Shown one piece after another: positions 1-32,416 of a DNA stretch of 32,416 nucleotides. The notes below the pieces were generated by a model, which saw only the letters and a program-made list of their open reading frames with translations, was not told the origin of the DNA and did no database searches. The stretch spans positions 1 to 32,416 of the forward strand of contig JAKIZO010000021.1 of the NCBI GenBank assembly GCA_022707965.1. Reading direction: 5' to 3'. This stretch comes from Bacteroidota bacterium (GTDB lineage Bacteria; Bacteroidota; Ignavibacteria; Kapaibacteriales; UBA2268). Position 1 is the first letter of the stretch, and the number at the start of each line of letters is the position of its first letter. The position numbers and the translations under genes were made by a program.

Positions 1-407
1 AAATTCCCATCGGTTCCCAATATTTTCAAGATTGAAACAGCAACACCCGCACCTAATAATCCGAAAATCAAAGAAACTGTGGTGGAAGTGGGAAGACCGA
101 ATGTATTGAATAAATCGAGCAGGATTAAATCACCTATGGCATATGCAAGAAATATTATTATTATTTCCTGAAAATAAAACATCTCGGGGTTGACTATACC
201 TTTCCGAGCAACTTCCATCATCCCGCTTGAAAAAGTAACCCCAACAAGCATACCAAGTGCAGCAACGGCAAGTAGTGTCCTGAATGGAGCAGCTTTCGAA
301 CCAACCGCCGAACCCAAAAAATTTACCGCATCATTGGCAACACCTACCCATAAATTTGTAGTCGCCAGTAAAACCAGAGCAATTACAACAAAAAGATAAA
401 TTTCCAT
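1..407 (-). CDS. PiT-family inorganic phosphate permease (3' end cut off)
   Basis: The first 135 residues of an inner-membrane phosphate transporter run off the left edge. The N-terminus is strongly hydrophobic and carries the PiT-type motif GVANDAVNF near residues 22-30, close to the family's GANDVANA signature, followed by GSAVGSKAAPFR and a second region (FGLPTSTTVS) that also recurs in PiT proteins. These families move phosphate with H+ or Na+ or as a metal-phosphate complex. The ATG at 407-405 gives a normal N-terminus. There is no clear Shine-Dalgarno, but a Bacteroidota-type promoter lies 45-75 nt upstream. The exact subgroup is not decidable from the fragment. Confidence 0.88.
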   Translation of the reverse strand, partial: MEIYLFVVIALVLLATTNLWVGVANDAVNFLGSAVGSKAAPFRTLLAVAALGMLVGVTFSSGMMEVARKGIVNPEMFYFQEIIIIFLAYAIGDLILLDLFNTFGLPTSTTVSLIFGLLGAGVAVSILKILGTDGN

Positions 408-450
408 ACATTTTTATTAATGTTTTACAAATTTTCAATTAAAAGATTAA

Positions 451-482
451 CAAAAATACTTGCTTACCGAGTAATTATCAAA
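451..482 (-). promoter_or_regulatory. Bacteroidota-type -33/-7 promoter of the PiT gene
   Basis: On the minus strand TTTG (482-479) is followed after 20 nt by TATTTTTG (458-451), matching the TTTG/TAnnTTTG promoter known for Bacteroidota primary sigma factor. It lies between the end of the U32 gene and the PiT start at 407, giving a leader of roughly 35-40 nt. Confidence 0.55.
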
Positions 483-521
483 AATAAAATAGTCTTAACT
501 AAAAATTAACAATTCGAACTA

Positions 522-1919
522 CTAATCATTTGCTCGTAATTTCATTAGGCAAGCGACACAATCGAATTCAAGCTCGTAGCGTGTGTATGCATTTTGAAGG
601 TGGTATTTTTTATTATTGTTCTTTTTATTGATTTTAGGACATTCTCCAATTTCTCTTTTAATGCAATATTTTGTCGTCATAATGATTTTATTGCCTTTTT
701 TGCTTATTATTTCATAAGCCTTTTCTTTAATCATTGTGCCGTGCAATAAATAAAATTTTTCAGCTAGCGAATTCGATATGTTTTCTGAATAATCAACGGT
801 ATCAATAGGGAATTTATCTGTTTTAAGCGTAATTTTTGAAGAAAGTCTTTGATGATTTTCAATTATAACTTTTTCTAATGAATTTAGAAGTTGTCGTCTG
901 ATTGAGTTAATTTCAGATATTTTGACAAAAATTGGAATTTGAACTTTATTAATTAAATTCTTTATTTCAAAAGGAGTGTCGTTTGTTTTTCTTAATTGAT
1001 TTTCGATGATATCGATTTGCTTTGGATTTGAAGAAGTCTCGAAAGCGATTTTGCTTTCGGCATACATATCTTCATACAGATATTTAATTTTCAGATATTC
1101 ATTCTCAATATTTAGCTCGATATCTATGGGCAATTTCCTTCTGGTCTTATTTTGAGAGAGTAGCTTTTCAAACTCATAATCCTGATTGCGATAAATTTTC
1201 ACACCAATTTCTATTTTCAGTTGTTTATTCGGGATAACCCATTTATTTTCAACTTTATTTACCAGAAAACCTTCCAGCCCATTTTCAGTAAAATAGCATA
1301 ATCCATCGGCATTGTGAATTACTTCATTAGTGTCAATTAATATCTTGTTTTTATCAACTTTCGAAACAACACCTATAAACTGTCCGATAGATTTCGGAGT
1401 TTCAAAATTTGCCTTTTTTGAATGATTATCATCAATAAAGTAATTGGTAAATCCTCTACTGAAAGTTCTTGCGGGATTTGGCTCAAAATGCAAATATATA
1501 TTACCTTTGGAAGTCTTTTTTATGTCTTGCTTCCTTTCGATAAGTTCATCTATCTTTTTTCTGTAAAAAGCCGTGATATTTTTAACATAGTTTATGTCCT
1601 TCAATCTTCCTTCAATTTTGAATGAGGATATCCCCGCATCGACTAATTTTTCCAGATAGTCTGATAAATTAAGGTCTTTCAGGGATAGTAAATGCTTTTG
1701 CTTAATTATCGTATTTCCTTTGGCATCGAACAAATCATAACGCAAACAGCATATTTGCTTGCATTCGCCACGATTACCGCTATATCCCGTCGAATGAAAA
1801 CTTGCATAACATCGCCCTGAAAGCCCGACGCACAAAGCACCGTGAACAAAGAATTCAAGCTCCGCTTTAATATTTTCTCTAATTTCTTGAATTTGCTTTA
1901 AATTTAGTTCACGTGCCAA
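522..1919 (-). CDS. U32 family peptidase, C-terminal fragment (frameshifted gene)
   Basis: This is the larger part of a U32 (collagenase-like/TrhP-RlhA) protein. The U32 signature is complete at fragment residues 20-40 (ELEFFVHGALC, then GRCYAS), followed by RGECKQICC. The C-terminus has another Cys group (GECPK, then EFDCVACLMKL) typical of the longer U32 proteins. U32 members such as RlhA and TrhP act in rRNA or tRNA hydroxylation and carry conserved cysteines proposed to bind an Fe-S cluster. The apparent start is a TTG with no initiation signals. The frame continues upstream as RFILARELNL, which joins naturally to the preceding fragment. So this is the 3' part of one gene of about 607 residues, broken by a single-base shift near 1928-1933. 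Confidence 0.85.
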   Translation of the reverse strand: MARELNLKQIQEIRENIKAELEFFVHGALCVGLSGRCYASFHSTGYSGNRGECKQICCLRYDLFDAKGNTIIKQKHLLSLKDLNLSDYLEKLVDAGISSFKIEGRLKDINYVKNITAFYRKKIDELIERKQDIKKTSKGNIYLHFEPNPARTFSRGFTNYFIDDNHSKKANFETPKSIGQFIGVVSKVDKNKILIDTNEVIHNADGLCYFTENGLEGFLVNKVENKWVIPNKQLKIEIGVKIYRNQDYEFEKLLSQNKTRRKLPIDIELNIENEYLKIKYLYEDMYAESKIAFETSSNPKQIDIIENQLRKTNDTPFEIKNLINKVQIPIFVKISEINSIRRQLLNSLEKVIIENHQRLSSKITLKTDKFPIDTVDYSENISNSLAEKFYLLHGTMIKEKAYEIISKKGNKIIMTTKYCIKREIGECPKINKKNNNKKYHLQNAYTRYELEFDCVACLMKLRAND

Positions 1920-2332
1920 GATAAATCTGCTATCCCAATTTTGTCGAAGAATTTAATTCGCTCTAATTCGTAATTGTGCATCTGTGTGCTAGCAAAAATC
2001 TGAATTGGGGGCAAATCCATCATTAGAAATGCAGTATCTTGAATAATAATTGCATCAATGCCTGCATCGTAGAGTTCGAAAACTAAATTTCTCGCCTGTT
2101 CAAGTTCGTTCTCATAAAGAATTGTGTTTAAGGTTGCGTATACTTTTGCATTATAAAGATGTGCATATCGACAAAGCTTCTCGATATCTTTTGTTGAATT
2201 GCCAACTGATGCCCTTGCACCGAACTTATTAGCACCGATATATACAGCATCTGCACCATAATTAATTGCAGCAATACCATATTCTAAATTTTGTGCAGGA
2301 GAAAGTAATACGATATATCTAACGTTATTCAT
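1904..2332 (-). CDS. U32 family peptidase, N-terminal fragment (frameshifted gene)
   Basis: This is the N-terminal TIM-barrel part of a U32 protein: LLSPAQNLEYGIAAINYGADAVYIG at the start, then ARASVGNS and a region around IIIQDTAFL that matches the family's start. The reading frame runs normally to GIAD near 1930 and then changes to LSWHVN and a stop, while the family's expected continuation (a RFILARELNL-like stretch) sits in another frame on the same DNA. One missing base between about 1928 and 1933 explains both. The start overlaps the stop of the upstream TIGR01777 gene by 8 nt, so the pair is co-transcribed. Whether this is a real pseudogene or a sequencing error cannot be told here. 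Confidence 0.85.
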   Translation of the reverse strand: MNNVRYIVLLSPAQNLEYGIAAINYGADAVYIGANKFGARASVGNSTKDIEKLCRYAHLYNAKVYATLNTILYENELEQARNLVFELYDAGIDAIIIQDTAFLMMDLPPIQIFASTQMHNYELERIKFFDKIGIADLSWHVN

Positions 2333-3230
2333 TGTTTTTCAGTAAGTCGGCTAAAGCATCTTCTAATCGTTCAAATTCAAATTTAAAATTAGCATCTATT
2401 AGACGTTGCGGTAAAACTTTTTGACTGCATATAAGCATTGTAGCTGCTTCGCCAAGAATTATTTTCAATACAAACTCAGGAACTTTGAAAACTGCTGGTT
2501 TATGTAATACTTTGCCAATAGTTTTTGCAAGCTCTTTCATAGTGCAGGGATTTGGAGCCACAAAATTATAGACACCCTCGCAGCTTTTATTCTTTGCAAC
2601 GAACATAAACATTTCTACAAGGTCGTCAATATGCACCCAGGGAACAAACTGCTTGCCACTACCAATAGCACCGCCAAGATAATACTTGAAAGGACGCAAC
2701 ATTTTTTGCAAAGCACCACCCGATGGATGAAGCACCACCCCAATACGAGGAATAACCAGCCGACAATTCCGAGCCTTTAATGCTTCTTTTTCCCAGAGTT
2801 CGCAGACCTCGGCAAGAAACCCTTTCCCAATTGGACTATTTTCGTCTATTAATTCCTCTTTCTTGTCCCCATAGTAGCCGACAGCACTCGCAGAAATAAA
2901 CACCCTCTTTTCATTTTGAGGCAATTTGTTAATAATTTCTACTAATGAGTTTGTAACACTTGTTCGACTACGGATAATTTTAGCTTTTTGCTTGTCGGTC
3001 CAGCGACGAGCAGCAATATTCTCACCTGCAAGATTAATTATTACATCAGATTTTGATAAAGTGTCCAGTTTCTCATCGTCGGTTAATTCAAACCAGTTAA
3101 TATAGTCAATGTGAGAGGAATGTTTGAATTTTTGACGTGTAGCAACAGTAATATGAGCATCTTCCTTGATTAGTCGATAAATCAGGAATTTTCCTATAAA
3201 TCCAGTGCCACCAGTAATAAATACATTCAT
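2325..3230 (-). CDS. TIGR01777 family NAD(P)-dependent epimerase (YfcH-like)
   Basis: A 301-residue short-chain dehydrogenase of the extended, epimerase type. The nucleotide-binding glycine motif GGTGFIG is at residues 7-13, NLAGENI at 66-72 and SASAVGYYG at 113-121. The block GGAIGSGKQFVPWVHIDDLV is characteristic of the TIGR01777/YfcH family (also known as SulA homologues). The real substrate of this family is not established. The family starts directly with the Rossmann strand, so the ATG at 3230 is right even though it lies only 5 nt after the L9 terminator hairpin. It is followed by the U32 gene with an 8-nt overlap. Confidence 0.9.
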   Translation of the reverse strand: MNVFITGGTGFIGKFLIYRLIKEDAHITVATRQKFKHSSHIDYINWFELTDDEKLDTLSKSDVIINLAGENIAARRWTDKQKAKIIRSRTSVTNSLVEIINKLPQNEKRVFISASAVGYYGDKKEELIDENSPIGKGFLAEVCELWEKEALKARNCRLVIPRIGVVLHPSGGALQKMLRPFKYYLGGAIGSGKQFVPWVHIDDLVEMFMFVAKNKSCEGVYNFVAPNPCTMKELAKTIGKVLHKPAVFKVPEFVLKIILGEAATMLICSQKVLPQRLIDANFKFEFERLEDALADLLKNNE

Positions 3231-3235
3231 AATAA

Positions 3236-3275
3236 AAAAGCGTTTTATTACACTTACTGGTAATAAAACGCTTTT
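3236..3275 (-). terminator. Rho-independent terminator of rplI
   Basis: A perfect 15-bp inverted repeat (3236-3250 with 3261-3275) has a 10-nt loop. Read on the minus strand it ends in a run of six T residues. It lies 16 nt past the L9 stop. It ends only 5 nt before the start codon of the next gene, which leaves no room for a separate promoter downstream of it. Confidence 0.85.
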
Positions 3276-3291
3276 AATCGTAAGTTATTAT

Positions 3292-3744
3292 TTATTCTTG
3301 TTCTTCGTTGATAACCCATACTTTCAAAGTAGGAATAACTTCGCTGTGAAGCTTAATTTTCACATCGAAAATTCCCAGAGTTTTGATTGGGTCTTCAAGA
3401 ATAACATTACGTTTATCAATATCAAATCCACGAGCTTGAAGTTCATTTGCAATCATTTGTTGAGAAACGGAGCCGTAAAGCTTGCCTTCTTCGCCCACTT
3501 TCATAGGAATAGTAATTTGGACATCGGCGATTTTAGCAGCAATTTGTTCAGCGACTTGACGTTCTTTTTCGCTACGTTTTTCAGCAGAGCGCTTCAAAGC
3601 TTCAATTCTTTTCATAGCGCCTTCGGTAGCAACAAAAGCCAAACCTTTGGGCAAAAGGAAATTACGTGCGTAACCGTCACGGACGTTTACAACGTCGCCG
3701 ATTTTCCCAAGTTTTGCAATATCTTCACGAAGTATGATTTTCAT
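3292..3744 (-). CDS. rplI: 50S ribosomal protein L9
   Basis: A 150-residue protein of normal L9 length. The N-terminal rRNA-binding domain begins MKIILREDIAKLG and carries GDVVNVRDGYARNFLLP, the family signature. A charged helical linker (residues about 50-75) joins the C-terminal domain, which has GKLYGSVS. L9 binds domain V of 23S rRNA near the L1 stalk. It lies 32 nt after rpsF on the same strand. The usual rpsR (S18) gene between them is absent. A strong terminator follows. Confidence 0.97.
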   Translation of the reverse strand: MKIILREDIAKLGKIGDVVNVRDGYARNFLLPKGLAFVATEGAMKRIEALKRSAEKRSEKERQVAEQIAAKIADVQITIPMKVGEEGKLYGSVSQQMIANELQARGFDIDKRNVILEDPIKTLGIFDVKIKLHSEVIPTLKVWVINEEQE

Positions 3745-3776
3745 ATCTATATCCCAAAATATTAATTACAAAATTA

Positions 3777-4229
3777 TTATTCAGCTGCCTGCTCAGCAGT
3801 AGCAACTTCTTTTTCAGGTTTTTCTGCTTTTTCAGCTTTATCTTCTTTCTTTTCAGGTTCATCGGATGTAATTGAAGTGTTATCGCCCGTTTTACCTTCT
3901 GCTAATGCTTTTTCGAGACGCAACTTACGAAGGCGTTCAGGTAGAACAAGTGTAAGATGACGAAGAACAGTATCTTCTAATACTAAAAATCTCTCCAAAA
4001 CTGGAAGAACGCTTGGAACGCTATCGAAAACCAGATGCACATAATATCCGTTATATTTTTTATTAATCGGATAAGCAAGACGACGGCGTCCCCATTTGTT
4101 TATTTGGGTGATTGTGCCGCCATGGCTTTCAATGTAGCTTGTAATTTTGGAGATTACTGCATCAATGTCTGCATCTTCCAATGCGGCATTGATTATTACA
4201 GTTGTTTCGTAAACACGGCGTAAGCTCAT
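3777..4229 (-). CDS. rpsF: 30S ribosomal protein S6
   Basis: Residues 1-95 form the S6 domain (RRVYETTVIINAAL at the start, WGRRRLAYPINKKYNGYYVHLVF in the middle). S6 sits on the platform of the 30S subunit and normally pairs with S18. The last ~45 residues are a low-complexity tail rich in Lys, Glu and Ala, predicted disordered. Start ATG 4229 is backed by AGGAG six nt upstream and by a Bacteroidota-type promoter at 4291-4320. First gene of an rpsF-rplI unit. Confidence 0.97.
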   Translation of the reverse strand: MSLRRVYETTVIINAALEDADIDAVISKITSYIESHGGTITQINKWGRRRLAYPINKKYNGYYVHLVFDSVPSVLPVLERFLVLEDTVLRHLTLVLPERLRKLRLEKALAEGKTGDNTSITSDEPEKKEDKAEKAEKPEKEVATAEQAAE

Positions 4230-4290
4230 TTTTTCTCCTATTTTTTAATAATAGCCTTGCTTATTTAACAAATTGTTAATTATAGAACTA

Positions 4291-4320
4291 CAAATTTATA
4301 TTTTTTCTTGTAATTAGCAA
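4291..4320 (-). promoter_or_regulatory. Bacteroidota-type -33/-7 promoter of rpsF-rplI
   Basis: On the minus strand TTG (4320-4318, within TTTTG) is followed after 19 nt by TAAATTTG (4298-4291), a full TAnnTTTG match. The start codon is at 4229, so the leader would be about 55 nt. Confidence 0.65.
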
Positions 4321-4335
4321 AATATTATTTCATTG

Positions 4336-5085
4336 CTACTCCGCAAACTCAATGATTTTGGCTGAACCAGGTACTTTGAACCTAAATTGTTCAATTTTGT
4401 TGGGGCTCACAACAATCTTATCAAATGAGATTTTCATCTGTCCTTTATGTTCCGGTATTTGGATATTAATCACTTTTGCAAATACTCCGCTTTTCGTTGT
4501 TTCGAAGTCCTCGCATAGCACATCAAATATTTTTTCATTTGCTTCATCTTTGCGTTGGTATCTTAAAATACCATTTTTTTGATGTGAATATTCAATAAAA
4601 TCTATTGAGTAATCGGTTCGCTTTGCATAAACAACACTTTCCTTTCTCTCTTCATATTTTTTGTATTCTTCAGCATTCCCCATTACTTCATTGACTAGAA
4701 CTGAAATTAAATCTGGCAGCGAAAGATTAATTTTTAATGCTTTCTCGAAGCTTTTAGCATACGAATTCCCCTGTATTACAGAATTTTCGAACACGTTGTA
4801 AAAAACAAACTCCTTTTTGTCAGCATAAAGTCGCCCAACGGTAATTCCAAACGGACCGTATATAGTCATATTCAGGGAATCATACCCTGCAATGTTTATA
4901 TCAGATGAGAAACTTTGATTAAAATCGGGAAATTCAACTTTGAAGTCTGCTTTAATATTGATGTAATCAATATTTTTTCGTTGCAAATGAAAGATATGTT
5001 CAGTCTCTTGTTTCTCATCCAACTTAACACTTTTGCATCCTGCAAGCAACGTAATTAATAATAAAATAAATGTTACCTTTTTCAT
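4336..5085 (-). CDS. DUF4292-like outer-membrane lipoprotein
   Basis: A 249-residue predicted lipoprotein: a hydrophobic signal peptide ends in the lipobox LAGC with the lipidated Cys at residue 17. The body (an unmodified beta-rich sequence around residues 40-110: KADFKVEF, DSLNMTIYGPFGITVGRLYADKKEFVF) resembles DUF4292, a LolB-like Bacteroidota family thought to help lipoprotein or lipid handling in the periplasm. Family assignment is by motif resemblance only. It is a single gene. It diverges from the operon at 5163 and lies upstream of the rpsF promoter, with no obvious terminator between. Confidence 0.6.
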   Translation of the reverse strand: MKKVTFILLLITLLAGCKSVKLDEKQETEHIFHLQRKNIDYINIKADFKVEFPDFNQSFSSDINIAGYDSLNMTIYGPFGITVGRLYADKKEFVFYNVFENSVIQGNSYAKSFEKALKINLSLPDLISVLVNEVMGNAEEYKKYEERKESVVYAKRTDYSIDFIEYSHQKNGILRYQRKDEANEKIFDVLCEDFETTKSGVFAKVINIQIPEHKGQMKISFDKIVVSPNKIEQFRFKVPGSAKIIEFAE

Positions 5086-5090
5086 TATTC

Positions 5091-5121
5091 TTTGTTAATT
5101 TGAGTTAAATAAATATTTTTG
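5091..5121 (+). promoter_or_regulatory. Bacteroidota-type promoter of the 5163 operon
   Basis: TTTG (5091-5094) is followed after exactly 19 nt by TATTTTTG (5114-5121). This lies 41 nt before the first ATG at 5163, and AAGGA precedes that ATG by 7 nt. Confidence 0.65.
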
Positions 5122-5162
5122 TTGAAACATCGTATTAATAAACAAAAACAAAGGACGAAACA

Positions 5163-5345
5163 ATGTTTAAAAAAATTTTAGCTGCAATTATTGCTATCGT
5201 AGGTGCTTTGATTGCAATAAGATTGATATTTTTTATTTTAAGTATTACTTACAAAATTGTTTCCAGTTTTTTCTTTTTTGGTTTTTCTATTCTTTTAGCA
5301 ATACCTCTTTATTTGTATATCAAGAATAGACTTCTGAATAAATGA
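5163..5345 (+). CDS. small two-helix membrane protein A
   Basis: A 60-residue, very hydrophobic protein with two predicted membrane helices (about 5-28 and 34-53) and a basic C-terminal end (YIKNRLLNK). I do not recognise a family. AAGGA lies 7 nt before the ATG and a good promoter is at 5091-5121. Its TGA overlaps the ATG of the next gene (ATGA), indicating translational coupling. It resembles its neighbour in size, helix layout and a shared ending: AIPLYLYIKNRL here, AVPFYVIIKKEI there. The two may be tandem duplicates. Confidence 0.65.
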   Translation: MFKKILAAIIAIVGALIAIRLIFFILSITYKIVSSFFFFGFSILLAIPLYLYIKNRLLNK

Positions 5346-5539
5346 AAAAGCAGCTAATTACACCTCTGAGCTGGATTTTGGCAATCGCGGTTTCTGCCAT
5401 TTTTGTCAGGGTAGCGGTAATTTCAATTGTCGGTCATTTTGAAACTTCATTATGGCAGTACTTGATAATACCCATATTTTTGTTTGCTGTACCTTTTTAT
5501 GTTATCATTAAGAAAGAAATAATGAGAAATAATAAATGA
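5342..5539 (+). CDS. small two-helix membrane protein B
   Basis: A 65-residue protein with two predicted membrane helices (about 8-30 and 38-56) and a basic tail (KKEIMRNNK). No family recognised. It overlaps both neighbours by 4 nt (ATGA at 5342 and at 5536), so the three genes are translated as one coupled unit. It is similar in layout and C-terminal sequence to the preceding gene. The coupling to an outer-membrane-type protein suggests an envelope role, which is inference. Confidence 0.65.
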   Translation: MKKQLITPLSWILAIAVSAIFVRVAVISIVGHFETSLWQYLIIPIFLFAVPFYVIIKKEIMRNNK

Positions 5540-6837
5540 AAAAGATATTTGTATTAATTATTGTTTTGCTTGGCTTTGTGCAGCCAATTTTGGCAGCCCC
5601 TGCAAGCGAATATACAATTGATTTAGCACGCAATTTTAGCAAGGACATATTTGATTTAAACGGTGTGCCGTATTTATCTCCTATGGTCAAAGCAGTAAAT
5701 GCAACTTCAAATTCCCGATTTTATACCAAAGCATACGTTCCAAGAAGCGTTAGCAAGCCGTATTTCAAAATTACTGTTAATGGAATGGCGGGAATTGTCA
5801 GAAATTCTGATAAATTTTATTCCCCGCAGCTTCCGATGGATAGCTTCTCAATAAACAAACTTACACAATATGGAACAATTAATATTAATATTTTCGACCC
5901 ATCTAAATCAGAAATCGTCATCAGAGACACTGCTGGATTAATCAATTACCTTTTCAAAACTGTACTTTTCGATGGATATAAGTCCGGAAAGATTGTACCG
6001 CCCAAAAAAGCCTCATCTATTCTTGGCAAAGATACAACTCAGCTTCATCTTGATAATGCCGTTCTAACCGAGCTAGTCCAGAATCACGTGATTTATCAGT
6101 ACCTTCCGCAAGAAATTAAAGATACATTGCTGAATGTAATGAAACAGGTTCCGTCGTTTTTTACTTTGCCGGCAGGTGGGAATATTAGTACAATCGTAGC
6201 TGGTGTCCCACAAATCGAGATTGGCTCGCTCTATGGCACTGAGTTTTTACTACGGGTTGTTCCACCTCTTGACTTAGGAAAATATATCGGCAAATTTGCG
6301 TTTTGGGGCTTTGGTATCAAGCATAGCATTTCACAATATTTTACTGATTTTGTTCAAACAAGCGATGGTGAAATTTACGAATATGCTCCGTTCGACCTTG
6401 CGCTACAGGTTGTCTATCAAGGAACTAATTTGCAGAACAAAGTTGGAGTTACTCAATCGGACTTGAAAGCAAACGCACAAATCTGGAACGCCAATATTAA
6501 TATTTCTAAATCTTTCGATGATATTATTGATTTGTATGGTGGTTTTTCGTTCGATTATATCGACATCGATGCCCGATTTAAATATTTTTTGCCTGTGGAA
6601 ACGCAAATGCAATTGGGGTTGCTTCGTTACGACCCTGTTTTAGACAAAATTATGCCACCCGAGCCACCTGAATATCCCGGGGATACAAAACCTCAAACAA
6701 CAAAGATAAACTTAATTAATCGTTCTTGGAAAGCTACTTTTGGATTGAACAAAGCATTTGGAAATTTTTCAATTTTTGCTGATTATAATTTTAGCAGATT
6801 TAATATCTTTTCAGCTGGGATACAATATAAATTCTAA
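5536..6837 (+). CDS. DUF6588-like exported outer-membrane protein
   Basis: A 433-residue protein with a signal peptide cleaved after about residue 20 (QPILAAPAS). The middle portion (VAGVPQIEIGSLYGTEFLLRVVPPLDLGKYIGKFAFWGFGIKHSI) resembles DUF6588, a Bacteroidota family of predicted outer-membrane proteins, and the C-terminus alternates beta strands and ends in aromatic FSAGIQYKF, as beta-barrel proteins do. It follows the two small membrane genes with a 4-nt overlap. Function unknown. Confidence 0.65.
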   Translation: MKKIFVLIIVLLGFVQPILAAPASEYTIDLARNFSKDIFDLNGVPYLSPMVKAVNATSNSRFYTKAYVPRSVSKPYFKITVNGMAGIVRNSDKFYSPQLPMDSFSINKLTQYGTININIFDPSKSEIVIRDTAGLINYLFKTVLFDGYKSGKIVPPKKASSILGKDTTQLHLDNAVLTELVQNHVIYQYLPQEIKDTLLNVMKQVPSFFTLPAGGNISTIVAGVPQIEIGSLYGTEFLLRVVPPLDLGKYIGKFAFWGFGIKHSISQYFTDFVQTSDGEIYEYAPFDLALQVVYQGTNLQNKVGVTQSDLKANAQIWNANINISKSFDDIIDLYGGFSFDYIDIDARFKYFLPVETQMQLGLLRYDPVLDKIMPPEPPEYPGDTKPQTTKINLINRSWKATFGLNKAFGNFSIFADYNFSRFNIFSAGIQYKF

Positions 6838-6931
6838 CATTCCTGGTTTATCTTTGGGAAATGTTCATAATCAGAACGTTGTTATTGTATTTTTTTTTGT
6901 TTTTCTAAATAAGGTATTATCAGGAAATTTT

Positions 6932-7717
6932 ATGAAAAATGTTAATATATTAATTGTTGTAATTTTACTTTTCTTTTCATCAATCAACCTATTTTCACAA
7001 ATTAATACGGAAGTATTTCGAAAAGAGTTCTCAAAAGATGGAATTTTTCATAAAATAAACGTCGACATTGGCATCACCAAAGGAAATACTGAATATACAA
7101 CAGTTAGACCATCGTATCGAATAGACTGGCTGAAAGATAAATTTCATAATTTTGGGATTATCAGCTACGCGTACGCAGAAGATGCTGTCAAAAAAAGAGA
7201 AAACCGCGGATTTATTCATCTTCGTTCAAGCTACCAGATATTTGATTATTTGTATGGTGAATTGTTTCTGCAAAAGGAATTTAATGAGTTTATTTTATTG
7301 AAAGATAGAAATTTGTTCGGGATAACTTCAAGAATTCAGATAATAAACGAAATTATACAGATTGATTCAACCGAGAAACTTGAAATATATACATTTCTTG
7401 GACTTGGTGCAATGATTGAAAACGAAGAGTTGAAAACCAAACCCCGCAAAGAGACAACCGTCGGCAGGCTTACTTCTTATTTTTCTCTTGGAGTGAATAT
7501 CTCGCCAAATTTATTAATAAAAAGTATTACATACTATCAGCCACGTTTTTCAGACGACAAAGATTACCGCCTTCTGAATGAAAGTAGTCTTAATATAAAA
7601 ATCAATCAAAATTTAACGTTTCGCACAAGTTTAAGACTGCGTTACGATAGCGACCCACCCGAAAAAGTAAAACCACGCGATTTAAATCTACTGAATGGAA
7701 TACAAATAGACTTCTAA
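6932..7717 (+). CDS. DUF481 outer-membrane protein (YdiY-like)
   Basis: I place the start at the ATG at 6932, not further upstream in the same frame, because it gives a clean signal peptide (MKNVNILIVVILLFFSSINLFS, cut after FSQ) and a 261-residue protein. The body shows DUF481 features: GNTEYTTVRPSYR, then FIHLRSSYQIFDYLYGELFLQKEFNEF and LKDRNLFGITSR, ending in QIDF like a barrel. DUF481 includes the salt-induced YdiY; its role is not settled. A possible -7 element TATCTTTG is at 6849-6856 but without a matching -33. Confidence 0.75.
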   Translation: MKNVNILIVVILLFFSSINLFSQINTEVFRKEFSKDGIFHKINVDIGITKGNTEYTTVRPSYRIDWLKDKFHNFGIISYAYAEDAVKKRENRGFIHLRSSYQIFDYLYGELFLQKEFNEFILLKDRNLFGITSRIQIINEIIQIDSTEKLEIYTFLGLGAMIENEELKTKPRKETTVGRLTSYFSLGVNISPNLLIKSITYYQPRFSDDKDYRLLNESSLNIKINQNLTFRTSLRLRYDSDPPEKVKPRDLNLLNGIQIDF

Positions 7718-7766
7718 ACGATAAAAATATATCGATAAAAATATCTTTTATTTTAAAGGTTTTTTG

Positions 7767-7805
7767 CTTAATTTTGATTAAGTAGTAATTATCATTTTTG
7801 ATTAA
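7767..7805 (+). repeat. inverted and direct repeats upstream of the sensory hydrogenase
   Basis: CTTAAT-TTTG-ATTAAG is a perfect 6-bp inverted repeat at 7767-7782. TTTTGATTAA occurs twice, at 7772-7781 and 7796-7805, one copy every 24 nt, the second touching the start codon. The first copy overlaps TAATTTTG (7769-7776), a candidate -7 element. This layout could be a regulator site, but in such AT-rich DNA chance is a real alternative. Confidence 0.35.
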
Positions 7806-7806
7806 A

Positions 7807-9582
7807 ATGAAAAACAAAGAATTGCAAGTTGTATTCACGAATAAAGCTCGCTGCCGTGATTGTTATCGTTGCATACGCAACTGCCCAGTAAAAGCAATTG
7901 AAATGAAAAAAGGGCAGGCTTCGGTTATCGATAGTCGTTGTATTCATTGCGGAACTTGCATCGCAGAATGTCCCCAGAAAGCAAAAACATATCGTCGTGA
8001 GGTCGAACTGGTGCGAGAACTCTTAAATTGTGGCGAAAAAGTTGCTGCAAGTATTGCACCATCTTTCGCAAGTTTCTATGAAGGTTGGGAACGCATTCGA
8101 ATTCCTTCGGCACTTCGAAAACTTGGCTTCTCTTATGTTGCAGAAACATCAGTTGGTGCTTATTACACTTCAACAATTACGAAAGAACTGTTTCACAAAC
8201 AAAATAGTAATAGCCTTATCTCTTCTGCTTGTCCCGCAGTTGTAAGCTACATAGAGAAATACCATCCTGCATTAGTCGATAGATTAGTCCCTGCTGTTAG
8301 TCCTATGATTGCTCATTCTCGACATATCAAGAAGCGTTTTGGCAATGAGTTCAAAATTGTATTTATTGGACCCTGTATTGCTAAAAAGGCTGAATCTGAC
8401 CGTACAGAATACCAGGAAGATATTGATTATGTTATCACTTTCGATGAACTAAATGAACTATTCAAAGATGAGGGCATAAATTTAGCTAATTTTGAAGCAA
8501 GCGATTTTGATGAATATGCACCCCAGAATGCGTTGCTTTATCCACTTTCAGGAGGATTGCTCAAAACATCGGGCTACGACACAGACATTTTTCAAACAAA
8601 AGTAATCGCTTTAAGTGGCTTCGAAGATGTCAAAGAAATGGCAATTTATCTCGAAAATAATAATTATGAAAATATCCTGTTTGAGCCTCTTTTCTGCAAA
8701 AACGGATGTATCAATGGTAAAGGAATTACATCTGATAAAAATATGTTCGAGCGAAAAGAGGAAATTTTCAGCTACTTCAAAAAGTATCCCGAAAGAGAAT
8801 TTAAGCCAATTGACGATAATAACTTAATTGCAAACTTTTACAATGATGTTGCAATCGAACTCAAACAGTATTCCGAAGATGAATTATTGCAAATACTCGA
8901 AAAAACAGGTAATTCCTCGGAGGAAAATCGTTTGAACTGCCAGTCCTGCGGCTATAATACCTGCGAAGAAAAGGCTCGTGCGGTGCTCGATGGAATGGCT
9001 GAAATTGATATGTGCATACCATTTATGCGACGAAAAGCTGAAATGAAGAACGATAAGATTATCGAATCCAGCCCGAATGGAATTGTTATCGTCGATGAAC
9101 ATCTGAAAATTATTAGTATGAATCCTGCGTTCAGGCGGTTCTTTATGTGCTCGGAAGCAATTATTGGCAAACCAATTTCATATTTAATGGACCCGGAACC
9201 TTTTGTGCGAATCGCTACCAAACACGATTATATTATTGAACTTACTCAAAAACACGAAAATTATGGTATTGTGTGCCATCAGATTATTTATGAACTTAAA
9301 AATGAAAAACAAATCGTCGGAATATTTGTAAATATTACAAAAAATATAGCTGATAAGTCCAAGCTTGATGATATCAGACAGCGAACGATTAAAGAAGCCC
9401 GTCAATTGCTATCGCATCAAATTTCTATGGCACAAAACATTGCTAAATTATTAGCTGAAAGCACTGCCCAGGGTGAAGCTCTTGTCGAAAACATACTGAA
9501 AATCACAGAAGAACAATCTACAAGTGGAGAAGCAGAAAAAGATAAGCGAGGCTGGATATGGGATATGTATATGTCGAGATAG
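7807..9582 (+). CDS. hydS: sensory-type [FeFe]-hydrogenase with PAS domain
   Basis: A 591-residue protein, read here from the ATG at 7807 (a TTG lies 9 nt upstream). Two [4Fe-4S] ferredoxin motifs come first (Cys 16,19,22,26 and 45,48,51,55), then the H-cluster domain with all four ligands: Cys142 (SSACP), Cys190 (GPCIAKK), Cys297 and Cys301 (FCKNGC). An extra Fe-S module follows (Cys378, 381, 386, 403), then a PAS domain (about 417-512) and a helical tail. In catalytic enzymes the first motif is TSCCP; here the proton-transfer Cys is Ala141. That is the known hallmark of HydS-type enzymes thought to sense H2 rather than make it. It overlaps the phosphatase gene by 25 nt, so the two probably form one signalling pair. 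Confidence 0.92.
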   Translation: MKNKELQVVFTNKARCRDCYRCIRNCPVKAIEMKKGQASVIDSRCIHCGTCIAECPQKAKTYRREVELVRELLNCGEKVAASIAPSFASFYEGWERIRIPSALRKLGFSYVAETSVGAYYTSTITKELFHKQNSNSLISSACPAVVSYIEKYHPALVDRLVPAVSPMIAHSRHIKKRFGNEFKIVFIGPCIAKKAESDRTEYQEDIDYVITFDELNELFKDEGINLANFEASDFDEYAPQNALLYPLSGGLLKTSGYDTDIFQTKVIALSGFEDVKEMAIYLENNNYENILFEPLFCKNGCINGKGITSDKNMFERKEEIFSYFKKYPEREFKPIDDNNLIANFYNDVAIELKQYSEDELLQILEKTGNSSEENRLNCQSCGYNTCEEKARAVLDGMAEIDMCIPFMRRKAEMKNDKIIESSPNGIVIVDEHLKIISMNPAFRRFFMCSEAIIGKPISYLMDPEPFVRIATKHDYIIELTQKHENYGIVCHQIIYELKNEKQIVGIFVNITKNIADKSKLDDIRQRTIKEARQLLSHQISMAQNIAKLLAESTAQGEALVENILKITEEQSTSGEAEKDKRGWIWDMYMSR

Positions 9583-10709
9583 AAAAAAGCCAGGCTACTA
9601 AAAAAACTAATACTGCTTGCGGCGACGTCGTTTTGATTGATAGAGACCAGAATTCAACAATTATCATCCTTGCTGACGGAATGGGTTCAGGCGTTAAAGC
9701 AAGTATATATGCAACAATGTGCGTATCTCGATTGCGAGAATTATTAAAATGTGGGTTCACTTTGCTCCAGGCTTTTGCAGCTATGGTAAGAACTATGAAC
9801 CAGGCTGCTCGTGAAAATCTGCCTTATGCAGTTTTTTCTATCGCAAGAATAATCAATGACGGACTTGGGGTTGTGTTAAGTTTCGAGATGCCTCCGCCTA
9901 TTTATATTTCCAAAGGGTCAGCTACTGTTTTGAAAGGTAGGTCAACAACGGTTGAGAAATCTGTGATAACAGAAACAAATTGCTATCTTTCGGTTGGTGA
10001 TGCTTTGCTGCTTGTTTCAGATGGAGTTACACAAGCTGGAATTGGTCGGGGCTTACCTATGGGGCTCGGTCCTGAGGGAGTTTGCAAAATTATTAATGGA
10101 ATACTTTCTGATGGTAGAAAACTTTACGAAATTCCTCACCAATTGCAGACAAAAATTTACTCACTTTGCAACAATAACAACGATGATGATGTAACTTCAA
10201 TTTTGGCGTATTCACGAATTGGTGCAATTGCAAATGTGCTTTCTGGTCCACCGATAAACAAAAGTAGAGATTTTGAAGTTTGCAGAAAGTTTTTCTCGAT
10301 GGACGGTACCAAAATTGTTTGTGGTGGAACAACCGCAAGTATTGTTTCCAAATATCTGAACAAGAGAATTGATATTGACGATACTTTTGCAAATCATTTC
10401 ACACCACCAAAGTATTCGATTGAAGGTGTTGATTTAGTTACCGAAGGTGCAGTAACACTTAATCAGTTATATAATGTCCTGGATGAAGACCGCTCGCTAA
10501 TGGACGAGCAAAATCCTGTAACAGAACTATATGATTATCTAATGAACGCAGATAGAATTAATTTCTTTGTTGGAACTTCATATAATCCAGCTACCGATAA
10601 TATAGGGTTCGTACAGCAAGGGCTACTTTCGAGAAAGAAAATCATTCCATTGCTTGCTGCAAGATTTCGAGAACTTGGAAAAGTTGTAGTAATCGAAGAA
10701 ATTGATTAA
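9558..10709 (+). CDS. SpoIIE-type PP2C phosphatase linked to the hydrogenase
   Basis: A 383-residue protein whose residues 1-218 form a PP2C/SpoIIE phosphatase domain. The metal-binding acids are visible: Asp23 in CGDVV, Asp40 in ADGMGSG, Asp155 in VSDG and Asp209-211 in the last motif NNNDDDVTS. PP2C enzymes remove phosphate from Ser/Thr with two metal ions. Residues about 220-383 form a second domain (VCGGTTASI, then a long helix-rich stretch) that I do not recognise. The gene starts inside the end of the hydrogenase gene, so it likely transmits the hydrogenase signal to a protein partner. Such pairs are known among group C/D [FeFe]-hydrogenases. Confidence 0.85.
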   Translation: MGYVYVEIEKSQATKKTNTACGDVVLIDRDQNSTIIILADGMGSGVKASIYATMCVSRLRELLKCGFTLLQAFAAMVRTMNQAARENLPYAVFSIARIINDGLGVVLSFEMPPPIYISKGSATVLKGRSTTVEKSVITETNCYLSVGDALLLVSDGVTQAGIGRGLPMGLGPEGVCKIINGILSDGRKLYEIPHQLQTKIYSLCNNNNDDDVTSILAYSRIGAIANVLSGPPINKSRDFEVCRKFFSMDGTKIVCGGTTASIVSKYLNKRIDIDDTFANHFTPPKYSIEGVDLVTEGAVTLNQLYNVLDEDRSLMDEQNPVTELYDYLMNADRINFFVGTSYNPATDNIGFVQQGLLSRKKIIPLLAARFRELGKVVVIEEID

Positions 10710-10766
10710 CAATATTGCTGAATTATTTCGTCTATAACTTATATTTCTCATTTTTAAGAGGTTATT

Positions 10767-11279
10767 ATGATTAAAAAAGTTATCGAAGACGCAATTAATC
10801 AGCAAATTGTTCGTGAAATGTATTCATCCAATCTTTATCTGGCAATGTCTGCTTATTTTGCCTCAATTAATTTGAATGGCTTTTCCAACTGGATGCATGT
10901 TCAGGCAGAAGAAGAAATGATGCATGCCTTAAAGTTTTTCGATTATTTGATAGATCGTGGTGGCAAAGTTAAAATCGGTCAAATTGCAGCACCACCATCA
11001 GAATGGGAATCGCCACTCGCTGCATTCGAAGATGCTCTTCGCCACGAACAACTTGTTACAGGCTGGATTAACGAACTGGCTGATTTAGCATTCAATGAAA
11101 AAGACCACGCTACTTCAAGTATGTTGCAATGGTTTATTGACGAACAGGTGGAAGAAGAAGCTACAACGGGTGAAATCGTTGAAAGACTTAAATTAATTGG
11201 CGATTCGAAAGGCGCCTTATTCTTCCTCGATAATGAATTAAAACAAAGAAAATCTGAACCAAAGCAATCAGGCGAATAA
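10767..11279 (+). CDS. ftnA: bacterial ferritin
   Basis: A 170-residue four-helix ferritin. All the ferroxidase-centre residues fall at the standard numbers: Glu17, Glu50, His53 (AEEEMMHALK), Glu94 (RHEQ) and Gln127 (DEQVEEE). It oxidises Fe2+ and stores it as ferric mineral in the cytosol. AAGAGG sits 6 nt before the ATG. It is 57 nt past the phosphatase, so it may be separate or the last gene of that unit. Short, hydrophilic C-terminal tail. Confidence 0.95.
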   Translation: MIKKVIEDAINQQIVREMYSSNLYLAMSAYFASINLNGFSNWMHVQAEEEMMHALKFFDYLIDRGGKVKIGQIAAPPSEWESPLAAFEDALRHEQLVTGWINELADLAFNEKDHATSSMLQWFIDEQVEEEATTGEIVERLKLIGDSKGALFFLDNELKQRKSEPKQSGE

Positions 11280-11358
11280 GTTTATTTATTAATTTGCTTT
11301 CTCAAAAAAAAGAATTGTCCAAATAAATATTTCAGCAACATTGCAATAATCTATCTAA

Positions 11359-11391
11359 AACCTTCGGAAGGTTCGAAACCTTCCGAAGGTT
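11359..11391. repeat. hairpin of AACCTTCCGAAG type, copy 1
   Basis: A perfect 15-bp inverted repeat (AACCTTCGGAAGGTT / AACCTTCCGAAGGTT) with a 3-nt loop (CGA). It has no T run on the plus strand and only a short one on the minus strand. The core AACCTTCCGAAG also makes the left arm of the terminator at 20001, so the two look like members of a repeated family. It lies between ferritin and L19, whose transcripts converge here. Confidence 0.7.
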
Positions 11392-11516
11392 AAAGTATCA
11401 AACTTTGAGACTGACTCTTTTGTTATAATCAAATATTAAATAAAGTAATAAAGCGATATTCAATCTATAAAAAACAAGAAAGTATTTATTTTCAAGGATT
11501 GATTATTTTATGGCAC

Positions 11517-11554
11517 AAAAAAACTGCCTTACAAAATTGTAAGACAGTTTTTTT
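11517..11554. terminator. bidirectional terminator of rplS and ferritin
   Basis: A hairpin (stem CTGcCTTACAA / TTGTAAGaCAG with one mismatch and a short loop) flanked by seven A on the left and seven T on the right, so it can end transcription from either side. L19 ends 18 nt away on the minus strand. Confidence 0.85.
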
Positions 11555-11572
11555 ATTAATATTGAAATTGTA

Positions 11573-11959
11573 TTAATTATTCGACGTTTTAGCGCGTATC
11601 TTTCTTTCGCTCATTCCTCTTAAATAATATAATTTAGCACGGCGAGCTCGACCTGTTCGCTCTACTGTTATGCTTTGTATCATTGGCGAATACAATGGGA
11701 AAATCCTTTCTACACCAACTCCGTTCGAAATCTTTCTAACTAAAAAAGTTTCGTTGATACCAGAACCACGACGCGAAAGCACTATCCCTTTGAAATTCTG
11801 AATACGCTCTTTTTCGCCTTCAACTACTCGAACTGCTACATTTACTGTGTCGCCCGGCTTGAAATCAGGTATTTCTGCAAAGTTTTCGCCGTCCTTATTT
11901 TTACGGGCTTCAATTGTTTTTTCAAGCAGTATTTGATTTACATAATCTAAAGTATTCAC
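11573..11959 (-). CDS. rplS: 50S ribosomal protein L19
   Basis: L19 with [31 protein letters not shown] and [23 protein letters not shown], the family's core, ending in YYLRG. It sits at the 30S-50S interface. I choose the GTG at 11959-11957: AGGAG lies 7 nt before it, and the -33/-7 promoter at 11989-12020 makes starts at 11980 or 12019 unlikely (the latter falls inside the -33). That gives 128 residues, normal for L19. A terminator follows 18 nt past the stop. Confidence 0.92.
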
Positions 11960-11988
11960 TTTTACGCTCCTTAATTTCATATGAGACA

Positions 11989-12020
11989 CAAAATTATTAA
12001 AATTACAAATATTATCCAAA
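11989..12020 (-). promoter_or_regulatory. Bacteroidota-type promoter of rplS
   Basis: On the minus strand TTTG (12020-12017) is followed after 20 nt by TAATTTTG (11996-11989). It is just upstream of the AGGAG-GTG start chosen for L19. Confidence 0.5.
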
Positions 12021-12109
12021 TAAAATTATCCACATTTAATTTTTCTTATTTCTTATTTACCTTTTTATTATTTTTGAAAATTTGTAAGTTTCACTTTATG
12101 GTTCGAATT

Positions 12110-13528
12110 ATGTTTTCACTCGATACAATTACTTCTCTTGCTAAAAGACGCGGATTTGTATTCCAATCCTCTGAAATTTATGGTGGGCTCAATGGTTGCT
12201 GGGACTATGGTCCATTAGGTGTTGAACTTCTTGCTAATATTAAGAATGCTTGGTGGAAAGAAATGACCTTCCGCGATAATATCGAAGGTCTCGATGCCGC
12301 TATACTGATGCACCCTCGCACCTGGGATGCAAGTGGGCACACATCTCAATTCAGCGACCCAATGATTGATAACAAAACAAGCAAATCACGCTACCGTGCC
12401 GATAACTTAATCGAAGATTTTATCGAAAAAATGAGAAAAAAGAATAAAACCGAACTTGCTAACGAAATCGAAACTGCTCTAAACCAAGCAAAAGAACCCA
12501 ATGATTTCTACGATATAATTATTAAATATCAAATTCCTGACCCTGTTTCGGGCACTACCGATTGGACGCCCGTTCGCAATTTCAACCTTATGTTCAAAAC
12601 ATTTATCGGACCCGTTGAAGACGATAGTGCAATTGTTTATCTGCGTCCCGAAACTGCACAAGGCATATTCGTAAATTTCAAAAATGTTCTTGATACTGCT
12701 CGCCAAAAAATTCCTTTCGGTATCGCTCAAATCGGTAAAGCTTTCCGCAACGAAATTAACACCAAAAATTTCCTCTTTCGCACTCGCGAATTCGAACAAA
12801 TGGAAATGCAATTTTTCGTCAAACCCGGCTCCGAAAAAGAGTGGTTCGATTACTGGAAAGAACAACGCTGGAATTGGTACAATCGATTGGGTATGAAACA
12901 AGAAAAACTACGCTGGAAAGTTCACGAAAAACTTGCTCACTACGCTAACTATGCAGTTGATATAGAGTTCGAATTTCCATTCGGTTTCGGAGAAATTGAA
13001 GGTATCCACTCGCGCACTGATTTTGACCTTCGCAACCATCAAGAATTTTCAGGTAAAAAAATGGAATATGTCGATTCAGTTAATAACGAACGCTATATTC
13101 CCTACGTTATCGAAACTTCTGGTGGTGTTTCCCGTTCCTTTATGGCATTCCTTTGCAATGCGTACGACGAAGAAGAAGTTGCTTCCGACAACGGAAAATC
13201 TGAAAAACGGACTGTACTTCGCTTTGCTAATGTGCTTGCTCCTATCAAAGCTGCAATTCTACCACTTGTCAACAAAGATGGTATGCCCGAAATAGCTGAA
13301 ACTATTTACAGAGATTTGCAGAAATCCTTCAAAGTTCAGTACGATACTTCCGGGGCTATCGGACGCCGCTACCGCCGTCAAGATGAAATCGGCACCCCAT
13401 TCTGCATTACTATCGACGGTCAAACCTTAGAGGACAATACTGTTACTGTTCGCGAGCGCGATTCTATGCAGCAAATTAGAATTAATGCAGACAACTTGAA
13501 AAATTATCTTCTTGAAAAGTTTATTTAA
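12110..13528 (+). CDS. glyS: glycyl-tRNA synthetase (single-chain type)
   Basis: A class II synthetase of the single-chain, dimeric type, 472 residues from the ATG at 12110 (MFSLDTITSLAKRRGFVFQSSEIYGG), which matches the family's usual start. An ATG at 12098 and longer upstream frames are also open. Family motifs: WDYGPLGVELL, MHPRTWDASGH, then motif 2 AFRNEI with LFRTREFEQMEMQFF, motif 3 ETSGGVSRSFMAFL and the C-terminal anticodon domain with DNTVTVRERDSMQQIRI. It charges tRNA-Gly with glycine. No Shine-Dalgarno and no clear promoter were found. It diverges from rplS. Confidence 0.95.
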   Translation: MFSLDTITSLAKRRGFVFQSSEIYGGLNGCWDYGPLGVELLANIKNAWWKEMTFRDNIEGLDAAILMHPRTWDASGHTSQFSDPMIDNKTSKSRYRADNLIEDFIEKMRKKNKTELANEIETALNQAKEPNDFYDIIIKYQIPDPVSGTTDWTPVRNFNLMFKTFIGPVEDDSAIVYLRPETAQGIFVNFKNVLDTARQKIPFGIAQIGKAFRNEINTKNFLFRTREFEQMEMQFFVKPGSEKEWFDYWKEQRWNWYNRLGMKQEKLRWKVHEKLAHYANYAVDIEFEFPFGFGEIEGIHSRTDFDLRNHQEFSGKKMEYVDSVNNERYIPYVIETSGGVSRSFMAFLCNAYDEEEVASDNGKSEKRTVLRFANVLAPIKAAILPLVNKDGMPEIAETIYRDLQKSFKVQYDTSGAIGRRYRRQDEIGTPFCITIDGQTLEDNTVTVRERDSMQQIRINADNLKNYLLEKFI

Positions 13529-13544
13529 CTTTTTGCTTGAATTA

Positions 13545-13658
13545 TGGGACTGTCTTAAAAAGCTAAATAACCAATAAATTATAATTTTTTTGTAGAGGTA
13601 CGGCTTGCCGTGCCTCTTCTTCCGATGGTTCAAAAAAATACTTATGAGACAGCCCCCA
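13545..13658. mobile_element. MITE-like element between glyS and thpR
   Basis: About 114 bases bounded by imperfect terminal inverted repeats: TGGGACTGTCTTA at the left, and the right end reads TGGGGGCTGTCTCA when reversed. Inside is a hairpin (13594-13604 with 13607-13617, GAGGTACGGC / GCCGTGCCTC, one G-U pair). No coding capacity and no clear target-site duplication. The pattern is typical of a non-autonomous element, but there is only one copy to see here. Confidence 0.4.
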
Positions 13659-13722
13659 ATTTACTTTAATATCTGATTATTTTTGCTTATATTTCTTTTG
13701 TTTTAACAAATTTTTGAAAGTT

Positions 13723-14259
13723 ATGAATAAAAGATTATTTGTAGGTGTTTTCATAGATAATTCAATTTTTGATAATAAACTAAATCAACTGAAACAAGAT
13801 TTTGATAAAGCTACCATAGGGAAGTGGGTCGAAGATTATAATCTTCATTTTACTTTAAAATTCATTGGCGATTTCCCAATTCCTAAAATCTCTGAATTAA
13901 GAACTGCTCTTTCCGAACATCTTACTGATTATCAGGAAAGTCTTGTTTTTTCTGGTGTCTCAGTCCTTCCAAATCGAAAAGTTCCACGCGTTTTGTATAT
14001 AGACATTCAGACAGAAACCAATCTACTCCTCGAAAAATTCATCATCATTGATGATATTTGTTCCGAATTCGGTATAAAAAAAGAAACCAGAGAATTTAAG
14101 CCGCATCTTACACTTCTTCGAATGAAAAGTGTTGCTAATAGCTTCTATCGCTATCTTGATAAATACTCTAATGAATATTTCGGAACTTTAACAAACTTTC
14201 GTGTAGAACTCATTGAAAGTATTCTAACTCCTTATGGTCCGAAATATACTATTATTTGA
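13723..14259 (+). CDS. thpR: RNA 2',3'-cyclic phosphodiesterase (2'-5' RNA ligase family)
   Basis: A 178-residue protein of the 2H phosphoesterase family. The two catalytic HxTx motifs are His42-Phe-Thr44 (HFTLKFIG) and His128-Leu-Thr130 (HLTLLRMK), one per lobe. These enzymes open 2',3'-cyclic phosphates on RNA ends and can form 2'-5' bonds in vitro. I use the ATG at 13723 (MNKRLFVGVF), the usual family start, rather than the TTG at 13714. A single gene downstream of the MITE-like element. Confidence 0.92.
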   Translation: MNKRLFVGVFIDNSIFDNKLNQLKQDFDKATIGKWVEDYNLHFTLKFIGDFPIPKISELRTALSEHLTDYQESLVFSGVSVLPNRKVPRVLYIDIQTETNLLLEKFIIIDDICSEFGIKKETREFKPHLTLLRMKSVANSFYRYLDKYSNEYFGTLTNFRVELIESILTPYGPKYTII

Positions 14260-14480
14260 GTATCTATCTGAAAAATATTGATTTAATTATCTTTTTCGAT
14301 TAATTTTCTATTATTTAAAAATTAGTTTCTTTTAATTTTTCATTTTTTCTTTGTATTTATCCATTCTTCATCGTTATATTATCTTTATATCTTTGTCGAA
14401 AATGACGTTTTTTTATAAACATTAGCAATCAAAATAAGTTATAAACACATAAGATTCTTTGTATAATTGTCGGAGGTTTT
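14260..14480 (+). promoter_or_regulatory. T-rich leader of the envelope operon
   Basis: A 221-nt gap that is strongly T-rich. TATCTTTG at 14388-14395 matches the Bacteroidota -7 element but has no TTG at the right distance upstream. GGAGG at 14472-14476 precedes the GTG start by 4 nt. AAAAATTA and TAATTTTT near 14315-14340 could form a weak hairpin after thpR. No small gene was found. Confidence 0.3.
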
Positions 14481-15032
14481 GTGAGAAAATACCTTGTTTT
14501 TTTAGTTTTTTTGGTCTTATTCTTTCCAATCAATGCTATTTGCAGCATATACTATTCCGCTGGTGCAAACTACCTGATACCTACTGAAAAATTTAAGGAT
14601 AAAAACAAAAAGTCATTGGGTATCAAGCTTGAAGTAATGAACAAGAATTATTGTCGCTTATGGTATGGATTGAGAATTGACCAATTCAATCTCAAAAAAG
14701 AAAATGAAATAAGCTACTACAAAAAAGAAACGCTTATTTCGCCTGTTGTTAAGTATTCTCCATTTGTTCGCGATTGCTTCGACAACAAGTTCCTTCCCTA
14801 CATCGAAGGACAAATTATTCTAAGCTCCATTTCCGGCACAGATAATCTCTCCAAACTTGGTTTTGGTGGGGGCTTAGGTCTTGGTCTTGCCTATAATTTC
14901 AAATGCTTTAAAAAATGCTGGATGATTGATGCACAAGCGATTTATTCGGCACCAAATTTTATCTATAGAGCCGATAAACGCGAGAACCTTAAATCTATTA
15001 ATTGTGGTTTATCTTTGAGTGTGAGCCTATGA
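14481..15032 (+). CDS. small predicted outer-membrane beta-barrel protein
   Basis: A 183-residue exported protein starting at GTG (GGAGG 4 nt before it). A signal peptide (about 22 residues, very hydrophobic) is followed by alternating beta-strand-like sequence: YYSAGANYLIP, KLGFGGGLGLGLAYNF and a C-terminal CGLSLSVSL. This suits a small outer-membrane barrel. No family recognised. Six Cys occur in the mature part, three within CFKKCW and NCG near the end. It is the first gene of a four-gene unit and overlaps the next by ATGA. Confidence 0.7.
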   Translation: MRKYLVFLVFLVLFFPINAICSIYYSAGANYLIPTEKFKDKNKKSLGIKLEVMNKNYCRLWYGLRIDQFNLKKENEISYYKKETLISPVVKYSPFVRDCFDNKFLPYIEGQIILSSISGTDNLSKLGFGGGLGLGLAYNFKCFKKCWMIDAQAIYSAPNFIYRADKRENLKSINCGLSLSVSL

Positions 15033-16327
15033 AAAACAATTTACTTCTTGTGTCTGTTGCGAGCATTGCGTTTCTAATGCTTTTCTCTTGCTCTGCAAAG
15101 GTTTCCTGGGACGACGCTGTTAGAATTAAGCAAGATTCTTCTTATAAATACATAACTCACCCAAAAACAAAAAATTTCCGTTCCGGCGCTACTCTTCGCG
15201 GAGAAGTCAAAAAAATCGAGGTCGTGGGTTATCCTGATACCTGTCCGATGAACAATTGGGTCTACAAAAGCTTTGTCGTTTTTGTTGATTCTTCTGTCAA
15301 AAAAAGAATCATCAGAGAACGTATCCCGCTCGACGATATAGATTTAGTCGGGCTTAAACTCAATCTTCCTCAAAATCAATATGGCAATATTAATTATTTC
15401 GAAAACTACAACGACCCGCTTTTGCCAAGAATGCTCAGAGAAGTTCCCGTTGATACTCTATATCGGGATACTTGCTCGACACCTTGCAATTGCAATTCTC
15501 TAACCATTGATTTCGATGTCGAAGTTCCCTGCTTACTTTGCCTTGAATGTCCCGATAGGGAACTTCCCAAATATTTCCTCGAAATCAAGCCTGGATATTC
15601 TCTTTACAATGATTTTAATGCCTTTTCAAAAAAGATTGGGCGCGATGATTGGACTGCCGATGTCGCCTTTGGCTATCGGTTCGGAAGCTCACGCAGGTGG
15701 GGGATAGGGCTAATCGCATCATCGGGTGTTCGCACTTTCAATCAATTTGATAGTTCCCTTACTCGAAGATTTTCCCTCAATTTATATGGACGCTACGAGC
15801 TTGTAAGAGACCGTTTCACCCGCAGTATTAACATTTCCGACACTTCCATTACTTCCACTCCTGAAATGTTTACTTACGATACAATCGTTTTTCCCAAAAA
15901 TTGCGAGTGTCCCGAAGAAGGTGATTCTCTGATAATTATCCAGAAAATTAATCCTAATTACCTTGTTGAAGTTAAAAATCGCCAAATAGTCGAAGAATAT
16001 GAAAAACGTCCTTGCTTTGTTCCTTTCGTTTACGGCTTGTTTGGTCTCAGCATTGATAAGTTTTCAGTTGAACTTATGCAATTAAGCTTCAATAATGACT
16101 GTAAGAAAAAATTAGACGCAAAAGCACCCGATTTGGACATTTCTCTACCTATAAATATTGGTTTTGGTATCGGTTTTGAAGTTCCAATCACCCGAAAAAT
16201 TGATTTCTCTACCGATTTAGGCTTCCGTTCTATTTCTTATGCCGACAAAACTTATAACTCAGGCTTTGTTTCACCTACTCGCAAACGCATCAATTCATTA
16301 ATTTTAAGGTTAGGAATAACTATATAA
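15029..16327 (+). CDS. lipoprotein with Cys-rich middle and barrel-like C-terminus
   Basis: I place the start at the ATG at 15029, which overlaps the previous stop (ATGA) and gives a lipobox LFSC with Cys21. The 432-residue protein has an N-terminal part of unknown fold, then a Cys-rich segment (CSTPCNCN, VPCLLCLECP near residues 150-180), and from about residue 185 a beta-rich portion (YFLEIKPGYSLYNDF, TADVAFGYRFG, FSLNLYGRYEL, ending SLILRLGITI) like outer-membrane barrel or PorT-like proteins. Not a recognised family. Together these suggest an outer-membrane-anchored protein; that is inference. Confidence 0.7.
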   Translation: MKNNLLLVSVASIAFLMLFSCSAKVSWDDAVRIKQDSSYKYITHPKTKNFRSGATLRGEVKKIEVVGYPDTCPMNNWVYKSFVVFVDSSVKKRIIRERIPLDDIDLVGLKLNLPQNQYGNINYFENYNDPLLPRMLREVPVDTLYRDTCSTPCNCNSLTIDFDVEVPCLLCLECPDRELPKYFLEIKPGYSLYNDFNAFSKKIGRDDWTADVAFGYRFGSSRRWGIGLIASSGVRTFNQFDSSLTRRFSLNLYGRYELVRDRFTRSINISDTSITSTPEMFTYDTIVFPKNCECPEEGDSLIIIQKINPNYLVEVKNRQIVEEYEKRPCFVPFVYGLFGLSIDKFSVELMQLSFNNDCKKKLDAKAPDLDISLPINIGFGIGFEVPITRKIDFSTDLGFRSISYADKTYNSGFVSPTRKRINSLILRLGITI

Positions 16328-16338
16328 AGGGAATTATT

Positions 16339-17214
16339 ATGAAAAATAAATTAATTTTGATAGCATCTTTAATTTTTAGTATTCTTCTTGCCGCTTGCAA
16401 CGATTGCCCGCTCGATAATGCAAATCCTGTTACGATTTGTCAGACAAGAATTGTAACTATCGAACAATTTAATTCTAATTTTACAATAGTTACAGACCCA
16501 AATACCGGGCAAGAACAAACTATATTAGACCCGGATTACAATATCGGCACTTATGAATTCCCGATTAACGCCAATTCTTCGGGTAGCTTTCCTAATGATA
16601 ATCGATTTGTAAATAAAGTTCAAATACCAATTGTTTCGCTGCCTTTTGTTGTAGATAATCAAATCTATTACGCCGGTATTGTTGACAATTACCCAATTAA
16701 TAATGAACTGCCTGGCGATATACTCGTTCGTGATGTTGATGCAGCTGCCCAGAGAGCCACACTTAGAATTTTCGGTAGCATCGACCAAATTGACCAAAAT
16801 TATCTGAACGAAGACGCACAGGCTTTCTGCAACTATGTAAATAGTATTTTGCCTACAATAGTTCAGTCTTTTGCAAGCTACAACGTCTCTAACCGTTTTG
16901 GTCAGAACCAGCCTGGTGCAACTGTTGTCCGCTTTGATGCTGCAACTATTGTCGTTATTGACCAGAACGGTAGAATTGTTGGAACTGTTGGCGCTCCGAA
17001 TGTCCCCACTCCACCTGCAAATATTATCAACGACCTTCGTTCGCAAGCAGCTTCTCGCATTGCTGTCGATTTAACTGTTGTCCCCGGCAACGTTTATACT
17101 TACATTGCGAAAAATGGAAAACGCTTCGTTTTCTTTGTTAGTGAAATTCGCCAAACAAACGTTCCGCCTAATAGAAAGCGTGTTACTATAATGTTTTATC
17201 CTTTGGATAAATAG
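16339..17214 (+). CDS. predicted lipoprotein of unknown function
   Basis: A 291-residue lipoprotein: signal peptide ending in the lipobox LAAC (Cys20). The rest is beta-rich and Asn/Ile/Val-rich without a motif I know (NSSGSFPNDNRFVNKVQIP, TYIAKNGKRFVFFVSEIRQ, then VTIMFYPLDK). It starts 11 nt after the preceding gene with GGGA upstream and ends 12 nt before the next, so it belongs to the same transcript. Homologues may be limited to close relatives. Confidence 0.75.
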   Translation: MKNKLILIASLIFSILLAACNDCPLDNANPVTICQTRIVTIEQFNSNFTIVTDPNTGQEQTILDPDYNIGTYEFPINANSSGSFPNDNRFVNKVQIPIVSLPFVVDNQIYYAGIVDNYPINNELPGDILVRDVDAAAQRATLRIFGSIDQIDQNYLNEDAQAFCNYVNSILPTIVQSFASYNVSNRFGQNQPGATVVRFDAATIVVIDQNGRIVGTVGAPNVPTPPANIINDLRSQAASRIAVDLTVVPGNVYTYIAKNGKRFVFFVSEIRQTNVPPNRKRVTIMFYPLDK

Positions 17215-17226
17215 GAGAGCAAATTT

Positions 17227-19968
17227 ATGAAGAACAATATATTTATTTGGTTATTTTTAGCGCTTTTAACTTATTCTTGTTGTTCGCCTAAATTCTATAT
17301 TTTGCCAAAAGGCAATCTTGATTTAGTGCGGCAGTCGAACCCTAACGATTCTATCAATTCTGCTTTTGATGAAATTGCCCCATATCAACGCGTCCTCGAA
17401 ACAAATTGTATCGATGCCTATCGTAAAGAAAATTCAAACCTGTATATCGAACCAGCTACTTCAAGAATTAAACCTTCTAACTCATTTTTCCGCGACTTGT
17501 TGGGCGATGATTTTGTTACTAAAAACAAGAGAATAATCGACTTTCTTACAAAACAACTCGAAAGTGTTTCGTTCCTTACTAACAATAGCGGCTTTGTTTC
17601 TCTTGCTCACGGTCCTGATGCTAATTACACTCGAATTATGGAACTTCCTTTCGTTGGTTACGTTGGAGGAACAGATATTTATTTCTTTCAGCAAGAAAAT
17701 GGTCGCTACGTTTTCCGTTCGATTCCCGAGCCGATTAATTCAGTTTTTTGGGATTCTCATCCCTGGGTCGGTACGGATTCTCTTTGCAATTTAGTCCTTA
17801 TTTGGGCATCGGATAGGGATAATCCCTATTCAATTGTTACATCGCTCGATAAGCAAATCATCAAGAAAGGAAATTCCGATATATTCTATGCTTTCCGTAT
17901 TGATGGCGTATGGTCAGTGCCACAAAAATTTGATAGGTCAAGTTTAATTAACACAGATGAATATAATGAAATAACTCCATTTGTTGCTTGCTCTAAAATT
18001 TCACCAAAGCTTCTTTTTGCATCAAACCGCGACAAAGATTATGATATTTACGAAGCCGATATTGAAATTGATTTCAAATCCCAAACTATTAGACCTATTG
18101 GCACAGCCCGCCAATTACCAAAAAGCAGCCAGTTCGACTTTGAAAATCAATTCATTAATACAAACGCAGATGAAATGTTCCCGCTTGTCGCATTTCCATA
18201 CTACAATGAAACTCAAAAAGAGCTTTTTATTTCCTCTAATAGAAATATCACACCTAAACCATTGAAATCTAAAAGCGATACACTTGTTGCAAACAAAGGT
18301 AAATTCGATATTTATATGTTCCCTTACTCACTTGAATGCAAAGAACCACCCCCTGTTGCAACAATTAATGTTAGAGTTGTAAATAAACAAAATCCTTCCG
18401 ACAGAGTTTTGCTTCCAATTATTAAACTCGTTGATTTAACAACGGGGCAGTCCCAGGAAAAAAATGCTTACGAAGCTTCTTTCAATTTGATTAACGGGCA
18501 TAGATACGAAGTTTGGGGAGGTTCCGCTCATAATACTCTTGATTGCGGCGACCCAGGTCAGGCAAAAATTCTTAAATATTATAAGTACAACGAAATTTTC
18601 TACACTGTCCCAAAAATTGTCTCCAAAGATAAGATAATTGAATACGACACAATTATTAATCCCACTCCCAAATTTGTTTACGATACTTTATACGTTACTG
18701 AATTAATTCCAATTACACTTGTAGATTCAATTCGTGTTGAAAAGGAATTTGTTCCTCATTCAGATGATAATCAATCCCAGAAAAAAGAAACTATTACCAA
18801 TATTCGCTATGTTCGTTGCCCACCACGAAATGTGAAGCCTGTCGAACCAGAAGTTATTCAAAAAAGTGAAGTTCGCCCCGAGCTTACAACTGAAATTATC
18901 ACTCAAACTCGCACTTCTCTTGTTGAGGTAACCAAGCAAGTTATTAATAAAAGACTTGTTTTTGAAGGTGGGCGAGTTCAGAAAAAAACTCTGAAATTAA
19001 TCCCTCAACTTGATTCAACAGATAAAATCGTTATCGGTCCGCTTGCCCGTTCTCAAAAGACAATGCTCAAACCCATTGACCTTCATTTTGAACGCGACAC
19101 CGTTATCAACGATGAAATTCTTCTGGAACCCGAATATTTTGAAAAGCCAAAATGCTCTGTAAAATTCGTTGATATTCTTGACGATTATTACAAAAACGTG
19201 CCTTACTACCAAACTGCATTCTGGGAAGTCAATACCTCAGCAAACCTTCCTCGTCATATTCTTCTTATGCAGCGTGGAAATCCTCTTGAAAATGCTACCT
19301 GTATCGAACTTCATCCTCGAAATACTCGATATGGTGTCTGGACAGGCGTCAACCGCGAAACTCGTATGAATGAATACCGCAAATATGCCCAAGCTGTCGA
19401 TAGAAATCTACTTGGTATGAAAACTGAGATTACTGACCACTTCATTCCTGCTCTTGAAGAAATTTCCAAATTATCACCTGAAACAAAACTTATCATTAAA
19501 CTTGAAGCATATAGTGATATTCGCGACGCCGGACTTTGCAATTATTTCGGCGAAACTGTAAGCTACATTCAAGGTAAAATCAATGATAATTCCCAGATAG
19601 TTTTAGATAGGGTTGTTATTAGAAATGGTGATAATCTCAATTCCGATAACGATAACCTTTCAAAACTTCGCGTCTATTACGGCTACAACGAACTTATGGC
19701 TTTGTTGCGCAAAGATGAACGATTCCGAAAATATCTAAATGAAGGGCTTGTTTTCTTGCCTACTCAAAAATTCGATAGTCCCGATAAAATGTATGAAGCA
19801 TTACGTAACGCCAAAATTATTATAATTGCAGAAGGGAAAAAATTCGACCCTGTAATTAAAGAAAACGATAAGGAATATGATGCTATTCGCCGCTTAAATC
19901 TGTTCATTCAGCTTATTAAATTTTCAGATAAATTCGTTATTTCTGCTGATTGTTGCACAGACCGGTAG
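17227..19968 (+). CDS. large envelope protein with PD40-like repeats and degenerate OmpA-like end
   Basis: A 913-residue protein, the last of the operon. It begins with a hydrophobic signal ending TYSCC (Cys18, an imperfect lipobox). Residues about 170-370 contain PD40/TolB-like strands: IWASDRDNP (192-200), LFASNRDKDYDIYEADI (263-279) and LFISSNRN followed by FDIYMF (333-365). A carboxypeptidase-regulatory-like stretch follows (about 378-440), then a long unassigned middle. Near the end EAYSD (760-764) and LSKLR (811-815) resemble the GHTD and LSxxRA pieces of OmpA peptidoglycan-binding domains, keeping Asp764 and Arg815 but with about 35 extra residues between. PD40 plus OmpA is the plan of PorE-like proteins of type IX secretion. 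This match is by eye. Confidence 0.7.
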   Translation: MKNNIFIWLFLALLTYSCCSPKFYILPKGNLDLVRQSNPNDSINSAFDEIAPYQRVLETNCIDAYRKENSNLYIEPATSRIKPSNSFFRDLLGDDFVTKNKRIIDFLTKQLESVSFLTNNSGFVSLAHGPDANYTRIMELPFVGYVGGTDIYFFQQENGRYVFRSIPEPINSVFWDSHPWVGTDSLCNLVLIWASDRDNPYSIVTSLDKQIIKKGNSDIFYAFRIDGVWSVPQKFDRSSLINTDEYNEITPFVACSKISPKLLFASNRDKDYDIYEADIEIDFKSQTIRPIGTARQLPKSSQFDFENQFINTNADEMFPLVAFPYYNETQKELFISSNRNITPKPLKSKSDTLVANKGKFDIYMFPYSLECKEPPPVATINVRVVNKQNPSDRVLLPIIKLVDLTTGQSQEKNAYEASFNLINGHRYEVWGGSAHNTLDCGDPGQAKILKYYKYNEIFYTVPKIVSKDKIIEYDTIINPTPKFVYDTLYVTELIPITLVDSIRVEKEFVPHSDDNQSQKKETITNIRYVRCPPRNVKPVEPEVIQKSEVRPELTTEIITQTRTSLVEVTKQVINKRLVFEGGRVQKKTLKLIPQLDSTDKIVIGPLARSQKTMLKPIDLHFERDTVINDEILLEPEYFEKPKCSVKFVDILDDYYKNVPYYQTAFWEVNTSANLPRHILLMQRGNPLENATCIELHPRNTRYGVWTGVNRETRMNEYRKYAQAVDRNLLGMKTEITDHFIPALEEISKLSPETKLIIKLEAYSDIRDAGLCNYFGETVSYIQGKINDNSQIVLDRVVIRNGDNLNSDNDNLSKLRVYYGYNELMALLRKDERFRKYLNEGLVFLPTQKFDSPDKMYEALRNAKIIIIAEGKKFDPVIKENDKEYDAIRRLNLFIQLIKFSDKFVISADCCTDR

Positions 19969-20000
19969 TATCATTAAATAGGTTTCCTGTTATTTTTTCA

Positions 20001-20042
20001 AAACCTTCCGAAGATTTTCGTGTCTTCGGAAGGTTTGTTTTT
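20001..20042 (+). terminator. terminator of the envelope operon (AACCTTCCGAAG hairpin, copy 2)
   Basis: A perfect 14-bp stem (AAACCTTCCGAAGA with TCTTCGGAAGGTTT), an 8-nt loop TTTTCGTG and then GTTTTTA. It begins 32 nt after the stop of the 913-residue gene. The arm shares AACCTTCCGAAG with the hairpin at 11359. Confidence 0.85.
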
Positions 20043-20092
20043 ATGTAGTTTATTTTAGAATTTTACACTACCTGCACTTACAATTTTTTAAT

Positions 20093-20100
20093 TATATTTG
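20093..20100 (+). promoter_or_regulatory. candidate -7 element of the permease-araC unit
   Basis: TATATTTG matches TAnnTTTG and lies 30 nt before the TTG start at 20130. No TTG is seen at the -33 distance, so support is partial. Confidence 0.35.
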
Positions 20101-20129
20101 CAAAGTTTCATTATTGATATGGAGTTATT

Positions 20130-21569
20130 TTGAGCGATAAATTACCTAAATTAATTCCTCAACTTGGTTTTGTTACTACGCTGGCTATTGTTGTCGGTGC
20201 TGTCATCGGTTCCGGTATTTTCAAAAAACCTGCTTTTATGGCAGCTCACCTTGGTTCGCCCGAATGGTTGATTGCTATTTGGGTGATTGCCGGGATACTC
20301 ACTCTTTTTGGTGCTCTGACAAACGCTGAAATAGCAAGTATGATTACTGCTACTGGCGGACAATACGTCTTTTTCCAGCGAATGTATAGCGATTTGGTCG
20401 CATATCTTTATGGCTGGGCAATTTTTGCAGTTATTCAAACTGGCTCAATTGCTTCAATCACTTATGTGTTTTCTGAATATACTCAGTTTTTCATACAACT
20501 GCCTCGTTTTAGCACAGAAATTGAGCAAACCTGGCGTATTTTCCTACCCGCCATTGGATATATCTACCCGCTCGAAAACATTGGTGTCAAATTGCTCACA
20601 ATTTTTGTAATTTCTGGGCTCACTGCCGTTAATTATTACGGCGTAAAATTCAGCGGCGCTGTTTCAGCTACCTTTACTTTTATGAAAGTTGCAGCAATTC
20701 TGTTGCTTGTCTTGTTCTGTTTTTCTTTCAGTGGTGGTAGCTTCGAAAATCTTAGTAAGCCATCCTCTGCGTATTTGTCCGGCGAAATTAGCTTTTTCTC
20801 GGGATTTATGGTTGCTCTTGCTGGTGCTTTCTGGGCTTATGATGGCTGGAATAATATCACATACATTGCAGGCGAAGTCCGCAATCCCAACCGAAATATT
20901 CCGCTTGCTCTTGCGGTCGGCACTTTGATAATCATAACCGTTTATGTACTGATTAACATTGCTTTTATCTATGATATGCCAATTGAACAAATGGCTCAGT
21001 CATCTCTGGTTGCTGCCGATGCTGCAACTATTTCTATGGGGGCAATCGGTGGGGCTTTCGTTGCTGCTGCTGTTATGATTTCCACTTTCGGCACTGCAAA
21101 TGGAACTATTTTAGCAAGTGCACGCGTGCATTTTGCTATGGCAAGCGATATTTTATTCTTCAAATCAATCGCAAAAGTGCATCCTACAAGGTATACTCCA
21201 TCGAACTCGCTCATTCTGCAAGCAGTATGGGCTTCTGTGCTTGTCCTGAGTGGCACTTTCGATATTCTAACTGATATGTTAATTTTTGTCAGCTGGATTT
21301 TTTATGCTGCTGGTGCTGCGGGGGTGTTCGTCCTGCGCCGCAAATACCCCGAAGTTGAACGTCCCTATCGTGTTTGGGGATACCCTGTTGTGCCTTTGCT
21401 TTTTATTTTCTTTTCAATTATTTATGTTATCTTTACTTTATACAGTGATATTCAAATGTTTATAGAAGGTCGAACTCAACTGATTAATTCCCTGTTCGGT
21501 ATTTTCCTTTGCTTGCTTGGTATTCCTCTTTACTATTATTTCAACAAAAAACGTAGCAAAAATGGATGA
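20130..21569 (+). CDS. APC-superfamily amino-acid permease
   Basis: A 479-residue transporter with about 12 membrane helices. The first helix has the APC substrate motif [12 protein letters not shown], and [19 protein letters not shown] is a conserved APC segment after helix 6. This type imports or exchanges amino acids across the inner membrane (LAT/SteT/YfnA-like); the substrate cannot be read. The start is TTG at 20130, supported by GGAG 5 nt before it and by the typical N-terminus. Its stop overlaps the start of the AraC regulator by 8 nt, suggesting the regulator serves this unit. Confidence 0.9.
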
Positions 21570-22527
21570 TTATAATTTCTCGGTAAGTCTCTCTCTTGGC
21601 AAACGCTCTCTTAAATTGCCGCTTTTTTCTATTTCTAACAAATTGAAAAAAGCATTCAAAGAAGTAATTGAATTGCGCGATGGTCTCAAACTTGTTATTA
21701 CCGAGTATAAGCTTAAAAAAAATATTAGTGTTGAGTTCTCAATTGAGCAGGCTCCTCTTGAATTTGCTTTCTGTCTCTCTGGTAGTATGTCTGTTGAAAT
21801 AAACTCCGCAAATGGTTTCAGCAATTTTCTTGAAATTTCTGCCGGCACTTGTGCCGTCTTTTACCTCCCAAATTCAAAAGGCAAATTGTTCCTCAACGGC
21901 AAAGATAAAATATTAGTCCTTTCGCTTCATACTTCTTCCGATTATCTTAAAAATTTCATTGAAAATGAGATAGAAAACTTCCCCGAAAATCTTAAAGAAT
22001 TGATTTTTTCAAAAGCAGGTAATCCTTTTGTTATTACAAGCAAGATTAATCCATTAATGAAAATTGCCTGCACTCAAATAACCGATAATTACGCAACTGT
22101 CCCTCGTAAAATGTTTCTTGAAGCAAAATCGCTTGAACTTATGACACTTCTAATAAACCAAATCAGCGATAATTTTCGTGGCACTTCTTCCCTTATTTCA
22201 GACGCTGATATAGAAAAAGCTCGACTTGTTGAAAAATTAATCCTCGAAAATATTGCCGATGTGCCGCCACTTGCTGAACTATGCAGAATTGCCGATATTA
22301 CTCACACACGTCTTAATAGAGCTTTTAAATACGTTTTCGGGCATACTGTTTTCGATTACCTTCGTCATAAACGGTTGGAAATTGCAAAACAAATGCTTGA
22401 AAGTGGGCAAAACGTTACTGAAATTGCTTATGAACTTGGGTTTAGCAGTCCCGCTCACCTTTCCCGTGAGTTTGCAAAAAAATTTGGGATTAGCCCCAAA
22501 AAATATCAAAAAAATGCTAAAATTTAA
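21562..22527 (+). CDS. AraC-family transcriptional regulator (PchR-like)
   Basis: A 321-residue regulator, read from the ATG at 21562 within the end of the permease gene. The N-terminal part (about 1-150; [13 protein letters not shown], then an acid-rich tail) resembles the sensor half of PchR-like AraC proteins. The C-terminus (about 225-318) has the two helix-turn-helix units: [20 protein letters not shown], then the conserved [31 protein letters not shown]. It binds DNA as an activator in this family. The effector is unknown; regulation of the coupled permease is inference. Its 3' end overlaps the convergent glycosyltransferase by 11 nt. Confidence 0.9.
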
Positions 22528-23635
22528 ACTCACCTTTGATAACTTTTTCGATTAAAGCAAGCATTTCATCAGCAGATTTATCCCAGCTAAACATCTTTGC
22601 CCAATCAATAGCTCCTTCGGACAATTTTTTTCGCAACTCGTCATCAGAAAAAATCTTATCAATCTTTTCTGCAAGTTCTTCGATATTCCCATATTCATAA
22701 AGCAGTCCCGATTGCCCAACCGATACCGAATCACGCAAACCTGGTGAATTTGCCGAAATAACAGGCGTCCCGGCTGCATTTGCCTCTAAATTTGTTATTC
22801 CCCAACCTTCTTTCATCGAAGTATTCGCAACACACCACGCTCTCGATAGTAGACGCACCTTTTCTTTTTCCGAAACAAATCCGAAAAAAATTGTGTCATT
22901 CTCAATATGAAGCTCGTTTGCCAATTTTTCAAGCTCGCTGCGGAAATCCCCTCGTCCTAAAATATGTAGCTTTGCTTGTGGGTGCTTCTGCTTTACAATT
23001 GCAAATGCACGCAGCAAATGGTCAACGCTTTTGTATTTTTTCAGTCGTCCAAAATACGAAACAGTTGGCTGTACCTCTTTTTCGCCAATTGAAAATGGGA
23101 ACCGACTGTGGTCAATAGCATTATAAATTATTGTAAAATATCGCTTGTCATAACCCATTTTGATAAATTCGTCAAGTGTGCTCTGCGAAACTACACTAAA
23201 TGGCGTTCGTTTGTAAACAAATCTCATTAAATACTCACCTGCAACAACATATAGTCCTGCTGGAATTGAAGCTTCTCTGAAAATACTGCGACCAAAAAAG
23301 TGATGGCTTATTGCAAGAATAGGTTTTCTCACATATAAAGGTGTGTAAAATGGGATTTTATTTATATCATCAATAATTATATCGAAATTGTATTTTTTAT
23401 CAAGCAGCTTAACCTGCTTTGGAACATAAAAATTAAATAAACTTCTGCTTCCCGTGCGATAAATTTCAATACCATCGATTACTTCGTATTCGCTTGCACC
23501 TTCAAATTTGCAGGCAAGCAACACTACTTGGTGTCCCTTGCTTGCAATTCTCGAAAAAATCTCGTGAAAATGAACTTCTGCACCACCACCATAAGGGTTC
23601 TTTATGCACTGCCAATTTATTGCAAGAATTCTCAT
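22517..23635 (-). CDS. GT4 family glycosyltransferase
   Basis: A 372-residue GT-B-fold enzyme of the GT4 family. Near the start, INWQCIKNPYGGGAEVHFHEI is the usual N-terminal acceptor-side loop. The C-terminal half has FGRLKKYKSVDHLLRAF, ILGRGDFRSELE and the nucleotide-sugar site KEGWGITNLEANAAGTPVI. It transfers a sugar from an activated donor, probably to a glycan or glycolipid; the substrate is unknown. A strong Bacteroidota-type promoter is at 23666-23695. It converges on the AraC gene with an 11-nt overlap of coding ends. Confidence 0.92.
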   Translation of the reverse strand: MRILAINWQCIKNPYGGGAEVHFHEIFSRIASKGHQVVLLACKFEGASEYEVIDGIEIYRTGSRSLFNFYVPKQVKLLDKKYNFDIIIDDINKIPFYTPLYVRKPILAISHHFFGRSIFREASIPAGLYVVAGEYLMRFVYKRTPFSVVSQSTLDEFIKMGYDKRYFTIIYNAIDHSRFPFSIGEKEVQPTVSYFGRLKKYKSVDHLLRAFAIVKQKHPQAKLHILGRGDFRSELEKLANELHIENDTIFFGFVSEKEKVRLLSRAWCVANTSMKEGWGITNLEANAAGTPVISANSPGLRDSVSVGQSGLLYEYGNIEELAEKIDKIFSDDELRKKLSEGAIDWAKMFSWDKSADEMLALIEKVIKGEFKF

Positions 23636-23665
23636 ATACTTTATTAATTAATCTTTAATAATTTG

Positions 23666-23695
23666 CAAAGATAGTAAAAAACTATTAATTTGCAA
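23666..23695 (-). promoter_or_regulatory. Bacteroidota-type promoter of the glycosyltransferase
   Basis: On the minus strand TTG (23695-23693) is followed after 19 nt by TATCTTTG (23673-23666). The -7 element ends 30 nt before the ATG at 23635. The intergenic region is shared with folB on the other strand. Confidence 0.65.
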
Positions 23696-23722
23696 TTTTC
23701 TTTACTATATGGTTGCTTAATT

Positions 23723-24100
23723 ATGAAAGTAACTCATCCAACAAAATTGAGCTTGCGTGGAATTAAATTCTACGCCTACCACGGTGTCAAAAAATCAGAA
23801 AAAGATGTTGGTGGTAAATACGAAGTTGATTTGGATTTATATTATGATGCCACCAACGCAATTATTCACGACGACGTGAAATTTGCTGTAAATTACGAGG
23901 AAGCTGTCGATATTATCTCCGATGTTATTTCCGAAGAAAGCTACAATTTAATTGAAACCCTTGCAAGTGAAATCTTGAACTTGCTTATGGAAAAGTTCGA
24001 GCATCTTCAAAAAGCTACTATTAAAATTCGTAAAATTTCCGTTCCTATAAAAAATTATACTGATTACGTCGAAGCTGAACATACTATTGAAAGAAGATAA
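23723..24100 (+). CDS. folB: dihydroneopterin aldolase
   Basis: A 125-residue enzyme of folate synthesis that splits 7,8-dihydroneopterin to 6-hydroxymethyl-dihydropterin and glycolaldehyde. The family motif FYAYHGVKKSEKDVG contains Glu26, which aligns with the substrate-binding Glu22 of the E. coli enzyme. NLIETLASEI is also typical, and IRKIS near the end holds the conserved Lys region. I use the ATG at 23723; a TTG lies further upstream. FolK follows 3 nt after the stop. Confidence 0.92.
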   Translation: MKVTHPTKLSLRGIKFYAYHGVKKSEKDVGGKYEVDLDLYYDATNAIIHDDVKFAVNYEEAVDIISDVISEESYNLIETLASEILNLLMEKFEHLQKATIKIRKISVPIKNYTDYVEAEHTIERR

Positions 24101-24103
24101 TTG

Positions 24104-24604
24104 ATGAAAGAAAACCCTAATTTCATATTGCTTTCAATCGGTGCTAATCTCGGTAATCGGAAAGACAACATCGAAAAAGCTATTCGTTTGCTTGCAGAGC
24201 ACTCCGAAATTCGTATAATAAAAACCTCCTCAATTTATGAAACTGAACCTGTTGGCTTCAAAGAACAGCCCTGGTTCCTTAACGTTGTGGTTGCCGCCGA
24301 AACAACTCTCGAACTTAACCGTTTAATTCAGCTTTGTAAGTCAGTTGAATACCTGCTCGGGCGAAAAGTCAGAAAAAAATGGACTGAACGCGAAATCGAT
24401 ATTGATATTTTAATATACGGCAACAACATTATTGAAACCGAGCATCTTCAAGTGCCACACCCACGTATGCAAGAACGGCGTTTTGTGCTTATTCCCGCTG
24501 CTGAAATTGCTGCTGAATTGGTTCATCCCGTCTATAAACACACTATTTCGGAACTATTAAAGGTTTGCACAGATAGTTCAGTAGTGAAAGTATTCTCTAA
24601 CTAA
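24104..24604 (+). CDS. folK: 2-amino-4-hydroxy-6-hydroxymethyldihydropteridine diphosphokinase
   Basis: A 166-residue HPPK that transfers pyrophosphate from ATP to 6-hydroxymethyl-dihydropterin, the step after FolB. Motifs: LSIGANLGNRKDNI at the start, SSIYETEPVGF, FLNVVV, then WTEREIDIDILIYG with the metal-binding Asp99 and Asp101, and VPHPRMQERRFVL. The ATG at 24104 gives a normal N-terminus (a TTG is immediately upstream). It lies 3 nt after folB and 1 nt before dnaG, so the three genes are one transcript. Confidence 0.95.
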   Translation: MKENPNFILLSIGANLGNRKDNIEKAIRLLAEHSEIRIIKTSSIYETEPVGFKEQPWFLNVVVAAETTLELNRLIQLCKSVEYLLGRKVRKKWTEREIDIDILIYGNNIIETEHLQVPHPRMQERRFVLIPAAEIAAELVHPVYKHTISELLKVCTDSSVVKVFSN

Positions 24605-24605
24605 T

Positions 24606-26450
24606 ATGCGTTACTCAAAAGAAACTATTGAGGAACTTAGATTTAAAGCCGATATCCTGGATGTTATTGGTGAATACCTCCGACTTAAACGCGTTGGCAA
24701 ACGCTATGTTGCTTTCTGCCCATTCCACGATGATAAAAAAACACCATCGTTTTCTATTTCTCCTGAATTGGGATTATATCATTGTTTCGGTTGTAAGCGT
24801 TCAGGTGACGCTTTCAAGTTTATTTCTGATTACTTAGGAATGACCTACACCGAAGCAATTGAGTTTTTAGCAAAAAAATATAACGTCAATTTAAAAGCAG
24901 TTGCCGACAAAAAATCAAGCGACGAAATTGATACTCTTTTCAACGTTCTCAGCTCAGCTGCCAATATTTACCACGCAAATTTATTCAAAAAAGAAAGTGC
25001 CGCCGCATTAGAATACTTCTATAAACGCAACTTTACGCAAAACACATTGAAAGAGTTTCTTTTAGGTTATTCGATAAATTATGATAACGTTATCCACGAA
25101 CTGAAAAAACTCGGATTTGATGAAAAAGCGATTGTAGATGCAGGAATTGCTGGACGACGCAACGATGGTTCTCTCTACGACAGATTCGCAGGACGTGTGA
25201 TTTTTACCATTCGGGATTTTCTTGGTCGTGTCGTTGGTTTCGGCGGACGTGATATTTCCGGTCGAGATAATGTTGCTAAATACGTCAATTCCCCGCAAAC
25301 GAAAATTTACGACAAAAGCAAAATCCTTTATGGTATATTTGAAGCGCGAAACGAAATTCGCAATCTCGATAAAGCAATTATTGTTGAGGGCTATATCGAT
25401 GTTATTTCCCTTCATCAAGCAGGTATAAAAAACGTTGTTGCCTCCTCCGGTACTGCCCTGACACAGAAACAACTTGATTTGCTCGGTCGTTACAGCAAAA
25501 ATCTATTTCTTGTTTTCGATGCCGACGAAGCAGGACAAAAAGCGACCTCACGAGCAATTGAACTTGGACTTTTGAAAGGTTTCGACCTAAAAATTGTAAC
25601 TCTGCCTGATGGCGAAGACCCCGATAGTCTTGTTAATAACCACGGAAAAGCACTATTTGAAGCAAGGCTTCGCGATAGCAAGACTTTTCTTAAATACTCT
25701 GTGGATACTTTTTTTGCCGGAAGCGAACCAACTGCTTTGGCTAAATCCAATTTTGCTCGCGATATGCTTGCTTTAATTAGCAAAATCCAGGATACTTTTC
25801 AGCACGATTTTCTCATCACCGAGCTTGCAAGCTTGCTCGATTTAACTGAAAATCAAGTTCGCCTCCTTTATTCTGAACGAAATAAAAATGTTAAGCCCAG
25901 CTCTCAGAAAATTGAAACCGATATTCCCGAAAAACCGCAAGATTTAATTGAAGAAGATACTCTTCATTTCAACGTCGATGAGATTTTTCCCGAAGAAAAG
26001 ATAATCATAAAATTAGCAATGAAATTGCCCCGATACTTCAAAATTATAGACGAAATTGGTGTTACAGAAGCTACTTTTATCTCTGCCTCCGCAAAAACTG
26101 TATACTCAATTATTCATGAATATTCGAATGAATTGAACATTTTGCAAAGCATTATCGAAGACGAAAATTATCCTTCAAGTGTAAAAAATTCTCTGATTTC
26201 TTTGATGATGGAAGAAGAAGCTCCCAGCGAAAGATGGAAAGAAATTGATGAAACAGTTGAAAACATTGACGTTAGAAAAATCATCTCCGATGCTCTTTTT
26301 AGATTAGAACTTCGAATTATCAACAACGAAATTGATGAAATCAAATCTCGTATCGCCAACGCCGATAGCGAGATTTTGGATAGATTACTGAAACGTCTGG
26401 CGGAACTTACCCACAAAAGAAATAGTCTAACCCAGAAAATTTTGTCCTGA
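24606..26450 (+). CDS. dnaG: DNA primase
   Basis: A 614-residue primase that makes RNA primers at the replication fork. The zinc-binding domain has Cys38, His41, Cys60 and Cys63. The Toprim core shows Glu261 (IVEGYIDVISLHQAG) and Asp305/Asp307 (FDADEAG). SSGTALT separates these. The C-terminal helicase-binding region is diverse (about 430-614). It starts 1 nt after folK and ends 2 nt from the convergent P-type ATPase. Confidence 0.96.
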   Translation: MRYSKETIEELRFKADILDVIGEYLRLKRVGKRYVAFCPFHDDKKTPSFSISPELGLYHCFGCKRSGDAFKFISDYLGMTYTEAIEFLAKKYNVNLKAVADKKSSDEIDTLFNVLSSAANIYHANLFKKESAAALEYFYKRNFTQNTLKEFLLGYSINYDNVIHELKKLGFDEKAIVDAGIAGRRNDGSLYDRFAGRVIFTIRDFLGRVVGFGGRDISGRDNVAKYVNSPQTKIYDKSKILYGIFEARNEIRNLDKAIIVEGYIDVISLHQAGIKNVVASSGTALTQKQLDLLGRYSKNLFLVFDADEAGQKATSRAIELGLLKGFDLKIVTLPDGEDPDSLVNNHGKALFEARLRDSKTFLKYSVDTFFAGSEPTALAKSNFARDMLALISKIQDTFQHDFLITELASLLDLTENQVRLLYSERNKNVKPSSQKIETDIPEKPQDLIEEDTLHFNVDEIFPEEKIIIKLAMKLPRYFKIIDEIGVTEATFISASAKTVYSIIHEYSNELNILQSIIEDENYPSSVKNSLISLMMEEEAPSERWKEIDETVENIDVRKIISDALFRLELRIINNEIDEIKSRIANADSEILDRLLKRLAELTHKRNSLTQKILS

Positions 26451-26452
26451 TT

Positions 26453-29173
26453 TTACTTTGCTTTCTTGTAAGCAAATTTGAAAATCTCGGCGACTAATAA
26501 AACCGACAACCCCAATATTATTGCTACCGCCCAATCTTGAATTGTCAGCGGAACAGTAGAAAATACCTTATTCATCGGCTGCCAGTTGATTGTCAGCACA
26601 CATAATATTATAGTAACACCAACTCCAACAATTAAGGTATTATTGTTCTTTATGCCATATTTAAAAAATGATTCAGTTATCGAACGCGTTGCAAATACAT
26701 TAAATATTCGTGCCATAATTAATGTAACGAAAAACATTGTCATTGCATATCGATGCGGTTCGTAAGCATATTGCATTGATATTCCCAAATTCCTCATTAC
26801 ATTTTGGATAAATTCATCATTGGAATAGGACATAAATACAGCAAAGCAAATTACTCCAATCCAGATTCCTATTACACCAATATAAGAAACAGATAATTTG
26901 TTAAGTATTCCTTCGCTTTTGGGGCGTGGCTTGCGTTGCATAATTCCTTTTTCGGGCGGTTCTACTCCCAATGTAATCGCTAAAATACCATCCATAACAA
27001 AGTTGATGAATAATATCTGCACCGCTGTAAGTGGCGTTGCAAATCCCGCCAGTAATGCTGCAACCAAGCCAAATACAGTCCCCATATTCCCGCTAAGCAA
27101 GTAAACAAGATACTTGCGTATATTTTCAAAAATGCTTCGACCTTCTTCCACCGCTGCCACAATTGATGCAAAATTATCATCTGTAAGTATCATATCGGCT
27201 GCTTCTTTGCTCACTTCTGTTCCCGTTATTCCCATTGCAACACCAATATCGGCACGCTTTAAAGACGGTGCGTCGTTCACTCCGTCGCCCGTCATTGCAA
27301 CTATGTTCCCTTTCTTTATCAATGCATCTACAATTTTCTGCTTGTGTGCGGGCGATATTCTCGCAAAAACCTCTACATTATCAATTACCTTTTCCAACTC
27401 TCCATCTTTCATTGCTTCCAATTCAGGACCTGCAATAGCAATTCCATTTTTCATTATCCCAAGTTCTTTTGCAATAGCAACAGCTGTAATTTTATGGTCG
27501 CCAGTTATCATTATTGGTTTTATTCCCGCTGTTTCGCAAAGTTTTATAGCATCTTTCACTTCTTCACGTGGTGGGTCAATCATACCAAATATTCCCAAAA
27601 AGGTCTGGCTTTTCTCTTGTTCGTCTTCTTTATCATCGAGCGCTTTTTTTGCAACAGCAATTGCACGTAGAGCGTTCTCTGCCATTTCCTGATAAACTTG
27701 CAAAATCCTGTCTCGAATTTCTCTGGTCAAAGGCTTTTCTGCTTCACCATCGAAATAAAAATCACATTGTGCAAGAATGATTTCAGGTGCTCCTTTCGAG
27801 ATAGCAATCATTTTGCCGTCAAATTGATTGACTGTTGTCATTTTTTTCGTTTCAGACGAAAATGGTATCTCGCCAACTCTTTTGTGCAGACTTTTTACAT
27901 TTTCTGGATCGAAACCTAACTTTTTCGCAAGAACAATGATTGAACCTTCTGTTGGGTCACCAACAATTTGCCATTCGTTTTCTACGAGTGTTAAATTCGC
28001 ATCATTGCATAATACTCCGCATAATACCGCTTCTGAAATTTGCTTATCCTGATGTGGATTAATTTCAACACCATTTTCAAGAATTTTGCCTTCGGGTGCA
28101 TACCCCGAACCCGTAATATCAAGTAATCTATCAAAAACATACACTTTTTTTATTGTCATTTCATCTTGTGTCAAAGTCCCTGTCTTATCCGAACAAATAA
28201 TATTGGTCGAACCAAGAGTTTCAACTGCGGGCAATTTCCTTATCAATGCTCTGCGTTTTACCATACGTTTTACTCCCAGAGCAAGTGTTATTGTAACTAC
28301 TGCGGGCAACGCTTCGGGAATAATAGCAACTGCAAGTGCCACCCCCCAAACAAACACTTCCGCCAGCGGCGAGCCTCTCAAAAAATCAAGAACGCTTACC
28401 AAAGTCGCAAGCACAATTGAGAAAATACCTAACTGCTTTCCTAATTTATCTAAATTCTTTTGCAATGGTGTGCGTTCTGTTTGTGTTTCGTCCAGAAGCG
28501 TTGCAATTTTCCCAAATTCCGTTTGCATTCCGGTATATACCACTACTGCTTCTGCACGACCCTGAACAATTGCTGTTCCCATATAAAGCATATTTTTTCT
28601 ATCGCCGAGCGGAATGTTGTCTCCTGAAATCGGGTTGCTATGCTTGCTTACAGGAACAGATTCTCCCGTTAGTGCCGCTTCTTCTACCCGCAATAAATTT
28701 GCATTAATTATTCTTGCATCAGCAGGAGCTTTGTCGCCCGCCGAAAGCAAGATAATATCACCAGGAACAAGCTCCTTAGCTGGTATTTCGATGATTTTTC
28801 CATTGCGTCGTACTTTGGCACTTGGGGACGCCATTTTGCGAAGCGATTCAATTGCTTTCCCTGCTTGAAATTCCTGCACAAATCCAGTAATTCCAGCCAA
28901 TACTACTATTACGATAATTGCAATTGGTTCTACTGCTTTGCCCAGAAGCATTGAAATTATTGCCGAAAGAATTAATATGTAAATAAGCAAATTGTTAAAT
29001 TGAGAAAGCAATAATTTCCAGGCGGGCTCTTTTTCTTTTTCTCGTAGTTCGTTTGCTCCAAATTTTTCTAATCTTGATTTTACATCTTCTTCTGTTAGAC
29101 CATTGATGTTAGTCCCCAGTGCTTTTAATGTTTCATCAATGCTCAATTTGTAATAATTGTTTTCTTGTGTCAT
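26453..29173 (-). CDS. cation-transporting P2-type ATPase (Ca2+-type)
   Basis: A 906-residue P2 ATPase. Visible: TGES (169-172), the phosphorylation site DKTGTLT with Asp329, and TGDGVNDAP (628-636). The helix-4 motif PEALP has Glu287, aligning to Glu309 of SERCA. In helix 5 Asn696 is kept but Thr699 sits where SERCA has Glu771; in helix 6 Asn724 and Asp728 are kept but Met727 sits where SERCA has Thr799. So the first of SERCA's two Ca2+ sites looks lost and the second kept, as in PMCA or PacL types. It probably exports Ca2+ from the cell, but the ion is not certain from sequence. Confidence 0.92.
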
Positions 29174-29436
29174 ATTTACTCTATTAATTATTTAACTTTC
29201 GACTATTTCATATATAGTTAATTATAATAATAACAATATTCTGCAAAATACATAGAGAAATGGTTAATAGTATTCAATGATTTATTTTGTCAGAAAAAAT
29301 GCTTTGTTTCATAAGTCTTTGTTTTTTTAATGATATATTCAATTTACTCCCATCAATTTCCTTCACTGGCATCATTCTTGACGTATTTTCTGTGATTTTG
29401 TTTTTTGAAAATTTACAAACAATATAGAGGTTCCAA

Positions 29437-29802
29437 ATGAAAGTTACAGAAATTCGCCCATCGAGCATTCCCTCGGTTGATGTAAAATCTTTTCAACCCG
29501 AAAAAGTTGAAAAAAAAGCTGAAAACAATACTATCAAGGACAAAGTCGAAATATCTGCCGAAAGTATGAATTGGCAAAAGGACATTTTGCTTTCTGCATT
29601 AGAATTAATTGAGAATAAAGTACAACCAGACGCAAGCCACCCGCTGGACAAAGTAGAAAATCGACCAATTGAAACTTTCGAAGAAGCTCTTCTAGAACTT
29701 CGTTTCTTAAACACAGATGTCTATTCAAAAGAAGCTTTAGGTGCCCAGGCGAATATAAAAGCCGAAGACATTCTCTCTTTATTTGTTGAGGAAGCAGCAT
29801 AA
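29437..29802 (+). CDS. small hypothetical protein
   Basis: A 121-residue cytosolic-looking protein with AGAGG 6 nt before the ATG. The N-terminal third is Lys/Glu/Pro-rich and likely disordered; the rest is helical (EISAESMNWQKDILLSALELIENK, then FEEALLELRFLN). The string KDKVEIS loosely recalls the DxVxLS of FlgM-type anti-sigma factors, but the rest does not match well. I do not assign a function. The ATPase lies upstream on the other strand. The stop codon sits in the loop of a small hairpin. Confidence 0.6.
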   Translation: MKVTEIRPSSIPSVDVKSFQPEKVEKKAENNTIKDKVEISAESMNWQKDILLSALELIENKVQPDASHPLDKVENRPIETFEEALLELRFLNTDVYSKEALGAQANIKAEDILSLFVEEAA

Positions 29803-29812
29803 GCTGCTTCTT
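29789..29812. terminator. weak bidirectional hairpin between 29437 gene and cdd
   Basis: GAAGCAGC (29791-29798) pairs with GCTGCTTC (29803-29810), extending about two more pairs; the 4-nt loop holds the stop codon of the plus-strand gene. It ends next to the cdd stop at 29813. No strong T run. Confidence 0.4.
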
Positions 29813-30244
29813 CTACAATTGTTTAAAAGCATAAGGAAGGAGCTCGCTTAGCGAAGTAGTGAATATTTCTTTGATTTTCTCTTCGCTATCCAAATTTACA
29901 CACACGATACTCACATTACCATTTGAAAATTCGACCATTTTCTGTCTGCATAGACCACAGGGAACCGAGTAAGCCGTTGATTTCAAAACAATTGCTATTT
30001 CTTTCAAGTTTCTGCACCCCGATTTCACCATCGCATCAATTGCGACCATCTCAGCGTGCGAAGTGAGAGTGTAATCAATAGATTCAATGTTGCAACCCGT
30101 GTGAATGTTATCTTCTTCATCTAATACAGCCGCCCCTACTTTGAAATTAGAATAAGGTGCGTAAGCATTTTTCCGTGCTTCGATTGCTGCGTCAACAAGT
30201 TCAATTTGTCTCTTGCTCAGCTGATTTAACTCTACTTTCTTCAT
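29813..30244 (-). CDS. cdd: cytidine deaminase (short type, His zinc ligand)
   Basis: A 143-residue cytidine deaminase that converts cytidine and deoxycytidine to uridine forms for salvage. GAAVLDEEDNIHTGCNIES, the catalytic HAE (His63, Glu65) and PCGLCRQ (Cys96, Cys99) are visible. Short homotetrameric enzymes normally have CAER here; this one has HAEM, which is the E. coli-type ligand set on the short form. AGGA lies 5 nt before the ATG at 30244. It overlaps the YbaN gene by 44 nt. Confidence 0.92.
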   Translation of the reverse strand: MKKVELNQLSKRQIELVDAAIEARKNAYAPYSNFKVGAAVLDEEDNIHTGCNIESIDYTLTSHAEMVAIDAMVKSGCRNLKEIAIVLKSTAYSVPCGLCRQKMVEFSNGNVSIVCVNLDSEEKIKEIFTTSLSELLPYAFKQL

Positions 30245-30614
30245 AAATATCCTGTTTCAATGTTTTTATCATCAAAATGTGTGCTGATACTGCAATAGCA
30301 ACTACTGCAAGTAATACTCTAACCCATAATTCTTCCGTTGCGTATATAATCGTCGTAATAATCACAGCCCAGAGCAATACAATCACAACTATTTTGTGTA
30401 TTAAGAGCATTCCTTTGTGTTCTTTGTAATTTCTTATATAAGAACCAAAAAGCGAGTTGTTTATTAGCCAATAATAAAATCTTGGTGAGCTTTTTGCAAA
30501 CAAATATGCAGTCAATAATAAAAACGGTGTCGTTGGCAGAATAGGAATAAAAATACCGAAAATTCCACAACCAAGCGAAATAAAACCTAATACGATATAT
30601 ATAGTTTTTACCAT
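30201..30614 (-). CDS. YbaN-like (DUF454) inner-membrane protein
   Basis: A 137-residue membrane protein of the DUF454/YbaN family: GFISLGCGIFGIFIPILPTTPFLLL at the start, AKSSPRFYYWLINNSLFGSYIRNY in the loop and two or more helices after. Function not established. It starts 3 nt after the MATE stop, and its last 44 nt lie inside cdd, so MATE-YbaN-cdd form one unit. Confidence 0.9.
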   Translation of the reverse strand: MVKTIYIVLGFISLGCGIFGIFIPILPTTPFLLLTAYLFAKSSPRFYYWLINNSLFGSYIRNYKEHKGMLLIHKIVVIVLLWAVIITTIIYATEELWVRVLLAVVAIAVSAHILMIKTLKQDIYEESRVKSAEQETN

Positions 30615-30617
30615 AAT

Positions 30618-31985
30618 TTACAAAGACGAATGAGTTGAAATCAATTGTTTATTCATTTTTCTTAACAAGTAAAGAAATCTACCCGTCAATATTACTGCGG
30701 CAAAAAACAATCCTATCAAATATCCCCACCAAATTCCTTTAACGCCAAAATTTAAATATATTCCCAGCAAATACGCACTCGGCAATGTAATTATCCAGTA
30801 AGATAGCAAAGAAATTAATGTCGGATAATTCACATCTTGCAGCCCCCGAAGTGCTCCAAGTGCTGTAACCTGCGTCCCATCCATTATTTGAAACAACCCC
30901 GCAATAATCATCAGCTGTGCCGCAATATCTATTACGTCAGGCTCGTTAATGTATATCGATGGTATTGCATACCGTCCGAGTATAAACAATACACCACAAA
31001 CCGTCATAAAAGCCAGCACCATATAAAATGAGGAAAATCCCGCCACTTTCAATCTGTGATATTTTCGTTCGCCAAGCAGATTGCTTATTCTTATTGTTGC
31101 GGTTGAGGATACCCCACTCGACATAAGAAAAGTAAGTGATGCAAGGCTTATTACAATTTGATATGCCGCTAATTGTTTCGCTCCAAGCCAACCCGTCATC
31201 AATGCTCCAACTACAAAAGCACCAACTTCTAAGATATGCTGCACACCAATCGGCAACCCCAATTTGAAAAATTCCTTAATCCTTTCGTAAGATAAATATT
31301 TGAAAGAAACTTTTTCTAAATATATTCTCAAAGAATTGCTGTATTTCATTAAAACAATATAACAAATCGCCATCAAACTTCTCGATATTACAGTTGCAAC
31401 AGCAGCACCATTGAGCCCCATTTCGGGAAACCCAAGCTTCCCAAAAATTAACCCATAATTCAATATTACGTTTACAACATTGCATATTAGAATTATAACC
31501 ATTCCAGGTTTTGTTTTGGTCAGCCCATCAACAAATTGCTTGTAATGCATAAAAATAAAGTAGGGTAGCCAGGAAATCACTAAAATTTGATAATAGGGGA
31601 TAGCAAGTTCGATTACTTCTTGTTTTTGCTGCAAATAAGGAAATAAGTATGTTATCAAATACATAATAGCTGTGAGCAATACACCAAAGCCAATCGTTGC
31701 TAACAGCCCATTAATAAATATGCTTTGAAGCAGTCCGGTATTTCGTTCGCCGTACGCTTTTCCTACTATCGTTGTTGTTGCATAAGAAATGCCCAATCCA
31801 AATACAAACACCAGTATGAAAACATTATGAGCAACCGACGCCGCCGCAAGCTGCAACGAACCCAATTGCCCAACCATTATTGTATCGGCAATCGAAGTAA
31901 TCATATGCCCCGCTTGCCCAAGCACTAATGGATAGGCTATTTTCCAGTTTATTTTATAATGTATTTTATATTCTCTACTTAACAT
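30618..31985 (-). CDS. MATE-family multidrug efflux transporter
   Basis: A 455-residue protein with about 12 membrane helices arranged as two halves. APLVLGQ-like entry (AYPLVLGQAGHMITSIADTIMVGQLG) and SRSLMAICYIVLM, TALGALRGLQDVNYPTLISL are family hallmarks. It exports drugs or metabolites using an H+ or Na+ gradient. I take the ATG at 31985, because the upstream ATG at 32021 lies inside the nuoC terminator hairpin. That terminator ends 11 nt before this ATG. Confidence 0.9.
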   Translation of the reverse strand: MLSREYKIHYKINWKIAYPLVLGQAGHMITSIADTIMVGQLGSLQLAAASVAHNVFILVFVFGLGISYATTTIVGKAYGERNTGLLQSIFINGLLATIGFGVLLTAIMYLITYLFPYLQQKQEVIELAIPYYQILVISWLPYFIFMHYKQFVDGLTKTKPGMVIILICNVVNVILNYGLIFGKLGFPEMGLNGAAVATVISRSLMAICYIVLMKYSNSLRIYLEKVSFKYLSYERIKEFFKLGLPIGVQHILEVGAFVVGALMTGWLGAKQLAAYQIVISLASLTFLMSSGVSSTATIRISNLLGERKYHRLKVAGFSSFYMVLAFMTVCGVLFILGRYAIPSIYINEPDVIDIAAQLMIIAGLFQIMDGTQVTALGALRGLQDVNYPTLISLLSYWIITLPSAYLLGIYLNFGVKGIWWGYLIGLFFAAVILTGRFLYLLRKMNKQLISTHSSL

Positions 31986-31996
31986 TTTATGAAATA

Positions 31997-32024
31997 AAAA
32001 TGTGGTTTTTGCAAACCACATTTT
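31997..32024 (-). terminator. terminator downstream of nuoC
   Basis: A perfect 12-bp stem (AAAATGTGGTTT with AAACCACATTTT) with a 4-nt loop. On the minus strand the stem is followed by a T-rich stretch. It lies 27 nt after the nuoC stop and 11 nt before the MATE start. Confidence 0.8.
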
Positions 32025-32051
32025 AGTTTGTTATCAAAAAGTAGAAAGCAA

Positions 32052-32416
32052 TTACTTTTCACCATACTTTTCCGGATATGGCGGAAGTGGCAATGAATCA
32101 GGTATGCCCATCAGCGGGAAGTCTTTCCTCAAAGGATAAATCGGTTCGCCTGTTTCAGGATTAACATAATCTTCAGGCATATAAAAACGCCGCAAATCAG
32201 GATGACCAACAAATTTTATCCCATACATATCATAAGTTTCTCTTTCGTACCAATTTGCCGAAGCCCACACACCTGTCAATGTTGGACAGGAACAATCATT
32301 TTCATCTATCTCTGTTTTAATTCTTACCCTGCTTTTGAATTTGTTCGAGTAAAGAAAATATACGACTTCGAAGCGTTCTTCTTTTTTGTCCAGCCAATCA
32401 ATTGCAGTTACATCAA
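32052..32416 (-). CDS. nuoC: NADH-quinone oxidoreductase subunit C (5' part cut off)
   Basis: The C-terminal ~120 residues of NuoC run to the window's right edge. DVTAIDWLDKKEERFEVVYFLYS and the signature WASANWYERETYDMYGIKFVGHPDLRRFYMPEDY, then PLRKDFPL, are the family core. NuoC is part of the peripheral arm of complex I, which moves electrons from NADH to quinone. The gene end is followed directly by a terminator, not by nuoD, so the usual cluster is interrupted here on the 3' side. Confidence 0.95.
   Translation of the reverse strand, partial: DVTAIDWLDKKEERFEVVYFLYSNKFKSRVRIKTEIDENDCSCPTLTGVWASANWYERETYDMYGIKFVGHPDLRRFYMPEDYVNPETGEPIYPLRKDFPLMGIPDSLPLPPYPEKYGEK

Follow-up and report, generated by a model that had tools for sequence, protein, structure and literature searches.

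A conserved four-gene envelope operon of Kapabacteria that resembles PorE/CHU_0125-type anchor proteins

Several described envelope systems pair a propeller of PD40 type with a domain of OmpA_C type. PorE (PG1058), a lipoprotein of the type IX secretion system in Porphyromonas, carries a PD40/WD40 propeller followed by a beta domain and an OmpA_C-like domain, and in the crystal the side chains of its residues D576, N584 and R591 hold a peptidoglycan fragment (PMC7192894). The equivalent pair in Acinetobacter OmpA, D271 and R286, has been shown to bind diaminopimelate (PMC6572160). CHU_0125 likewise combines PD40 with an OmpA_C-like domain, and its deletion in Cytophaga hutchinsonii leaves the cells more sensitive to harmful compounds and producing sixfold more vesicles (PMC5891637). 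TolB-Pal acts on the periplasmic side of the outer membrane through a propeller of PD40 type working together with an OmpA_C lipoprotein. Here we describe an operon of four genes, g1 to g4, which look like an unstudied relative of anchor proteins of the PorE/CHU_0125 type. It lies in the window, that is, the whole stretch of DNA analyzed (32,416 nt of contig JAKIZO010000021.1, from a member of the Kapaibacteriales; Table 1).

A conserved four-gene module

The layout described in the earlier note is present in full: four genes stand back to back behind a GGAGG leader, with an ATGA overlap (15029-15032) between the g1 stop and the g2 ATG, gaps of 11 nt between g2 and g3 and 12 nt between g3 and g4, and a terminator after the last gene. 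The stem of this terminator is by far the longest among 10 terminator-like sites, for which the shuffled expectation is 7.1; promoter-like sites showed no excess over chance (25 found, 27.5 expected). All four genes are real and under purifying selection, since comparison with the closest long relative, G003, gives dN/dS values of 0.09 for g1, 0.08 for g2, 0.04 for g3 and 0.10 for g4, and the gene order persists well outside the genus.

Table 1. Coordinates of the operon features in the window
Feature	Coordinates	Strand	Description	Basis
GGAGG ribosome-binding site	14472..14476	+	4 nt 5' of the g1 GTG	sequence
g1	14481..15032	+	183 aa, GTG start; signal peptide and predicted small outer-membrane beta-barrel
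g2	15029..16327	+	432 aa lipoprotein (LFSC); N-terminal domain and predicted C-terminal 8-stranded barrel	AF2, Foldseek
g2 barrel region	15572..16324	+	residues 182-432; low-confidence loop ~264-321
g3	16339..17214	+	beta-rich lipoprotein of 291 aa (LAAC); outside the curated families
g4	17227..19968	+	913 aa predicted lipoprotein (Cys18): PD40 propeller, beta domain, linker, OmpA_C-like domain
g4 PD40-type propeller region	17356..18339	+	residues ~44-371	PD40 in homologues and paralogues
g4 beta domain	18352..18561	+	residues ~376-445	position and sequence pattern only
g4 degenerate OmpA_C-like domain	19144..19935	+	residues ~640-903; insertion ~770-805
Intrinsic terminator	20001..20036	+	15-bp stem, 6-nt loop, T-tail

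The order g1-g2-g3-g4, with all genes co-oriented, occurs in at least 27 of 48 named loci, the loci with the operon belonging mostly to Candidatus Kapabacteria and Ignavibacteria MAGs, and it recurs across the regions fetched around the operon in a broad set of relatives. The flanking genes vary, and besides the four no gene family is found in more than six loci. The cluster is a real conserved module that stays intact while its neighbors change; loss of the order in relatives, which the earlier note had named as evidence against its reading, was not what we found. A strong g2 match, used as a proxy for the operon, is present in 29 of 60 relatives and g4 is detected at some level in 43 of them. 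When 198 genomes were sampled across the phylum, strong g4 matches, those with E below 1e-100, were confined to the window's own order. The module is not invariant. Four loci (L065, L067, L085 and L088) are missing g3, and only a few nt separate g2 from g4 there; in genome G006, g1-g2-g3 lie on one contig (L177) and g4 on a different one.

Elsewhere in the window (7798-10709), judged from the translation only, a 594 aa iron-sulphur protein resembles a sensory [FeFe]-hydrogenase with a PAS-like region, and its end overlaps the following gene for a 383 aa SpoIIE/PP2C-like phosphatase. This looks like a redox or hydrogen-sensing signaling pair.

Predicted folds and domains of the four proteins

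Searches of the window proteins with Pfam and NCBIfam profiles returned nothing significant, and searches of the PDB by sequence profile gave no meaningful match for any of the four. The earlier statement that the first three proteins belong to no recognized family therefore holds for curated profiles applied to the window proteins, but g1 and g2 can be assigned at the level of fold. Homology suggests that g1 is a small barrel of the OMP_b-brl type (PF13505), a family matched by 9 of 21 g1 homologues (best E 3.6e-6) and approached by the window protein at E 0.21. For g2, the AF2 model (mean pLDDT 76) predicts that the C-terminal half is an 8-stranded outer-membrane barrel, the fold of OmpA, OmpW and NspA in the PF13505 group. 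The barrel strands score mostly 85-96, with low values at the loop of residues 264-321, and Foldseek matched the model at probability 1.0 to NspA (TM by target length 0.71), OmpW (0.58-0.63) and the OmpA barrel (0.48) in the PDB; the OMP_b-brl profile matches 4 of 23 g2 homologues. The pTM of the model is 0.48, so the arrangement of the g2 domains is uncertain. Unlike these barrels, g2 is lipidated and carries a separate N-terminal domain ahead of the barrel, and a lipidated 8-stranded barrel in a single chain is an unusual protein design. The PorP/SprF profile (TIGR03519) had no match among the 23 g2 homologues. We also considered and rejected an identity with BamM of the Bacteroidota BAM complex, which has an isomerase fold and calcium sites (PMC12611786): a single g2 homologue of the 23 matched, at E 0.06, which we take as noise.

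The g3 model is confident (pLDDT 89) and beta-rich. Its best Foldseek neighbors are the HmuY-type lipoproteins PinO (probability 0.91), Tfo, BVU_2192, BF2707, HmuY and BfrB, but the TM values against these structures are only 0.25 to 0.37, a poor overlay, and the resemblance is weak and strongest at the last strands. Profile-profile comparison with HmuY homologues gave 19% probability over 26 residues, and the HmuY profile (PF14064) matched none of 20 g3 homologues; g3 is moreover longer than the HmuY-type lipoproteins and has no adjoining receptor gene. Membership in the HmuY family was accordingly dropped and the resemblance retained as a fold-level hint, leaving g3 as a beta-rich lipoprotein outside the curated families whose model gives a weak HmuY-like fold signal.

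Two lipoproteins were claimed in the earlier note; the count rises to three with g4, where Cys18 (YSC-C) is invariant in 24 of 24 homologues and reads as the third lipid anchor of the operon. The PD40-like repeats noted in this 913-residue protein are real though diverged: the window protein has no Pfam match to PD40, whereas 8 of 24 homologues do and the paralogues match with E 6e-10 to 5e-17. The predicted beta domain that follows would occupy the position of the carboxypeptidase-regulatory-like domain of PorE. None of the 24 homologues has a TPR match.

The last 270 residues of g4 follow the motif order of OmpA_C ('KLIIKLEAYSD ... N-x-x-L-S-x-x-R ... RR'), the first two motifs being set apart by an insertion of about 36 residues. 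All 24 homologues keep D764, N808 and R815 unchanged, and these residues correspond to D576, N584 and R591 of PorE, the N-to-R spacing being 7 residues in both contact sets. The OmpA_C profile of Pfam (PF00691) matched neither the window protein nor any of the 24 homologues, and an ordinary profile-profile comparison with OmpA domains gave 5% probability. When residues 770-805 were deleted, the match to the OmpA-domain profile rose from 12% to 71% probability (E 3.8e-5), whereas deletions of the same size at 22 other positions in g4 gave no value above 19%. The deletion site was picked after the motifs had been seen, and it is therefore this sliding control, rather than the raw score, that carries the argument. 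On the strength of the insertion-removed match with its control and of the invariant contact residues, the C-terminal domain of g4 is probably a variant of OmpA_C, albeit one that falls outside the family by profile.

Some further features of these proteins deserve mention. In six loci (L035, L039, L040, L044, L046 and L051) the g4 homologue has an extra C-terminal domain after the OmpA_C-like one, SPOR-like by eye and with no Pfam match. The g4 C-terminal Cys-Cys (C909-C910, window 19951-19956) is invariant in 24 of 24 homologues, and the N-terminal domain of g2 contains a conserved Cys-x-Cys, C153 and C155, followed by another cysteine, C174 (window 15485-15550), so that a disulphide between the two proteins is conceivable.

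Alternative versions and named relatives

A paralogous set of three genes encodes a g2-like lipoprotein with a barrel (336-401 aa), a lipoprotein of 450-840 aa at the place of g3 and a PD40 protein of 760-975 aa, and it is often found in genomes without the window's operon, as in L169 (7517-12561), L170 (8048-13777) and L171 (8464-14273). Further operons of this kind were seen in L164, L172, L173 and L174, mostly in genomes of the same sort. Of the 60 relatives, 17 give strong matches to this second type, and 3 of these 17 also have the first type, against 8.2 expected by chance; the one-sided probability of this deficit is 0.003 with shared ancestry ignored, and it is therefore a hint, not a test, that the three-gene version is found preferentially in genomes lacking the first. 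Prolixibacteraceae share the plan in a more remote version, whose g4 also ends in Cys-Cys. The middle protein has Ig-like matches in L170 and in L104. The latter (857-9708) follows the general plan of the paralogous loci, with an Ig-like lipoprotein of 648 aa and a PD40 protein of 630 aa; immediately upstream of these lies a protein of 1308 aa that carries a type IX tail. The window's own genome also holds, on contig 44, a convergent pair (L181, 5426-9166) in which a solitary g4 paralogue, a 573 aa lipoprotein with PD40 and a degenerate OmpA-like end, faces a 669 aa PD40-OmpA protein whose OmpA domain is intact.

By score, the nearest named relative of g4 is CHU_0125. Its family, NF053607, is the best-scoring named family, with E 1.2e-9 for g4 homologues and E 9e-39 for paralogues; the scores of 37 bits for type A homologues and 133 bits for the g4 paralogue of the own genome lie below the family cut-off of 620 bits, and the matches to type A g4 span the propeller part only. 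CHU_0125 carries TPR, which is absent from g4, and is not known within a four-gene operon of this kind. PorE shares its domain order with g4, as well as the three wall-contact residues and their N-to-R spacing, but differs in its TPR domain, and g4 has in addition the insertion in the OmpA_C-like domain and a longer linker. The PorE profile (NF052230, cut-off 600 bits) did not match the window protein; the best g4 homologue reached E 1.5e-4, one homologue about 20 bits and a paralogue 101 bits, all far below the cut-off. Proteins of PorE type are numerous in each of 30 genomes tested and include better PorE matches than g4 in all of them, the best in the own genome being the 669 aa protein on contig 44 (E 2e-64). 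Of 60 relatives, 58 have SprA (SprA_N) and all 60 have type IX tails, whereas 29 have the operon. From this difference in distribution and from the better PorE matches elsewhere, g4 is neither a PorE orthologue nor a core part of type IX secretion. The likeness to type IX secretion suggested earlier thus survives in plan, in that g4 runs from PD40 to OmpA_C like PorE and CHU_0125, and fails by distribution. With respect to TolB-Pal, g4 has propeller and OmpA_C-like domain in one chain and the operon is without TolQRA genes. A role as TolB substitute was also considered, because no TolB above cut-off was found in 30 relatives; the relatives have many PD40 proteins, and we therefore draw no conclusion on this point.

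A predicted membrane-to-wall scaffold and its alternatives

The earlier description of a conserved four-gene envelope operon of outer-membrane barrels and lipoproteins stands, and we consider it rather probable that its products form a periplasm-facing complex tethering the outer membrane to peptidoglycan, similar in plan to PorE and CHU_0125. What the data establish is the operon with its conserved order, the lipoboxes and barrel traits, the predicted folds of g2 and g3, the homology of the propeller and the invariance of the wall-contact residues; we infer complex formation, topology, wall binding and cellular role alike. In the proposed arrangement, g1 and the C-terminal half of g2 would sit in the outer membrane as small barrels, g2 being additionally held by its lipid and offering its N-terminal domain as a periplasmic adaptor. 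g3 would serve as a further periplasmic lipoprotein adaptor, absent from some loci, while the PD40 propeller of g4 would provide a docking platform and its OmpA_C-like domain would grip the diaminopimelate peptide of the wall. Such a membrane-to-wall scaffold may stabilize the outer membrane or position outer-membrane machinery, and by analogy with CHU_0125 and PorE a role in outer-membrane integrity or machinery positioning is the most likely. Against the scaffold count the absence of g3 from four loci, the separate position of g4 in one genome, the lack of TPR in g4, the need to take out the insertion before the g4 C-terminal domain matches OmpA profiles, and the uncertain domain arrangement in the g2 model.

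The periplasmic orientation bears on the view of the earlier note that the complex is a surface one. Bacteroidota commonly export lipoproteins to the surface, and the position of g3 is variable, with Ig-like repeats in the paralogues, as might be expected of an adhesive or protective complex exposed on the cell. An acidic pattern after the lipid cysteine is the signal for such export, however, and it is not consistent in the homologues of g2, g3 and g4; several regular-expression lipobox readings were wrong, an earlier cysteine having been matched, and therefore only the overall pattern is used here. g4 moreover retains the peptidoglycan-contact residues, which need a periplasmic position. For these two reasons the complex should face the periplasm, and we regard a surface complex as improbable. 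It is very improbable, too, that the operon captures ligands, with g3 binding haem or another small ligand in the manner of HmuY and handing it to the g1 and g2 barrels. The repeated appearance of HmuY-type lipoproteins as best neighbors of a confident model speaks for this possibility, but the overlay and the profile comparison are poor, the operon has no TonB-dependent receptor, 8-stranded barrels seldom transport, and in other lineages g3 is missing or replaced by an Ig-like protein.

That the operon serves type IX secretion as an accessory, a second PorE/PorP-like station for a subset of cargo, is an unlikely alternative. Cargo tails occur in all genomes tested and SprA in nearly all, g4 follows the domain order of PorE except for TPR, and one paralogous locus (L104) has its tailed protein directly upstream. 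Yet the operon is present in only half as many genomes as SprA, the g2 homologues leave the PorP/SprF profile unmatched, better PorE matches lie at other sites in all genomes tested, and a cargo-tailed protein lies near only a few loci; a search for a cargo gene shared by the surroundings of all loci found none. That the four are unrelated envelope genes adjoining by chance would fit the loss of g3 and the displacement of g4, but it is already contradicted by the gene-order data, that is, by the same order and strand in so many loci with unrelated flanks and by the parallel order in two more distant versions, and we give it next to no credence.

Outer membrane-to-wall attachment and the assembly platforms of Bacteroidota and their relatives are poorly known, and new subunits of outer-membrane machines have been found recently, for example in the BAM complex of Flavobacterium (PMC12611786). 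A lipidated 8-stranded barrel and a predicted wall-gripping propeller lipoprotein, encoded in one conserved operon, provide defined and testable partners, and the alternative versions of the operon amount to a natural experiment on interchangeable parts. Tentatively, and with more doubt than confidence, we suggest that this operon may be the founding example of an unrecognized class of outer-membrane complex built in modular fashion from a barrel, a lipidated barrel, an exchangeable lipoprotein and a wall-anchored propeller. Alternative versions within this class would stand in for one another across Kapabacteria and reappear in Prolixibacteraceae, and the class may represent a membrane-to-wall station of general use, separate from Tol-Pal, BAM and type IX secretion.
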